Assembly: GCA_022606425.2 (NCBI GenBank)
Contig: JAHDVF020000226.1
Coordinates: forward strand, 124,001-188,000
Direction: 5' to 3'
DNA from: Lepidostoma basale
Taxonomy: Eukaryota > Arthropoda > Insecta > Trichoptera > Lepidostomatidae
DNA: 64,000 bases
Under the pieces are notes generated by a model. The model was not told where the DNA came from, made no database searches, and worked only from the letters and a program-made list of their open reading frames with translations. Below, piece by piece: positions 1-64,000 of this stretch; within the stretch, counting starts at the first letter, position 1, and each line of letters begins with the position of its first letter. Made by a program: the position numbers and the translations under genes.

Positions 1-144
1 CTGTACACGACAATCGCAATATTCTTATTCACATTTTATATTTTTTGTAAAATTTTACAGTTTCTACAATCGTCAATCAGAATTCAGAAATAATAGAACG
101 TCATGGTGTTCTTTTCTGACATACTTCTATCGATTCCTCAGCAC

Positions 145-399
145 GACCTTCGTGGCCGAGTGGTAAGTGCATTGACTGCCACCCCGAGGGTTCCGGGTTC
201 GATTCCCGGCGAGGGCAGTGTGATTGTCACACTGGCTTTGGTCTGGTGTAAAATTCACGTGACAATAGAATGGCAATAGATTAGCTACCTATTACATGTC
301 ACGAGAATCACTATGATAGCTATAATACCCTTTACATCGATTTGGCTCATGCTGTCATGATGTAAAGAGCGATTCAACAAAATAATAATAATAATAACA
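145..399 (+). repeat. SINE-T, tRNA-derived SINE, complete copy
   Basis: The head (147-215) folds like a tRNA. CCTTCGT pairs with GCGAGGG as a 7-bp acceptor stem, GGCCGAGTGG serves as A box and D arm, and CCGGG-TTCGATT-CCCGG is a perfect T arm and B box. A shared body follows, ending in AAT repeats. It is a pol III retroposon rather than a functional tRNA because the anticodon arm is poorly paired and seven or more related copies occur in the window. Confidence 0.85.
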
Positions 400-590
400 A
401 CATTTATACATCATGTCATGCACGCACGTCGATTTATCCGACTGCTCAAGTGGCCGACATTTAATATTTGATTTATTTGATCGTGGGACGTTTTCCTCGG
501 TCTTCTTATATTTCTAGTTCCATTTCCATCGTAAATATATACTTTTTTTACTAGTCTTTGTTCATACATTCATTCTATGTGTCCAAACTA
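400..590 (-). mobile_element. LINE-A fragment
   Basis: Minus-strand piece of the LINE-A C-terminal coding region (the ACMTRCMNVEEA and GRPRKTWHDQ segment). It is frame-broken. It abuts an oppositely oriented LINE-A piece, giving an inverted pair. Confidence 0.7.
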
Positions 591-604
591 TTGAATAGTA
601 AATT

Positions 605-753
605 TAGTATATGTAAACGACGTAAATGGAACTAGAAATATAGGAAGACCGATGAAAACGTGGTAAGATCAAATAAAAGTCGAGTAGGCGATAGAAGTAT
701 TTTAAAATCTTTCTGCCTACTCTTTCGGGGAGATGGCGTGATGGTTAGTTAGT
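605..753 (+). mobile_element. LINE-A 3' end with TTAG tail
   Basis: Begins in the VNG.RNRGRPRKTW region, carries an internal deletion, and ends TTCGGGGAGATGGCGTGATGG plus GTTAGTTAG. With 400-590 it forms a head-to-head pair that could reflect 5' inversion during target-primed reverse transcription. Confidence 0.7.
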
Positions 754-811
754 GTTTTTCCCCTTTGTATATAACAGGTTGTTTGAATCCAATTACTGTA
801 TACATTTTATT

Positions 812-991
812 TTAGCTATTATATTGATTCTTATGACATGTGATAGGTAGCCAATCTATCGCCATTTTATTGTCACGAGAATTCTACACCAGACCAAAGA
901 CAGTGTGATAATCACACTGCCATCGCCGGGAATCGAACCCGGGACCTTCGGTATGGAAGTCAGAGCTCTTACCACTCTGCCACGAAGGTCG
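812..991 (-). repeat. SINE-T copy
   Basis: Reverse-complement copy. The B box GGTTCGATTCCCGG and the GACCTTCGTGGC head lie at the right end (about 921-990). The 3' AAT tail is missing. Confidence 0.8.
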
Positions 992-1006
992 TAGGTCGTG
1001 TTACCA

Positions 1007-1049
1007 GATTGATGATGTCAATATAGGTTGGTGAGACAGTTCTCGCGAC
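1007..1049 (+). ncRNA. H1 hammerhead-like core, eroded
   Basis: TTGATGATGTCAA then GGTTGGTGAGACAG and CGCGAC. The layout matches H1, but GAAAC is mutated to GAGAC, so it is probably inactive. Confidence 0.45.
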
Positions 1050-1183
1050 AATCTCATTAAAAATTATAAATAACTTGTATAATGACATTGTATCAAAAAT
1101 AATTTTTTTGTAGTAAGTATGGATGTAACTATTTAATTGGAAACACTGTTATAATATGACAATTGATTTCTGATATGAGTTGA

Positions 1184-1285
1184 TTGTAACACCTGATGAT
1201 GCTAACATTGGTTAGCGAAACAGCTGTTGCGACATTTCCATAGAAATTAAATCAATTGTGATATTTTATAACAGAGTTTTTATTT
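1184..1285 (+). ncRNA. H1 element with hammerhead-like ribozyme core
   Basis: CUGAUGA is followed by a stem II GCUAAC/GUUAGC, then GAAAC, AGCUGU and a UUGCGAC context. The invariant core bases of the hammerhead fold are present, with one extra U between A9 and stem II. Downstream sequence matches the other H1 3' flanks. Cleavage competence is inferred, not shown. Confidence 0.65.
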
Positions 1286-1580
1286 AACAACAACAAACCA
1301 TTACGCCGTTTGCCCGTAGGGGTAGGCAGAGATAATGGACCGCCACACTACTCTATCCTGGCACACCTCTCTAGCTTTCTCCACATTCATACAGCGAGTC
1401 ATACACGCATGTCGATTCCTCCGACTTCTAACATGACCAACCTTTAAAATTTGATTAATTTGGTCTTGCCATGGTTTCCTCGGTCTGCCTCCGTACTCCA
1501 TTTACATCATTAACGTATACTTTCTTGACCATTCTTTCTCCATCCATGCGCTCCATATGTCCGAACCAGCACAGCGATAT
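1286..1580 (-). mobile_element. LINE-A (TTG-tailed subfamily) 3' end
   Basis: Encodes, on the minus strand, the C-terminal region with INQILKVGHVRSRRNRHACM and a VCQDRVVWRSIISAYP ending. The stop is TAA instead of the family TGA, followed by a TTG-repeat tail. It is 5' truncated and sits just left of Prx6-like exon 2. Confidence 0.8.
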
Positions 1581-1667
1581 GACATTTAAATAGTTGATAA
1601 TGTTGAATTTCAAAGTGATTCCATCAAAAAATGGATTATCTAGTAAATATGGATGTTTGATCAGTAC

Positions 1668-1843
1668 CCGAACGGCTGACGATGGAGTTGATCCACTGCT
1701 GGTGGTTCTGCACGGTATCGCAGGCCAGAGCCAGCGGCTTCACGTTTCTCTTCTTCAGCTCCGGGGTGAGATTCCCTATGGTCATCAGCTCTGCGGTGCA
1801 CAGGACGTTGAAGTTTTTGGTCACAGAAAATAGCATACACCAC
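1668..1843 (-). CDS. peroxiredoxin-6-like (1-Cys) gene, exon 2
   Basis: Peroxiredoxin-6-type thiol peroxidase exon, reading leftward. After acceptor CGCAG at 1844-1848 it encodes WCMLFSVTKNFNVLCTAEL, then NLTPELKKRNVKPLAL, ACDTVQNHQQWIN, which fits the family pattern W.(L)FS..(D/N)FTPVCTTEL...PEF.KRNVK..ALS.D....H..W. The peroxidatic Cys codon is at 1798-1800. The usual P...T..C active-site motif is altered: Pro is Thr and Thr is Asn, so catalysis may be weakened. Joined to exon 1 (AATTC plus GTGG gives N-S-W) the frame is open for over 80 codons. The 3' end is uncertain: a GT donor at 1666-1667 is possible, but the last eight residues (after QQWIN) do not look like the family. Later exons are outside the window. 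It could be a young pseudogene. Confidence 0.75.
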
Positions 1844-2024
1844 CTGCGACCGAAGTTCGTCATTTGATCCACCATACATGTACCATAGAATATATCGGCA
1901 TACAGTGAGTTTTGATTATTTCGATTTGAATAAATTTTACTGCCCATATCATTACAACACTTTATTTCACTTATCAAAGACATGTTTCGGTTATACTCCT
2001 CTTCTACTCGCTATACTCCCTCTT

Positions 2025-2600
2025 CTACAAAATACCGAATTACATACCAAGAAGGGAAAAGTTATGATGTACGAAGCGTATGTTAAAAGCCGACTGACAT
2101 ATATGATTCCCTTCTGGGGGACAGGAAACCAAAAGGACATCTTCTGACTCCAAAGACAACAAAATAAAATAATAAAATTAGCATATAACATTGACTACCT
2201 TACCCCGACCATACAAGTTTACAGACAAACAAAACAAATGGACATATCAGACCTGACCAAATTTGAGACCTTGAAAATTGTACACAGAGTGACCATGGAA
2301 AAGGCAACTGACAGCAGCTACAAATAAACTAAAAATTCAGACATACCCAGACACTGGACCAAAAACTGTGACAGATATCACTTACCGAATGCACGAACTA
2401 AAACAGGACAATCAAGGATATTGAACAATGGACTGAAACTTTACAATGAAAATGAACTACCAAAAGACCCAAGGAGTCTCACTACAACTCAATATAAAAT
2501 ATATCTGAAACATTACACAATTAATAGTAAAATCTTAAAATGTATCCATATAACCCAATTGAGTTAAAAAAAAAATTTTTTTAATAAAAAAAAAAAAAAA
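2025..2600 (+). mobile_element. LINE-E 3' end with poly(A)
   Basis: Translates in pieces to the C-terminal region YEAYVKSRLTYMIPFWG (fingerprint of the region following a LINE reverse transcriptase), then a thumb-like tract and an A-rich tail (2566-2600). Several stops and indels. A second copy lies at 25325-25905. Confidence 0.75.
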
Positions 2601-2620
2601 CCTTTTTCAAAGTACAAAAT

Positions 2621-2665
2621 TTTGTACGTTGAAAAAGGTTATGTTATAACCGAAACATGTCTGTG
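2621..2665 (+). ncRNA. H2 hammerhead-like core
   Basis: UUGAAAA, stem II GGUUAU/AUAACC, GAAAC, AUGUC, then UGUG. Stem II and the 3' core are perfect. The CUGANGA box is degenerate at two positions, so activity is doubtful. Confidence 0.5.
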
Positions 2666-2904
2666 ATAAGTGAATTAAAAGTGTTGTATTACTAAGGGCA
2701 GTAATAATTATTCGAATATGAATCCACAACACAAAGTGAACTAACAAAACTCATCGTACCACTGCATTAGATGATGAAATAACAAAATACATATTTAATT
2801 ATTCGTTTGTAGACAAAATTCTAACAACTGTTTGCTTACATTAAGTTTATATGATAACACGTTCATCAAAAGAAACTAACTATGGCGTGGCTTTTAATAT
2901 AATA

Positions 2905-3676
2905 ATATAAAACGGACTTTCTTCTATGTTCGCCATACTTTGTGTTGTAGGTGCTTTATTTTTCTTTTTCATTTTTATATACTTTGCATATATTATAAAA
3001 CACTAACATTAAAAAAATTACATAGACATGTTTCAGACAACCAGTCCATCTTCAGTGATACATATTATAAAGATACATATTTAAAATATTATAAAATTGT
3101 TTACATGATCTGACAGATGTTTACATGCTTACATGATTTGACAGATGTTACAAAGAAAATATCAAAATATTTGAAAAATAAATCTTTATAACATCTGTCA
3201 GATCATGTAAACAATTTTAGAATATGTTAAATATGTATCTTTATAATCTAATTTGAATTATTTTTAATGTTAGTGTTGTTTATACTCTCTTTCCGGTCTC
3301 AATCTAGCGATTGGTCTGCAGCAAGGCGACGCATCTCCTCTTCCACTCCGTTCGGTCCTCGGCAACTCTCTTCAACTCTGCATAAGAGGTGCAGCCCATA
3401 TCTCGGTAAATCTGGTCTAGGTACTCTTGGCGAGGTCGTCCTCTGCCAATCGATCCATCGACCATTCCCTCCAACACATTATGCAGGAAACATTCGTGTC
3501 GCAACACATGACCAATCCATCTTGCGCGCCTGTCCGCTATGGTGTTCAACACGTGTCTACTCTCTTCAACTCTGCTGAGAACTTCTTCATTTGTAATGTG
3601 GTCCCTCCGTGAAACATGGGCAACTCGTTTGTATATACAAAGTATATAAAAAAGAAAAAGAGAAATAAAACGAACT
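2905..3676. mobile_element. H3 foldback element split by a LINE-C tail
   Basis: Left arm (minus) includes a hammerhead-like core at 3028-3058 (CUGAAGA, stem II GGACU/GUC, AAACATGTC; GAAAC is mutated). Inverted arms continue at 3060-3135 and 3185-3245 (ACATCTGTCAGATCATGTAAACA on the right). The right core is lost. The outer end (GTATATAAAAAAGAAAAAGA) resumes after LINE-C at about 3640. The reference copy is at 30205-30500. Confidence 0.65.
3278..3632 (-). mobile_element. LINE-C 3' end
   Basis: Minus-strand frame with ADRRARWIGHVLRHECF, EGMVDGSIGRGRPRQEYLDQ and KRVAEDRTEWKRRCVALLQ-stop, a C-terminal LINE domain downstream of the reverse transcriptase. It is 5' truncated and inserted in the H3 right arm. 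The upstream part of the open frame is H3 sequence, not coding. Confidence 0.8.
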
Positions 3677-4116
3677 TGTTTGTTATTGCAAAATGGATTT
3701 CGCACGACACATTTTATGTACGCAGAGGAATCCAAAAATATATTTTAGAAGTTAGCGACTTATCTTATTTTCTTATAGATAAAGTATAATGGTTAGTTAA
3801 TATCAAATAATGTGTTATTTGTATCATCAAATGAAAGGTCTACGAAAGGTATTTTTTTTTAATAAAAAAAATATTAACGCCATGCAAAAAAGTATTAATT
3901 TAAAAAGAAAGAAATAAAAACAAAAACATGAAGTGCAAATTGCAGTATATAACATAAATCATATTTTTTAAACAAATCACTGTTATAAAGTAAAAAAATC
4001 CTTCAAGCTAATATATCTTCAGCTCACGCCTAAATATACTCTAGTATTGTTGCATTATGATAGTAAATATTAATAATTAATGCGTATAAATACAATCAAA
4101 ATAAGTTTAAACATAC

Positions 4117-4205
4117 GAATTATCCATCCAATCGTGAAGACGAATGTTACCCATTGTGGTTTCAGCTGCAAAATTAAGAATTTCCTCACCAAGATTTACG
4201 GTCAT
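4117..4205 (-). CDS. peroxiredoxin-6-like (1-Cys) gene, exon 1 with start codon
   Basis: First coding exon, 29 codons plus 2 nt: MTVNLGEEILNFAAETTMG then NIRLHDWMDN, which matches the 1-Cys peroxiredoxin N-terminus (..LG..FPNF.A.TT.G.I.FHDW.GDSW). The ATG at 4203-4205 has A at -3 (AACAATGACC). It ends at a consensus-like donor, TTC|GTATGT. The split Ser codon (TC|G) joins exon 2 precisely to give DNSW. Family role: reduction of H2O2 and phospholipid hydroperoxides with one catalytic Cys, usually cytosolic. No TATA box is obvious beyond GTATAATATAAG about 35 bp upstream of the ATG. Confidence 0.8.
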
Positions 4206-5560
4206 TGTTAAAAATAACGATCAAATCTTATATTATACAAAACACAAAACGCCAAAATATGAGAATAAAGCGGGAACTGAAAAGTAAACTTTAAATTGAT
4301 TGTCTTTTGTTTTCGATGAGTTTGAATATCTTTGTGTTCTGATTTTAAAAAAATAATTAAAATGAAATTCATTTCGGAGTAGGTACCACACAAAAACATG
4401 TTCCAAAACGATTCAAATGGAATACGAATAAATTTGGCATAAATTTGAATTGAGTTAAATAAATCGGGTAACAATAACATTCAATAGATTTAGTCGGATT
4501 GTATAAGATAAAAAGACAGTTGGAAATGGTTAGAATATAGTGAAATGACCGGCTATTTTATAAATAATTTCTTAATCTTTTTGACTATTCTCAGCTTATG
4601 AATGTTCTAACTAGAATCAAATATAAATATAGAATACATTTAATAAGTAGGTACCTATATAATTGTCTGTGTTAGTATATATTTTTTAAATATTTATTTA
4701 TTTGACACATTCACCATGGAGTGTTTTGTGTCATACAAGTAATAATACATTAAGGTTACATATTTATGTACAAACAATTATTACATTTTAAAATAACATC
4801 ATTGACTAACATAATTGAACAGTTTAAACTAGCAAATATTCATTATATTCTTAATAATTATGTGAAAAAGGAGTAGAGAAAACTAACTTATAGATTAATT
4901 ACATTATAAAATCGTGAAATTCCTATAATTTTAAATTATTAACAGAGAGAAAATGATTTAATGATATAATTATAAGTTTTGATTGTGATGACTGTGTTAG
5001 TATAAATAGTAATTTATCAAAAACTAAATACTCTTTGAATTGTGTGTCATCATTAATTCTTAATGTTCAACATCTCAAAAATGCAGTTATTAATGTTCGC
5101 GCCGTTGCGTTGGCTCCACTGTGTAAAGTAAAAAGTAGTAAGACACTGTAAGTTTAATGAAAACCGATATAGCAGATATCAAATTATAGTTCGCGTGTAT
5201 TGTGACAGTATGTAGCATCCTTTATCAAATGAGGAAACGTGTGCCAGGACAGAGTGTCCAGCAAGTGAAAGAATGACAAATACGATCGGTCCAGCGCGAT
5301 ATCAGAATAGCGGTTTTTTCTTCGAACAGAGAAAAACTCTCAACCAAATGATCCCGGAGAAATTACCGCGATAACTGAAAAACGGGAAAGGATGCTCAAT
5401 GTAAATCGCATTGCATATAAAAAGCTCTTTAAAATTCAGGTCGATTGCGATGTGCTGAACTTGGTTGAGATAATTATCATATTATTTCTCACGACAGCTT
5501 CATAATTGAAAAACAAATTTGTTATCAAAAATCAATATACAAACCACACTGAATACAATA
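4206..5560. other. intergenic region between divergent gene candidates
   Basis: AT-rich, no supported coding. A short motif TTTATTTGACACATTCACCATG (4697-4720) recurs near 9170 and looks like a LINE 3' remnant. From about 5085 the base composition rises and no repeat is recognised. TATAAAAAG is at 5416-5424, upstream of the 5561 exon candidate. Confidence 0.4.
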
Positions 5561-5634
5561 ATGTTTATACTTCTAATATTAATATTTTCTTCGATATTGA
5601 TTAAATCCATAGAAGTGTGTATAAACAAACGATT
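5561..5634 (+). CDS. candidate signal-peptide first exon, unknown product
   Basis: ATG opens MFILLILIFSSILIKS then IEVCINKR, a classic short secretory leader, and then meets a GTGAGT donor at 5635 in phase 2. Without splicing the frame stops two codons later. A TATA-like TATAAAAAG lies about 140 bp upstream. No second exon was identified, so this is suggestive only. It could be a chance AT-rich hydrophobic frame. Confidence 0.25.
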
Positions 5635-5708
5635 GTGAGTATAACTGCATATAAATTAACAGATTGTCAAAAATTCCTTATGACAGATTTTTTATCAGGT
5701 AGATATGA

Positions 5709-5895
5709 TTAATACGAATGAAAACGTCTGTTTTATTAAAGTTTCATTATAGTTTATGTGAATGCTATGTTTCGCCTGTCTAATCCATTTTCAAATATCA
5801 ATCAATTATATTAATACATGTATAAAACATAGGTTCTCATTCGTATTAATAATTTAATATGGAGATTTACATCATTATTCAAGAAACAATAAATA
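5709..5895. mobile_element. H4 foldback, degenerate
   Basis: Left arm: TACGAATGAAAACGTCTG, GACAGGCGAAACAT complement at 5768-5785. The right arm retains only the outer end (CATTCGTATTAAT, TTTACATCATTATTCAAGAA). The right core is lost. Confidence 0.55.
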
Positions 5896-6016
5896 CGGTA
5901 GATATGACTATATTTGGTAAGGTGGTCTCTCCAGAATAGTCTACGCTATCTTTCTGCCTTCATCTCGGAGTGATTCTTACTGCTTTCTTCGTGAATTGAA
6001 GGCTGGTTATTATAAA

Positions 6017-6262
6017 TGTGCTAAGTGGTTTAAACATAAATAACACCAATTGCGATCAAAAACTAATTTTTTACTATTTTAAGACTTGGCATCTTTGCAA
6101 TGTAATCAATTCTTAATAGTAAATATCCTTATACACTACTGTACTGTAAGTGGTTTAAACATAAATAACACCAAATGGGATCAAAAACTATTTCTTGACT
6201 TTTTTGATGCTTGATATCCTTGTAATATCCAGCCCCCAACGCTTGATAGTAAATAACATTAT
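6017..6262 (+). repeat. two tandem copies of a ~125-bp unit
   Basis: TAAGTGGTTTAAACATAAA followed by ACACCAA and GATCAAAAACTA occurs at about 6027 and 6150, with similar 3' parts (GATATCCTTG.AAT, TTGATAGTAAATA). A partial third copy is at about 25270. Confidence 0.7.
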
Positions 6263-6287
6263 CCAAATAGAGCACATTTTTTTGTAA

Positions 6288-6700
6288 TTAGTACGAATGA
6301 AAACGTCTGTTTTCTAGATGTATTATTATACTTTATGTGATTGACATGTTTCACCTGTCTAAGGCATTATCAACTCTCTTAACCATGCGAAACACGTAAT
6401 TTACATAAATTATAATATAACTTCTAGAATACAGGACGTTTTCATTCGTGTTCATTATTCAATCAAATATTAAAGGTTGGTCATGTCAGAAGCCGGAAGA
6501 ATCGACGTGCGTGTATGACTCGATGAACGAATGTGGAGGAAGCTAAAGAGGTATGCCAGGATAGAGTAGTGTGGCGGTCCATCCTCTCTGCCTACCCCTG
6601 CGGGGAAACGGCGTGATGGTTTGTTGTTGTTGTTGTTCATTATTTAATATGTTTTACATCATTGTTTAGGAAATTAAAAAACATTTTTTTGCGATTAATA
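6288..6700. mobile_element. H4 foldback with inserted LINE-A tail
   Basis: Left arm 6291-6375 (minus core at about 6342-6375), right arm 6380-6463 with ACCATGCGAAACACG. The outer right end (TTTTACATCATTGTTTAGG) resumes at 6649 after a LINE-A insertion. Confidence 0.65.
6464..6635 (+). mobile_element. LINE-A (TTG-tailed) insertion with target duplication
   Basis: A 172-bp 5'-truncated copy ending in GGCGTGATGG and TTG repeats. It is flanked by TTCATTATTCAAT (6451-6463) and TTCATTATTTAAT (6636-6648), a 13-bp duplication with one difference. This fixes the true 3' end of the LINE. Confidence 0.85.
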
Positions 6701-6737
6701 AAAAAAGTGGTGTCTTATATGAAACTAAACTAACAAA

Positions 6738-7150
6738 CTAACTAACTAACCAACCAACCATCACGCCTTCTCACCGAAGGGGTAGGCAGAAAGAATGCAC
6801 TGCCACAATTGTCTTTTTTTGACATATTTCTCTCGATTCCTCAACATTCATACATCGTGTCATGCACGCGCGTCGATTTCTCTGACTCCTCACGTGGCCG
6901 ACATTCAATATTTGATTTATTTGATCGTGCCACGTTTTCCTCGGTCTTCATCTATTTCTGATTCAATTTACATCGATAACATATATATTTTTTACCATTC
7001 TTTCTTCATTCATTCTTTCCATGCGCCCTTGAGGTGATTACATCACAAAAACGGCGCTTTAAAAGTTAGCATATTATTATTATTATTTATTATTATATGT
7101 CCAAATCATCTTAATAGTCCTTTCATTATTTTGTTCATAACACCATCATT
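6738..7150 (-). mobile_element. LINE-A 3' end, interrupted
   Basis: A TTAG-type tail at 6738-6762, then C-terminal coding in the minus direction. About 67 bp of foreign ATT-rich sequence (7031-7097) interrupts it before GTCCAAATCATCTTAAT resumes. Confidence 0.75.
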
Positions 7151-7560
7151 CATCTTCTTCAGCCTGTATTGACCGTCCACTCCTGGACGTAGGCCTCCTC
7201 TTGCATTTTCCATTCTCTTCTATCCTGAGCGATCCGCATCCAGGCACTCCCCGCAATTCTCCGGACATCGTCGCGCCAACGCAACTGTGGGCGCCCAACT
7301 CCACGCTTTGCCGTCCTTGGCCACCAGCACAGCAGTCGCCTTGTCCACTTTTCATCTGGATCGCGAGCGACATGTCCCGCCCATCGCCACTTGAGGGTTG
7401 CGGCCATCTTGATAACATCGGAAACCTTTGTCCTGACTCTTATGTCCTCATTTCTGAGACTGTCCCGTAAACTGATACCCAAAATAGGCTCTCTTCATTG
7501 CTCTCTGAGTGACTCTTAGCTTGTTGGCACTTTTTTGTGACATTGTGACTGTCTCAATAC
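7150..7560 (-). mobile_element. LINE-B C-terminal coding remnant
   Basis: Minus-strand frame with NEDIRVRTKVSDVI, KWRWAGHVARDPDEKW, GRPQLRWRDDVRRIAG and DRREWKMQEEAYVQEW-stop. This is the conserved domain after the reverse transcriptase in several insect LINE clades. Upstream of it, further coding (MSQKSANKLRVTQRAM) is readable in a shifted frame. Confidence 0.85.
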
Positions 7561-7854
7561 CAATATTCATAACACCATCATAATATTATTTATATCTTAT
7601 ACAAATGGATTTGCAATATTAACAATTGAGACAAAGAGGTTTAATGAACTAACACACCATTATTATTATCTGACACCGGACGCACCTCGGGCTAAATAAT
7701 GTTATAAAACTTTTAACTACGAGTTCAAAATACTAGAAACGACCTGTATCGTATTACAGTCTTTGATATATTATTTATAACTCAAACGGTAAACTAAATT
7801 AGCAATAAATTATGTTTTCAAAATGATTTATTATTAATCTTGATAACCTTTGTG

Positions 7855-8575
7855 ACAGAATGGCAACAGCGATGAATGCCACACAGAAATTTCGGGGTTC
7901 GAATATATTACCGGCAATAGCAGTGTGATTCTCGCAATGTTATTGGTCTGGTATAGAATTCACGTGACAATAGAATGGCGATATAGTGTGTTTTTTTAGA
8001 GGTAAACAATACACATTCAAAACAAAATAAAAAACACATTAAAATAATGTTAATGTCTATGATATTGTCTTTATTTAATAGATAATTTAATACCATTATT
8101 GTTGAAATATGATTTCAGGCATAAGTGCGCCAAGGCTAGCTCGAATGAAGCGCAAATTGAAGTCCAATTTCGACAATTGTCGTCTTTGTGGATGCGTATT
8201 AGATATCCACTAGTATTCCCAATAACTTGTTCGGATGGACGATTATGTCGACCGTAAAATGGACGTAGTGTACGATAAGTTTGGCGAACCACCCATGATT
8301 TTCAAAATAAATTTGCACAATTTGCAAGCGCTGTTCTTACGTTAGTCTATTCTTGGTAAAATGACAAAACGTACTGACTACAAATTGACAGTCTGTAGAA
8401 ACAATGTTGCCAGTTTTAAAACCAAACCTCTAAAATAAACACCCTATATTAGATACCTATCACATGTCATGAGAATCAATATGAAATTGTAGCTATACCC
8501 TTTACATCAATTTGGCTCGTGCTAATTATGTAAAGAGCTATTCAATAAAATAAAATAAAATAAATCTTAATTAAA
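7855..8575 (+). repeat. SINE-T copy split by a MITE
   Basis: The head and body (7855-7983, B box degraded) continue at 8447 with TATTAGATACCTATCACATG through TTCAATAAAAT repeats. Removing the MITE restores the SINE at a TA target. Confidence 0.75.
7984..8446. mobile_element. MITE-like deletion derivative of a Tc1/mariner-type transposon
   Basis: Terminal repeats TAGTGTGTTTTTTTAGAGGT and (reverse) TAGGGTGTTTATTTTAGAGG with TA target duplication. The interior keeps a minus-strand transposase piece, VRQTYRTLRPFYGRHNRPSE, typical of insect transposases with an N-terminal DUF4817-type helix-turn-helix. A second copy is at 28971-29313. Confidence 0.75.
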
Positions 8576-8614
8576 TATATTTAAAAACCAAATTTGTTTA
8601 TTTTCTCAAAATAC

Positions 8615-8775
8615 ATTACAGAGAGGGAAGAGGAGGAGAGAGCCACGATGGTCTGATGACATAAGGAAAATTCCTGATGACTGGATGCAGAAAGCACAAG
8701 AAACGAGTATGTGGAGAAGTATGGGGGAGGTCCATGTCCAGCAGTGGATGACATCAGCTGTAGTAGGTAAGCAAC
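8615..8775 (+). mobile_element. LINE-B 3' end fragment
   Basis: GGAGAGAGCCACGATGGTCTG, then DDIRKIPDDWMQKAQETSMWRS and HVQQWMTSAVVG, the end of the LINE-B frame. Degenerate and 5' truncated. Confidence 0.65.
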
Positions 8776-8963
8776 ATTAAAAACATATTTCTTGTTTAAG
8801 ACATCTATTTGAGAACATTTAAAATATCAGGAACGTGTGAAACACAAGATACTCTCAAAAGTCAAGAGTATTTATCTTCTGAACGTATATTTACAAATTT
8901 TAAGTGTTGAATTTAAAGTATCAAACTGATTTATATCGACCACAGCCACCAGCAGTTGTTTGT

Positions 8964-9103
8964 AAGACCTGTCGCTGCTAATATCGGTTGGCGGAACAGC
9001 TGTCACGACAATTAAATAAATAAGTTATGGTATAATCTCACAAATTAAACAGTCAATTATGTTCAAGTGTCAAAGTGTTTTCGCCAAAACAATGGAATAG
9101 AAA
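8964..9103 (+). ncRNA. H1 element, eroded core
   Basis: ACCTGTCGCTGCTAATATCGG, TTGGCGGAACAGCTGTCACG. The CUGAUGA box is lost and GAAAC is GGAAC. It ends in the H1 terminus GTGTTTTCGCCAAAACAATGG. Confidence 0.5.
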
Positions 9104-9509
9104 TATTTAATGAAACACGTTTCGAAGATTTTATTGAAATTTGCGCAATTTAGTCCAAAGCTTTTTTTAAATTTATTTACTTGACACATTCACAATGCAG
9201 TGTTACCTGTCCTACAAGTTATTCCAAAGTTAGAACACCTCGAGTTTAAATAATGAAATATGTTTTGAATGTCAAATTGCTATAAAAGCATAATAACAGT
9301 TCCTACCTGATTTCAATATTTTTTGCGCCGCATGTATTCGAAATAAATTCAAAATAATGGTTACCAATAAGATGGCGCTTGTGGCGTGCGGACAGCATGA
9401 GAACTAACGGTCTTTATCCTGAGTTAATTCGTCGCCAGTCTTTCATACGGGTATACTTGTAAGCTGTTGAATACAGTTGTTATATCACACAAATAAAAAT
9501 ATATTACGT

Positions 9510-9604
9510 TAAACAGATATTGTACTAAACTGTTAAATTATATAACTTTGTTTTATGTATCACAATTTTATTTTATTTTACGCGACAGCTGTTTTATCAA
9601 CCTA
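9510..9604 (-). mobile_element. H1 element, part 1, split by a Helitron
   Basis: Minus-strand H1: the GCGACAGCTGT segment and GTATCACAATTTTA flank, ending CAACCTA at 9604. The remainder (TGTTGACAGGTGTTACAA) resumes at 14765. The breakpoint is in the loop of ribozyme stem II. Confidence 0.75.
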
Positions 9605-9989
9605 CTAGCTGACCCGGCAACGCTTCGCTATTGCTAAATTCGAGTACATAAATAAACCCAATATATATTAAACAAATACAATTAAAGTTCAATAACAATT
9701 TGTTTATTTATTGGATTAAATGCCATGTGTATGGATGCAAAAATGTGTGTCTATATCTTTAAAACAAAGTTTCAATCCAAGCAAACTCGCTGTGAATTAT
9801 AAACTTGAATACATATTACTAATGTAATTGAAAAACTATTTTTTGAATATTTTATATGAAATTTAATAATCAAATAAACAATATTATATCACATTTGCAG
9901 AAAACATTCATTATATTAAAGAAACAAAACTCTTGATTTTGTTGTCCATGAAATTCACATCAGAGCCAATAAAGTAAGTTTCTACGATC

Positions 9990-10235
9990 GTGATTTCGGC
10001 ACTGCGAGTCCGCTGGCGTGGAATAGTAATATAGATGATAATACTACAAAAGCCTCCCTTCCCGACTTCCACAACTGTATCCCTCGCCGCTCTGCGCCAT
10101 TGACCTCCTGCCACTCGTTTAATGTCATCAGACCATCTTGCTTGTGATCTGCCAGAATTTGTGTAGCTGTTTCTCTTTCGCCACTCCAGGCCAGAAGATC
10201 TTATCACCCGTTGTCCTTGCTTTATGACCGATCCC
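9990..10235 (-). mobile_element. LINE-B fragment inside the Helitron
   Basis: Minus strand GRSQARWSDDIKRVAGGQWR and ARDTV.EVGK, the RW.DDI.RVAG segment of LINE-B, in broken frames. Confidence 0.65.
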
Positions 10236-10491
10236 ATTCCATTTAAACATTAGTTATTTTACACGCTGCATCGGCAACTTTGGTCCGATCTTTGATTCAT
10301 CAATTTTGGGCCCTGGAATTAAAAAAAAAAAAATTTGAATTGCCATAAGGCGGACACCGAAGAAGCAAAATTTAAATTTCCATACAATGAATGAATTACA
10401 ACTGTTTTTCACTTGTTTGCTGAAGATATTCTTCATATAAAAGGCAGTTCATGCTATATGCATAATAATAATTAGGCTAATTTGTCAAATT

Positions 10492-11085
10492 AACTAACTA
10501 ACTAACTAACCATCACGCCGTCTCCCCGAAAGTGTAAGCAGAGAGAATGGACTGTCACACTTTTACTGATGCGGCACTCCATCCTTCTCTTTTCGCCCCG
10601 CGGGAGGCGCGGTGTGATGGGTTGCGAACCTCATCGCCACCAATAGGCATCTCCCGCGCACACTTCGATCGTCCAACACCCACAAAATAAATCTAAAACA
10701 AATAATATAAAATACAATGATATAAAATAAAATAACAAAATAAAAATAATTTTACACAAAATGTTCTTTTTAGACGGTGCACATATTGTCTATTTAATTT
10801 ATAATATGTTCCACGTATCCACTGTTTTTTAATTTAGCACATAATGTAATAACACATAATGTTTTTTTCGATGTTGCACATGTTGACTTGGACAATCCGG
10901 ACTTTTGTGTTTATTTAATTTATGTTACACGTATCCACCATTTTTTAAATTATCTGTAATAAGGCACTTAACCAGCAAGAACTTAAAAATAATATTGAAG
11001 AAATTATTCAAATTGTTATTGGAACAAATGAAAAATTTATTTCTACACCTGTCAAAATTCTTTACAAAAACGATAAAACAAATAA
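10492..11085 (-). mobile_element. SINE-H, long copy
   Basis: The left end (10492-10575) is the LINE-A 3' tail with TTAG repeats. Next comes the hairpin head 10599-10658: CGCGGGAGAUGC pairs with GCGCCUCCCGCG (one A-C mismatch), enclosing GGUG/CACC and GAUG-A-GGUU/AACC-CAUC with loop CGC. The AT-rich remainder matches 43384-44025 over its whole length. No coding. Confidence 0.8.
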
Positions 11086-11093
11086 AACCTTTT

Positions 11094-11142
11094 AATCTGA
11101 TTAATTTGATTAATTTGTCAAATTAATTAAACTAATCAGATT
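11094..11142. repeat. 24-bp imperfect inverted repeat at a LINE-A 5' junction
   Basis: Arms 11094-11117 and 11119-11142 pair at 22 of 24 positions. The right arm is LINE-A sequence (CAAATTAAT..), so the left arm looks like an inverted copy of the LINE 5' junction. Confidence 0.7.
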
Positions 11143-11293
11143 TTAAAGGTTGGTCATGTTAGAAGTCGGAGGAATCGACATGCGTGTATGACTCGTTGTA
11201 TGAATGTGGAGGAAGCTAGAGAGGTTTGCCAGGATAGAGTAGTGTTATGGTCCATTCTCTCTGCCTACCCCTGTGGGGAAACGGCGTGATAAC
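11143..11293 (+). mobile_element. LINE-A (TTG subfamily) 3' end
   Basis: TTTTAAAGGTTGGTCATGTT through TACCCCTGTGGGGAAACGGC and GTGATAA. It lacks a long tail. Confidence 0.75.
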
Positions 11294-11399
11294 CTGCTAC
11301 TGTGAAAGCCCGAGCAACACAAAATTCAGATATGTAGGTGGCACGTTTGGGAATGTGCTTAATTATTGTCTATAAACTGTAAATTTAAAAACCTTACCT

Positions 11400-11930
11400 G
11401 AAATTAATAATGGAATTTTCATATATGAATGAAAACTACTAAAAGTAGCTTATGTGTAATGTAAAAATGTAAAAATGTAATGTAAAAATTACTTTTAAGT
11501 TGATCAGATTGAAGTTTTTGGTTCGACATCATTATTAAATCATTAGGGAGTTTATTAAATTCTGTAGAGGCTATAAATTGTAAGGATTTTACACCGAATC
11601 TAGTTGAACCCAATGCTTCTTATTCTGTGAGCGCGTATCATGTTGGTGTACGTCCGTATTGAATATTGGTCGAGTATTAGAGTGCGTTGATGACTTTATT
11701 ATTTGTAGTATAGTTTTAGTGATCTCTAATTTTGGATGGATTTGAAATGGAATTATTTTCGTCTGAGAATATAGGGCCCTTACATGAGTGTACCACGGTA
11801 GACGGAAAATATTTCTAACAGCCCGATTTTGGATCACCTGAATCTCAGTAGCTTTCTTCTTTGTAATAAAGCCCCAAATACAGGAAAGGTAAGACAGATG
11901 AGAATGTATCATGGAGTAGTAAACATAAAT
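11400..11930 (-). mobile_element. LINE-G (CR1/Jockey-like) C-terminal remnant
   Basis: Minus-strand frames IHSHLSYLSCIWGFITKKKA, IQVIQNRAVRNIFRLPW and, shifted, STRFGVKSLQFIASTEFNKL. This is the familiar post-reverse-transcriptase region of CR1/Jockey-type LINEs (SHL.Y....WG....I..LQN+A+R). One frameshift. Confidence 0.75.
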
Positions 11931-11949
11931 TGTCTATATTCTTACGCAT

Positions 11950-13630
11950 ATATCGAGGTGTGGGATCCATCCTCTGGACATGCGAACTCCAGTATCTTCT
12001 GCGTTGTTTTCCCCATCCTCTGCACATGCGCAATCCATTATCTTCTGCGTTGTCTTCCCCATCCTCAAGCAAATGAAATAACCTGAAATCAATTTAATTA
12101 TCTTTGAATATTTTAAATCTCAGCATAATGTAGAATTTAATGGCCAAAAATGGAATATTACTGGACTCTTCCAACTGAGGCAGCTAATGCTGCATATAAG
12201 GATATGTTTACCTATCACAGCATTTGTTTTCAGAGAAAAACGAAAACAGCTGAAGTAACTCATAGTGTATTTGGGTATGTGTGCTGCTGGAATTACTCAG
12301 TGGAATGGAAAATAAAGAAGAATTGCAACATGCAGATGCACCAATATGGCTCATTATCAAAATAATTTCAATCCCAATACAAAAATATCCCCATTAGACC
12401 AGTGGTCTCTCACAACCAGGCAATTATTTTATCAAAACTTAATATCTAATCCCAAAGATATAGATTTTCGCCCTGCCAGAACAATTTTACATTAAAATAA
12501 CATTATTAAAATAGATTATACCAATTAACTAATTATTACACAACGAAACGTCATAACCTAAAATGGCACGTAAGTAAAACGAATAAATTGATATTGTATA
12601 TCATTAGAACTTTCTTATCGTTGCTGTGGTAATTTTAATATTTCCCTGACCAAAGTACGCGTATAAAGAACACCTTTATGTTTATTTTAGATACATTACC
12701 TGAACGGCAAAAATAACTACCAAAAACTATGCTAATAAATGGAGTTACGATTGTGCTAAAGAAATAACAACCTTTTTACAAAAGCATTCAAATAGCGCTA
12801 AGTCCAACGATCGTGAATGGTCAGCATTACACATCAAGAAGGTCCATTCTTCAAATAATCTCCCTAATTTATAGATCTCGTAGATCCCTAGGTTATATGG
12901 CCTATCCAAACTTCATAAAACAAACACCCCCCTATCAGACCAGTGGTACATAAATTGTCTATATTATTATGTAACAAATTAAACCAATTAATCCAATGTA
13001 AACCTGTACATACCATTCCAAATTAGTTCATAAAGATAACAACATGTCTTGTGATATCATCCTCTGGACATGCACATTCCAGTATCTTCTGCGTTGTTTT
13101 CCCCATCCTCTGCACATGCGCAATCCATTATCTTCTGCGTTGTCTTCCCCATCCTTAAGCAAATGAAATAACCTGAAAACAATTTAATTATCTTTGAATA
13201 TTTTAAATCTCAGCATAATGTAGAATTTAATGGAGTGGAATGGAAAAGAAAGTAGAATTGCAACATGCAGATGCACCAATATGGCTCATTAACAAAATAA
13301 TTTCAATCCCAATACAAAAATATCCCCATTAGACCAGTGGTCTCTCACACCAGGCTCCTCTAGTGAATTATTTTATCAAAACTTAATATCTTATCCCAAA
13401 GATATAGATTTTCGCCCTGCCAGAATAGTTTTACATTAAAATAACATTATTAAAATAGATTATACCAATTAAATAACTAATTATTACACTACGAAACGTC
13501 ATAACCTAAAATGACACGTTAGTAAAACGAATAAATCAATTGTCTATAAACTGTAAATTTAAAAACCTTACCTGAAATTAATAATGTAATTTTCATATAT
13601 GAATGAAAACTACTAAAAATAGCTTATGTG
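11950..13630 (+). repeat. scrambled direct duplications within the Helitron
   Basis: 11950-12620 recurs as 13060-13535 with an internal deletion. Each copy includes a two-unit ~46-bp minisatellite (CATCCTCTG.ACATGC, TATCTTCTGCGTTGT). 11365-11460 recurs at 13540-13630 and 12590-12665 at 13845-13920. 12150-12365 has an open frame with no recognisable product. Confidence 0.8.
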
Positions 13631-14505
13631 TAATGTGAAAATGAGCCGGTTCTCATTCGCTACTCCAGGGTACATGTAATTCACTGATCATCCGTTGTTT
13701 GACTGATCTAATTCCATTTTAACGAAGTTATTTTGCACGCTGCATTGGTAATTTTCGTCCCATCTCTGATCTGTTACTTTATTTTCCTAGAAATAAACGG
13801 AAAAAGTCATAAGAATTGTGTCATTCATTCATATTGTAATTCATATTGTATATCATTAGAACTTTCTTACCGTTGCTGTGGTAATGTAACAATTTCCCTG
13901 ACGAAAGTATGCGTATAAAAGAAAACGGCAAAATAGAATAAACTGAAAATATATTTATGAATTAGAAATATAAATATTATATTATACTTACGGAAGCAAG
14001 TTTCTTCACATTCTTTTAGAGAGCCTCGACGTTACTTTTAATCCCAGAAACTTCATAACCTAAAAGTACCGAAACTTCATACCTACAAAATATTACGACG
14101 TAGAAGAAGAGTTTGACAGTTCAGAGACCACGTGACCAATCGAACGGCTAGAATTCTAGAAAACGAATATCATTAAGTAATCACCGTCGAACGTAAGAGA
14201 AACGAATAAGTTTCAGCCACACGAAAAAATAAAATTTCGTTCATAACCTCAAAATGACGCGTTAAAATTATACTCGCCAAAATTAAGAAGTATAATTACC
14301 TGTCTACATTAATGTACATTAAAATATGGCCAATAAAATAGACTGTACCAATTAAACAACCAATTATTTTAGTACGTAATAAGTAAAACGTATTAAGTAT
14401 TATACATCCCAAAGTAAAACGCAATATATTGGACTGTCAGAATGAAAAACACATTGTTGCCACTACACAAAATTACATGGAGACTGAATTCTCTCCAGAC
14501 CGTGT

Positions 14506-14571
14506 CAAACGAATATAGACTCAAAAGATTGATACTCAGGTGATACGAACATTAAGGTCTATATTCGTTTG
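14506..14571. repeat. perfect 15-bp inverted repeat near the Helitron 5' end
   Basis: CAAACGAATATAGAC at 14506-14520 and its exact complement at 14557-14571, with a 36-bp spacer. Confidence 0.8.
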
Positions 14572-14764
14572 CACTACGAAAATTTTCAATTAATTGATTA
14601 ATTTATAAAGTTAATTAGAGCTCGATTAATAACAAAAATATGCCTATGACGACCGCTGAATTCCACTTAGTCCATTCTCCAAATTTCAAAAGGATCAGCT
14701 CAGGAATAACCTCAGAAATAGTCGACACACACCCGGAAGATTGCCTTTTATTTATATAGATAGA

Positions 14765-14870
14765 TGTTGACAGGTGTTACAAGAATTTATGAAATGTCAA
14801 ATTTGCGTGAATTTTCGAACCATTATGTGTATTTGTTCCTATGTCAATTTGAATAATTTCTTTGAAAAAA
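14765..14870 (-). mobile_element. H1 element, part 2, right of the Helitron
   Basis: TGTTGACAGGTGTTACAA, AATTTTCGAACCATTATGTG and TTGTTCCTATGTCAATTTG match the H1 5' flank of 42935-43030. The CUGAUGA box is partly deleted. Confidence 0.7.
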
Positions 14871-15199
14871 ATTAAACTAAATGTTATAAATAACTAAATT
14901 CCAGCTTATTCCCCATTAGTATATAGTACATTAAAAACATTTCCCCTATACAATCTAGCTAAAAAATAAAAATAATACCTTCAACTTTTGTCACCTTTCT
15001 TATTAATGTAATCTAATGTAACTTCCTGTTATTGTTTATCGTTTTTAATTTAGTATATTTCATCGTTTTTGACTTAATACTATGTGTAATTATTCCTTCT
15101 AATTAATGTTTTATTATTATTAATATTATTTTATTATTATATTTTCCACCTTTAATATTTTCTTCTATAAATAGTAACTAACCGTTCTTTTAATTTAAA

Positions 15200-15462
15200 T
15201 ATTTAACTCAATTTCAACAAGAACTTAAAAATTATTTCAAATAAATTATTCAAATTGACATAAGAACAAATATAAATAAAGATTCGAAAAATCACGAAAA
15301 TTTGACATTTGATATATTATTGTAACACCTGATGATGTCAACATAGGTTGATGAAACAGCTGTCGCTTAAAATAAATTAAAATTGTGATACATAAAACAA
15401 AGTTATTTAATTTAACAGTTTAAAATTTTAAGGTATCATAGTGTTTCGGCCAAAACAATGGA
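15200..15462 (+). mobile_element. H1 element with hammerhead-like core
   Basis: The 5' flank carries CAACAAGAACTTAAAAATT and AACAAAT. The core at 15320-15368 reads CUGAUGA, stem II GUCAAC/GUUGAU, GAAAC, AGCUGUCGC. The 3' end is TATCATAGTGTTTCGGCC then AAAACAATGG. This is a single-arm copy. Confidence 0.7.
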
Positions 15463-15850
15463 GATTATATTATTTTCAACATTAATTTAATGCTAGAGAG
15501 GAATGGAATTTTTAAAAATCTCAGTAAATTTTTCAGATCACGAAAATATTAAGCAATATCTCGTTAAATCTTCAAACATTATTTGACGATTTGATTATGC
15601 AATTCGTGGTATGTGGTAGGTCTGATTATCAGAATATTGGGCGACCGCTACCGGGAATGATAGAGTGGGGAGATAACCACGCAGACAAAGGGTTAACACA
15701 CTTTCGCAATAATATGTAATGAGCATGTGTTGCCAACTTTCGAACAGTAAATATTTTGTGTTTCTTTAATAATACGTGCAACAATACATTTATCTATGGT
15801 TTATTGAAAAGAGGCTTGTTTCATAATTTTTACATCTGTAGATCATTTGA

Positions 15851-16431
15851 CTTAAAGTTGTCATCGCAAACAAAACCTATCTAAAAAGCTAAAATGGCAC
15901 TGTACAATTATGTTCTTCTACCGACCCTTATGTATGGAAGCGAAGCATGGAACTGGCAAAAGAAGGATGAAAGTAGAATAAATGCAGTAGAAATGAAATC
16001 TCTTAGACGAATGTGTGAATACTCTGTGTATGATAGAGTGTCGAATGAAAATATAAGAAGTGAATGCGGTGCGAATGATGGTGTTATGAACAAAATAATG
16101 AAAGGATCATTAAGATGGTTTGGACATATGGAAAGAATGAATGAAGAAAGAATGGTAAAAAAATTATATGTTAACAATGTGAATGGAACTAGAAATAGAG
16201 GAAGACCGAGGAAAACGTGTCACGATCAAATAAATCAAATATTGAATGTCGGCCACGTGAGGAGTCAGAGAAATCGACGCGCGTGCATGACACGATGTAT
16301 GAATGTTGAGGAAGAAAATGTGGCAGTCCATTCTTTCTGTGTGGAAAAGTGTCAGGAAAGAAAAGTGTGGCAGTGCATTCTTTCTGCCTACCCCTTCGGG
16401 GAGACGGCGTGATGGCTAGTTAGTTAGTAGA
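15851..16431 (+). pseudogene. LINE-A C-terminal region, longest intact plus-strand frame
   Basis: An open frame 15894-16412 encodes ALYNYVLLPTLMYGSEAWNW, SRINAVEMKSLRRMC, MNKIMKGSLRWFGHMERM, NRGRPRKTCHDQINQ, NRRACMTRCMNVEE and YPFGETA-stop. This is the region following the reverse transcriptase of an RTE-like LINE (clade inferred from this signature). A ~45-bp partial tandem duplication adds residues before the end (GTGTGGCAG.CCATTCTTTCTG twice). It ends TGATGG and TTAG repeats. The YADD domain is absent (5' truncated), so it is not a functional gene. Confidence 0.85.
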
Positions 16432-16439
16432 TCATTATT

Positions 16440-17800
16440 TTAATAATTTTAGATTGTTCTTGTAGTTCCGATTGGTTTTGTCGCCCCCCCCCCCTCCTGA
16501 CATCGTATGGAAGAGCAAGGTATTTCAAGAAATATGCTTTGAGGCAGTCATAGCTCTTGTCACTCTGCTACGAAGGTCGACTATTGAAAATAACTTCAGC
16601 TCATATTCAAGCCTTAGCTATTTCATTTATTTATTTATATTTATTTAATCTATTTAATATGGGAGTATCGTGGGAGGACTCTAATTATTGATACCCCACT
16701 ATTTATGACATTAGCTATTTGCCTGACACTATTTATGACGTGAGTTCTTTTAAACATTATTATAACTAGTAAATATACTTATTGTAGTTTGTGAAAATTT
16801 TTACATAAAATTACTTAAAACTTACTTAACTAAACAATCGAACAAATAACAAATTACAAGTAAAATAACATTCAAATTTAAGTTTTTTTTTAAAAGTTAA
16901 ATATACAAAGAAATGAATAAATATATAAATTCTCGATTTTAAACAGAAATGTAGGGAGAGTTTTGAAAATATTACGAAATAATTCATACAAAAAAAGATA
17001 GACTATGAGTTAGAAATTTAATATCATTTTAAATAAATTGCGGTATTATAATAGTATTCCAAAGTAAACAGTTTAGAATATTAAGTTAAAAATCATTCTT
17101 TTCTGAAATCTAATTAAGGTTATGTAATATTAGTGTTTTTTTGTTGTTTCATCTTTAAGGTGTTTCGGAAGTCTATTAAGTGCAGAAAAAGCTATGAATT
17201 AAAGATATTTTATTCCGTATTTAGTGGTGAATACTTTGGGGATATACATTTTGTTTGCTTGTCTAGTGTTATGGTCATGTATGTTATTGTTGAGATGGAG
17301 GTTGTATTAAAATGTAATGATTTTTGAATTAATTACTTGATTGTACAGGTTATTTCGTATAGCGGCAGTATTTTTATTGGAAGGATATTAATAAGTAATG
17401 TTTCAAATTGATAACACCTGCCATTGTTACGAAATATTTTCGTATTGAAATATTTGTTCGAGAATCAACCGTTAATTCTACGGAAATGGGAGCCCAGAAG
17501 GTCAGATCCTTTGATAAATCCTCGCATTTTATTGATACTCAGCCACATTCGATAGCCATAATCCACATTACTTAGCGTTTATCACTGGACCATCTTCGGT
17601 GAGCCAACGCGACCCAGAGAGATGTAATCTTCCTATCATTAAAATCAATTTAAAATGTGGTTATTTCCTTACCGATCGTCGGTAATTTTGACTTATTTCG
17701 GGTTTCAGAAAGAACATACCTACTCATTAAAAAATATTTGCCTCTGAAAAAAGGGTAGTTCATTAAACAGGAGTTAGAAGTATATTTTTGTAATTCAACA
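16440..17800. other. AT-rich stretch, no supported gene
   Basis: A SINE-T head remnant in minus orientation lies at about 16535-16580 (GTCATAGCTCTTGTCACTCTG then CGAAGGTCG). A C-run is at 16486-16494. The 64-codon frame at 17133 has no recognisable domain. Nothing else seen. Confidence 0.5.
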
Positions 17801-17802
17801 TA

Positions 17803-18150
17803 ACAAACAAACAAACAAACCATCACGCCGTTTCCCCGCAGGGGTAGGTAGAGAGAATGGACCGCCACATTACTCTATCCTGGCAAACCTCTCTAGCTTC
17901 TTCCACATTCATACAACGAGTCATACACGCACGTCGATTCCTCCGACTTCTAACATGACCAACATTTAATTTTTGATTAATTTGGTCATGCCATGTTTTC
18001 CTCGGTCTGCCTCGACTTCGTACCCCATTTACATCATTAACATATACTTAACCATTCTTTCTCCATCCATGCGTTCCATATGTCCGAACCAACGCAGCGA
18101 TCCTTTCATAATTTTGTTCATAATACCTTCTTCAGCTCTACATTCCTTTC
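17803..18150 (-). mobile_element. LINE-A with TTTG-repeat tail
   Basis: The minus-strand tail is GGTTTGTTTGTTTGTT. C-terminal coding is recognisable to ATTATGAACAAAATTATGAAAG (complement) with small deletions. It abuts the H4 left end. Confidence 0.8.
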
Positions 18151-18151
18151 T

Positions 18152-18628
18152 TAAATAATTTATAGGAATGAAAACGATTTTGTAGAAGTTTTATCATATT
18201 TTATGGGAATGACATGTTTCGCCCTTCTAAGGCATTATCAAATTTGATGAAACTTCAACTCGTTGCAGTTTATATAGACTAGTAAATGGTTAAAAAAAAA
18301 TCATTTAGTATCCCATAACTATGCACTCATTGTCATAAAATTCATTAATGAGTTCCAAGAAACACTTTCAAATATTTCTGGACCAACCCAATTTATTATT
18401 TGTTAAAAATGTATAAAATCACATCAATTTTTGTTAATTACCATATTCTGCTCCATTTATTAGTGTATATAAACTGCAACGAGTTGAAGTTTCGTCACAT
18501 TTGATAATGCCTTAGAAGGGCGAAACATGTCATTCCCATAAAATATGATAAAACTTCTACAAAATCGTTTTCATTCCTATAAATTATTTAATATGGAGTT
18601 TTACATCATTGTTCAAGAAACAATAAAT
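18152..18628. mobile_element. H4 foldback with both hammerhead-like cores
   Basis: The left core (minus, 18205-18245) and right core (plus, 18497-18540) are near-identical inverted copies: UUGAUAAUGCCUU AGA AGGGC GAAACAUGUC AUUCCC. The arms include a TATA-like GTATATAAACTGCAACGAG upstream of each core (18270s, 18466-18490). The spacer of ~170 bp includes TTCCAAGAAACACTTTC. It ends GTTCAAGAAACAATAAAT. Confidence 0.75.
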
Positions 18629-18754
18629 TATTGCAACATTTTTTAAACACGAATATTACTTTTACACAATGGATAAGGGGCACTTTGGAAGCTTATGGTA
18701 AATAACCTTACGAAGTTCGATGCATTTTTATTCAACACACATTCGTACATTCAA

Positions 18755-19150
18755 ATGAATATGAATAAAAACGTCAGTTTTCGAGAAGTTTTATTATATT
18801 TTATGTGAATGACATGTTTCGCTTGTCTAAGGAATTATCAAGTGTAGCGAAAAATTAAAAACGCTTCTGTTTATATACAAGAGTTAAAGGAGTAGAATAC
18901 TGTAATGAAGGTTACTGACTTGGCCCAATACATTACACAAATTAAGTGGTAAATCCCAGAATATAGGAAAGAATTACCTGGAATTAGTTAAATTAGGGAA
19001 TATAATGTTTACATAGGTAATGCCTACTAAAATACGTTATATAAACCAGAAAAGGATTTCAATTTTAGGCTTAGACAGGCGAAACATGTCATTCCCATAA
19101 ATTATTAATAACGGAGTTATACATTATTGTTCATGAAACAATAAATATAA
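18755..19150. mobile_element. H4 foldback, diverged
   Basis: Minus core 18810-18846 (AAGGAATTATCA variant). Plus core 19057-19095 with GGCTTAGACAGGCGAAACAT, but the UUGAUAA box is missing. Spacer about 210 bp. The outer ends match H4. Confidence 0.65.
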
Positions 19151-19299
19151 AATTAAATATTAAATCGAGAATTTTAGTGAGATATTTCCTTAATAATAAA
19201 ATTATTAAAACATGTTAGTACACAAGCGTTTTACAATCTCTTTAATACTTTATCGCTGTTTTTAAAAAAATTCTTAAAATGGTATTAAATTAAATAAGT

Positions 19300-19459
19300 G
19301 GTAAGTAATTTGGTACGTAACACCCGACCCTTCTCAGAGGAGAAATTCTTCAAGAAACAAGGCGACATCTGTGAACTGTGCCAGAATTATTTATTCAAGG
19401 AACGGTATTCGTTTGTCACGCTAACGGGAAAAGTGCGAATTTATTTGATAAAACGATAA
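19300..19459 (+). other. unrecognised 53-codon open frame in a non-repeat island
   Basis: Encodes RPFSEEKFFKKQGDICELC and KERYSFVTLTGKVRIYL before a stop. The codon pattern and base composition differ from the flanking AT-rich repeats. No start codon and no known domain. It could be a host exon or an old transposon piece. Confidence 0.2.
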
Positions 19460-19624
19460 ATTAAGACACATAGTACACATGTCATTGCGTACCTATGTTA
19501 TAAATCTGTTTAAAATATGTTTGCTAATGGTATTATTACCACCGTGTATTTTTCTAAGAATTTTTGTTCAAACTTTTTTGTCTAACGTAGTCGTAGAAAT
19601 AATAACGGATGTAACTATCACGCC

Positions 19625-19720
19625 TGATTCTCGCTACATTTTATAATGTCTTAACGAGGTGAAACATGTCATTAATGTAGAATCTAACAAAACTTCTAGA
19701 AAAACAGAAGTTATCTTGCA
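19625..19720 (+). mobile_element. H4 right arm, solo
   Basis: TTTTATAATGTCTTAACGAG, GTGAAACATGTCATT, then AACAAAACTTCTAGAAAAAC. Stem II is weakened. Confidence 0.5.
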
Positions 19721-19844
19721 TTAATAGTTTACACAATCTTAATTTAAGGTTAAGGCGTCAACACTTTGGAATTCCATTGTAGTCTCGAATAAAATTAAAT
19801 AACTCAGTTTGTGTGGGGTCAAAACAGTGTTATTTAATTCTTAA

Positions 19845-20345
19845 TTAATACGAATGAAATCGTCTGCTTTCTCGAAGTTTTATTACATTTTATGTGAAGA
19901 TTACATTAATCTCAATAGAGACGAAGATGCAAACCGGAAACTGAATATAATGATCGAGGTGTTTACAGGACTTATGACCTGTCATTGGTTGGGTTAAGCG
20001 CACGCTTTATGTAATTACAACATTCCCCATTCCACCTTTCTTATGACCACCATGTCTGACAAATTTTTGGAAGTTGTATATATGTTAATATCCAACACCA
20101 CAATTCACATGTCAGTTTCATGTGAATGACATTTCTCACGTGTCTAAGGCATTATCAAATGTTTAAGACACTTGATAATGCTTTAGAAGAAGCTTTAGTT
20201 CGAGAAACATAAAATACTTTTAGGCGTTCGAGCGTGTGGGGGTGGGACTTAGTCAGGCGATTTCATAATGCCCTAACTTCGAAACAAGTCACTTCAATAA
20301 AATATAATAAATCGACTAGAAAACTAACGTTTTTACCAATATTTG
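19845..20345. mobile_element. H4 foldback interrupted by repeat R
   Basis: The left arm starts AATACGAATGAAATCGTCTG and breaks after TTTTATGTGA (about 19899). It resumes at 20118 (TTTCATGTGAATGACAT), giving a ~10-bp target duplication around R. Two imperfect right-arm cores follow at 20165-20210 and 20258-20300. Confidence 0.6.
19900..20115 (+). repeat. repeat R insertion
   Basis: Contains TCTCAATAGAGACGAAGATG, CTTATGACCTGTCATTGGTT and CATTCCCCATTCC, shared with 22975, 23135, 25905 and 33290 copies. Class unknown. No coding. Confidence 0.65.
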
Positions 20346-20394
20346 TCTGACCTGAGTGGTGAAAATCTGGAACAGGTAGAGATGAGTTTGTATA

Positions 20395-21118
20395 GGTAGT
20401 AAGTTGACAAAGGATAGGCGAGTGGAGAGGGATATTTAAAGAAGGGTTGGGGAAGGCAACAAAGTGACCAGTGCACTGAAAGTTGTCATCGCAAACAAAA
20501 TCTAAAATGACAGTGCATAATGATGTTCTTGTACAGACCCTTGTGTATGGAAGCGAAACATGGAACTGGTAAAATAAGTATGAAAGAAGAATAAATGCAG
20601 TAGAAATGAGATCTCTTAGACGAATGTGTGGAAAACTATGAAAATAAAAGACGAATTTTTATGAATTAAAAAACTGTTTTTTTTTCCATTTTTGAGTTTA
20701 TTTTTTTCTGTGATAGTGTTTAATTCATAAAAATTCGTCATTATGGAATTCCACAGTGTTAACGTCTTAAGTTTATCTAAAATTAAAAAGAAAATAAATG
20801 AAATTATTCCGGAATGTAGAAGTGAATGCAAATGAAAGTGTGATGAAGAAAATAATAAAAAGAACATTAAGATGGTTTAGACACATGGAAAGAATGGTAA
20901 AAAATAATATTTTAATGATGTACTCGTAAATGGAAGTAGAAAAAGAGAATGATCGAGAAAAACGTGGCATGATCTAACAAATCAAATATTTAATTTCGGC
21001 CACCCGAGGAGTCGGAGAAATCGATGTGCGTGCATGACACGATGTATGAATGTTCAGGAAGCGAGAGAAATATATCATTGCAGACCATTTTTTGCCCACC
21101 CCTTCGGGGAGACGGTGA
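20395..21118 (+). mobile_element. LINE-A copy with an internal foldback insertion
   Basis: Begins GGATATTTAAAGAAGGGTTG (the GRVEKDI segment), continues through the YGSE.WN region, is broken at 20650-20810, and resumes AAGTGAATGCAAATGAAAG to GGGGAGACGGTGA. Many frame breaks. Confidence 0.75.
20650..20810. mobile_element. foldback insertion with perfect 21-bp arms (H6 outer end)
   Basis: Arms 20650-20670 and 20719-20739 (GACGAATTTTTATGAATTAA..) are exact complements with a 48-bp loop. The following TGGAATTCCACAGTGTTAAC and CTTAAGTTTATC match the outer end of the H6 locus at 48410-48470. No ribozyme core here. Confidence 0.65.
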
Positions 21119-21179
21119 CATATGGTAACATAAAGTGATTGTTAATACAAATGCAAAATGAACAAACTAACAGTTAAAT

Positions 21180-21690
21180 GAAGACATAGAAGGTTACCCG
21201 CCACTTACCCGAAGTTGTTATAGGACGCAGCGGCGCCCCTTTGTCAGCTTTGCTCAAACAATCCATAGACCCGCCCCGCATCCACGCAGGACTTACATTA
21301 GCTGGAGAATGCACCATTCCAGAAAAAAAAGCAAAAGGGTATCTAGGCCACATTTAATCCAGTTTAATTTCAATCCACCGTGTTGGTTAATTAGTTAGTT
21401 GTCTGACCTTGCACCATTTTAAAAGTTTCGTTTATCATTTGGCGTATTACTTATGCTGGGCAGGCCTGACCCACGCCACGCCAAGTTCAGTGTAATTGGA
21501 CCCCAAGTTTGTTGCATAAGCCCGTCCCTCGGACACTTGACCCGGTCACGGCAGCACCAGCGGCCCACTCGGATCGAATAAATACTCTAAACTCGATTTC
21601 GACCACGCGCAGTATAAATTATGCGCTGGAAGATGTATTGTCAGAGAGTTATGGTACAGGAAAAAGACATTCGCAACTGTAACGGGAATC
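21180..21690 (+). promoter_or_regulatory. GC-richer non-repeat island with TATA-Inr core promoter
   Basis: TATAAAT at 21613-21619 lies 30 bp upstream of an arthropod-like initiator, TTGTCAGAG, with A at 21643. The preceding ~430 bp is markedly GC-richer than its surroundings and matches no repeat here. An ATG at 21651 opens a frame that runs into a SINE-T fragment, so no product is proposed. Confidence 0.4.
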
Positions 21691-21696
21691 AGGATA

Positions 21697-21770
21697 CAAT
21701 TATTATTATTTTGTTGAATAGCTCTTTACATCATTACAGCGACATCCAAATCGATGTAAAGGGTGAAAAA
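21697..21770 (-). repeat. SINE-T 3' fragment
   Basis: ATTATTATTTTGTTGAATAG, CTCTTTACATCATTACAG and ATCGATGTAAAGGGT, the 3' end of SINE-T in reverse. Confidence 0.8.
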
Positions 21771-21894
21771 AAAAACATTAAAGAAAATATGCATAGAACC
21801 ACGTGAATAGAAATATGACAAATATTAAAATTGTTACTCTTATCGTAATAGAAACTTTTTAAAATGTGTATTAAGTTAAAATCCACTGATGTTT

Positions 21895-21985
21895 TGTGTT
21901 TTCGACCGGTTTCAGCAGCTCGCTGCCATCTTCTAGACCAGAAGATGGCAGCAACTTCCGAATCTGGTCGAAGACACAAAAATAT
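21895..21985. mobile_element. H5 foldback
   Basis: Minus core (21900-21938): AGAAGA, U, stem II GGCAGC/GCUGCU, GAAAC, CGGUC. The right arm (21938-21978) repeats AGAAGATGGCAGC but its 3' core is mutated (CCGAATCTGGTCG). Confidence 0.6.
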
Positions 21986-22029
21986 TTATTTGGTATTCAC
22001 GAATTCGTTATAATTCACTTTTTTAAAAA

Positions 22030-22790
22030 CATTGTATTTTGAAGAGGGTTCAGAAAAAGTTTGTGAAGTATTTATTGTTTCTTGATATATATCTCCATAT
22101 TGAATATTTATAACGAATGAAAACGTCTGTTTTCTAGAAGTTTTATTATTATTTATGGGAATGACATGTTTGACCTTTCGAAGGCTTTATCAAATGTGTA
22201 ATGCCTTAGAGAGGCTAAACGTGTTATTCCCGTTAATTATAATAAAACTTCTAGAAAACAGACGTTTTCATTCGTATAAATTATTTCTGAGGTTTTGAAT
22301 ACATGAGGGAGTATGGTAGTTATCCATGGACATATCCCACGGCATTTCTTTTGGGAATGTTGGGGACCAAATCTCGGTATCTTTGAAGAGACAGGTTTCT
22401 CATAATCCATTTTTTATACTCATCAGGGGATATTTTGAGAATTCTGGGGTGTGGGTCTTTTTGTTCTTGACAAATATCCCCGACAGCGCCAGTATAGATT
22501 GTCCTCTGTGCCGGCCGCAAGAACCAATTTGCCTCTGGTAAGAGCAATCAGTCCGCTGAACATGATCATCTCGAAAATCGACGTCTTTCATATTAATGAA
22601 AACACGTTCAGAGGATAAACACTATTGACTTTAGAAAGTATTTCGTTTTCCTAAAGTTGAACCATCTCTCATGTGTTCCTTGTATTATTTATTTTACAAT
22701 ATTTAACCTGTTCTCAATAGATGTCTCAAACCTTAAATTTGTTTGTAATTTCTTTTGAGAAAATAGATTTGAACGATTGATTGATTTTCA
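22030..22790 (+). mobile_element. LINE-F C-terminal remnant split by H4
   Basis: GAGGGTTCAGAAAAAGTTTG, then after the H4 insertion TACATGAGGGAGTATGGTAG, a frame for REYGSYPWTYPTAFLLGMLG with breaks, and a 3' UTR (GTTTGTAATTTCTTTTGAGA) ending in GATTGATTGAT. A parallel copy is at 62790-63365. Confidence 0.8.
22071..22283. mobile_element. H4 foldback inserted in LINE-F
   Basis: Left end TTTATTGTTTCTTGA. The arms 22113-22190 and 22199-22275 (AACGAATGAAAACGTCTG and complement) are near-perfect. Both cores are present but eroded (AGGCTAAACGTG). Flanks TTTGTGAAGTA and TTTCTGAGGTT suggest an 11-bp target duplication (8/11). Comparison with the LINE-F copy at 62851 confirms the insertion. Confidence 0.75.
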
Positions 22791-22912
22791 CAACACTTTT
22801 TTTTACTTTTCATAAACGTGTTTCGGGACACAGTGGCCCCAAAAATTTGTACACTGAAGAAGGGCGTGTGTGTCCCGAAACATGTCTGCGAAAAGTTAAA
22901 AAAAGTGTTGTG
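22789..22912. mobile_element. H7 foldback with strong hammerhead-like core
   Basis: The outer arms ACAACACTTTTTTTTACTTT and GAAAAGTTAAAAAAAGTG pair. The right core (22850-22890) is CUGAAGA, A, stem II GGGC../..GUCCC, GAAAC, AUGUC, UGCG, so all invariant positions are kept. The left core lost its CUUCUUCAG part. Confidence 0.7.
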
Positions 22913-22974
22913 GAAATACGATGTTTAAAAAAAATCATAGGTAAATCCACAATATAAAATGTTGCCGAATATAG

Positions 22975-23410
22975 AAGATTAATTGTATCTCAATAGAGAC
23001 GAAGATGTAAATTGTTTTTGGAAACAGAATATGGTGGTCGGGGCGTTTACAGAACTTATGACCTGTCAATGGTTGGGTTAAGGACGAGTCCCGTGTGGCT
23101 AATCTTAATAGATGGCGCTAGTGTAGATTGAATTAAAACTTATGAAGTGCTTCTCAACATAGTAGCATATACACATCTTTCAAAAATTAATCAGACGTGG
23201 TGGTCGTAAGAAGGGCGGAATGGGGAATGTTGTATTATAAAGCGATCGCTTAACCCAACCAATGACAGGTCATAAGTCCTGTAAACGCCCCGACTACCAT
23301 ATTCGGTTTCCAAAAAAAAATTCATCTTCGTCTCTATTGAGATACAATTAATCCTTAAATGATTAACCCGCAATGGGTAAAATCCAGTATTTGTCTACAA
23401 GTATACATAA
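22975..23410. repeat. repeat R, inverted pair
   Basis: Forward copy 22975-23165 and reverse copy 23135-23410 share CAATAGAGACGAAGATG, ATGACCTGTCA and the GGTGGTCG segment. They meet head to head at GTAGCATATACACATC. Confidence 0.65.
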
Positions 23411-23454
23411 AAAAAAGAATATAGAAGAAACAATTATATTAAGTTAAAATGAAG

Positions 23455-23645
23455 TATTCTCCTTGTAGCATTGCTCCTCCCGTGAAGTGGATCCCATTCC
23501 TTACATCTTTTAGGAGGTCTTCCACGAGGACGAGTCCCGTGAGGCTGATTATGTAGTGCAATATAGGGGAGTCTGGTGGTGTCCATTGAACATGACTATA
23601 CCAGTCCCTCCTTCGCTCTCTACTCCATTTTACAGCATCCTCAGC
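23455..23645 (-). mobile_element. LINE-D fragment
   Basis: Complement of GGACACCACCAGACTCCCCT, CATGTTCAATGGAC and GACTCGTCCTCGTGGAAGAC, as in the 48765 copy. 5' truncated. Confidence 0.7.
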
Positions 23646-24097
23646 AGAAACTAAGAACAGGCGGAAGTTTTTTAAACATATTATTTCTCATAATTTAAAA
23701 TATTTTACAGTCAAAAGTGTTGCAAACTTTTATTATGCCATTCATAATATTTTCGTGACATATTTATTGATATGTTAAAAACAGGTGTGATAAATATGTT
23801 AACAAATCGATAATGCCTTCAGAATTTTAATTAAGATATATTTTATAATGTAGCGGATAATAGATTTACATAATTAAATTTTTTTTGTAACACTAATAAT
23901 TCATTCGGTGCCATAAACATAACGCATTTCGCGTCTATATCCTTTAAGACTAACGGTGTTTCTACCCACGCACTATTACCTTGATGTTATTCTAATTCGA
24001 TTTGTTATACAAACGTAAAAAAAGAGATTAGATCGGTAGCTAATGAGATACAACATAAAAACAATAAATTATTTTCATGTGCAACAACAGCTATAAA

Positions 24098-24258
24098 AAA
24101 CCGTCATTCCGTTTTCCGGAAGGGTAGGCAGAGAGAATGGAACGCCTCACTACTCTATTCTGACACACCTCTAGTTTTCTTCACATTCATACAGCGAGTC
24201 GTATAGGCAAATCGATTCTTCCGACTTTAAAATTAGATGGATTTGGTCATACCATTTT
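24098..24258 (-). mobile_element. LINE-A fragment
   Basis: Minus-strand 3' coding end (complement of GCCTACCCTTCCGGAAAACG) without a clear tail, degraded. It abuts H4. Confidence 0.7.
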
Positions 24259-24260
24259 TT

Positions 24261-24553
24261 GATTCTTGAACAATGATGTAAAACTCCATATTAAATAATT
24301 AATACGAATGAAAACGTCAGTTTTCTAGAAGTTTTATTATATTTTATGGGAATGACATGTTTCGCCCTTTTTAAGGCATTATCAAATGAGACAAAACTTC
24401 AGCTCTTTGCTGTTTATATACACTAGTAAATGGTAATTAACGAAAATTGATGTGACTTTATACATTTTTAACAAATAATTATTTATGTAGATCCAGAAAT
24501 ATTGGAAAATGTTTCTTGGAACTCGTAAAGAAATTTTATGACATAGTTAGGGG
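24261..24553 (-). mobile_element. H4 left arm with internal region, single core
   Basis: Outer end TTCTTGAACAATGATGTAAA, core 24350-24388 (minus), TATA-like TGTATATAAACAGC on the minus strand near 24410, then the internal segment to TTTTATGACATAG. No inverted partner, so this shows a longer one-sided form. Confidence 0.65.
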
Positions 24554-24830
24554 ATACTAAATGGCAAGAGACTGAGAGATCACGCGAGGGACACCAGAAT
24601 AAGAGAGATATGTGAGGTTGAAGATATTATAAAACGGAACAGACAGCGAAAAAGGGACTGGTACGGTCATGTTAAAGAATGGACACCACCAGACTCCCCT
24701 ATATTGCATTGCATAATCAGCCTCATGGGACTCGTCTTAGTGCAAGACCTCCTAAAAGATGGAAGGACAGCTGGGAGTCTACCTCATAGGAGGATCAATA
24801 CTTTGGAGGACAGGCCACATAGGTCTCTAG
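24553..24830 (+). mobile_element. LINE-D 3' end
   Basis: RLRDHARDTRIREICEVEDI, then QRKRDWYGHVKEWTPPDSPI and RWKDSWES, broken. It ends near GGACAGGCCACATAGG. Confidence 0.75.
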
Positions 24831-25324
24831 AAAGAAGTTTAAATATATTTTTACATTGAAAATAATATGAAACTAACGAAAAATGGATAGCATATCTGTT
24901 GCATAATAATAAAACCAATCAAATGATTCATGTTCTTAATTTGAAAATGTTGTTCTAAATAATATATTGATCTAAATTTGAATGTACACTCATCTCTTTT
25001 CGGGAATTTCCTGTAATTTCTTTACTCCTTAACACGTATGGCAAAAAACTCATGCATAGTAATATTAGATGCAGACTCCTTCGTCACACAGAATTAAAAT
25101 TACCATAATAATCTCATAAAAGTCTAAGAAATATATGTACCGCATTCGTGTTCCGTTACGCGATGGTGCCAAGATATTTGCAGGTAGGCACCCACAATCC
25201 AGAACAACACTATTTATAAAAGTACCTACTTTATATATCTACAATAACAATTGAAGGCTGTTTATTACAAAGGTTCTAAGTGGTTTAAACATAAAATAAC
25301 GAAAAAGAGAAGAAAAAAAAACTG

Positions 25325-25905
25325 TTTACTGTTTTTTACTTTTTTTATTTAATTTATTAAAAAAAAAACAATTGGGTTATATGGATACATTTTTAGATCT
25401 TACTATTAATTATGTAATGTTTCAGATATATTTTATATTGAGTTGTAGTGAGACTCCTTGTGTCTTTTGGCAGTTCATTGTAAAGTTTCAGTCTATTGTT
25501 TAATATCCTTGATTGTCCTGTCTTAGTTCGTGCATTCGGTAAGTGATATCTGTCACAGTTCCTGGTCCAGTGACTGTGTATGTGTGAATTTTTAGTTAAT
25601 TTGTAGCTGCTATCTGTTGTCTCTTCCATGGTCACTCTGTGTACAATTTCAAGGTCTCAAATTTGGTCAGGTCTGATATGTCCATTTGTTCTGTTTGTCT
25701 ATAAACTTGTATGGTTGGGGTAAGGTAGTCAATGTTATATGCTAATTTTATTATTTTATTTTGTTGTCTTTGGAGTCTGGAGATGTCCTTTTGGTTTCCT
25801 GTCCCCCAGAAGGGAATCATATATGTCAGTCGGCTTTTAACATACGCTTCGTACATCAACACTTTTCCCCTTCTTGGTATGTAATTTTGTATTTTGTAAA
25901 ATATG
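25325..25905 (-). mobile_element. LINE-E 3' end
   Basis: Minus-strand frames MYEAYVKSRLTYMIPFWGTG, QRQQNKIIKLAYNI and NARTKTGQSRILNNRLKLY. The T-rich start at 25325-25372 is the complement of a poly(A) tail. Same junction sequence as the copy at 2025. Confidence 0.8.
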
Positions 25906-26122
25906 TGAAATGTTTCTCAATAATGGTAGCATACATATATACAACTTTCAAAATAATTGACACACGTGGTGTTCGTAGAAGGGCGGGATGGGGAATGTTG
26001 TATTACATAAAGCGATCGCTTAAACCAACCAATGACAGGTCATAAGTCCTGTACACGCCTCGACCACCATATTCTGTTTCCAAATAATTAACATCTTCGT
26101 CTCTATTGAGATACAATTAATT
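25905..26122 (-). repeat. repeat R copy
   Basis: CTCAATAATGGTAGCATAC, GGGGAATGTTGTATTACAT, AATGACAGGTCATAAGTCCT and CTTCGTCTCTATTGAG. Confidence 0.65.
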
Positions 26123-26124
26123 CT

Positions 26125-26270
26125 TAATAAAATATTTATTTTCTAGAAAAAATATTTTATTTTATGGGAACAACATGTTTCGTCCTGCTAAGGCATTATA
26201 TTAGAGCGAATCACATAAAATTTCATAAAATGTATAGAAAATATTCGTTTTTATTTTCATTTGGAATTCG
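26125..26270. mobile_element. H4 foldback, eroded
   Basis: Minus core 26160-26200 (ACATGTTTCGTCCTGCTAAG, GCATTATA). The right arm keeps only ACATAAAATTTCATAAAATG and AGAAAATATTCG. Confidence 0.5.
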
Positions 26271-26347
26271 ATGGGCAGGTCATTGTGAAATAACGCAGAT
26301 TTCATTTTGAAAACGATCTTTCGGCCCATCTCTAACCTTGTTTAAAA

Positions 26348-27300
26348 ACTAGCTAACTAACTATAACGCCGTCTCCCCGAAGGGGTAGGCAGAAAGAATG
26401 GACTGACAAATTTTCTTTTCTTACATATTTTTCTTGCTTCCTCAACATTCATACATAGTGTCATGCACGCACGTCCATATCTCTGACCCCTCACCTTCAT
26501 TTTTACCGAGATTCCATATTTGATTTATTTGATCGTGCCACGTTTTCCTCGGTCTTTCTCTATTTCTTGTTCCATTAACATCGTTAAAATATAATTTTTT
26601 TACCATTCTTTCTTCATTCATTCTTTTCATGTGTCCCAACCATCTTAATGATCCTTTCATTATTTTGTTCATGATACCATCATTCGCACCGCATTCACTT
26701 ATTATATTTTCATTCGACACTCTATTATACACAGAGTATCTACACAAACGTCTAAGAGATCTCATTTCTACTGCATTTATTCTACTTTCATCCTTATTTT
26801 GTCAGTTCCATGCTTCGCTTCTATACACAAGGGTCGGTATAAGAATACCATTGTGCACTGCCATTTTAGCTTTTTTGGATAGGTTTTTGTTTGCGATGAC
26901 AACTTTAAGTGCACCATTCACTTTGTTGCCTGCCCCAACCCTTATTTCAATATCCTTCTCCACTCGCCCACCTTTTGTAAACATACTACCCAAATACACG
27001 AACTCCTCTACTTGCTCCAAATTTTCCCCATTCACTCTAATGTTGCAGACTGTCGTGGTTTCTTCCTTTTCAAAAATCATTACCTTGGACTTATTCACAT
27101 TCATCATCAGATCATTTTGCACGCATACCTCATACATACTATTCACCAGTACTTATAGTTCATGCTCGTTGTCAGCAAGTAGGACAGCGTCATCCGCATA
27201 CAAGAGACAGCTTACTGACACTCCGCTCATTTTGGCACCTGCATCTAACCCTTTCAGCTCTTTCATACGCTTGTCTATATATAGATTAAATAACCACGGG
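26348..27300 (-). pseudogene. LINE-A reverse transcriptase and C-terminal region, longest copy
   Basis: Read leftward: NLYIDKRMKELKG, SCLLYADDAVLLADN with catalytic YADD at 27189-27200, a stop at 27153-27155, NVNKSKVMIFEKEE, EEFVYLGSMFTKGG, GNKVNGALKVVIANKNLS, another stop after YRSEAWN, then MRSLRRLCRYSVYN and SLRWLGHMKRMNEERM. Reverse transcriptase motif 5 plus the region downstream places LINE-A among RTE-like non-LTR retrotransposons (inferred). The upstream fingers and endonuclease are absent. At least two stops, and the end is degraded (QINQIWNLG). Confidence 0.85.
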
Positions 27301-27395
27301 AATTTAATATATTAATTTCCTTGTTTTAATATATTATTTATTCATAATTTAGCCAAAAGCTTAGGTATTCGTATCCAAGGATCGCAATTAATATA

Positions 27396-28322
27396 CGAGG
27401 TATGTTCAAAAAGTATCGTGAATTTTGAATTTCCGCCGGTTACGTATATTCGATTTTTGATTTTTTTGTGGCGTTATGTTGGTACTCATGTCTCTCACTT
27501 ATGCCGATAAGTTCGGCCAGTTTGAATGTTCAGTTAATTTTTGAGAGCCACTTTGCTTGCACGTGTTTTGGCTCGTCTTCGATTTTTGCCCACTCCAAAA
27601 AAATGGATCAAAGAATCTGTATCAAATTTTGAGTGAAAAACAAAATTAAGTCCCCGGACGCATTCCGAATGTTGACTGTGGCATATGGTGAAGCTATCTT
27701 GGACCAAAGCAACGTTTATCGGTGGTACAAAATGTTCTCAGAGGACCGAGAAGATGTGAACGAAAAAGAGCCTGCCGGACGCCCGAGCACGTCAACAACA
27801 GACGAAAACATTGATGAAGTGAATAACATAGTATTGGCCAATCGTCGAATCACCGCTAGAGAAGTTGCTGAGGACTTAAACATATCGCTTGGCTCGTGCC
27901 ATTCGATTTTTACCAATGATTTGGGCATGAGATCGGTCGCCGCGAAATTCGTACCATAATTGCTCAATTTCGCATCTGCTTGTGCGCGAATTTTTGGCCA
28001 AAACAACACACCAATAATGCCGCAGCCACCGTATTCCCCAGATCTGACCCCCTGTGACTTTTTCTTGTTCCCGAAACTGAAAAGGCCCATGAAAGGACGA
28101 CGCTAGGCTACGATTGAGGAGATAAAGACGGCATCGAAGGAGGAGCTGAACAAGATCACAAAAAATGATTTTTTGGGGTGCTTCGAGGATTGAAAAAAAC
28201 GTTGGCACAAGTGTATAATATCTGGTTGGGATCACTTTGAAGGGGACAAAATAGAAATTCATGAATATATAAATAATTTTTGAAAAAACACAAAATTCGC
28301 GATACTTTTTGAACGGACCTCG
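27396..28322 (+). mobile_element. mariner element with central deletion
   Basis: Terminal repeats CGAGGTATGTTCAAAAAGTA and complement of ACTTTTTGAACGGACCTCG, flanked by TA (27394-27395, 28323-28324). At 927 bp it is about 350 bp shorter than a full mariner because the middle of the transposase is missing. Confidence 0.9.
27603..28283 (+). pseudogene. mariner transposase, deleted and stop-containing
   Basis: MDQRICIKF is followed by TGA where a Cys codon is expected, then VKNKIKSPDAFRMLTVAYGE, QSNVYRWYKMFSEDRED and a second helix-turn-helix to VAAKFVP. The frame then jumps to REFLAKNNTPIMPQPPYSP and DLTPCDFFLFPKLK. The N-terminal DNA-binding half and the last catalytic Asp region remain. The segment with the first two Asp residues is deleted, and more stops follow. 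Confidence 0.85.
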
Positions 28323-28719
28323 TACACTGAATATGTACGAGTATATCAAATAATCTAAAATTATTTGAGATGATTTTTTTAGTTTCGAACTAGCTATGAC
28401 GAATCATCTTTTTTAGCAACGACTCTGTAATTATAGTGGCAGCTAAAGTATTGCAGTTTTACTGCCGAAATAGAAGTTATGAATAATAATTTTAATACGT
28501 AAATGCATAACTAGTTTTGTGAATCGAGTAGCTGCCAGAATACAGGCAAGATGAGGTCATCTCCTCGGAGGTAAACGACCTTTATCTTTAATGATGCATA
28601 TTGACTCGATGACCTTGTGTAAGATATATAATATATATATTGATACGGCAAATACAATTTTTATTTGAGTTGGTCATTATGAGTTCCCACACCCGCGTAA
28701 ATAACTTCAACAGCAAACT

Positions 28720-28790
28720 ATCACCACGTGTCCCCGGAAGTGTAGGCAGTGATACTGGACCGTCACACTTATCGAATCCTCAAACTACAA
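28720..28790 (-). mobile_element. LINE-A tail fragment
   Basis: CACGTGTCCCCGGAAGTGTAG, GGACCGTCACACTT, a degraded minus-strand 3' end. Confidence 0.5.
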
Positions 28791-28970
28791 ATTGCACTAC
28801 AGAAAACACTGAAAAATAATTTATTTTTGAAATATTGGTCAGAACTTTCAATCTTTAGAATGTTAACTTATTGAACCCTGTGGAATTCCATAGTAATATA
28901 CTGATGAAATTGAAAATAACTTTGCTTTATCCAAAAAATACTAAAAAAATATTAATGTATAAGGTGTTTT

Positions 28971-29313
28971 TTTAGAGGTTTGGTTTTTAAACTAAAAACA
29001 TTGTTTTAACAGACTGTCAATTTGACAGTTGACAGTTGATTTGTTGTCATTACATTTTGCCATTTTAACAAATTGCTCGATAAAGTTGTGGAAAATTGGA
29101 CTTCACGTTTGCGCTTCATTCGAGTTCGCCGTAGCGCATATATGCCCGAAATCATATTAAACAATAATGGCATGAAATTATCTATTAAATAAAGCTAATG
29201 TCATAGACATCAACATTATTTTAATGTGTTTTTTTTGTTAACTGTCAAATTGACAGTCTGTAGAAACAATGTTGCCAGTTTAAAAACCAAACCTCTAAAA
29301 TAAAAACAGCCCT
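28971..29313. mobile_element. MITE-like element, second copy
   Basis: Ends AAGGTGTTTTTTTAGAGGTT and complement of CCTCTAAAATAAAAACAGCC, with TA flanks. Long subterminal inverted repeats (GACTGTCAATTTGACAGT). The interior is the reverse orientation of 7984-8446. Confidence 0.75.
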
Positions 29314-29399
29314 ATATATATTTTTTCATATTTAAAAAAAAAAATTGCGAATTAACCGAGTTATTTTCAGTTTCCTAAGTATATTTTAGAATTTTAATT

Positions 29400-29665
29400 T
29401 ATGAGAGTGACTTTTTGCTCGAACTATAGATAAAACAAATAAGAATTGTGTGACCAGGTTGCTTACAATAATGAAATACATGGGTACCCAACGAGAATAA
29501 AACAAATTTTAGAATTAATAGATCAGTATCAAGGGGTTCCGGAAACATACTTTTTTTACATGGTTTTGAAAGTATTTAATAGCTTGCCGCCAGTTATAAA
29601 GAACTCAGATAATGTTCACGAATTCCGCAACCAATATAGTGTACGTCCGGTCACATTTTAAAGTT
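29400..29665 (+). mobile_element. LINE-H (CR1/Jockey-like) C-terminal remnant
   Basis: Frame with EIHGYPTRIKQILE, VPETYFFYMVLKVFNSLPPV and KNSDNVHEFRNQ-, typical of LINE C-termini (YPTR...K.YNSLP..IK....FR). The 3' UTR may continue to the GAAAT-repeat tail near 30045-30065. Confidence 0.6.
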
Positions 29666-29767
29666 ATTAATCTTCTTAATTTTACTATAGTGTACAATAT
29701 TAAAAATGTCATATACTAGTTGTAAGAAATATGTAATTTTTATAACTAAATAACACAAAAAATACTT

Positions 29768-29818
29768 TAGCTTTATCAAATGCCCTAGCAATGCGAAACA
29801 TGTCATATCCATAAAAAA
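29768..29818 (+). ncRNA. H4 core fragment
   Basis: TTTATCAAATGCCCTAGCAA, TGCGAAACATGTCATATCC. Only the core and a few flanking bases. Confidence 0.5.
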
Positions 29819-29819
29819 A

Positions 29820-29925
29820 TAAGCAAGTCATCATGTCGTTTCTCTAGAAGGATAGGCAGACAGAATGGATTGCTACACTACTCTATCCTGAAATACCTCT
29901 CTAGATTCCTAATTTGTCATGCATC
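29820..29925 (-). mobile_element. LINE-A tail fragment
   Basis: CATCATGTCGTTTCTCTAG, GGATAGGCAGACAGAATGG, CTACTCTATCCTG. Confidence 0.65.
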
Positions 29926-30204
29926 TTATGTTTCTCCCTCTTTTTATCAATCTATTATGTATTACTTATTATTGTGTATCTCTAATTTGTATCTTTAGTG
30001 TATTGGAAAAAATTCTGTAATGCTTTAGATATGTTTAAAATAAATAAATGAAATGAAATGAAATTCCTCCCTGATTCTTTCTGATCTGCAAATACTTCTC
30101 TTGTCTTGCTGCTCTGACGTTGAATATCATTTAGGGGAAATATTCTCAAATGGACGTGCGAAATAGCTGCTTCATAGTTCTTAAAACGAAAAAAAATCTA
30201 CTAT

Positions 30205-30500
30205 TTCTCTTTTTCTTTTTATATACTTTGTATACTCGTATATAACACAATTTTTTTTTTTAAAATTACATAGACATGTTTCGGACAACCAGTCCTTCTT
30301 CAGTGATACGTATTATCAGTCAGATCATGTAAACAATTTTATAATATTTTAAATATGTATCACTGAAGAAGGACTGGTTGTCCGAAACATGTCTTTGTAA
30401 TTTTAATTTTTTTAATGTTAGTGTTGTATATAAAAAGTATATAAAAAAGAAAACGAGAAATAAAGTATCTACAACACAAAGTATGGCGAACTTAGAAGAA
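30205..30500. mobile_element. H3 foldback with two intact hammerhead-like cores
   Basis: Minus core 30268-30306 and plus core 30359-30395 are identical through CACUGAAGA, A, GGAC UGGUU GUCC, GAAAC, AUGUCU. Arms extend through TTTTTATATACTTTGTATA on the left and AAAAAGTATATAAAAAAGAA on the right. It ends ACAACACAAAGTATGGCGAA. Every invariant hammerhead position is kept, the best preserved pair in the window. Confidence 0.8.
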
Positions 30501-30534
30501 AAATCTACTTGTTAATAAAAAAAATATAATGGAG

Positions 30535-30665
30535 GAAATGATTGAGGGATCGATTGGCAGAGGGCTTCATCGTCTCTGAGCTGTACTTCCTATAGAGCTG
30601 TTAAGAGGATTACTGGTGACCGAACTGATTGGAAGAAGAGATACTGAGCGTCGCAAAAAACCAAT
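30535..30665 (+). mobile_element. LINE-C fragment
   Basis: GATCGATTGGCAGAGGGC, CTGTTAAGAGGATTACTGG, GACCGAACTGATTGGAAGAA: the GSIGRGRP and KR..EDRTEWKRR segments with deletions. Confidence 0.65.
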
Positions 30666-31084
30666 CCACAGGATTGAAACTGAAGTAGGAAATTTAATTA
30701 TAGTGTTCACAGCACAGGGTTGTGATCAGTTTATGGATAATGATTAAATATATCTCATTCCAAATTTAAACAAATTCATCATGTGATAAAACATTCGAAA
30801 TACAAAATATTTACTGACGAACCTGAAGTGCAGACAGGTGCTTTTACAATATAATCTATGGTAGTCAGGCACCACACGTAAACTCATTAGCATTTTTCAA
30901 TTGTCTGAATTGGGAATAGTAATAAGGAAGAGATTTTTCAGTGGGAGGATAAATCTAAGGCAGTATGGATTTAGAACAAAATTTAAATATAATAAGTGTT
31001 TCTAGTACATGCTAATAATACTCGTATATGATTTTTGATTGTCATTTTAAAATTAAATCGGTCAATATCGATAGAATTGATTGA

Positions 31085-31327
31085 TTGTCGTACAATTTCG
31101 TAAAACTTTATATTAAATATTAATTTATTAACTATTATAATATCACAATTTTTATTAGTCACTTCTTCAGAATGTTGCGACAGCTGTTTCACTTGACTGT
31201 GAAACAACTTTGACAAAAAAAGTTGAAACAGTTGAAACAAAATTGTGATATTATAACAATGTTATAAATTATAATGTTGAAAACATTTAATAATGTTGAA
31301 GTATCATAGGGTTTCGGCCAAAACAAT
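31085..31327. mobile_element. H1 foldback, both cores eroded
   Basis: GTTGCGACAGCTGTTTCACTT (minus) and AGTTGAAACAG (plus) are remnants. The right end is TATCATAGGGTTTCGGCC. Confidence 0.5.
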
Positions 31328-31334
31328 CTACTTT

Positions 31335-31625
31335 ATAAATATTTATTTCTTAAAGTTTTATTGTATTTAATGCAAGTGACATGTTATATTGCAATAAGGT
31401 TAAAAGTCTTTAAATTGAAAAAATAATGTAATCATTTTATTGTTTCGTGAACAAGGATGTAAAACTCCCAAATAAATCATTAATGCTAATGAAAACATTT
31501 GTTTTCTAAAAGTTTTATTATATTTTATGTAAACCATTTGATAATGCCTAAGACAAGCAAAGCATTTCATTCGCATAAAATATGATAAAACTTATAGAAA
31601 TCAGATGTTTTCATTCGTATTATTT
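31335..31625. mobile_element. two H4 foldback pieces
   Basis: A degenerate left arm (31335-31420), then an almost complete compact foldback 31438-31625: GTAAAACTCCC, AATGAAAACATTTG, ACCATTTGATAATGCCTAAG, ACAAGCAAAGCATTTCATTC, TTTTCATTCGTATT. Confidence 0.6.
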
Positions 31626-31667
31626 TCTTTAATTAACTTTTTTTTTTGATTATTTACTTTTATTATT

Positions 31668-31925
31668 TTAGGTCGGGAACGGCTGGCTAAGCCCAAAATG
31701 TCATTTGCAGGGCGTGTTGCCAGACTGGTAGACCAAAGCTGGACCGGAAAGGTAGTGGAGTGGAGACCTCGCGAGGATAGAAAAAGCTGAAGAAGACCCC
31801 CCCCCCCGCACGAGTCTGATGACATTAGAAAACTTGCTGGTAATTGGATGCAGAAGTTAGAAATATGTGTATTGGGGAAACCTATGTCCAGCAGTGGACA
31901 ACATCAGCTGTTTATGGTAAGTAAG
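31668..31925 (+). mobile_element. LINE-B 3' end
   Basis: GRERLAKPKMSFAGRVARLV, DQSWTGKVVEWRPREDRKS, then a C-run (31798-31808), SDDIRKLAGNWMQK and VQQWTTSAVYG. The expected SVGRPP segment is damaged by the C-run. Confidence 0.75.
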
Positions 31926-31934
31926 TAAGAAAGC

Positions 31935-32095
31935 AGTAGATATTAGAAATGTGTGATAGACTGTCGAATGATAAAATAAGAAGTGATTGAACGTGAAATT
32001 ATTATAAACAAAATAATGAAATGATCATTAAGATGGTTTGGACACAGGGAAAGAACGAATGAAGAAACAATGGTAAAAAAGTATATGTTAAAGAT
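31935..32095 (+). mobile_element. LINE-A internal fragment
   Basis: AACAAAATAATGAAATGATC, ATTAAGATGGTTTGGACACA, AACAATGGTAAAAAAGTATA. Confidence 0.7.
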
Positions 32096-32255
32096 TGACG
32101 CTCATGACAAATGATAGGTAGCTAGTCTATCGCATTAACTGTCACATGAATTCTACCAGGCCAAAGACTGCGTGATTTTTTACACACTCTCATTGCCGGG
32201 AATCGAACCCGGGACCTTCGGTCTATCATTCATAGCTCTTTATCATGAAGGTCAT
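32095..32255 (-). repeat. SINE-T copy
   Basis: GATAGGTAGCTAGTCTATCG through GCCGGGAATCGAACCCGGG (perfect T arm complement) to GAAGGTC. Confidence 0.8.
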
Positions 32256-32259
32256 TTTT

Positions 32260-32750
32260 TTTATTATGTCAAAATATCCAAATTTCTGGTTCTAGGATAG
32301 ATCTTCGGTTCTTAACTACTGTTCTTATTATAAACTAATGAATATTGTTTCATGATGTAGGTATATTTAAAAATCATCACAATATTTGTTTGTTTCTCCC
32401 AACGAAATAAATTTGTGTATAGCATTACTGTTCACACGTAATAAATATCTGGTTATATTGACACAAATAGGAATTAACGTGAAGATGTCTGTTAACCTTT
32501 TCAATTTACACCATTTATGTATTTGTACAGAAAGGTTGAGATAATATGGCGCCTGTAATAAAGATAATTAAGTACTTTATTAGAACATGTCTCTTTCTAT
32601 GATTTATGACTTCAATAATTAAGTATTTTAAAATTATCTATAGATATGGAGGAAAAAGAAGGAGAAAGGAAAAATAATGCATTTGTGGTATGAAATGAAT
32701 GAATGTGGCATATATCTTTTTCCTAAAACTTTAAGGAACGTACGTATTTA
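32260..32750. other. AT-rich stretch, nothing recognised
   Basis: No repeat family, coding frame or regulatory signal that I can support. Confidence 0.4.
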
Positions 32751-32761
32751 ATCAGTTAGAG

Positions 32762-33107
32762 CATAGGTACTCAACGGGGGCGGTACCGCCCCCCAGTGGG
32801 TTCTAGACCTTTCCATTGGGGCAGTATTGTGTCCAGAGGTAAATGAGGTATTTTGAGGCAGTTTTGAGGGGCGGTCGTGGCCTACGTGTTTTAATAAATA
32901 ATAATGAATGCTTTTAACAAAAACGAACAATTTAAGTGACTATCTAAATATAAACATTTTTGATACATTCGATAATATTTTTAATTTCAACTTTGTGATA
33001 ATAAACAAGTTTAGATGAAGTTAAATTATTATAATGAAAGAGGGTGGCGTTGGAATATTTTTTTCTTGTGAAGGGAGCGGTGGTTCAAAAAAGGTTGGGG
33101 ACCTATG
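32762..33107. mobile_element. hAT-type non-autonomous element with perfect 8-bp duplication
   Basis: Terminal repeats CATAGGTACTCAAC and complement of GGTTGGGGACCTATG (hAT-like ends). Identical flanks AGTTAGAG at 32754-32761 and 33108-33115. The left end carries a perfect 18-bp palindrome at 32776-32793 (GGGGGCGGT/ACCGCCCCC). No transposase. Identical duplications suggest a young insertion. Confidence 0.85.
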
Positions 33108-33289
33108 AGTTAGAGATTTCAACCCCTGAGTGGCGACATTTATCTGAAGAATTAACAAAATAACATTTGTATACTGATTTTTCTGATTAAAAAGTACATT
33201 GTAAAAAATAAATAATTAAAAATTCCTTTCTTCCTTCTTCTCTATCAGTCTTCTTATGTATGGAAGTAAAACTTGGAGTTGGCAGAAGG

Positions 33290-33420
33290 AAGGAACGCCT
33301 CGACCACCATATTCTGTTTCCAAATAATTTACATCTTCGTCTCTATTGAGATACAATTAATTCTTAAATGATTAACCCGCAATGGGTAAAATCCAGTATT
33401 TGTCTACAAGTATTTGTATA
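33290..33420 (-). repeat. repeat R fragment
   Basis: GACCACCATATTCTGTTTCC, TCTTCGTCTCTATTGAGA and AACCCGCAATGGGTAAAATCC. Confidence 0.65.
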
Positions 33421-33479
33421 CATTCAAAACAAAATACAATTACTTTATACATATTTTTGCTTTTATATTGTTCTTTAGA

Positions 33480-33650
33480 ACATGGTGATAGGTAGCTAAT
33501 CGCCTTCTCGAATTGTATTATCACGTGAATTCTACACCAGACTGACAGAAAACAGTGTGAGAATCACACTGCCCTCGCCGGGAATCGAATCCAAGGCATT
33601 CGGTGTGACAGTCATAGCTCTTGCCATTCTGTCACGTTTGTATTTTATAT
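33480..33650 (-). repeat. SINE-T copy
   Basis: GATAGGTAGCTAATCG, CACACTGCCCTCGCCGGGAA, TCGAATCC, and the eroded head GCCATTCTGTCACG. Confidence 0.75.
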
Positions 33651-33659
33651 TCAAAATAT

Positions 33660-34160
33660 TATTAAATATTTTTAATCGTTTTGATACACTGAACAATCTT
33701 TGGTCATTCGTTATTTTTACTTCCGGCATTCTAGAGATAAATTTTGTTACATCCACGCGGTTAACGAGGTGTACTTCAATTAATATAACAGAATTATGGT
33801 ACTGGAAAATCTTAACAGATTGTTGGCACGCGATACTGTTGTCATAGCAATAGGCTTAAACCAATAGAGATATAACTGGAGGTTAATTGTTATGTGATGT
33901 GAACTTTATCTGATAATAAGGTAATTTACTAATTACGTTAACACTTGTTTTTAGAACTAGCATATGCTTTGATCATAATTAATGCGATTACCTTTATCTG
34001 AGCAGAGCGAAAAAAGTAGTACTGATGTCGTGTTTGGAATTCTTCGCTGAATTTAGACTTGGACTTGGATTTTTTGGCATATAGGGGTTCAAATATAATG
34101 GCTGTTCGTTCATCTTACGTTTGTTTGAAACATTGTTAGCAAGAAATCGACACGTGATTA
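33660..34160. other. stretch without recognised features
   Basis: Two overlapping antisense frames (33532-33847) are partly SINE-derived and have no domain. Nothing else supported. Confidence 0.35.
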
Positions 34161-34274
34161 ATTTTTTTTTATGTTTAATAAACTTAAAGCGTTAATGCTG
34201 TAAATTCCATAATCACGAGTTTTTTTATATATTAAAAAAATATTTTTCCACTTTTGATTGAAAAAACAGTGTTT

Positions 34275-34600
34275 TTTTCCAGATAATCCATTGTTGAAAA
34301 ACTTGGATATTTCAACATTATTAACTGTTTGAATAAAACAACGTTATACTGAATATCACAATTGATTATATTTCTTTTGAAATTGTCGCGACAGCTGTTT
34401 CGTTAACTTTTAAGAAATGAAAGCTCGTAAGAAAAAATTAGTTTATATAGGATACAACTTAAACTAATAACACCTGACGATGCTAACATCGGTTAGCGAA
34501 ACAGCTGTCGCGACAATTTCGAAATAAATATATTTAATGGTGATACTCTATAAGGGTTCTTATTTAAACAGTTAAAAGTGTTTTTTTTATTAAAAATTGT
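34275..34600. mobile_element. H1 foldback with intact right core
   Basis: The left arm (34281-34410, minus) ends in TTGTCGCGACAGCTGTTTCG. The right core (34468-34514) is CUGACGA, U, GCUAAC AUCG GUUAGC, GAAAC, AGCUGUCGCGAC. Spacer about 55 bp. Both outer flanks are H1-like (AACTGTTT.AATAA, ATAATCCATTGTT). An H6-like outer end (AAACTTAAAGCGTTAATGC) lies just left at 34178. Confidence 0.75.
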
Positions 34601-35200
34601 GCTTGTATAAATCCATAAAAAGTGTTTTTATTAATAAAGAGTGGAAAAAAACGATGATTTCTAAAAAAAAAAAAAAATCATAATAAAATTAATAAAAAAG
34701 TGCGAATTTGTACTTGTACGAAATTGTATCATCAGTGGAATCTTATCTTCTTATTTTCCTTTTAATAGATCTGATGCTGACGATCAGTGGTACACAAACT
34801 GTCTCCTGAGATGATAAGGATCAACTGCCCCTCCCATCTCTTAGATGGTCTTCAACAATGTTCTCTATTTCGCAAGTTTTATGTCAGGAATCTTGTGCTT
34901 CTATTAAATTCTTGTGGTGAAATCTTGAATAATACATAAGAAATTCACCATTCTGCCCATACAAAGTTGTCTATCTTTCTAAAGATTTAACTAAAGATTA
35001 TACAATCTTACGAAACGCTATTGCTGGTACAATCGCCTCCCGTATGAAGCCTCAGTTGAAACAATTAAAGAGCAGACACTTTAGACTGATTACACCTGCG
35101 AAGTTCTAAGCAATCAATTTTATCTCGTAAAAAAAAAATTTGACGTGTGGCCATGAGAAAAAATCAATCAAGTCATATTATAGATACTTGTCAGGATTAT
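34600..35200. other. stretch without recognised features
   Basis: Weak similarity to LINE coding around 34970-35040 (TATACAATCTTACGAAACGC) cannot be confirmed. A-runs at 34662 and 35131. Confidence 0.3.
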
Positions 35201-35201
35201 A

Positions 35202-36488
35202 TTAGGTCCTTACATATGAAATTGGCGTTTTGCCGTACTGGCAACTTTGATCTCAAATATATTCTCTCTGGTTAGGAATTCCAAATTCAAATTTATACAG
35301 CTATTTACTCAAGTATTTGTGTTTCAAAAATTATAATTCATTTGTTTTTTCCTCAATTGTTTTTTTTCTTTGCGTCACTCAGTTTACGAAATGGAAAACT
35401 TGAAATATCGCGTTATTTACGAGTACGAGTTCCACCGTGGCACCAGTGCTGCAGAAAAGGCTCGAAGGATTAATGATGTGTATGGCGACGGTGCCGCAAA
35501 AGAAAACACAGTGCGTTTTTGGTTCCAACGTTTTCGTTCTGGAAATTTCGACCTGCAGAACAAGCCCCGTGGACGGCCGGAGACCAAAGTTGATAATGAA
35601 GAATTGAAGGCTATTGCGGAAGCGGATCCATCGCAAACCACGTCCGAGTTAGCTGCAGGCTGCGGTGTTAGTGATAAAACTGTTTTAATCCACTTGAAGC
35701 AAATTGGGAAGGTGAAAAAGCTTGAAAGGTGGGTACCTCACGAATTGAGTGAAGCAAATCAACAAACGCGCGTTGACTGCTGCGTTGCATTACTCAACCG
35801 GCACAATAATAAAGGGATTTTGAATCGAATCTTTACCTGTGATGAAAAGTTGATCCTGTATGATAATCGGAAGCGCTCATCGCAATGGCTGAACCCTGCC
35901 GAACCAGCCAAACCATGCCCCAAGCGAAAATTGACTCCAAAAAAGTTACTTGTGAGCGTTTGGTGGACTAGTGCTGGTGTCGTTCACTACAGCTTTCTTA
36001 AATCTGGCCAGACGATTACGGCAGATGTCTATTGTCAGCAACTGCAAACCATGATGGAAAAGCTAGCTGCTAAACAACCGAGGCTGGTTAATCGCTCTAG
36101 GCCACTGCTGCTTATGATAACGCTAGACCACACACTGCACAACAGACGGCTACCAAATTAGAATAGATTCAATTGGAATGTCTAAGACATCCACCGTACT
36201 CTCCGGACCTTGCCCCAACAGATTACTATTTTTTTCGAAATTTGGATAACTTCTTGCAAGGGAAAAAATTCAACTCCGATGGGGCAGTCCAAACCGACTT
36301 CAAAGATTTTATTGATTCCCGTCCGAATGTTTTTTTTTAGTAAAGGGATCGATAAACTACCTATGAGATGGCAAAAGTGCATAGATAGCAATGGTACATA
36401 CTTTGATTAAATAAATATATTATATTTAAAAAAATTCAACTTTATGATCCTCCCATACAAAACGCTAATTTCATATGTAAGGACCTAA
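35202..36488 (+). mobile_element. mariner element, full length (Hsmar1/cecropia-like)
   Basis: Terminal repeats TTAGGTCCTTACATATGAAA and its complement at the right end (TTTCATATGTAAGGACCTAA), TA flanks at 35200-35201 and 36489-36490. 1287 bp, the normal length. Both ends are well preserved, so it could still be mobilised in trans. Confidence 0.92.
35391..36410 (+). pseudogene. mariner transposase, nearly complete but frameshifted
   Basis: Starts MENLKYRVIYEYEFHRG with two helix-turn-helix domains (VRFWFQRFRSGNFDL; KAIAEADPSQTTSELA), the linker WVPHELSE, first Asp in IFTCDEKLILYDNRK, and VSVWWTSAGVVHYSFLKSG. A one-base deletion near 36112 breaks the frame at LLL.DNARPHTAQQ (second Asp). In the shifted frame a TAG precedes RHPPYSPDLAPTDYYFF (third Asp), giving DD34D spacing, and the end is LPMRWQKCIDSNGTYFD-stop. 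Other stops lie near 36340. CDEKW is CDEKL. Inactive, but only a few lesions from intact. The start ATG at 35391 is preferred over an upstream TTG. Confidence 0.9.
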
Positions 36489-36582
36489 TATTATAATTAT
36501 TATACATTATATTAAAGATGATTTTTTCACTAGGTACTTAATTATTCAAATTGCGTATTTTGAAGGTAAGATCCGAAATATT

Positions 36583-36950
36583 ACTAACTAACTAACTAAC
36601 TAACTAACCATCTCGCCGTCTCTCCGAAGGGGTAGGCAGAAATAATGGATTGCCACACTTTTCTTTCCTGACATATTTCTCTCGCTTCCTCAACATTCAT
36701 ACATCGTGTCATGCACGCGCGTCGATTTCTCTGACTCCTCACATGGCCGACATTCAATATTTGATTTATTTGATCGTGCCACGTTATCCTCGGTCTTCCG
36801 CTATTTCCGGTTCCGTTTATATCACTAACATATATTTTTTTTACCATTCTTTCTTCATTCATTCTTTCCATATGTCCAAACCATCTTAATGATGCTTTCA
36901 TTATTTTGTTCATGACACCATCATTCGCACCGCATTCACTTCTTATATAT
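36583..36950 (-). mobile_element. LINE-A 3' end, well preserved
   Basis: The tail is TTAG repeats at 36583-36608. A minus-strand frame 36596-36913 reads MNKIMKASLRWFGHMERMNE to KVWQSIISAYPFGETA, but the stop is lost (GGCGAGATGG) so it reads into the tail. Confidence 0.85.
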
Positions 36951-37069
36951 ATCCGAAATATTACTTTAAGTGTTAATTTAAAGGAATGTTAAAATTTTAA
37001 TAAATTCGATGAGGTAACACCATAGAAATCATAAGAAATGATTTAATTTATAGTGATTTACATAACTTA

Positions 37070-37425
37070 TCTTGAACAATGATGTAAAACCATTGTTCAA
37101 TTATTTTGGTAGGTCCAGAAATATTGAAGAGTGTTTCTTGGAATTCGTTAAGAAATTTTATGACAAATAATTATTTGTTAAAAATGTATAAAGTCACATC
37201 AACTTTCGTTAATTACCATATTCTGCTCCATTTACTAGTGTATATAAATTGCAACGAGTTGAATTTTCGTCACATTTGATAATGCCTTAGAAGGGCGAAA
37301 CATGTCATTCCCAAAAATATAATATAACTTCTAGAAAACTGACGTTTTCACTCGTATTAATTATGTCATTCCCATAAAATATAATAAAACTTCTAGAAAA
37401 CTGACGTTTTCATTCGTATTAAGTA
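37070..37425 (+). mobile_element. H4, one-sided copy with duplicated 3' segment
   Basis: Internal region from 37108, TATA-like GTATATAAATTGCAACGAG (37242-37260), core 37271-37308 (UUGAUAA, U, GCCUU AGA AGGGC, GAAACAUGUC), then the 3' segment to CACTCGTATTAATT. A second 3' segment (37362-37423) starts at ATGTCATTCCC, 5 nt before the predicted cleavage site. Confidence 0.7.
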
Positions 37426-37489
37426 CTCGTATTGTCATCGTTTTTGTTTCCAAAACAAAATAAGTGTCATCGCTGTAAATAGAAATATA

Positions 37490-37995
37490 TCCCATGAAAC
37501 AAATATGGTAGTACATAATGGAGTTCTAGTGCCCTTATGTACGGAAGTGAAACTTGGAGTTGAGAAAGTAGGATTAATGCCGTAGATATTTGATCACAGA
37601 CAAGAATGTGCGAGAATACGATATATGATAGAATGCCGAACGACTAAATAAGGAAGAAATGTAATATAAAAAAGGATCACTGGGATGGTTTGGACATAAG
37701 GAACGACTGGACGAGAGGAGAGTGGTTAAAACGTTGTATACAAGAAGTGTGAGTGGAAACAGAAGCCGTGGAAAATCTATAGAAGTGTGAGTGGAAACAG
37801 AAGCCGTGGAAAATCTATAAAAGCATGGTTTGACCAAATTAATCAAATACTAAAAGGCGGCCACATTCGAAGTCAGTCAAATCGACTAGCGTGCTTGTTA
37901 CGATTTATGAATGTAGGGGAAGCTAGAGATGTGTGTCAGGGCAGAGCAGTATGGCGGTCCATCCTCTCTATCTATCCCTCCGATAAATCATAAAT
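37490..37995 (+). mobile_element. LINE-A3 subfamily 3' end
   Basis: Diverged LINE-A: SFRSQSNRLACLLRFMN-type end with GEARDVCQGRAVWRSILSI and YPSDKS-stop. A 38-bp tandem duplication (37743-37780, 37781-37818) breaks the frame. No TTAG tail. Confidence 0.75.
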
Positions 37996-38469
37996 GGAGC
38001 TTGATTGAAATATGCTATTTTTGTTATTTAATTCCTAAGCCAATAGCTTGTTTACCATTCAGAAAATCTCATAAAATGATCTTTCTAAGAGAACAAAGAA
38101 TATTTGCATAAATAAAAACAATTTGCCACTTATTAATAGCAGGTACGAAATACAGTATGCAAAAAATATTTCTAACGCCATATTACAATTTAATAACGAT
38201 GTTATATTTAAGTTGAAGGTCTAATTATCGGCTCGGAAAATTAAACCCTTGCGATTAACACATCCGTAAGTATTGTCTATGGTCATTCATGAGGTAAATA
38301 CACTGTACGATTGTTGTCTATGGTTGCTATCTGGATCTTAGGATGTGTTCAATTAACGGGAAACAGACGAGTTGCTTCTAAAGCGATTTGAAAAACAATT
38401 CAAGTCCGCGTTGGTCGAATATGGTGTAATAAAAACCCAAGTTCTTAGCTGTGTGCAAGACACGGAGGA

Positions 38470-39240
38470 AGTGTGAATGCATTCTTTACGAACAGCATTT
38501 CAAAATTTTGGCCGAGAAATTATTAAGACTGAAACTAATTTAAATCTAACCAATGCGGAGATTAGAATACGTACCAGGGTCACCGATATAGGGATACGCA
38601 TTGCCAGAATGAACTGGCAATGGGCTGGACATGTGTCCCGACGGGATGATTTTCATTTTCATTTAATTTATTTTGATAATAATCACAAACATTACAGACA
38701 TACAATTCCAAATCGTTTGCAATTACATTATAAACAGAGAAGCATTAAAAAAAAATTAAGCTTAAGAGTAAGAAAATATCATAACATTGATATTGCATCC
38801 CTAAGGCAACTCGCACTATCACGAAATATGTCGACCTCCGAGGCGATCCGATTAAGCAATAAGATTGCCCTACCCACAGGCATAACCATGGGCAGGTTGG
38901 TTCTGCAGCGTGGCAAATAAAACAATCTGTGCTGTCTTTGACGAAGGTAATTATCAGGGACAAATAGACCTACATCACTCAGGACATCCGAGTTCTGTAT
39001 ACGGCCGCCAATCAGCTGAAAGAAGTGAACTCCCAAGTGAATGTTCCTCCTTCTCTCCAATGATTGGTAGCTTAGCATACCTAGCAAGAATTCAGTCGGA
39101 AAGAGCCACGGGTAATAATCGCGCTCCCTGAGGTAAAGAAAGCGCAGAAAAAATTTCTGCACTCACTCCACCATCAGAGAGGGTTACTGAATGGAGGCTA
39201 AGGTTGGACCGAAGAAGTGTCGACCAGGTGGAGCGATGAT
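38470..39240 (+). mobile_element. LINE-B remnant split by LINE-F
   Basis: NAEIRIRTRVTDIGIRIARM, NWQWAGHVSRRDD (to 38645) continues after LINE-F at 39166 as RVTEWRLRLDRRSV. Removing LINE-F restores the LINE-B order. Confidence 0.7.
38650..39165 (-). pseudogene. LINE-F C-terminal region
   Basis: A minus-strand frame 38779-39162 reads KFFLRFLYLRERDYYPWLFP, TEFLLGMLSYQSLERRR, VPDNYLRQRQHRLFYLPRC, NLPMVMPVGRAIL. 127 codons open, no reverse transcriptase motifs. Its 3' UTR is to the left (38650-38778). Confidence 0.8.
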
Positions 39241-39307
39241 TTTCAAATCAAATCAAATCAGTTTATTATCTCAAAGGCCAAAGAAAGCATAGCATGACCA
39301 CAAAGAC

Positions 39308-39500
39308 GACCTTCGTGGCAGGGTGGCAACAACAATGATTGCTACATCGGAGGTTCCAGGTTCGATTCCCAGCGATGGCAGTGTAATGGTCACACTGTCG
39401 TTGATCTGGCGTAGATAAAATTAGAATTCGCGACAGTAAAATGGCGATAGATGAGTTGCCTATCAAATGTAATGAGAATTAACTTAATTGCAAAAAAAAC
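39308..39500 (+). repeat. SINE-T copy
   Basis: GACCTTCGTGGC head, B box GGTTCGATTCC, body to ATGGCGATAGATGAG. A LINE-F-type tail (AAATCAAATCAAATCAG) lies just left at 39244. Confidence 0.8.
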
Positions 39501-39544
39501 CAACGTGTATACAGTGATTAGGTTCAAAAGACCTGTTGTATAAA

Positions 39545-39625
39545 AAAAAAATAGTACTAAAAGGCGGCCACTTTTGATGTTGGTATAATCGACGAGCGTG
39601 CATGTTACGATGTATGAATGTAGAG
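39545..39625 (+). mobile_element. LINE-A3 fragment
   Basis: AAAAGGCGGCCAC, ATAATCGACGAGCGTGCATG, TTACGATGTATGAATGTAGA. It is cut by the hAT end at 39626. Confidence 0.7.
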
Positions 39626-39715
39626 CAGAGGTTCCCAAACTTTTTTGTCCCGTAGACCCCTTACCGATTTTTTCTATTTTCTGTAGACCCCCTGCTTTCC
39701 TGTTAAATTTACAAC
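39626..39715. mobile_element. hAT terminal fragment
   Basis: CAGAGGTTCCCAAACTTTTT is a classical hAT end, followed by CGTAGACCCC twice. The other end was not found. Confidence 0.6.
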
Positions 39716-39840
39716 ACTTATATAATATCACAATGTTGTATTATACACTTTTTTCGCCAACCGATGTTATCATCAGCAGATCAAACAGCTGTCGTGACAT
39801 TATCAAATAGTGTATAATAAAAAATTGTCACATTACACCC
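39716..39840. mobile_element. H1 foldback, compact
   Basis: CGCCAACCGATGTTATCATCAG (minus half core) is followed directly by AAACAGCTGTCGTGACA (plus half core). The flanks TATAATATCACAATGTTGTA and GTGTATAATAAAAAATTGTC are inverted. Confidence 0.55.
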
Positions 39841-40239
39841 ACAGGTACACCGCATTCCAGCTGAGGTTTTCGTATGAAAACGTATGAAAATTGATGGGCT
39901 CGTCGTGTGTATCAGCCGTCAATAAATGAATGAATCTTCTTTGTACGAAGTACAAATTGGTTTTTATTGCGTAAATACCGCACCACAGAAGCAGCAGAAC
40001 AAAATACAATGATTCATTTTACATCAATGGGTTACATCACTAATCGTGCTTTGCGTAACTTGTTATTTGATGGATAATACAATGATCTTATTTTGTTGGA
40101 AAAAAGACACGATTCAACAAAAGCCAGAGCAATGGTTTTGAAGAGACCAATGTTGAGTTTTTCCATTTTAGGGCTATTCAAAGCAAATTGTTGCTCCCAC
40201 TTCTCTCTACATACAATACTTATTCTGGAATATTATTAA

Positions 40240-40560
40240 AAACATTGTTTAATCCATTTTTAAATTCAATATGGAAAAACCCTGACATGAATATCAGCAG
40301 TAAAGTAAGAATTTATAAGACTTGTCGGTCGGTCACACTCTGAGACGGAACCCAGCCTGCATCGCTCAGGGTGCACTAGACTGGTCCCCTATGGGGGTGA
40401 AAGAGAAAGCGAGGCAGACCTAGAGCCACCTGTAGGACGAGGTTAAGGCAGCAGACCTCACTTGGGATGATGTTAACCATCAGGCATGCGATAGAGTCGG
40501 GTGGAGAAGATTCATTGAGGCCCTATGCACTACGGAGGTGTGACAGGACAAAAAGAAGAA
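40240..40560 (+). mobile_element. LINE-I C-terminal remnant
   Basis: DMNISSKVRIYKTC, then after indels AADLTWDDVNHQACDRVGWR and RFIEALCTTEV-stop, followed by an AAG-repeat tail. Confidence 0.75.
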
Positions 40561-40594
40561 GAAGAGACCATAATCCCAAAAAAACGCGCTCAGT

Positions 40595-40915
40595 AGGTCA
40601 GAAATGAAGATACTCAGAAACGTATCGGGCAAGACACTACGTGATAGGATTAGGGACTCAAGGATAAGGGAGATATACGAGGTCGAGGATGTCGTTAGGC
40701 AGGGAAGGCATAGGAGACGATACTGGTATGCACAAGTGAGAAGTATGGATGCATCCAGACTTCCTCTCATTGTGTTGCACGGGCAACCTCAAGGTAGACA
40801 ATCCCCGGGCACACCAATAAAGAGATTGATCGACAGCTGGGAGTCGACCTCGCAGGAGGCCAATTCCTCTTAAGAAACAGGTCTAAAGGCCCTAACTAAG
40901 AAGAAGAATAAGAAG
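40595..40915 (+). mobile_element. LINE-D 3' end, best copy
   Basis: Open frame MKILRNVSGKTLRDRIRDSR, IREIYEVEDVVRQGR, RRRYWYAQVRSMDASRLPL and KRLIDSWESTSQEANSS-stop, then an AAGAAG/AATAAG tail. 5' truncated. Confidence 0.8.
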
Positions 40916-40917
40916 AA

Positions 40918-41890
40918 TCACCCACTTTTATATAAAAGTGAATCAAACTCCAAATTACAATGAAATTTCGGTATTAACGCCTTAACCTTCAATAATACAA
41001 TAATAATATTTCTACAAGATTCTTCATTGTGAGCATTGTCTCTTACAATGCACCACATCAAAGTAAGAAATATGCATCCACGTGTGATGTTAACTATAAC
41101 GCCCAGCGCCCATGGAAACGACACAAAGTCGTCAAAACCTTACAAAACAATGTCAAGAGAATAAAATCGATAAAGTCATTTTTAGAGACATCCCTACAAA
41201 ACTGGTTTGCCATTGACACTTCCTTCGCTTTCATACATACACAATTGCTTCGCTTCCATACATTAGGGTCGTTACCAGAACACCATTAAAAATATATAGT
41301 ATTATATTACATAATATGCTCAAACCTATTAATGTGCGATTAGGTATACATATATTTAAAACTGACGTAATTACTACCAATAAGGATTTTTTATAAATAA
41401 AAATAATAATTAGTTTACTAATTAAAAACGTTAATAAACAATCAGCACGTATAGGTGTTAAATGTAGACGTTTTTAATTAAAAATAACCTCTGTAATACT
41501 AATAAATAAACCGAACGTTAATAATATGTTTCGCAAAAAATCAGTGCGCAATGGAAATAAATTGATTTGACATTGAATCATCTTTTTATATATAAAAAAA
41601 CAGAATCATCCAATTTTTTAAATACTGTTTGATTTTGACTTTTTTATGCCTGATTCATTGAGATCTGCCGAGTCGTGATTGCCTTGGGCAATCTTTTTAT
41701 CACGTGTTCGTACTAAGACTATTCCTCCTAGCAAGAATCTCTGCTCTTGCCTTGACTGTAACCCTGACATTGTAGTTCAATGGATTTTGTTGATCACATA
41801 CTTCGGATTCAATTTGCAATGTCATTATTTAGTGTACACACCAAGCTACATATGTAATCTCATTAGCACTATATTAAGTAAGTATTCTAA
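40918..41890. other. unassigned stretch
   Basis: A perfect 18-bp palindrome CACTTTTAT/ATAAAAGTG sits at 40923-40940. The antisense frame 40918-41124 has no known domain. 41640-41780 has a GC-richer patch with GATTGCC/GGCAATC hairpin (41680-41696). No gene supported. Confidence 0.35.
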
Positions 41891-41891
41891 G

Positions 41892-42540
<649 letters not shown>

Positions 42541-42599
42541 GTTAGTTAGAAAAAAATAAATTGGGTTATATGAATACATTTTTAGATCTTACTTGTAAC

Positions 42600-42830
42600 T
42601 TTATTAAGTTTCAGACATTCATACATCGTAACATGCACGTTCGTCAATTTTTCCGACTTCGAATGTGACCGCATTTCAGTATTTGATTAATTTGGTCATG
42701 TCATGCTTTCCTTGGTCTTCCACGACTTTTCATTCCACTCACACTGCTTGTATACAACATTTTAACCATTTGTTCCGTTCGTTCCATATGTCCAAAGCAT
42801 TTGATTTGAGGGATCCTTTTTTTAATTTTA
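42600..42830 (-). mobile_element. LINE-A3 fragment
   Basis: CATTCATACATCGTAACATG, TCGAATGTGACCGC, TTTGGTCATGTCATGC. Confidence 0.7.
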
Positions 42831-42839
42831 TAAACTGTT

Positions 42840-43030
42840 AAATTAAAAAACTTTGTTTTATGTATCACAATTGTATTTTTATTTTTCCCAACAGATGTTT
42901 CGTCAACCTATGTTGACATCATCAGGTGTTACAATAATATATGAAATCTCAATTTTAGTTGATTTTTCGAACCTTTATGTGTATTTGTTCCTATGCCAAT
43001 TTAAATAATTTCTTTGATATAATTTTGAAG
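42840..43030 (-). mobile_element. H1 element, single arm
   Basis: Minus core 42889-42933: CUGAUGA, U, GUCAAC AUAG GUUGAC, GAAAC, AUCUGUUG. The 5' flank is to the right (CGAACCTTTATGTGTATTTG, TTCAAAATTATATC on the minus strand). This uninterrupted copy proves the Helitron insertion site at 9604/14765. Confidence 0.7.
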
Positions 43031-43383
43031 TGCTTGCTGTAGTAGAGTAGGTACCTAATTATTTTAATTAAAATACCATTAAAATTATTAAATTAGTAAC
43101 TATTTATAGAATAAAATTTTGAAAATGGAAAACATAATAAAAAATAAAATAAAAATACATACTTGTATATATATTTTTAAATTTTATTTATGATGCAATC
43201 ATCTGCCTTTATATTTCTCTTATTATCTAATATCTCATTTCTACGGCCTTAATCCGAATTACATAATTTTTTGCTAGCTTCAAGCTTCACTTCTATACAT
43301 TACATATTATTATAATGGTGTCCATTGGCTTCCAGACCATATTTTTTTATGAAATTTTCGAACTGCGGCTGCCAAACTTCCAT

Positions 43384-44025
43384 TAACTAACTAACTAACC
43401 ATCACGCCGTCTCCCCGAAAGGGTAGGCAGAAAGAATGGACTGTCACACTTTTACTGATGCGGCACTCCATCCTTCTCTTTTCGCCCCGCGGGAGACGCG
43501 GTGTGATGGGTTGCGAACCTCATCGCCACCAATAAGCATCTCCCGCGCACACTTCGATCTTCCAACATCCACAAAATAAATCCAAAGCAAATAATATAAA
43601 ATACAATGATATAAAATAAAATAACAAAATAAAAATAATTTAATACAAAATGTTATTTTTAGATGGTGCACATTTGTCTATTTAATTTATGTTCCACGAA
43701 TCCACCGTTTTTTAAATTTAGCACATAATGTAATACCACATAATGTTTTTCCGATGTTGCACATGTTGACATGGACGATCCGGACTTTTGTGTTTATTTA
43801 ATTTATGTTACACGTATCCACCGTTTTTTAAATTAGCTGTTATATGATTTAATTAATGTTCCACGTATCCACTTTTTATATTTGGCAGTAATTAGGCACT
43901 TAAACCAACCAACACCAGCAAGAACTTTAAAAGAATATTGAAGAAATTATTCAAATTGTCATTGGAACAAATGAAAAATTTATGTTTACACCTGTCAAAA
44001 TTCTTTATATAAACGAAAAAACTTG
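43384..44025 (-). mobile_element. SINE-H, long copy
   Basis: Starts with the LINE-A tail (AACTAACTAACCATCACGCC). Hairpin head 43488-43547 with the 12-bp outer stem fully paired (one U-G). The rest parallels 10492-11085 to CAGCAAGAACTTTAAAAG and AACAAATGAAAAATTTAT, which resembles the H1 5' flank. Confidence 0.85.
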
Positions 44026-44099
44026 TATAATTTTGACATCAAAACAGTAAAAACGTATTACGTCTCACAATTAACTATTATAAAGTGCTGCAACAATCA

Positions 44100-44393
44100 A
44101 ATTGACCAAAACAATTCACTTATACACGTAATTTCTCCAAATTCACGGGAGCACCAAATGAACCAAACCAAATTTTCAAAATCAGAATCAGTAGTTCCAT
44201 TATTCCAGTAACTTCCATTATTTTTGAGATATTGTTCAATAATGAAAACTCGTTGTTGTATCGTGTAACGCTCCATTTTTACTAACACTAAGCTATATAA
44301 TTGTTAAGTTTATTAGTGTTGCTAACAATTAACTGTACAAAAGGCGCTAAATTCAAATCTTGCTTTAATTTTGGGACGCCCTATACAGTTTAT
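44100..44393 (-). mobile_element. Tc1/mariner-type (DUF4817) transposon remnant
   Basis: Minus-strand MERYTIQQRVFIIEQYLKN is the N-terminal helix-turn-helix typical of insect DUF4817 transposases. The frame then leaves the family after NNGS. The right end TTTTGGGACGCCCTATACAG looks like its terminal repeat. Confidence 0.55.
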
Positions 44394-44784
44394 CGCGGTT
44401 TAACGCGTCGAATAATATTTACAATGAGAGAATAATGGATTGTTATCCTTGTAAGTATTCATGTCAAGTTTTTTATACACCTGATTTGCCGCACGGGTAT
44501 GGCCGATTATGTTTCGCTTGTTAGTCTGTCAATGGGAATAAATTTCAGCAGAATGAACGATAAGGACCGCCCCATATTGTATGTGTCATTTGATGATCTG
44601 GTGTTATTGGCATTGGATGTGGATTAGAACAATATTTGTATAAGCGTGTGCGATTAATAAGATACATAAAAATTGTATTATATTATTTTGGTTAGAGATA
44701 ATATATTTCAATAATAGTCGATAGCTAAAACGAAATAAAGTGGTATAAAATAAAATAAATTAATTGTTTCATAACAAAGGTCAC

Positions 44785-45045
44785 TGACATCATCCACCGG
44801 GTGGCGACTCTAAAATGGCAATTGGCAGGTCACGTAGCCAGAAGCTCAGACGAAAAGTGGACAAGAAGACTGCTGATTTAAAGACCGTGGACGGCAAAGA
44901 GAAGTGCAGGGCGACTGCAACTACGGTGGAAGGATGATCTAACACGTCGGAATAACCTGGATGCAGTCTGCACAGGACAGAATGACATGGAAGCCAATGG
45001 AGGAGGCCTTTGTCCAGAAGTGGACGGGATTAGGCTGAGGAAGAG
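44785..45045 (+). mobile_element. LINE-B remnant
   Basis: RVATLKWQLAGHVARSSDEK, WTRRLLI-stop-RPWTAKRSAGRLQLRW, then DRMTWKPMEEAFVQKWTGLG. One stop and one frameshift. Confidence 0.75.
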
Positions 45046-45094
45046 AAGAGAGAACCCGGTCGATAGGTAAAACGAAATGTGGTATAAAATAAAA

Positions 45095-45365
45095 TAATTC
45101 TACTTCTTCTCCGGTCTCAATCTAATGATTCGTCTGCAGCAAGGCGACGCATCTCCTCTTCCACTCCGCTCGGTCCTCGGCAACTCTCTTTAATTCCGCA
45201 TGAGAGGTGCAGCCATCTCGGCGAATCTGGTCCAGGTACTCCTGGCGAGGTCGTCCTCTGCCAATCGATCCTTTGACTATTCCCTCTAATACATCATGCA
45301 GGAAACATTCGTGTCGCAACACATGACCAATCCATCTCGCGCGCCTCTCCGCTATGGTGTTCAAA
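45095..45365 (-). mobile_element. LINE-C 3' end
   Basis: Open minus frame MNTIAERRARWIGHVLRHEC, EGIVKGSIGRGRPRQEYLDQ, KRVAEDRAEWKRRCVALLQ-. 5' truncated. Confidence 0.8.
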
Positions 45366-45411
45366 AATAATTAAGTGTTTCATATATTTCTAAAAATATT
45401 AAAAGCTTCAT

Positions 45412-45635
45412 TAATTAATAAATACGAATGAAATCGTCTGTTTTCAAAAAGTTTTATTATAATATATGTGAATGTCATGTTTCGCCTGTCTAAAGTAACA
45501 TCAAATGTAATAAAATATTTGATAATGCCTTAGACAGGCGAAACAAATCATAATTATGTTACAATAAAACTTCTAGAAAACAGACGGTATCATTCGTATT
45601 AATGATTTAATATGAATTTTTACATCATTATTACA
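45412..45635. mobile_element. H4 foldback, compact, both cores
   Basis: Minus core 45472-45508, plus core 45518-45550 (UUUGAUAAUGCCUUAGACAG, GCGAAACAAAUC) separated by about 10 bp. Arms ATACGAATGAAATCGTCTG and complement. Outer right end TTTTTACATCATTATTAC. Confidence 0.7.
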
Positions 45636-45689
45636 AATTCGGTTAAATGTTGTATATTATATAAGCTGTGAGTGGAAAGAGATTTTTAT

Positions 45690-45940
45690 TTTTATTTTGT
45701 TATTTTATTTTATATCACTGTATTTTATATTATTTGTTTTAGATTTATTTTGTGGGTGTCGGACGATCGAAGTGTGCGCGGGAGAAGCCTATTGGTGGCG
45801 ATGAGGTTCGCAACCCATCACACCGCGTCTCCCGCGGAGCGAAAAGAGAAGGATGGAGTGCCGCATCAGTAAAAGTGTGACAGTCCATTCTTTCTGCCTA
45901 CCCTTTCGGGGAGACGGCGTGATGGTAAGTTAGTTAGTTA
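45690..45940 (+). mobile_element. SINE-H, short copy
   Basis: Hairpin head 45777-45836 (one A-G mismatch in the outer stem), GGATGGAGTGCCGCATCAG, LINE-A tail with TTAG repeats. 5' end at TTTATTTTGTTATTTTATTT as in 42273. Confidence 0.85.
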
Positions 45941-45944
45941 GTTG

Positions 45945-46150
45945 GAAAGAGAAGCCGTAGAATACAAAGAAAATATGACCAAATTAATCAAATATAAAAA
46001 AAGGACCACATTCGAAGTCGGAAAAATTGACGAGCTTGCATGTTACAGTGTGCGAAGTTGAGGTAGCTCGAAAGGTATGTCAGGATAGAGCAGTATGGCG
46101 GTCCATCCTTTCTGTCTACCCCCCTGGGAAATGGTGTAATGGTTAGTTAA
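45945..46150 (+). mobile_element. LINE-A3 3' end
   Basis: AAGAGAAGCCGTAGAATAC, CGAAGTCGGAAAAATTGACG, GCAGTATGGCGGTCCATCC, AAATGGTGTAATGG. Confidence 0.7.
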
Positions 46151-46257
46151 TCAAATAATTTCAAATTTTAATTTCGTTCGTAAGATAAATGAAGATAAAG
46201 AAAACAAAAAAAAATAGATATAAAATTTCTTTATTATTATATATTTAGTGTGCTTCC

Positions 46258-46330
46258 ACTTGTGTTTATCGTCGACTGGTTTCGGCAGCTTGCTGCCATT
46301 TTCTGGTCTCAAAAAAAGAGGTCTGGTCAA
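46258..46330. mobile_element. H5 remnant
   Basis: Minus core AGAAAA, U, GGCAGC AA GCUGCC, GAAAC, CAGUCG at 46270-46310. Stem II is perfect, the first core box eroded. Confidence 0.5.
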
Positions 46331-46678
46331 AAAAAATTTTTTTTTGTTTAAAATGAACTTCTACCAAGAAATTTCAATTAAAAATATTAATTATATAAAT
46401 GAAGATAAAAAGCGTTTATGTAACAAGGATTTATCCTTATTTAAGGAGTTACACCGCGGGGGCAACGACTTTGCTCATGTTCTCTGGTCAGATGACTAAT
46501 TTGAAATATGCAAATAGCGGGGTTTCCACCACGCAGAGGTATGCAGTCAATTATTAGCGGAAGTCAACACAGATCTAATAAAATAATCTGTTTTTTTATG
46601 CACTAGTTTGCATTAATCACCGAAAACATATATCTACAACCAACCTGTATTGGTAGTCGACAAAATAATCATCTATAA

Positions 46679-47241
46679 CAGCGGCTCTTTAACTTTTTTC
46701 TCGACGGAAACCTTTTGAAACACTAAATATTTTATGGACGTTATACTGACATTTTCTCATGTAGCAAACCCAGCCCCATATAATTTTCAACCTTCCATGG
46801 AGTCGTTTTCTAATGATTTATTGAGTTCAAAAGAGTTTTCATAATGTGGTATTTTCCCAGGTAGTTGGAGTTTTCCTGTCTGTTTTGTTCATTGAAAATA
46901 TTCAGAATTTCATAAAATCCTTTCAGTGTCGTATTTTTAAAGGACTACACTTTGAAAATATGTAAAAAATAAAAGCAAAACTTTAAATTTTCTACACTAG
47001 AATACCCCCTTAATGGAATTCGTACAAAAATAGGCTATCCACTAATGAATTCTACAACTGTATACAACACAACAAACGGTAATAAAATACACATAATAAC
47101 ACTGTATTGATTTCACTCTAAGCAGGGTTTTCAGTTTTTGATCGTAGCATTATTGTAGATTGTATTGCTTGTCGCAGCGGAGCCTTCGCAGAAGCCTTAA
47201 GGAGCCCTAGGGCTCCTCGGAGCACACTTTGAGAACCACTG
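46679..47241. mobile_element. hAT-type non-autonomous element
   Basis: Ends CAGCGGCTCTTTAACTTTTT and complement of GTGCTCC..CAGTGGTTCTCAAAG. Flanks ATCTATAA and AGCTATAT form a diverged 8-bp duplication (6/8). 563 bp, no transposase. Confidence 0.75.
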
Positions 47242-47279
47242 AGCTATATCAATAGTTTGTAATATATTTTTTAATGTTT

Positions 47280-47566
47280 TAAAACACGATTCAGTTATGA
47301 ACCGTTCGAATTTTAAACACTCTTAAAATATCAACAATTTTTTTTAAATTTCTTTGAAATTGTCGCGACAGCTATTTCGCCAACCGATGTTGGCGTCATC
47401 AGGTGTTACAAATCGACTGATTTAACTGACTGTTGATTATCATACTTGATGATGAAACAGCTGTCGCGATAAGATCGCTGTCGCGAAGTGATATTATAAG
47501 GGTTATCCAAATTAATTTAAGAATGCTGAAGTATCATAGTGTTACCATCAAAACAACGGATTAACT
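47280..47566. mobile_element. H1 foldback
   Basis: The minus core 47358-47402 has an unbroken stem II (CGCCAAC AUC GUUGGCG), CUGAUGA, and AAAUAGCUGUCGCGACAA. The plus core 47440-47470 lost stem II (CUUGAUGAUGAAACAGCUGU). Right end TATCATAGTGTTACCATC. Confidence 0.7.
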
Positions 47567-47799
47567 AAACTGTTAGAATAACCCTTTTTTAGATCTAGGA
47601 TATATTCGTATCTTTTTATATCCTCTTCAACCGACATTTCGGAGATGAACGGAGAATGCAACGATCTTCCAAACGTCGGTCGAAAATAATACCAATGGAC
47701 TGATATATCCAAGCTTCCAAAGAACATTTTGTTATCGAACGTGAAAATCTATGCATTTTTCTTCTAAATTGCTGTTAACACTCAATTTACGTTTTTAAA

Positions 47800-47866
47800 T
47801 TCGGTCAAGCCGTTTCGGAGGAGTTCGACCACTAACACCCGACACGAGATTTTTATATATAAGAGA
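47800..47866 (-). mobile_element. Helitron 5' end (second element)
   Basis: On the minus strand TCTCTTATATATAAAAATCT, CGTGTCGGGTGTTAG, a typical insect Helitron 5' end starting with TC, followed outside by T. The 3' end was not located. Confidence 0.45.
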
Positions 47867-47869
47867 TTT

Positions 47870-48340
47870 GTAATGGATACTAAATAACAGTATCAAACAA
47901 CTTTGTTTATTGTCATAGTTTTGAAGATTTAAACCTGTTGTTAATTGTAATATTTTCCTGGAAACGTCATTATATATGTAGATCGAATAATAAACACTGT
48001 TAGATAAGTACCTACTCTCGGATTGGATACATACTATGACACCGGGCTGTGTTGCCAGTTTCCAGATTTTTTTCTCGCATGATTCAACGTCAGCTGAGAT
48101 GAAAAGGTAACATTATTATGTCATAAATTATTGTGTAAGGGTGATGTTATTACGGGCGATAAATATAGCTTAACCACCATATGTTAAGTAGTTATTCATT
48201 CAGTATTAAACAAATTAAATAAAAACGTTTAAAAAATAAAAGGTTTCTAAAATATAAATGGAACTAATTACATTTGATGATTGTATTATACTTAAAGGAA
48301 TAAATTGTAAAATTTCAATTATAGAGAAGAAGTAGTTTAT
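47870..48340. other. AT-rich stretch, nothing recognised
   Basis: No coding, repeat family or signal that I can support. Confidence 0.35.
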
Positions 48341-48404
48341 TATAAATTATTATAAAATTTCATGAAAACAGACGTTTTCATTCGTGTTAATTATTGAATT
48401 ATAA
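48340..48404 (+). mobile_element. H4 outer-end fragment
   Basis: GAAAACAGACGTTTTCATTCG and TTAATTATTGAATT. Confidence 0.55.
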
Positions 48405-48745
48405 GGTCAGTTCAAACTTTATTGATAAACTTAAGCCGTTAACACTGGAATTCCGCAACGACGAATTTTTTTTCAGAATTAAAACACAAATTTTTCCAAT
48501 TTTATTTATATTTTTTTCGACATGTTTCGAAGGCTTTTCAACCTCATCATCGGGAGAACGATATAAACTAGTTTAAGTGAATTAATTTTTCTCGACATGT
48601 TTCGAAGTATTCACGCCTTCATCATTGGGAGAACGATATATACTAATTATTACCGTTCTTCCGATGACGAAGGTGTAAATCCTTCAAAACGTGTCGAAAA
48701 AAATAAACTGAAAAGTGGAAAAATAAGGGTTTTAAATAAATTCGT
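48405..48745. mobile_element. H6 element with three hammerhead-like cores
   Basis: Minus cores 48517-48555 and 48592-48632 are tandem, about 76 bp apart (both CGAAACATGTCGA in reverse). A plus core 48652-48696 (CGAUGAC, GAAGG..CCUUC, AAAAC, GUGUCG) faces them. Outer left end AACTTAAGCCGTTAACACTG. Tandem plus inverted in one locus. Confidence 0.65.
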
Positions 48746-48764
48746 TCTTTGAAATATTTTGGAG

Positions 48765-49065
48765 GACGAGAGCAGGCAAGACAGTGAGAGATCGCGTAAA
48801 GAACACCAGAATAAGAGAGATATGTGAAGTTGAGGATATAATAAGATGGAGCAGACATCGAAAAAGGGACTGGTATGGTCATGTTCAAAGAATGGACACC
48901 ACCAGACTCCCCTATATTGCAATGCATAATCAGCCTCATGGGACTCGTCCTCGTGGAATGCTCCCTAAAAGATGAAATGACAGCTGGGAATCTACCTCAT
49001 AGGAAGAGCAACACTATGGAGAACAGACCAACAAGGAATAAGAAGAAGAAGAACAATAGATATTT
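48765..49065 (+). mobile_element. LINE-D 3' end
   Basis: RAGKTVRDRVKNTRIREICE, VEDIIRWSRHRKRDWYGHVQ, RMDTTRLPYIAMHNQPHGT, then an indel and an AAGAAG tail. Confidence 0.8.
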
Positions 49066-49087
49066 TGGAATCTATTCATTTGTAACA

Positions 49088-49652
49088 AAGTGAATGGTGC
49101 ATCTAAAGTTGTCATCGCAAACAAAAACCTATCCAAAAAAGCTAGAATGGCAGTGCACAATGGTGTTCTTCTACCGACCCTTATGTATGGAAGCGAAGCA
49201 TGGAACTGTGAAAAGAAGGATAAAATTAGAATAAATGCAGTCGAAATGAGATCTCTTAGACGAATGTGTGGATACTCTGTGTATGATAGAATGTCGAATG
49301 AAAATATAAGAAGTGAATGCGGTGCTAATGATGGTGCCATGAACAAAATAATGAAAGGATCATTAAGATGGTTTGGACATATGGTAAGAATGAATGAAGA
49401 AAGAATGGTAAAAAAATTGAATGTTAATGATCTATATGGAACCAAAAATAGAGGAAGACCGAGGAAAACGTGAAAATAAATCAAATATTTAATGTCGGCC
49501 ATGTGAGGAGTCGGAGAAATCGACGCGCGTGCATGACACGATGTATGAATGTTGAGGAAGCGAAAGAAATATGTCAGGAAAGAAAAGTGTGGCAGTCCAT
49601 TCTTTCTGCTTACCCCTTCGGAGAGACGGCGTGATGGTTAGTTAGTTAGTTA
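49088..49652 (+). pseudogene. LINE-A C-terminal region
   Basis: MNGASKVVIANKNLSKKAR, LLPTLMYGSEAWNCEKKDK, SLRRMCGYSVYDRMSNENIR, NRGRPRKT then a frameshift at about 49470 and INQIFNVGHVRSRRNRRACM, SILSAYPFGETA-stop, TTAG tail. The second-best copy. Confidence 0.85.
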
Positions 49653-49699
49653 GTACAATACAGTCACACGATTCTTTCAATCGTGTGACTGTATTGTAC
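49653..49699. repeat. perfect 21-bp palindromic hairpin at a LINE-A tail
   Basis: Arms 49653-49673 and 49679-49699 are exact complements (GTACAATACAGTCACACG.. and its mirror) with a 5-nt loop CTTTC. It directly follows the TTAG tail. Confidence 0.9.
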
Positions 49700-50530
49700 A
49701 ATAGTTTACTAACAAGTGAAGGGCACGATATACTGAATTGATTTCGGAATGGGATTTTGCAGGATTGTACTACCCACTAAAAGTGGTCAAGAAGTAAGTC
49801 AAAGTAAGAGAGCGAAATAACCAACCAATTTCTAGAAAAAAGCCTTTAATCTTTTCACTTGTATACTTTCGATTTCGCGTCCCTAGATCTTACTTTTAAT
49901 TATAAGTTATAGATAGAAATGCAATAAAAATAATCACGATAGAATAGCAAAGGAGGATTTAATTATTTATTTACTTATACAAACAAATCAAAACCCCTAC
50001 ACGATATCACGTTTATCTCATCATTACGCCGACTGCAAGTGTTTCAATTTTACAAGTATCTCCGCTTCACGAGAATCATCTCTCATTACGTCCTTATCGA
50101 CGCATCACAGCTCGACTGCATTACATGAAATTAGAACCTTCATAATTGCGTGGAGAGAGCATCTTGCCGGTACAGCAGTGCGGTAATAATGCATGAGGCT
50201 GCAGACGTTGCATCAGAAGGCCCCGAGGTATGCCTGCCAATGTCAATGCCACCGCGGCGAGTTTTTTTTTCAACGTGGGACCAAAACTAGTTGCCGCATA
50301 GTGGGTTCATTGTGCCGAGAAAATGTATACACTCGTAACAAACTAAATTTAAATCTCTTTATTGAAGATAAAGGTCTATTTAAACTGGACAGTGACCGTA
50401 ACGACAGCATAACGTCACCGACGTAGCCTTAAATATCACCGTCTCGTTATCTTAAATTCTATAATAAAATCGCCCTCGGAAGAGTTGATAAAAGTCAATT
50501 TTACGTCTGGGCGTCTCTTATCAATTTTTT
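49700..50530. other. unassigned, partly GC-richer
   Basis: 50150-50310 is GC-richer, with ATGCATGAGGCTGCAGACG at 50191 leading to GAG|GTATGC, a possible exon and donor, but the protein (MHEAADVASEGPE) is unknown. Nothing firm. Confidence 0.2.
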
Positions 50531-50700
50531 TAAAGATTTATTTTGTGGACGTTGGACGATAGTGGCGATGAGGTTTGCAACTTATCACACCGCGTCTCCC
50601 GCGAGGGCGAAAAGAGAAGGATGGAGTTTCGCATCGATTTAAGTGTGGCAGTCCATTCTTTCTGCCTACCCCTTCGGGGAGAAAGCGTGATGGTAAGTTA
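50530..50700 (+). mobile_element. SINE-H with deleted head stem
   Basis: TTATTTTGTGGACGTTGGAC is followed directly by AGTGGCGATGAGG: the 5' strand of the outer stem is missing while GCGTCTCCCGCG remains. LINE-A tail present. Confidence 0.75.
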
Positions 50701-50924
50701 ATAAGTAAGTTTAAAATGACAAAGCATTGTCATAATTCAACATATGAAATTTTGGGTTTACGTCTTGACTGATCGTTGAAAAAATCTTTTATTTCTTTCT
50801 TACGCTAGACCGAATGTATTAAATTGTTGTCATCTCAAATAACAGAAAGTGCTGAATTCCTGTTCTGTCGAACTATATACGAGTAAATCCAGACGACCAG
50901 AAGTTTCCAGTTGATCAAAAGCTG

Positions 50925-51085
50925 ATCGGGCCGTTTCTCCAAAGCGGTAGGCAGAGAGGATGGACTCGTAAATTTTTTCGACACCGAATGTGGTCGCCTT
51001 TTAGTATTTAATTAATTTGGTCATGCCATGCTTTCCCTAGTTTTCCACGGCTTCTCTTTCCACTCACACTGCTTGTATACAACCT
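50925..51085 (-). mobile_element. LINE-A3 fragment
   Basis: GGCCGTTTCTCCAAAGCGGT, CGACACCGAATGTGGTCGCC, TTTGGTCATGCCATGC. Confidence 0.65.
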
Positions 51086-51099
51086 TAATTTTTAATATA

Positions 51100-51480
51100 A
51101 GGGATTATTCATTATGGAATGAATCTTTAGGTTTATCTTGCATCCAATATTTGATCCAATCTAGGAGTCCAATTCAACTAACTAAATAATGTTGCATAAA
51201 GCATTGTCTCTAAGATAGGCCGTAATATTTTTCATTTGCGACATATCTCTATCAAAACCTCAATATTTTAAGCCGCATTAATCTAGTCTCACGTCGAGCT
51301 GATTTATGCATGCCGCATTTTCCTCGATTTCTTAATCCATTCACATTGTTAACAGAATTTTTCCACTTATTTTACTCATTCTTCCCATACGTCAAAAGAA
51401 ATTTAATGAACCATTCATTATTTTGTTAAAAACGCTTTCGTTCGCACTGTATTACCTTCTTTATCTGAATTTGACACTCT
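51100..51480 (-). mobile_element. diverged LINE-A-like fragment
   Basis: TTGCGACATATCTCTATC.., CGCATTTTCCTCGATTTC, AACCATTCATTATTTTGTTA follow the LINE-A order with heavy decay. Confidence 0.45.
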
Positions 51481-52190
51481 ATGATATGAAGATTTTCCAA
51501 ACATCTTCTACTTCTTCAGATTTGTCCTTCTCCACAACTTTCCTCAATTGGCTCCTGTCTCTGGCCATCTCTCTCCATTCTTCAGATCTTTCTCGTCTCT
51601 TCTTCTTCTAGTCTTCTTCCACGCAGTTTGTCTATCTTTCCTTGGTCTGCCTCTTACTGACACTGCCCCCTGGTGGGGCGTTTCTTTTCTCGTATATGTT
51701 ATGTTATCTTATTAATTCTCATGTGCTCCCTTTGCATTCCCTTTACCCTCATACAATGACCACCTTTACCTCGCTTCAATCTTCTCTCTCTCCCCTCTCC
51801 ATACTGTTCCGCCTACCTCATGTATAAAAACCAAAAAGTTTGTCTTCACTGTGATACCTAGGTGAAGTTTACTAAATGTTAGGTATAAGAATATAGTGTA
51901 AGTTTACATGTGTAAGTGAGTGAGCGGGAAATAGAAGGGGAAACAAATATTAGATTAAATGCGGTCTGGCCCTTGCGATTGGTATGAATGGGGAACAGGC
52001 CTAGGAAGTGCATGAGCGAGATTGACGAAAGGGTGCCGCTGTGCCCTATAGCAGCCTCGGGTACGTAGTGGGAACCCTCTTCTCTGGTCTGCCTCTTGGT
52101 CTCTTTTTGTGCGGCATCTGGTCATAATTTTTGGCACTCTATCCTATGGCATTCTTTCTACATGACCAGTCAACCGTTGGCGTTGAGACT
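51480..52190 (-). mobile_element. unclassified LINE C-terminal debris
   Basis: Minus frames GRPRKDRQTAWKKTRRRRDE and, separately (52060-52190), LTGHVERMP and VPKIMTRCRTKRDQEADQ. Between them is pyrimidine-rich sequence without features. Confidence 0.5.
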
Positions 52191-52642
52191 TGTTCTCTCT
52201 CTGTTCTGAATCTCACCACTATTTCCTGGTTAATCAGTACTTCAAGCTCAAGATTTCTTTTGAATCTGTAAGTGTGCGACTTTCTCAGAATCATTTTTTC
52301 ATAACTATAGAGATACAAATAATTATGGAGATTTTTTTTTTCGAAATAAAACAGATATTTTTTCTTGGGTTACCCGAATGCTACTTACCCTGTAAGGACT
52401 CGACATCTTGTTTCCAGAGATGATACCTTATATTAAACTCACATTCGAATCGAATTTCTGAACTGAAGTTATGCGTAATGGTGTTATGGATATTAAGAAT
52501 TTCGCGTTAAGACCAATACAAAGTAACTTTGTCCGTTGCAATGCAAATCTGAAACGGTGGTGTCAAAGCTCAATATTTATACAATGATTATATTTATGAA
52601 TGAATTCTCAATTTATAATCAGTAATTTGTATTAATTTCGCC

Positions 52643-52742
52643 AGCGACTGATTTCGCCAGGCCGTCTGGCATCGACAAACTAGTCTGACTGGGCAGAACA
52701 CCTGTCTGTCAATGCCAGCCAGGCTGGCGAAACCGGTCGCTA
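52643..52742. mobile_element. H8 foldback
   Basis: Minus core 52643-52678 and plus core 52703-52742: stem II GCCAGC CAG GCUGGC, GAAAC, CGGUCGCU. The first box is CUGUCAA instead of CUGANGA. Confidence 0.55.
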
Positions 52743-52784
52743 TTATTTCATTACTATAACATAGTCAAATCGTATTTTACTCAT

Positions 52785-53300
52785 TATAACTAACTAACTA
52801 ACCATCACGCCGTCTCTCCAAAGGGGTAAGCAGAAAGAATGGACTGCCACACTTTTCATTCCTGACAAATTTCTATTGCTTCCTCAACATTCATATATCG
52901 TGTCATGCACGCGCGTCGATTTCTCTAACTCCTCACGTGGCCAACATTCAATATTTGATTTATTTGATCGCGCCACGTTTTCCTCGGTCATTCTCTATTT
53001 CTAGTTCCATTTTCATCGTTAACATATTCCTTTTTTTATCATTCTTACCTCATTCATTCTTTCTATATGTCCAAACCATCTAAATGATCTTTTCATTATT
53101 TTGTTCATAACGCCATCATTCGCATCGCATTCACTTCTTATATTTTCATTCAACACTATCATACATAGAGTATCCATACATTCGTCTAAAAGATCTCATT
53201 TCTACTGCATTTATTCTACCTTCATCCTTCTTTTGCCAAATCCATGCTTCGCTTCCATACATTAGGGCCGGTACAAGAACACCATTGAGCACTGCCACGC
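52785..53300 (-). mobile_element. LINE-A, long 5'-truncated copy
   Basis: TTAG tail 52787-52805, then the whole C-terminal region in reverse to GTTCTTGTACCGGCCCTAAT and CAGTGCTCAATGGTG. Several indels. Confidence 0.8.
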
Positions 53301-53569
53301 CTTATATGTTTGCATAAACTAGTAGTTTGTAAGTCAGCTACAACGGATTTCAGTATGCAACTATTCCCATTTATCCTGAAACCGGTTATATATGTACAAT
53401 TATGCAATGGCTTGTTATGGTATAATATCTAATTTATACAATTTCGAACTTAAAATTTTGTTGAACAACGTTTATTTCTTTATAAACAACACTTTTTTTG
53501 GATAATCAAATGATTTTACTGAAATCTCTTGATGGAAGTTCATTTTAAATAATAATTAAATAAAACGAT

Positions 53570-53709
53570 GTTTTTTAACTACTTCCACTTTTGTTTTATT
53601 TAGAGCGACCGCGCCAGGCCTCGCTGGCATCACTGTCTGTCGATGCCAGCGAGCCTGGCGAAACCGGTCGCTGTCTAAATAAAGACAAAAGTGGAAGTAG
53701 TTAAAAAAC
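53570..53709. mobile_element. H8 foldback, near-perfect
   Basis: Arms 53570-53631 and 53641-53709 around a 9-nt loop ACTGTCTGT. Both arms carry AACTACTTCCACTTTTG, TTTATTTAG and the core GCCAG CGAGC CUGGC GAAAC CGGUCGC (plus). The left GAAAC is lost (CCGCGCC). CUGUCGA replaces CUGAUGA. Confidence 0.7.
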
Positions 53710-53736
53710 ACTTTTTTTATTTCTTATTATTAAATG

Positions 53737-53790
53737 AACACAAACATGTTTCGGACACAGAAGCCCTTCATCATTGTAGTTAATTAAATA
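53737..53790 (-). ncRNA. H7-like hammerhead core
   Basis: Minus strand AUGAUGA, A, GGGC UUCUGU GUCC, GAAAC, AUGUUUG. The cleavage triplet GUC is GUU. It lies beside the H8 foldback. Confidence 0.55.
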
Positions 53791-53929
53791 TATATTCAAA
53801 ATAAATATTTAAAAAAAATTCAAATGTGGTCAATTTTGACAGATATTAAAATGTTTTTTTTTATGTTTATGCATTCGTTATAACAAATATTTTGAATAAA
53901 TTAAAAAGAATATTTTAATGTTCTTATTG

Positions 53930-54150
53930 GGGTCCAACAGAGCAATCAAGACCCTGTACGCGTCTAGACCGACTGAAGTCAGACCTCTAGGAGGCCTAGA
54001 CAGCGCCTAATGGACAATGTTCTGGCTGATCTGGCTAGGTTGGGCGAATCGGACTGCTGGGAGCAAAAGGCGCAGGATCGAGGAGCTTGGCGAAAAATTA
54101 TCAAGGAGGCTAAAACTCTTCAAGAGTTGTATGGCCATAGGAAGTAAGTT
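53930..54150 (+). mobile_element. LINE-J C-terminal remnant
   Basis: After a frameshift: RPRQRLMDNVLADLARLGES, DCWEQKAQDRGAWRKIIKEA, KTLQELYGHRK-stop, a LINE C-terminal ending (W...AQDR..WR.I...AKTL..L). Confidence 0.75.
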
Positions 54151-54394
54151 AGTATTGGGGTCCAGGTAACTTTCGACAAAGGAAACAAATCAATTATTGG
54201 ACTTGAAGTTAAATTTATTTGATTATTTATGATATTTTCTTTATTTTTAATTGCTTTTTTAATTTATGAAATTCAAGATAATTCAAAGTTATGTTTCCAT
54301 TATAAACATGTAAAATTTCAACGGCATTTTCTTAATTGAATGAATTTTTGTTAATTAAAATTATATTTTTCCCTCATTATTTTTTTTCCTTTTC

Positions 54395-54500
54395 AGAAGA
54401 AAACCGTGCGGGTCGCAACAGAGAGCCCAAGATAGAAAATTTTGGAGGAGTTTTGAAGAGGCCTGTATCCAGCAGGGAGTACAAATGGCTGAAAAGAATA
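54395..54500 (+). mobile_element. LINE-B-like 3' end
   Basis: AQDRKFWRSFEEACIQQGVQ then an AAG-rich tail. Adjacent to the H9 foldback, whose left arm extends the open frame artificially. Confidence 0.6.
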
Positions 54501-54514
54501 AGAAGAGGAGATTT

Positions 54515-54690
54515 TTTTATCGAACTAACCGGTTTCGTTCCCGTTGGAGCTTCGTCAGAGTTACGAAAACAAAATGATTCATTCAAATTTCATTTTCAGT
54601 ATTTTTTATCATTTTTTTAGTAACACTGATAACGATCCCGCGGCAGGGAAACTGATAGGTTCGATAAAATAAAATAAATTGGAGTAAAAA
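54515..54690. mobile_element. H9 foldback
   Basis: Minus core 54521-54565: CUGACGA, A, GCUCC AAC GGGAAC, GAAAC, CGGUUAG (all invariant boxes present except GUC is GUU). Plus core 54619-54666: CUGAUAA, UCCC GCGGCA GGGA, AAACUG. Shared outer GTTCGATAAAA. Confidence 0.6.
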
Positions 54691-54789
54691 CAAAGTAAGT
54701 GTTTAAAATTGTTTCCATAATGTCACATCACTAATTAAGTGCTTCATATGAAAGTAAAATGATTTTCATTTACTATTATAGTTTATTAC

Positions 54790-55297
54790 ATCCAAAAAAG
54801 CTAGAATTGCAGTGCACAATGGTGTTCTTCTACCGACCCTTATGTATGGAAGCGAATCATGGAACTAGCAAAAGAAGGATGAAAGTAGAATAAATGCAGT
54901 AGAAATAAGATCTCTTAGACGAATAGAGTGTCGAATGAATATATAAGAAGTGAATGCGGTGCGAATGTTGGTGTTATGAACAAAATAATGAAAGGATCAT
55001 TAAGATGGTTTGGACATATAAAAAGAATGAGTGAAGAAAGAATGGTAAAAAAAATATATGTTAACGATGTAAATGGAACCAAAAATAGAGGAAGACCGAG
55101 GAAAACGTGGCATGATAAAATTAATTAAATATTGAATGTCGGCCACGTGAGGAGTCAGAGAAATCGAAGCGCGTGTATGACACGATGTATGAATGTTGAG
55201 GAATCGAGAGAAATATGTCAGGAAATAAAGTGTGACAGTCAATTATTTCTGCCTACCCCTTCGGGGAGACGGCGTGATGGTTAGTTAGTTAGTTTTT
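54790..55297 (+). mobile_element. LINE-A C-terminal region
   Basis: ARIAVHNGVLLPTLMYGSES, broken by AACTAGCAAAAG, a deletion removing CGYSVYD, then NEYIRSECGANVGVMNKIMK, RWFGHIKRMSEERMVKK and the 3' end with TTAG tail. Confidence 0.8.
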
Positions 55298-55337
55298 AGT
55301 TTATTACCACAATATGTCTTCAAGGTGTTTATCATCA

Positions 55338-55523
55338 TATTTATTCTTTCTTGAACAATGATGTAAAACTCCATGTTAAATAATGAATACGGATGAAAAC
55401 GTCTGTTTAATACTAGTTTTATTATATTTTATGACATTTGATAATGCCTTAGACAGACGAAAGGTGTCATTCACATAAAATATAATAAAATTTCTAGAAA
55501 ACGGACGTTTTCATTGGTATTAA
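55338..55523. mobile_element. H4, complete insertion with perfect 13-bp duplication
   Basis: Flanked by GTGTTTATCATCA at 55325-55337 and 55524-55536. Starts ATATTTATTCTTTCTTGAAC and ends TTTTCATTGGTATTAA. The left arm lacks the ribozyme core. The right core reads UUUGAUAAUGCCUUAGACAG, ACGAAAGGUGUC. This defines the mobile unit as 186 bp, asymmetric at its ends. Confidence 0.85.
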
Positions 55524-55687
55524 GTGTTTATCATCAGTTACAATGTCAACTGATTATATAGTGTATGGTACATGAAATAATCTTGTACTCAAATAAGTGT
55601 AAAAATATCATTAATTAAATTCTTAAAGCCTTTATTCAATATTTAGATCAATAATACATGCTGGTTATGTATAATTAAAAGTCACTT

Positions 55688-55855
55688 GTTTATTGTTTCT
55701 TAAACGATAATGTAAACCACCATATTAAATAATTAATAAGAATGAAAACGTCGGTTTTCTAGAAGTTTTATTTTAGTTTATTGGGATGGCATGTTTTGCC
55801 TGTTTTAGGCATTTTCAAATGTTTTTTGATAATGTCTTCGACAGGTAAAACAGAT
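55688..55855. mobile_element. H4 foldback
   Basis: TTTATTGTTTCTTAAACG left end, AATGAAAACGTCGG arm, minus core 55786-55822, truncated plus core 55823-55855 (UUUUGAUAAUGUCUUCGACA, GGUAAAAC) cut by LINE-A. Confidence 0.6.
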
Positions 55856-55857
55856 GC

Positions 55858-56105
55858 ACAATGATGTCCTTGCAACGACTCGAAAGGAAGTATGTGTTAA
55901 CAATGTAAACGCAACTAGAAATAGAGGAAGACCGATAAAAATGTGGCACGATCAAATAAATCAAACATTAAATTCCACGATTTATGAATGTTGTTTTATG
56001 TTGTGTGTATGTTAAGTACGCGAGAGAAGTAAGTCTAGAAAGAACATCGTGGTGGTCTATTCCATCTGCCTACCCCTTCGGAGAGAGGGCGTGATGGTTA
56101 GTTTA
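55858..56105 (+). mobile_element. LINE-A rearranged fragment
   Basis: GATGCACAATGATGTCCTTG, AACGCAACTAGAAATAGAGG, and the end TACCCCTTCGGAGAGAGG.. GTGATGG. Internal deletions. Confidence 0.65.
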
Positions 56106-56184
56106 AACAGACGTTTTCTTTTAAAAATTAAAAATTACTCTGAATTTTATTTATTTTAACTCGATGATTGAAGCCAGGAGTTAT

Positions 56185-56600
56185 TTAATAACCATTATGC
56201 AGTTTCCCCATAGGAGAAGGTAGAAAAGGTGAACCAGCACAGTGATATATCCTAATATATCTTTCTTGATTCCTCTATATTCACACACCGTAACACGCAT
56301 TCTCGTCGATTTTTCCGACTTCGACTGTAGCCTCCTTTTAGTACGTAATTTATTTAGTCATGCCATGTTTTCGTCGGGTGTTCTCAGCTCATTTATTATC
56401 ACTGCTAGTACCCAACTTTTAAACCATTCTTCTCTCATCTATTACAAATGTTCCGTATGTGCAAACCATTTAAATGATCCTTTTTTAAATTTGATTAAGG
56501 ACATTTTCCCCTAACATTCCTTTCTTATTTCTCCATTCTGCATTCTATCATACATCGTTTTTCGCAAATTCTTCTCAATGATCTCAATTCATATTATTAT
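56185..56600 (-). mobile_element. LINE-A3 copy
   Basis: ATTATGCAGTTTCCCCATAG, ACGCATTCTCGTCGATTTT, CATTTAAATGATCCTTTTTT, ATCATACATCG. Confidence 0.7.
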
Positions 56601-57650
56601 TATTTTTGCAAATGACTACTTTATGTTAACTAGTAAATTATACAAGGAAGAAAAGTATCTAAAATAATAACGATATCATTCATCAAAGCCAAACCACTCG
56701 AGAAGATTTATATTTACCATGGTTGGAATTTTCCCCCATAAAATTAAGAAAAACATCACCATTAACGCGAAAACCGTAGTTATCCGCATTACAGGGGTTA
56801 TTAAAAAAAAAATATATATATATTTTTTCAACGATCAGTCAAGATATAAACCCAAAACTTGTAAGGTTGAATTAAGACAAACTCTTTGAAAATACAAACG
56901 CTCGAACATTGTATTTGACTGGTGAAGATTTGACATTTAAATAAACGATAAAGATTGAGTTTTGACATATTCAGAGAAAATGTAGAGTCCAAAATACTTT
57001 CGAAATTCTTACCAGTAGATTGTAGAGAGCTGCTGAAACCGGTCGAAAGTAAAATTACATATGGAATAAAACTTAATTTTGGATATTCAGGTATTATTAA
57101 TATATGTTTTTTTATTTTTTATTTCTAAAATTCAGGAAATCATTTGTTTAAATTTGCGATAGAAACCGATAATGTATTAAGAAACATTTCAGGCATTTGA
57201 ATGGGAGGTTAGAATTAAAACAAGTAATTAATTAATGATACACTTAATTTTTCATACACCACTGTGACCCTATCATTTGTCGTTAACTAATAAAAATAGG
57301 TTTTAAAATAATGTAATGTCACACTAAAAATTAAAGGTATCACACGAAAAAATATAATATTTTATTATTTTTGATAGTTTTCTGGATGTTCAGTTTATAT
57401 ATAACGGGAGTGCTATTTTTTGGCTTGCTAGGGCATTATCAGAGCAAACAAGGTGTTAATGAGTACCATTTTTTTTTATAAAATTTAAGAATTAAAGATT
57501 CATTAAAAAAAACATCTTTGGCATGATTTCTGGAACTGACAATTCTTTATCATATCAGCGCTGGAGCACTACAGATGAATGAAATCGAAATATCTATATG
57601 TTGGAATTTGAATACAATACACACATTTTAGATAGCAATGATGTTGTATT
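56600..57650. other. AT-rich stretch with an H5 remnant
   Basis: 57015-57055 (plus) holds AGAGAGCUGCUGAAACCGGUCG, the 3' half of an H5 core. No coding seen elsewhere. Confidence 0.45.
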
Positions 57651-57652
57651 TA

Positions 57653-58254
57653 CAGTAGAACCTGGATAATTGGCATGCCAAGGACCAGGCCTACGATGGA
57701 CATTTAACCAGGTTTTTCAATTATCCAGTTTTTCATGTATCATTTTCTGTAAATTGTAATTGTACATACGTGCACGCACACACATACAAACAATATATTT
57801 AATTATTATGCCTTGAAAAAATTAGTTATATGGGCCTGTTTCACAAGCTAAAAATGTTGTACAATTCTTTGCGAGACTTACCGGCGTCAAATTCTTGGAT
57901 TAGTTTTAGTTTCGAGCTCAAATCAAGGCCGTTATATTTACGTTTGTGAAACATTGCTATCTAAATGGACCACCTTCGATGGGTACAGAACAAATACTGA
58001 GGAGTTGTCAGTTTACAGAGATCGAAAAGGCAGTGCTCTCCAATTACAGAGGTACTCTCCGGCCAATTACACAGGTCAAGAAGGCAGTGCTCTCCAATTA
58101 CATAAGTTGAGGGCCTGAATGTTGAGTTCAATTAAACAGGTTTATTTTTTCCAATTAAAGAAGTTTTAGTGCTCCAAGGGGGTGGGACCAGAACTTTTCT
58201 GCCAATTATAGAGTTTTGCCAATTAACCAGGTTTTGATTACCCAGGTTCTACTG
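57653..58254. mobile_element. pogo/Tigger-like MITE
   Basis: Ends CAGTAGAACCTGGATAATTG and complement of TTACCCAGGTTCTACTG. TA precedes the left end; the right flank is CA (decayed TA). 602 bp with internal repeats of AAGGCAGTGCTCTCCAATTA (58030, 58080). No transposase. Confidence 0.7.
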
Positions 58255-58940
58255 CATATCGAAACAAATCCTATGTAAATATATTTTTTTTCCATACGAC
58301 TTTTGGGTTTTATAATTAACAAAACTACTTCTGACTATCGTCCCAAGTTAATTCTGCTCTGTGAAGATGTCTCGAATTTAGTCTTCTTTTATGAAAAAGG
58401 CTCCATCCAAGTTAATTGCTAATATTGTCTTAAGGCGATAAAAAACTATTTATGTATTCTTTATGTGTGTTTTAAAACATTTAAAGTCAAAAATATTTAT
58501 ATTTCTTTTTATAATTTTCCCGAGCAAAAAATGCATCATCGATTAAAGACAATTTTTAATTTGAAAACCTTTTAAATAATATTCCTGCGCAAATCTTTCG
58601 ACGCAGATCATAAGTATTACGTGTTCCAAAATTGAATCGTACGTTTAACATACGTTGGTACTTACTTAACGGGTGGGTACTTATTTATAGGTACCAACAG
58701 TAACAGATAACGCGCGAACATTTTAAGAGTACACGCAGAATAATGGTGGACGGACGGCGCGGCAAAGAAAAGTTGAAATATACGACACGGATTTGTACGA
58801 TGGAAATAAATTGCGCTTGTAATTTTGAGTAATGACTGCGAGTTTTTGTTAAGTATACATGGCCGTGCCGTTTTCAGCGCGATTGGGGTCTAAAGATGCT
58901 CTCGGGTGAGATACGCCTACCTAGCAGTTAACCCTATGCG
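58255..58940. other. non-repeat flank rising in GC
   Basis: No recognised repeat or coding. From about 58600 the sequence becomes GC-richer, leading into the candidate leader exon. Confidence 0.3.
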
Positions 58941-58947
58941 AAGAGGC

Positions 58948-59345
58948 TATAAGTACCGGGCGCTCGCGGAGTAGGAACCACAATACCACCGGCCGCGACC
59001 TTCGGCGCACCAAGGACAAAGCATACTGAGCGGGAAAACTGGGAAAGCTGCATTTTCAAATTCGAAATAAAAGAACGCTGCTCGCGCTGCGGAGCGCGGT
59101 TCTAATTTCGAATAGTGGTTGCGTTTGCTCGATTTCATTTAATTTTTATTTGCGGCTTTCGAATTCGAACGATTTTAAAATTAAATCGAAAAAATTAGAT
59201 AAACATACTTTAATTAGTTTAAAATAAAGTGACAACATTAAAAATATTTTGTTTTTAAAACTATAATATTTGTGACTAGTGAATATTGAACTTTGTATTT
59301 ATTATATAAATAGAAGAATTATGAAAATAAGAAGATTTATCTAAG
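58948..59345 (+). promoter_or_regulatory. candidate core promoter and non-coding first exon
   Basis: TATAAGTA at 58948-58955 is followed about 32 bp on by AACCACAAT. The GC-rich leader contains a nested inverted repeat (59060-59113: ATTCGAAAT/ATTTCGAAT, AGAAC/GTTCT, CGCGCT/AGCGCG). A consensus donor CTAAG|GTAAGAA lies at 59341-59352. The only late ATG (59321) stops at the donor, so the exon would be 5' UTR. No partner exon seen. Confidence 0.3.
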
Positions 59346-59634
59346 GTAAGAAAATTACAGTATATAAAAAAATTAATTCGACTTTACTTATATGTGTAAA
59401 TACATATACATAATTATTTTATAAAACTTGTTTGAAAGGATTTATTTTAATGAGATGCGAATTCGATTTTTTTACAACAAAACGTAATTAATAAAAATAC
59501 ATTTTAAGGTAAATACTATATTTTTATATATTTATTTTAAAAAATAAAATGCGTTTTCACATCAAATTAAAGGTCACAAAATATAATATATTAAAGGTAA
59601 ACAATGTGGATATCATAATTATATATTTTTTAAA

Positions 59635-59930
59635 GTGAATCCCTGAGATGGTTTGGACACATGGAACGAATGGACGTGAGAAGAATAGTTAAATGTTGTA
59701 TTCAAGCAGTGTAAGTGGATAGAGAAATCGTGGAAGACCAAAGAAAGCATGACATGACCATATTAATCAAACATTAAAAGGCGGCCACATTTAAAGTAAG
59801 AAAAATCGACGAGCGTGCATGTTACGATGTATGAATGTAGAGGAAGCTCGAGAGTATGTCAGGACAGAGAAGTATAGCGATTCCTACTTACTGGCTACCC
59901 CTCCGGAGAAACGGCGAAATGGTTACTTAA
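59635..59930 (+). mobile_element. LINE-A3 3' end
   Basis: GAATCCCTGAGATGGTTTGG, ACATGGAACGAATGGACG, AAAGGCGGCCACATTT, GACGAGCGTGCATGTTACGA, CCCCTCCGGAGAAACGGCG. Confidence 0.75.
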
Positions 59931-60815
59931 TTTTTTTTAAAGTTAAAAAATTGAATGTTCCATATTTTTATTTGAATTCCATTCCTTATTCAAATTTAAA
60001 TCTATTTATGTCTATGGAAATTATAAATTGCGTATTGTGCCGTTTTTAATCAATTTAAAAAAACGGCATCCTTTCATGATCTAGTTTGACTTTTTTCCGT
60101 GATTCTATATGTTCGAAATAATTTGTTTTTAAATATTTGAAAATGTAACTATTTATCTTTCGCATTTGTTTCAATGAACCCACAGTTTGATAAATCACGT
60201 GACTAAAAATTAAATCGATATACTTTGAAACAAAATAATTTTCTTTTGTTCCTAAATAATTATCCCCATCAATTCAATTGTATGATTTAGGAAGGGTTCA
60301 AAGAATGTTCTTTAGTCTTCCGTAATTGCCTGGTATAAACAAGTTAAAACACAAAAGCGATACACGAAAAAGTATAAGAGAATTGTACAAAATTCATAAA
60401 AGCATCATAAGTTAGAATACTTTTTAAATGTTTTCTACGTATTGAGATGACCAATTTGAGACGGGTTCGCATTGACGCGTAAATGAATCGCAGTTTGTTT
60501 GTATGATCTTGTTCAGATTTATGACCCTCGATTCTGTTTTGTTTGAAAGCAATAAATTTTGAACAATGGCTACCCTGGCTAATTTTTCATCACGTTTTTA
60601 TATCCTATAAAGACATTTTATTTATTTGAATATAAAAAAAATATATCACAAACTTTTTATTAACCATTAAATGAAATGAAAAATATTTGCTTAGTGCCGC
60701 ATGTCGATTTCAATGGCTTACCGGTTTCACTCTTTACATAGCTACATTAAGACAAGAATCAATTTTCAATAAAATTTAAATAAATTAAGAAATATATTTG
60801 ATGATCATGATATTT
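59930..60815. other. AT-rich stretch, nothing recognised
   Basis: A faint H5-like GGTTTCACTC at 60720 is not enough to call. No coding supported. Confidence 0.35.
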
Positions 60816-60900
60816 TTAATTGTTATCTTCGACGGAGCCAGCACATATTGTTTTCATCTCCAAATTTGCAGAATAAACCTGCCTCTAGTTATACTGGTTT
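60815..60900 (+). mobile_element. LINE-F fragment
   Basis: TTATCTTCGACGGAGCCAGC, AATTTGCAGAATAAACCTGC, CTCTAGTTA align with 63066-63110. Confidence 0.45.
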
Positions 60901-60949
60901 TGAGGGTTATCAAATGATTAAACACGTTCGTTTCGAAGGCACACTGTTT

Positions 60950-61205
60950 TAATATTATTATTATTTTGTTGAATCGCTCTTTACATCATGACAGCATGAG
61001 CCAAATCGATGTAAAGGTTATTATAGCTATCATAATGATTCCCATGACATGTGATAGGTAGCTAATCTATCGCCATTTTATTGTCACGTGAATTCTACAC
61101 CAGATCCAAGACAGTGTGCAATCACACTGCCCTCGCTGGGAATCGAACCCGGAACCTTCAGGGTGGAAGTCAACGCACTTACCACTCGGCCACAAAGGTC
61201 GTCAT
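60950..61205 (-). repeat. SINE-T, complete copy
   Basis: ATT-repeat end 60953-60970, whole body, T arm TGGGAATCGAACCCGG and head to ACAAAGGTCG. The best minus-strand copy. Confidence 0.85.
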
Positions 61206-61329
61206 ATGAAGTATTTATTATTCAGAAGACAAATACTCTAGATGATTTGAAGGTTTCTATCTTCTTAACTTTGGTCCAAATTAAATTATCTTACAATTTT
61301 GTATATAAACCTTTAAAAAATTATATTTT

Positions 61330-61480
61330 CAACTAATAACCAACTATCACACCTTCTAACTGAAGGGTTAGGCAGAAAAAAACAACCGCCACACTTTGTA
61401 TTCCTGGCAAACCTCTGATACTTTTCATTACATTTATTCTACTTACACTCATCTTTTCCAACTCTATGCTTCTCAAAATT
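61330..61480 (-). mobile_element. LINE-A decayed 3' end
   Basis: AACCAACTATCACACCTTCT, AACTGAAGGGTTAGGCAG, CCGCCACACTTTGTATTCC. Confidence 0.6.
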
Positions 61481-61524
61481 ATATAAATGTATACACCGTG
61501 TAATAAAGACTTATTTGACTTGAT

Positions 61525-61740
61525 TTGTCAGCCACTTGTCGTTTACTGCTAAAAGCAGGTTTCTCTCAAAGCACGCCACTGCCCGCTATACATTGACACT
61601 CTCATCCATTCACGTCCAACAATCCTTACAATATCGTCGGTCCAACAAACAGGAGGACTTCCAACTCTACCTGTGCGCAACCTCTACATCAGAATCCGTC
61701 TTACCCATCGACTGGCAGTTGTCCTTCTCTCCTAGGCCTT
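61525..61740 (-). mobile_element. LINE-B remnant
   Basis: Minus frame RLRTGRVGSPPVCWTDDIVR, IVGREWM-like, then the decayed terminal segment. Confidence 0.65.
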
Positions 61741-61744
61741 TCCC

Positions 61745-62240
61745 ATTTATTTGGGGTCGATTCTCCTAATATAACAGCGTCAGGCTTCTCGGTCTTGGAT
61801 AATCCTGCTGTCGATCTGCAGAAATTTCATGTCGTTTTTACGGCTAACTGCTAAGTTACTGGTGGCCGACCTGGTCTTCTCCTTCCCACGTCTAGTGTTT
61901 GGTCTTTTTGGACGATGTGGCCATCGTACCTTTTGCACACATGACCGTGCCATCATGGACGACCTTTCGCATTTTCCGTCACACGGGCCACTTTGAAGCT
62001 TCCTCGAATATATTCATTTCTTATTCTATTGATCCTGGTCACTCTAGCATCCAACCTCAATATCCTCATCTCATCTACATGCTGCCTGTGTTCCTCCTGT
62101 CATCTTACAGTCTAGCATTCCGAACCGTAGAGCATGGCGGGTCTAACAGCAGTTTTTGACACCTTTTTTATCGGCTGTCAGTTCTCCAATGTAATAAAGG
62201 GTTCTAGAATATTTTATAAGGTTTAGAAATATATCGTGGC
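61745..62240 (-). mobile_element. LINE-L remnant
   Basis: Minus strand, broken: VKTAVRPAMLYG-like (KNCC..RHALRFGMLDCK), YSRKLQSGPCDGKCERSSMM, RWPHRPKRPNTRRGKEKTRS, the post-reverse-transcriptase domain of a further LINE family. Confidence 0.6.
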
Positions 62241-62489
62241 CCTCTTTTGGCTTTCCTTTAACTCCTGCTTCACCCAGAGCCAATATAGGTCATCTAGTTT
62301 TTTCCATTAATCCCAGAGAAGCTGATGGTCCATTTTGGTAATCTATAGTTTATTAAAAGCGGTGGCGATGTGGGTTTCTGCATGGTTATGTAAGTTATTG
62401 AACTAGTGATTGGAGGAGGGATATACGCCGCTAGACTGGAGAGGAGAGCAGTTATTATGCCCATAACACTTTGTTTTACTTAGATTTTA

Positions 62490-62760
62490 CCCTTGATAAT
62501 TAGTTGCAGCCCTTTGCATTTACCAAGTATTTTTCCTTTTTCATACGCTGCAGTACTTCATCGATTATAACTGTTTTTGTCCATGATATTTTTAACATTC
62601 TACGATATATCCACATTTCAAAGGCATCCAGCTTTTTGGTTATAGCTTTTATCAATGTCCATGTTTCCATACCGTATAACAAGACTGGTAGTTTGTGAAA
62701 TCGAACTATTTTAATCGCAATTAAATGGGTAGGTCTTTGTTGCATAGTAAAGCTAAAGCC
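62490..62760 (-). mobile_element. LINE-K C-terminal remnant
   Basis: Minus frame with LPVLLYGMETWTLIKAITKK, LDAFEMWIYRRMLKISWT, IDEVLQRMKKEKYL, a LINE C-terminal signature (LYG.E.W......KLEAFE.W..RR+L+I.W). Confidence 0.8.
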
Positions 62761-62789
62761 TTTGATACCATCAACCATGATGTACTTCT

Positions 62790-63365
62790 GCAAAAGTGGT
62801 TCGGTGATATGGAGTCCCTACGGGGCGAGATACTCGCTCATGTTAGAGAGGGTTCAGAAAAGATTTCTGAGATATCTCTACATGAGGGAGTTTGGTAGCT
62901 ATCCGTGGCTTTATCCCACTGCATTCCTCTTGGGCATGCTGGGGACCAATAGTTTACAGATAAGAAGGGATGGGTGCACACTTACCAATTTTTTCAGACT
63001 TATCAGAGGATTCTTTGAGAATTCCGTCATCTTGGAGGCTATCCATCTTTATGTTTCGGATGGTTATCTTCGACTATCATCGCATGCAGAACCAACCTGC
63101 CTCTGGTAATGCGGGTGGGGATAGCAATCAAACTGCCGAACATGATCGCTTCGGAGATCGATATCTTTCATAATCGTGAAAGTATGTTCAGAAGACAAAT
63201 ACTCTTGACTTTGGAGAGTATCTTGTATTCCTAATGTCGAACCATCTCCCATGTGTTGCTGGTATTATATATTTATTATATTTTACCTGTTCTCAATAGA
63301 TGTCTTAAACTATTATAATTGTTTGTAATATCTTTTGAGAAAATAATCTGATTTGATTTGATAGC
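62790..63365 (+). pseudogene. LINE-F C-terminal region with 3' UTR
   Basis: Frame LERVQKRFLRYLYMREFGSY, PWLYPTAFLLGMLGTNSL, LIRGFFENSVILEAIHLYVS, then frame changes (NAGGDSNQTAEHDRFG) and a 3' UTR ending in GATTTGATTTGAT. It gives the empty-site reference for the H4 insertion at 22071. Confidence 0.8.
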
Positions 63366-63839
63366 ATTGGTTTCATTTTGAAGAATCCATTTCAGGCTAT
63401 TCTTGTTCTTATATCCTGATTCGGTCCTATTCATCAATAATCCAACATTCTAGTTACTTGCATCGATTAACTTGCTCCAGCTTATCGCATTTATTTCATT
63501 TTAATGTTGATCCATATATTTTAGAGACTTCTCAAATATCCGTTTTGATTGATTTTTAATTACTATTTTACGATTTGTAACGATTGTACAATACGATGCA
63601 TAAATTAAGAAGCGTCCATTAAAAGTGTTGCTAAACTGAACCAACCTTCTAGATTTTTTTTAAACCTGCTATCATCTATAAATGGGAAACAATAACTCAT
63701 GAATCATTCATACTCTGATAAATCTCTGTTTATGAAATAATTCAAGGCGAGAATCCAACACGATTCTATAAAATTTACTTGAGTAAAAAAGCTTTATAAA
63801 AATTATATTATAAATTGATGCGGATGATTTGAAAATAAA

Positions 63840-64000
63840 AGCTTTTTTTAGATAATCCATTGTTTCGGACATTACTTTAATATAATCAAATGAATAATTA
63901 AAAATACTGTTATACTATCTTATTTTATTTTCATAAAATTATCACGACATCTGTAGTGCGTCACAAGCAACGTAATTGTATAACTTGATGACGCCAGTAT
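63840..64000. mobile_element. H1 foldback running off the window
   Basis: The left outer end TAGATAATCCATTGTTTCGG matches 34280. Minus remnant ATTATCACGACATCTGTAGTG. The plus core starts AACTTGATGACGCCAGTAT and is cut by the window end. Confidence 0.6.

What the first reader, a model, noticed from the sequence alone, without database searches (positions are those of the whole stretch)
18152..18628. Family H4: foldback elements carrying two outward-reading hammerhead-like ribozymes
About fifteen H4 copies share a hammerhead-like core (UUGAUAA, N, stem II, GAAA, CAUG palindrome, UC). Most have it twice, in inverted arms that read outward from the centre. Hammerheads with minimal, palindromic stem III are known from terminal repeats of Penelope-like elements, but here no Penelope reverse transcriptase or GIY-YIG domain is visible, so these look like a small non-autonomous hammerhead foldback class.
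Basis: partly seen in the sequence, partly recalled or inferred. Interest (0 to 1): 0.85.

Follow-up and report, generated by a model that had tools for sequence, protein, structure and literature searches.

The report
Truncated Penelope insertions with paired hammerheads
The repeats are broken-off ends of an ordinary Penelope-type jumping gene, inserted as head-to-head pairs that can carry a hammerhead-ribozyme motif on each side; they are a new family of a known kind, but they preserve an unusually clear record of how such insertions are made.

Summary
The arms at 18151-18290 and 18453-18591 are a 97% inverted repeat, each with an outward-reading minimal type-I hammerhead motif (UUGAUAA-U-stem II-GAAA-CAUG-UC). 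Over 21 motifs in ten hand-sorted groups from this genome, stem I, stem II and the core pair C3-G8 covary; H4 has U3-A8, a natural variant already in print. H4 is not a class without a Penelope partner: its body, extended in the window's own genome (769 Mb), reaches a GIY-YIG C-terminus, and five loci carry GIY-YIG, then 336-704 nt, then the H4 core. A relative with an 831-aa RT/GIY-YIG frame (71% identical in GIY-YIG) also has a U3-A8 core, and its first codons, ATGGAGTTTTAC, lie in the H4 tail. H4 copies are 5'-truncated insertions in the inverted-pLTR architecture known for Penelope elements. Of 33 head-to-head pairs 30 have exactly one tail, 3 none, 0 two; 11 of 30 show exact target duplications of 9-14 nt. 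23 of 64 copy starts fall at -6..0 before the core, where a TATA box predicts the mRNA start. I infer two cDNAs, one per target strand, from two start sites. Ribozyme activity is untested.

The parts
18157..18629 (.). H4 head-to-head insertion (short end left, tailed end right) inside an older LINE-like repeat
   Evidence: arms; ends, +/- 1 base; homology of the left flank to other repeat copies stops at the element; no target duplication of 8 nt or more found
18151..18290 (-). left arm: pLTR copy reading leftward, short end
18211..18241 (-). hammerhead core UUGAUAA-U-GCCUUAGAAGGGC-GAAACAUGUC; predicted cleavage after 18211 (reading -)
18291..18452 (+). centre: 5'-truncated body (upstream of the pLTR) of the right-hand copy
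   Evidence: window 18300-18628 aligns to L032 body, arm and tail at 91%
18466..18473 (+). TATATAAA, 31 nt upstream of A18497, the predicted transcript start
   Evidence: sequence; position as in other H4 copies; promoter function inferred
18453..18591 (+). right arm: pLTR copy reading rightward
18501..18531 (+). hammerhead core; predicted cleavage after 18531
18587..18629 (+). 42-43 nt tail TTTAATATGGAGTTTTAC..., containing the first codons (M-E-F-Y) of the relative's ORF
5706..5895 (.). H4 head-to-head pair, one tail (right), 11-bp duplication GGTAGATATGA
6285..6457 (.). H4 head-to-head pair, no tail detected
18753..19727 (.). two outward H4 arms 975 nt apart, no tail detected; may be two separate insertions
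   Evidence: not mapped
22069..22283 (.). compact H4 pair, one tail (left)
24254..24563 (-). H4 copy with body, core at 24385-24354 (-)
31434..31626 (.). compact H4 pair, one tail (left)
37099..37425 (.). H4 copy with core at 37276-37306 (+)
45416..45636 (.). compact H4 pair, both cores, diverged tail right
55338..55526 (.). compact H4 pair, one tail (left), 13-bp duplication GTGTTTATCATCA

Best explanation
H4 is the 5'-truncated debris of a GIY-YIG Penelope-like retrotransposon. The Penelope mRNA begins 3-4 nt before a minimal type-I hammerhead that sits in its pseudo-LTR (pLTR). At a new site both target strands are cut about 9-14 bp apart; each 3' end primes its own cDNA on element RNA, one from the 'tail' start site inside the beginning of the ORF, the other from a start site about 43 nt upstream. 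The cDNAs stop early or run off the RNA 5' end and are joined head-to-head. This gives foldback inserts with outward-reading hammerheads, one tail and a target duplication. Shown here: the Penelope link, truncation, the one-tail pattern, duplications in part of the pairs, covarying hammerhead pairs. Inferred: two independent cDNAs, the mRNA start, and any RNA cleavage. Because the two hammerheads of a pair lie on opposite strands they cannot form one dimer in one sense transcript; the palindromic stem III, if used, pairs tandem units or separate RNAs.
For: Body extends into a GIY-YIG C-terminus (Pfam PF01541 E 7e-4 and 1.5e-4, scores just under its cut-off; 43-48% identical over 77-100 aa to the GIY-YIG of the largest other group of loci, best E about 4e-21). 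GIY-YIG followed by an H4 core in the four loci followed downstream of six fetched (C353, C517, C228, C963) and in L013 (cores 1-2 mismatches in four, 8 with an indel in C963; the L013 GIY-YIG piece is degenerate, 60%). Relative with an 831-aa frame, RVT_1 E 9.5e-14 plus GIY-YIG E 4.3e-4 (under cut-off), in a 2,954-bp direct repeat with an inverted junction nearby, with a UUGAAAA hammerhead and ORF start ATGGAGTTTTAC, which also stands in the H4 tail. Of the listed RT relatives, those named from Lepidoptera are 43-49% identical. One tail in 30, none in 3, two in 0 of 33 pairs (the one end too near a stretch edge was checked; P 5.6e-7 if ends were independent). Exact duplications of 9 nt or more in 11 of 30 tailed pairs against 1.1% of shuffled pairings. 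Covariation: 86.5% of cells paired against 61.3% shuffled, 0/500; score 0.615 against 0.065-0.095 when slid. 23 of 64 copy starts at -6..0, with TATA at -35/-34 in H4 copies and the relative. In vitro an anole Penelope protein cuts and extends both strands, and its tail lies between two RT start sites (PMC11167929).
Against: No RT or full ORF of H4's own subfamily was recovered; the full relative is 71% identical in GIY-YIG. 16 of 30 tailed pairs show no duplication of 8 nt or more, the element of the finding among them. Arms within a pair are only slightly more alike (90.5%) than arms of different pairs (86.7%), and the partner is the closest arm in 4 of the 15 pairs given to that test. The anole protein showed no start-site difference between strands (PMC11167929). 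In one search one of five measures, pairs with a change on both sides (9), was reached by 100 of 500 shuffles. The relative's RNA does not fold better than shuffles (z 0.25; the H4 RNA z -2.06). TATA at this place was not found in the other hammerhead groups.
Confidence: 0.85

Rival explanations
1. A small non-autonomous foldback family that is copied as a unit by Penelope enzymes: a few master foldbacks are transcribed and reinserted whole.
For: 16 of 32 pairs have a copy starting at -6..0, and two window pairs (31477, 55381) share nearly the same +36/-3 or -4 structure with the tail on the same copy.
Against: The other 16 pairs all have different start coordinates, and the pairs with both starts near -4 have different junction letters; many copies continue into Penelope sequence upstream, GIY-YIG included.
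Confidence: 0.15
2. The inverted arms arise by self-priming (snap-back) of one Penelope cDNA, as proposed for bdelloid rotifer elements.
For: PMC3846280 (passages) infers self-priming from palindromes at inverted junctions; some H4 junctions are near-palindromic (L094, win 22105).
Against: Snap-back copying should give both ends the same terminus, yet 30 of 33 pairs are discordant for the tail; many junctions are asymmetric.
Confidence: 0.2
3. The motif is a hairpin with another role (promoter or protein-binding element) and never cleaves.
For: No cleavage data; no intramolecular stem III; one extra base between A9 and stem II in 41 of 45 motifs; Rfam silent; the anole Penelope hammerhead needs protein to cleave and is not needed for insertion in vitro (PMC11167929).
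Against: C3-G8 changes to U3-A8 jointly, stems covary, and the palindrome keeps A15.1...U16.1 while its middle differs between groups, which a plain hairpin does not need. The motif search itself required such a palindrome, so part of this is by construction.
Confidence: 0.15
4. A MITE or foldback DNA transposon.
For: Long inverted repeats and target duplications.
Against: Ends differ (one tail), inner ends are variably truncated, and the body is linked to GIY-YIG.
Confidence: 0.02

Closest known systems
Endonuclease-bearing Penelope elements with inverted pLTRs (Adineta vaga, PMC3846280; passages seen)
   Same: Head-to-head inverted pLTRs, optional 31-bp tail on one of them, 8-10 bp duplications, pLTR plus tail includes the ORF start, TATA box in the pLTR
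   Different: Tail here 42-43 nt, duplications 9-14 nt where found, no coding part in the window copies, thousands of cores in the genome
Poseidon of Anolis (PAc, PMC11167929; main text seen)
   Same: Hammerhead with stems I and II near the ORF start; tail lies between two RT start sites; both target strands cut and extended
   Different: PAc core is C3-G8, here U3-A8; the PAc ORF starts at stem II, in the H4 relative it starts 117 nt after the core start
Natural U3-A8 hammerheads (PMC3088659; passages seen)
   Same: C3-G8 replaced by U3-A8
   Different: Here it marks H4 and its full relative, with an extra base after A9
Animal retrozymes (PMC7229834; abstract and two sections seen)
   Same: Short non-coding repeats with type-I hammerheads
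   Different: Retrozymes are direct tandem repeats of 150-450 bp; H4 is mostly head-to-head, truncated, and linked to GIY-YIG

Membership tests
Penelope-like element | GIY-YIG endonuclease at the C-terminus of the element ORF | tested here: met
   GIY-YIG C-terminus upstream of H4 body and core in 5 loci; Pfam scores 20.3 and 22.4 against cut-off 22.6
Penelope-like element | Reverse transcriptase in the same ORF | tested here: inconclusive
   not recovered for H4's own subfamily; present in the 71%-identical relative (RVT_1 E 9.5e-14)
Penelope-like element | Direct or inverted pLTRs, tail on one end | tested here: met
   33 pairs, 30 with exactly one tail; direct repeat plus inverted junction of the relative
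Penelope-like element | Short target-site duplications, 5' truncation | tested here: met
   9 nt or more in 11 of 30 (null 1.1%), none of 8 or more in 16; variable copy starts
Hammerhead ribozyme (type I) | Core CUGANGA / GAAA / UH | tested here: met
   with the U3-A8 variant known from PMC3088659
Hammerhead ribozyme (type I) | Stems I and II | tested here: met
   stem II 95.2%, stem I 65.5% of cells paired, with changes on both sides; H4's own proximal stem I is short (2-3 bp)
Hammerhead ribozyme (type I) | Intramolecular stem III | tested here: not met
   only a 6-nt palindrome (ACATGT); PMC6155905 (passages) says Penelope hammerheads usually lack helix III
Hammerhead ribozyme (type I) | Match to an Rfam hammerhead model | tested here: not met
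   same silence on six GIY-YIG loci that have the motif
Hammerhead ribozyme (type I) | Self-cleavage | not testable with these tools
   needs transcription in vitro
Animal retrozyme | Direct tandem repeats of 150-450 bp | tested here: not met
   neighbouring arms within 1.3 kb: -+ 29, +- 10, ++ 4, -- 4
DNA foldback element / MITE | Identical terminal inverted repeats as element ends | tested here: not met
   ends discordant for the tail in 30 of 33

The most novel reading that the evidence does not exclude
Every head-to-head Penelope insertion of this lineage is the product of two reverse transcriptions, one per target strand, started at two different fixed sites, so that exactly one end has the tail; and the compact foldbacks are run-off cDNAs of an mRNA whose 5' end lies 3-4 nt before a U3-A8 hammerhead, so the ribozyme occupies the extreme 5' end of Penelope mRNA and could remove its own cap end.
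Probability: 0.45. Interest if true: 0.55.

Novelty: new member of a known kind. Interest (0 to 1): 0.4.

Why it matters
The thing itself is a new Penelope family with a known architecture and a known hammerhead variant. Its value is as data: with 5,456 exact cores in one genome, the paired ends record cut spacing, both RT start sites and RNA 5' ends of Penelope integration, a mechanism that PMC11167929 still outlines from one in vitro system. The one-tail pattern is a simple prediction that can be tested there.

Tried and rejected
Rfam scans of the window and of the core region gave no hammerhead; set aside as evidence after the control on GIY-YIG loci. The 2,792-bp tandem at C650 looked like an autonomous unit but is a larger repeat holding one H4 copy with its right core lost. 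Pfam on 10 of the 39 window ORFs found mariner and AhpC/TSA pieces but no RT or GIY-YIG. tblastn of three GIY-YIG pieces on the window: best E 0.44. Empty-site test for the element of the finding: left border clear, right side unclear. Alignment A2 misplaced one group and was replaced by A3 without that group. A TATA box as a feature of all hammerhead groups: not supported. Co-birth of the two arms judged by identity: weak. Reading the copy start at -4 as the product of cleavage after the GUC that precedes it in one subfamily was considered and dropped, since other copies lack GUC there.

Full report
1. What is there. At 18151-18591 the window has a 139-nt inverted repeat, 97% complementary, with 163 nt between the arms. 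Each arm holds the same 31-nt core, UUGAUAA-U-GCCUUAGAAGGGC-GAAACAUGUC, at 18501-18531 (+) and 18241-18211 (-), both reading outward. Related cores occur at 21 places in the window at up to 11 of 31 mismatches. In the window's own genome (G000, 768.8 Mb; the window is C810:124001-188000) the core with two free positions occurs 5,456 times, 2,700 on one strand and 2,756 on the other.

2. Is it a hammerhead? Motifs of the same plan but different sequence occur in the window and in loci with GIY-YIG. In 274 kb of window and fetched loci (enriched by choice) there were 45, against 3 in two Markov-resampled copies; positions 3 and 8 were C/G in 19, T/A in 18 (nearly all H4) and other in 8. On an alignment of 21 motifs in ten groups (18 non-H4, 3 H4; picked by hand from earlier outputs, so not a full sample), the proposed pairs hold in 86.5% of cells against 61.3% in shuffles (0 of 500), covariation 0.615 against 0.182 shuffled and 0.065-0.095 when partners are slid; the count of pairs with a change on both sides (9) was reached by 100 of 500 shuffles, further pair types (24) by 9 of 500. 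The core pair 3-8 is C-G in 16, U-A in 4, other in 1 of the 21. U3-A8 is a natural variant already in print, with activity shown earlier in vitro (PMC3088659, passages). Stem III is only a palindrome: ACATGT, ACAGCTGT, ACCGGT, ACTAGT or ACAAATTTGT. 41 of 45 motifs have one extra base between A9 and stem II; I recall, from no call, an extra base at this place in a viroid hammerhead. A covariance model made from 12 non-H4 motifs finds the H4 cores of the finding at E 4.5e-4 and 0.0048, and those at 45513, 37270 and 24351 at 0.0045-0.0091 (calibration rough). Rfam finds none in the window, nor in six GIY-YIG loci that have the motif. Cleavage is untested.

3. What carries it. Twenty more copies, from the best of 43 listed matches, showed a sense unit that reads body, hammerhead, then ...CATTCSTATTAATTA, and in part of the copies a further tail TTTAATATGGAGTTTTACATCATTGTTCAAGAAACAATAAAT. 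Walking the body upstream with eight longer stretches, two genome searches and six stretches reached a GIY-YIG C-terminus (Pfam E 7e-4 and 1.5e-4; 43-48% identical over 77-100 aa to the largest other group of GIY-YIG loci). Four of the six loci were followed downstream; the H4 core follows the aligned GIY-YIG end by 443, 438, 704 and 450 nt in C353, C517, C228 and C963, and by 336 nt in L013 (the C963 core has 8 mismatches with an indel, the L013 GIY-YIG piece is degenerate). The other two loci were not followed. A genome search with this 107-aa piece (150 of 3,864 candidates scored) lists, besides close and broken copies, relatives at 65-71% identity with open frames of 829-861 aa. One array (C308) has a 2,954-bp direct repeat and a head-to-head junction; its 831-aa frame has RVT_1 and, just under the cut-off, GIY-YIG; its hammerhead is UUGAAAA (also U3-A8), and its first codons ATGGAGTTTTAC stand also in the H4 tail, 6 nt from the tail's start. 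Among the 120 listed of 535 relatives of its RT/GIY-YIG part, those named from Lepidoptera are 43-49% identical; this hints at, but does not prove, a moth or butterfly.

4. Ends. In 303 kb (81 sources after dropping 16 overlapping loci) 114 arms reach the short end; 33 non-redundant head-to-head pairs were found; 30 have exactly one tail, 3 none, none two. One end (L080) lay too near the edge of its stretch; with the missing letters fetched it proved short, and no other end was near an edge. If ends were independent the chance of 30 or more is 5.6e-7, of no double 4.8e-4; shared descent of some pairs would weaken these figures. An earlier, partly redundant count gave 29 pairs: 21 one-tail, 8 none, 0 two. 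For the 30 tailed pairs an exact target duplication of at least 9 nt is found in 11 (9-14 nt), at least 8 in 14; shuffled pairings give 1.1% and 3.8%. The element of the finding has none; its left border interrupts a LINE-like repeat, its right border could not be placed.

5. Inner ends. For 32 of the 33 pairs the copy starts were mapped on the unit (reference L032). 23 of 64 starts lie at -6..0, just before the core; the rest are spread from -510 to +66, with a minor group of 5 at +36..+41. In H4 copies with intact upstream sequence a TATATAAA lies at -35, that is 31 nt before A(-4) in TCACAT; in the relative TATAAGG lies 31 nt before the A of TTCAGT. Boxes at -37..-32 occur in 18 of 50 motifs (background 2.3%), all 18 in H4 or the relative's group; the other groups lack it. 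I read -4 as the mRNA start. A TATA box and an initiator-like TCACT in the pLTR were noted for a rotifer element (PMC3846280, passages).

6. How it works. PMC11167929 (main text) shows for an anole Penelope that both target strands are cut and extended, that RT starts inside the RNA, and that the tail is the stretch between two start sites. PMC3846280 describes inverted head-to-head pLTRs with an optional 31-bp tail on one and 8-10 bp duplications, and proposes self-priming. H4 fits the architecture. Tail discordance argues against simple snap-back copying and for two initiations at different sites; the start cluster at -4 suggests that compact foldbacks are cDNAs that ran off the mRNA 5' end. 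The two hammerheads of a pair lie on opposite strands, so they look like a by-product of insertion, not a working dimer. Against: the anole protein showed no strand difference in start site; arms of a pair are only slightly more alike than arms of different pairs (90.5% against 86.7%; partner closest in 4 of 15, the 15 being the pairs with long arms on both sides among the 33).

7. Known or new. The listings of searches showed no title or abstract about this family, about Penelope hammerheads in Lepidoptera, or about counts of tails per pair; only titles, abstract openings and the passages or sections named were seen, and the 2014 Penelope-hammerhead paper and the 2021 Penelope clade paper are not held. 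That one of two inverted pLTRs may bear a tail is in print (PMC3846280). Verdict: a new Penelope family of a known kind, with a known core variant and unusually informative insertion ends.

Noticed in passing
window 1193, 15329, 34474 (+), 42925, 47402 (-): Second hammerhead group CTGAYGA-T-...-GAAAcagCTGTY; the first three keep an 8-nt palindrome; also in GIY-YIG locus L053.
   Followed up: partly
window 30267-30399 and 3019-3061: Third group CTGAAGA-...-GAAACATGTC; 30303 (-) and 30363 (+) form another head-to-head pair.
   Followed up: no
window 2629-2661: TTGAAAA hammerhead motif, another U3-A8 case outside H4.
   Followed up: partly
window 53737-53780 (-), 48514-48559 and 48589-48634 (-): Further covariance-model hits (E 1.7e-9, 1.6e-5 twice); the last two lie 75 nt apart.
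   Followed up: no
G000 C308:2096136-2107994, C502, C652, C999: Groups of Penelope copies in direct and inverted order, several with open frames of 829-861 aa; head-to-head junction in L079 with a 4-nt overlap.
   Followed up: partly
L067 881-1267: Insert with inverted ends TCGTCACCTGAGAGTAAGAAGG... inside an H4 copy; the whole 2,792-bp unit is tandemly repeated at C650.
   Followed up: no
window 35337-36161 (+): Mariner-type transposase fragment, HTH_48 and Transposase_1.
   Followed up: no
window 1636-2010 (-): AhpC/TSA-like coding piece.
   Followed up: no
G000 C102:22626, C729:135548: GIY-YIG hits in open frames of 623 and 621 aa; the C102 one resembles UvrC (recalled), so these contigs may be bacterial.
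   Followed up: no
window about 42044-42270: Long (TA)n microsatellite.
   Followed up: no
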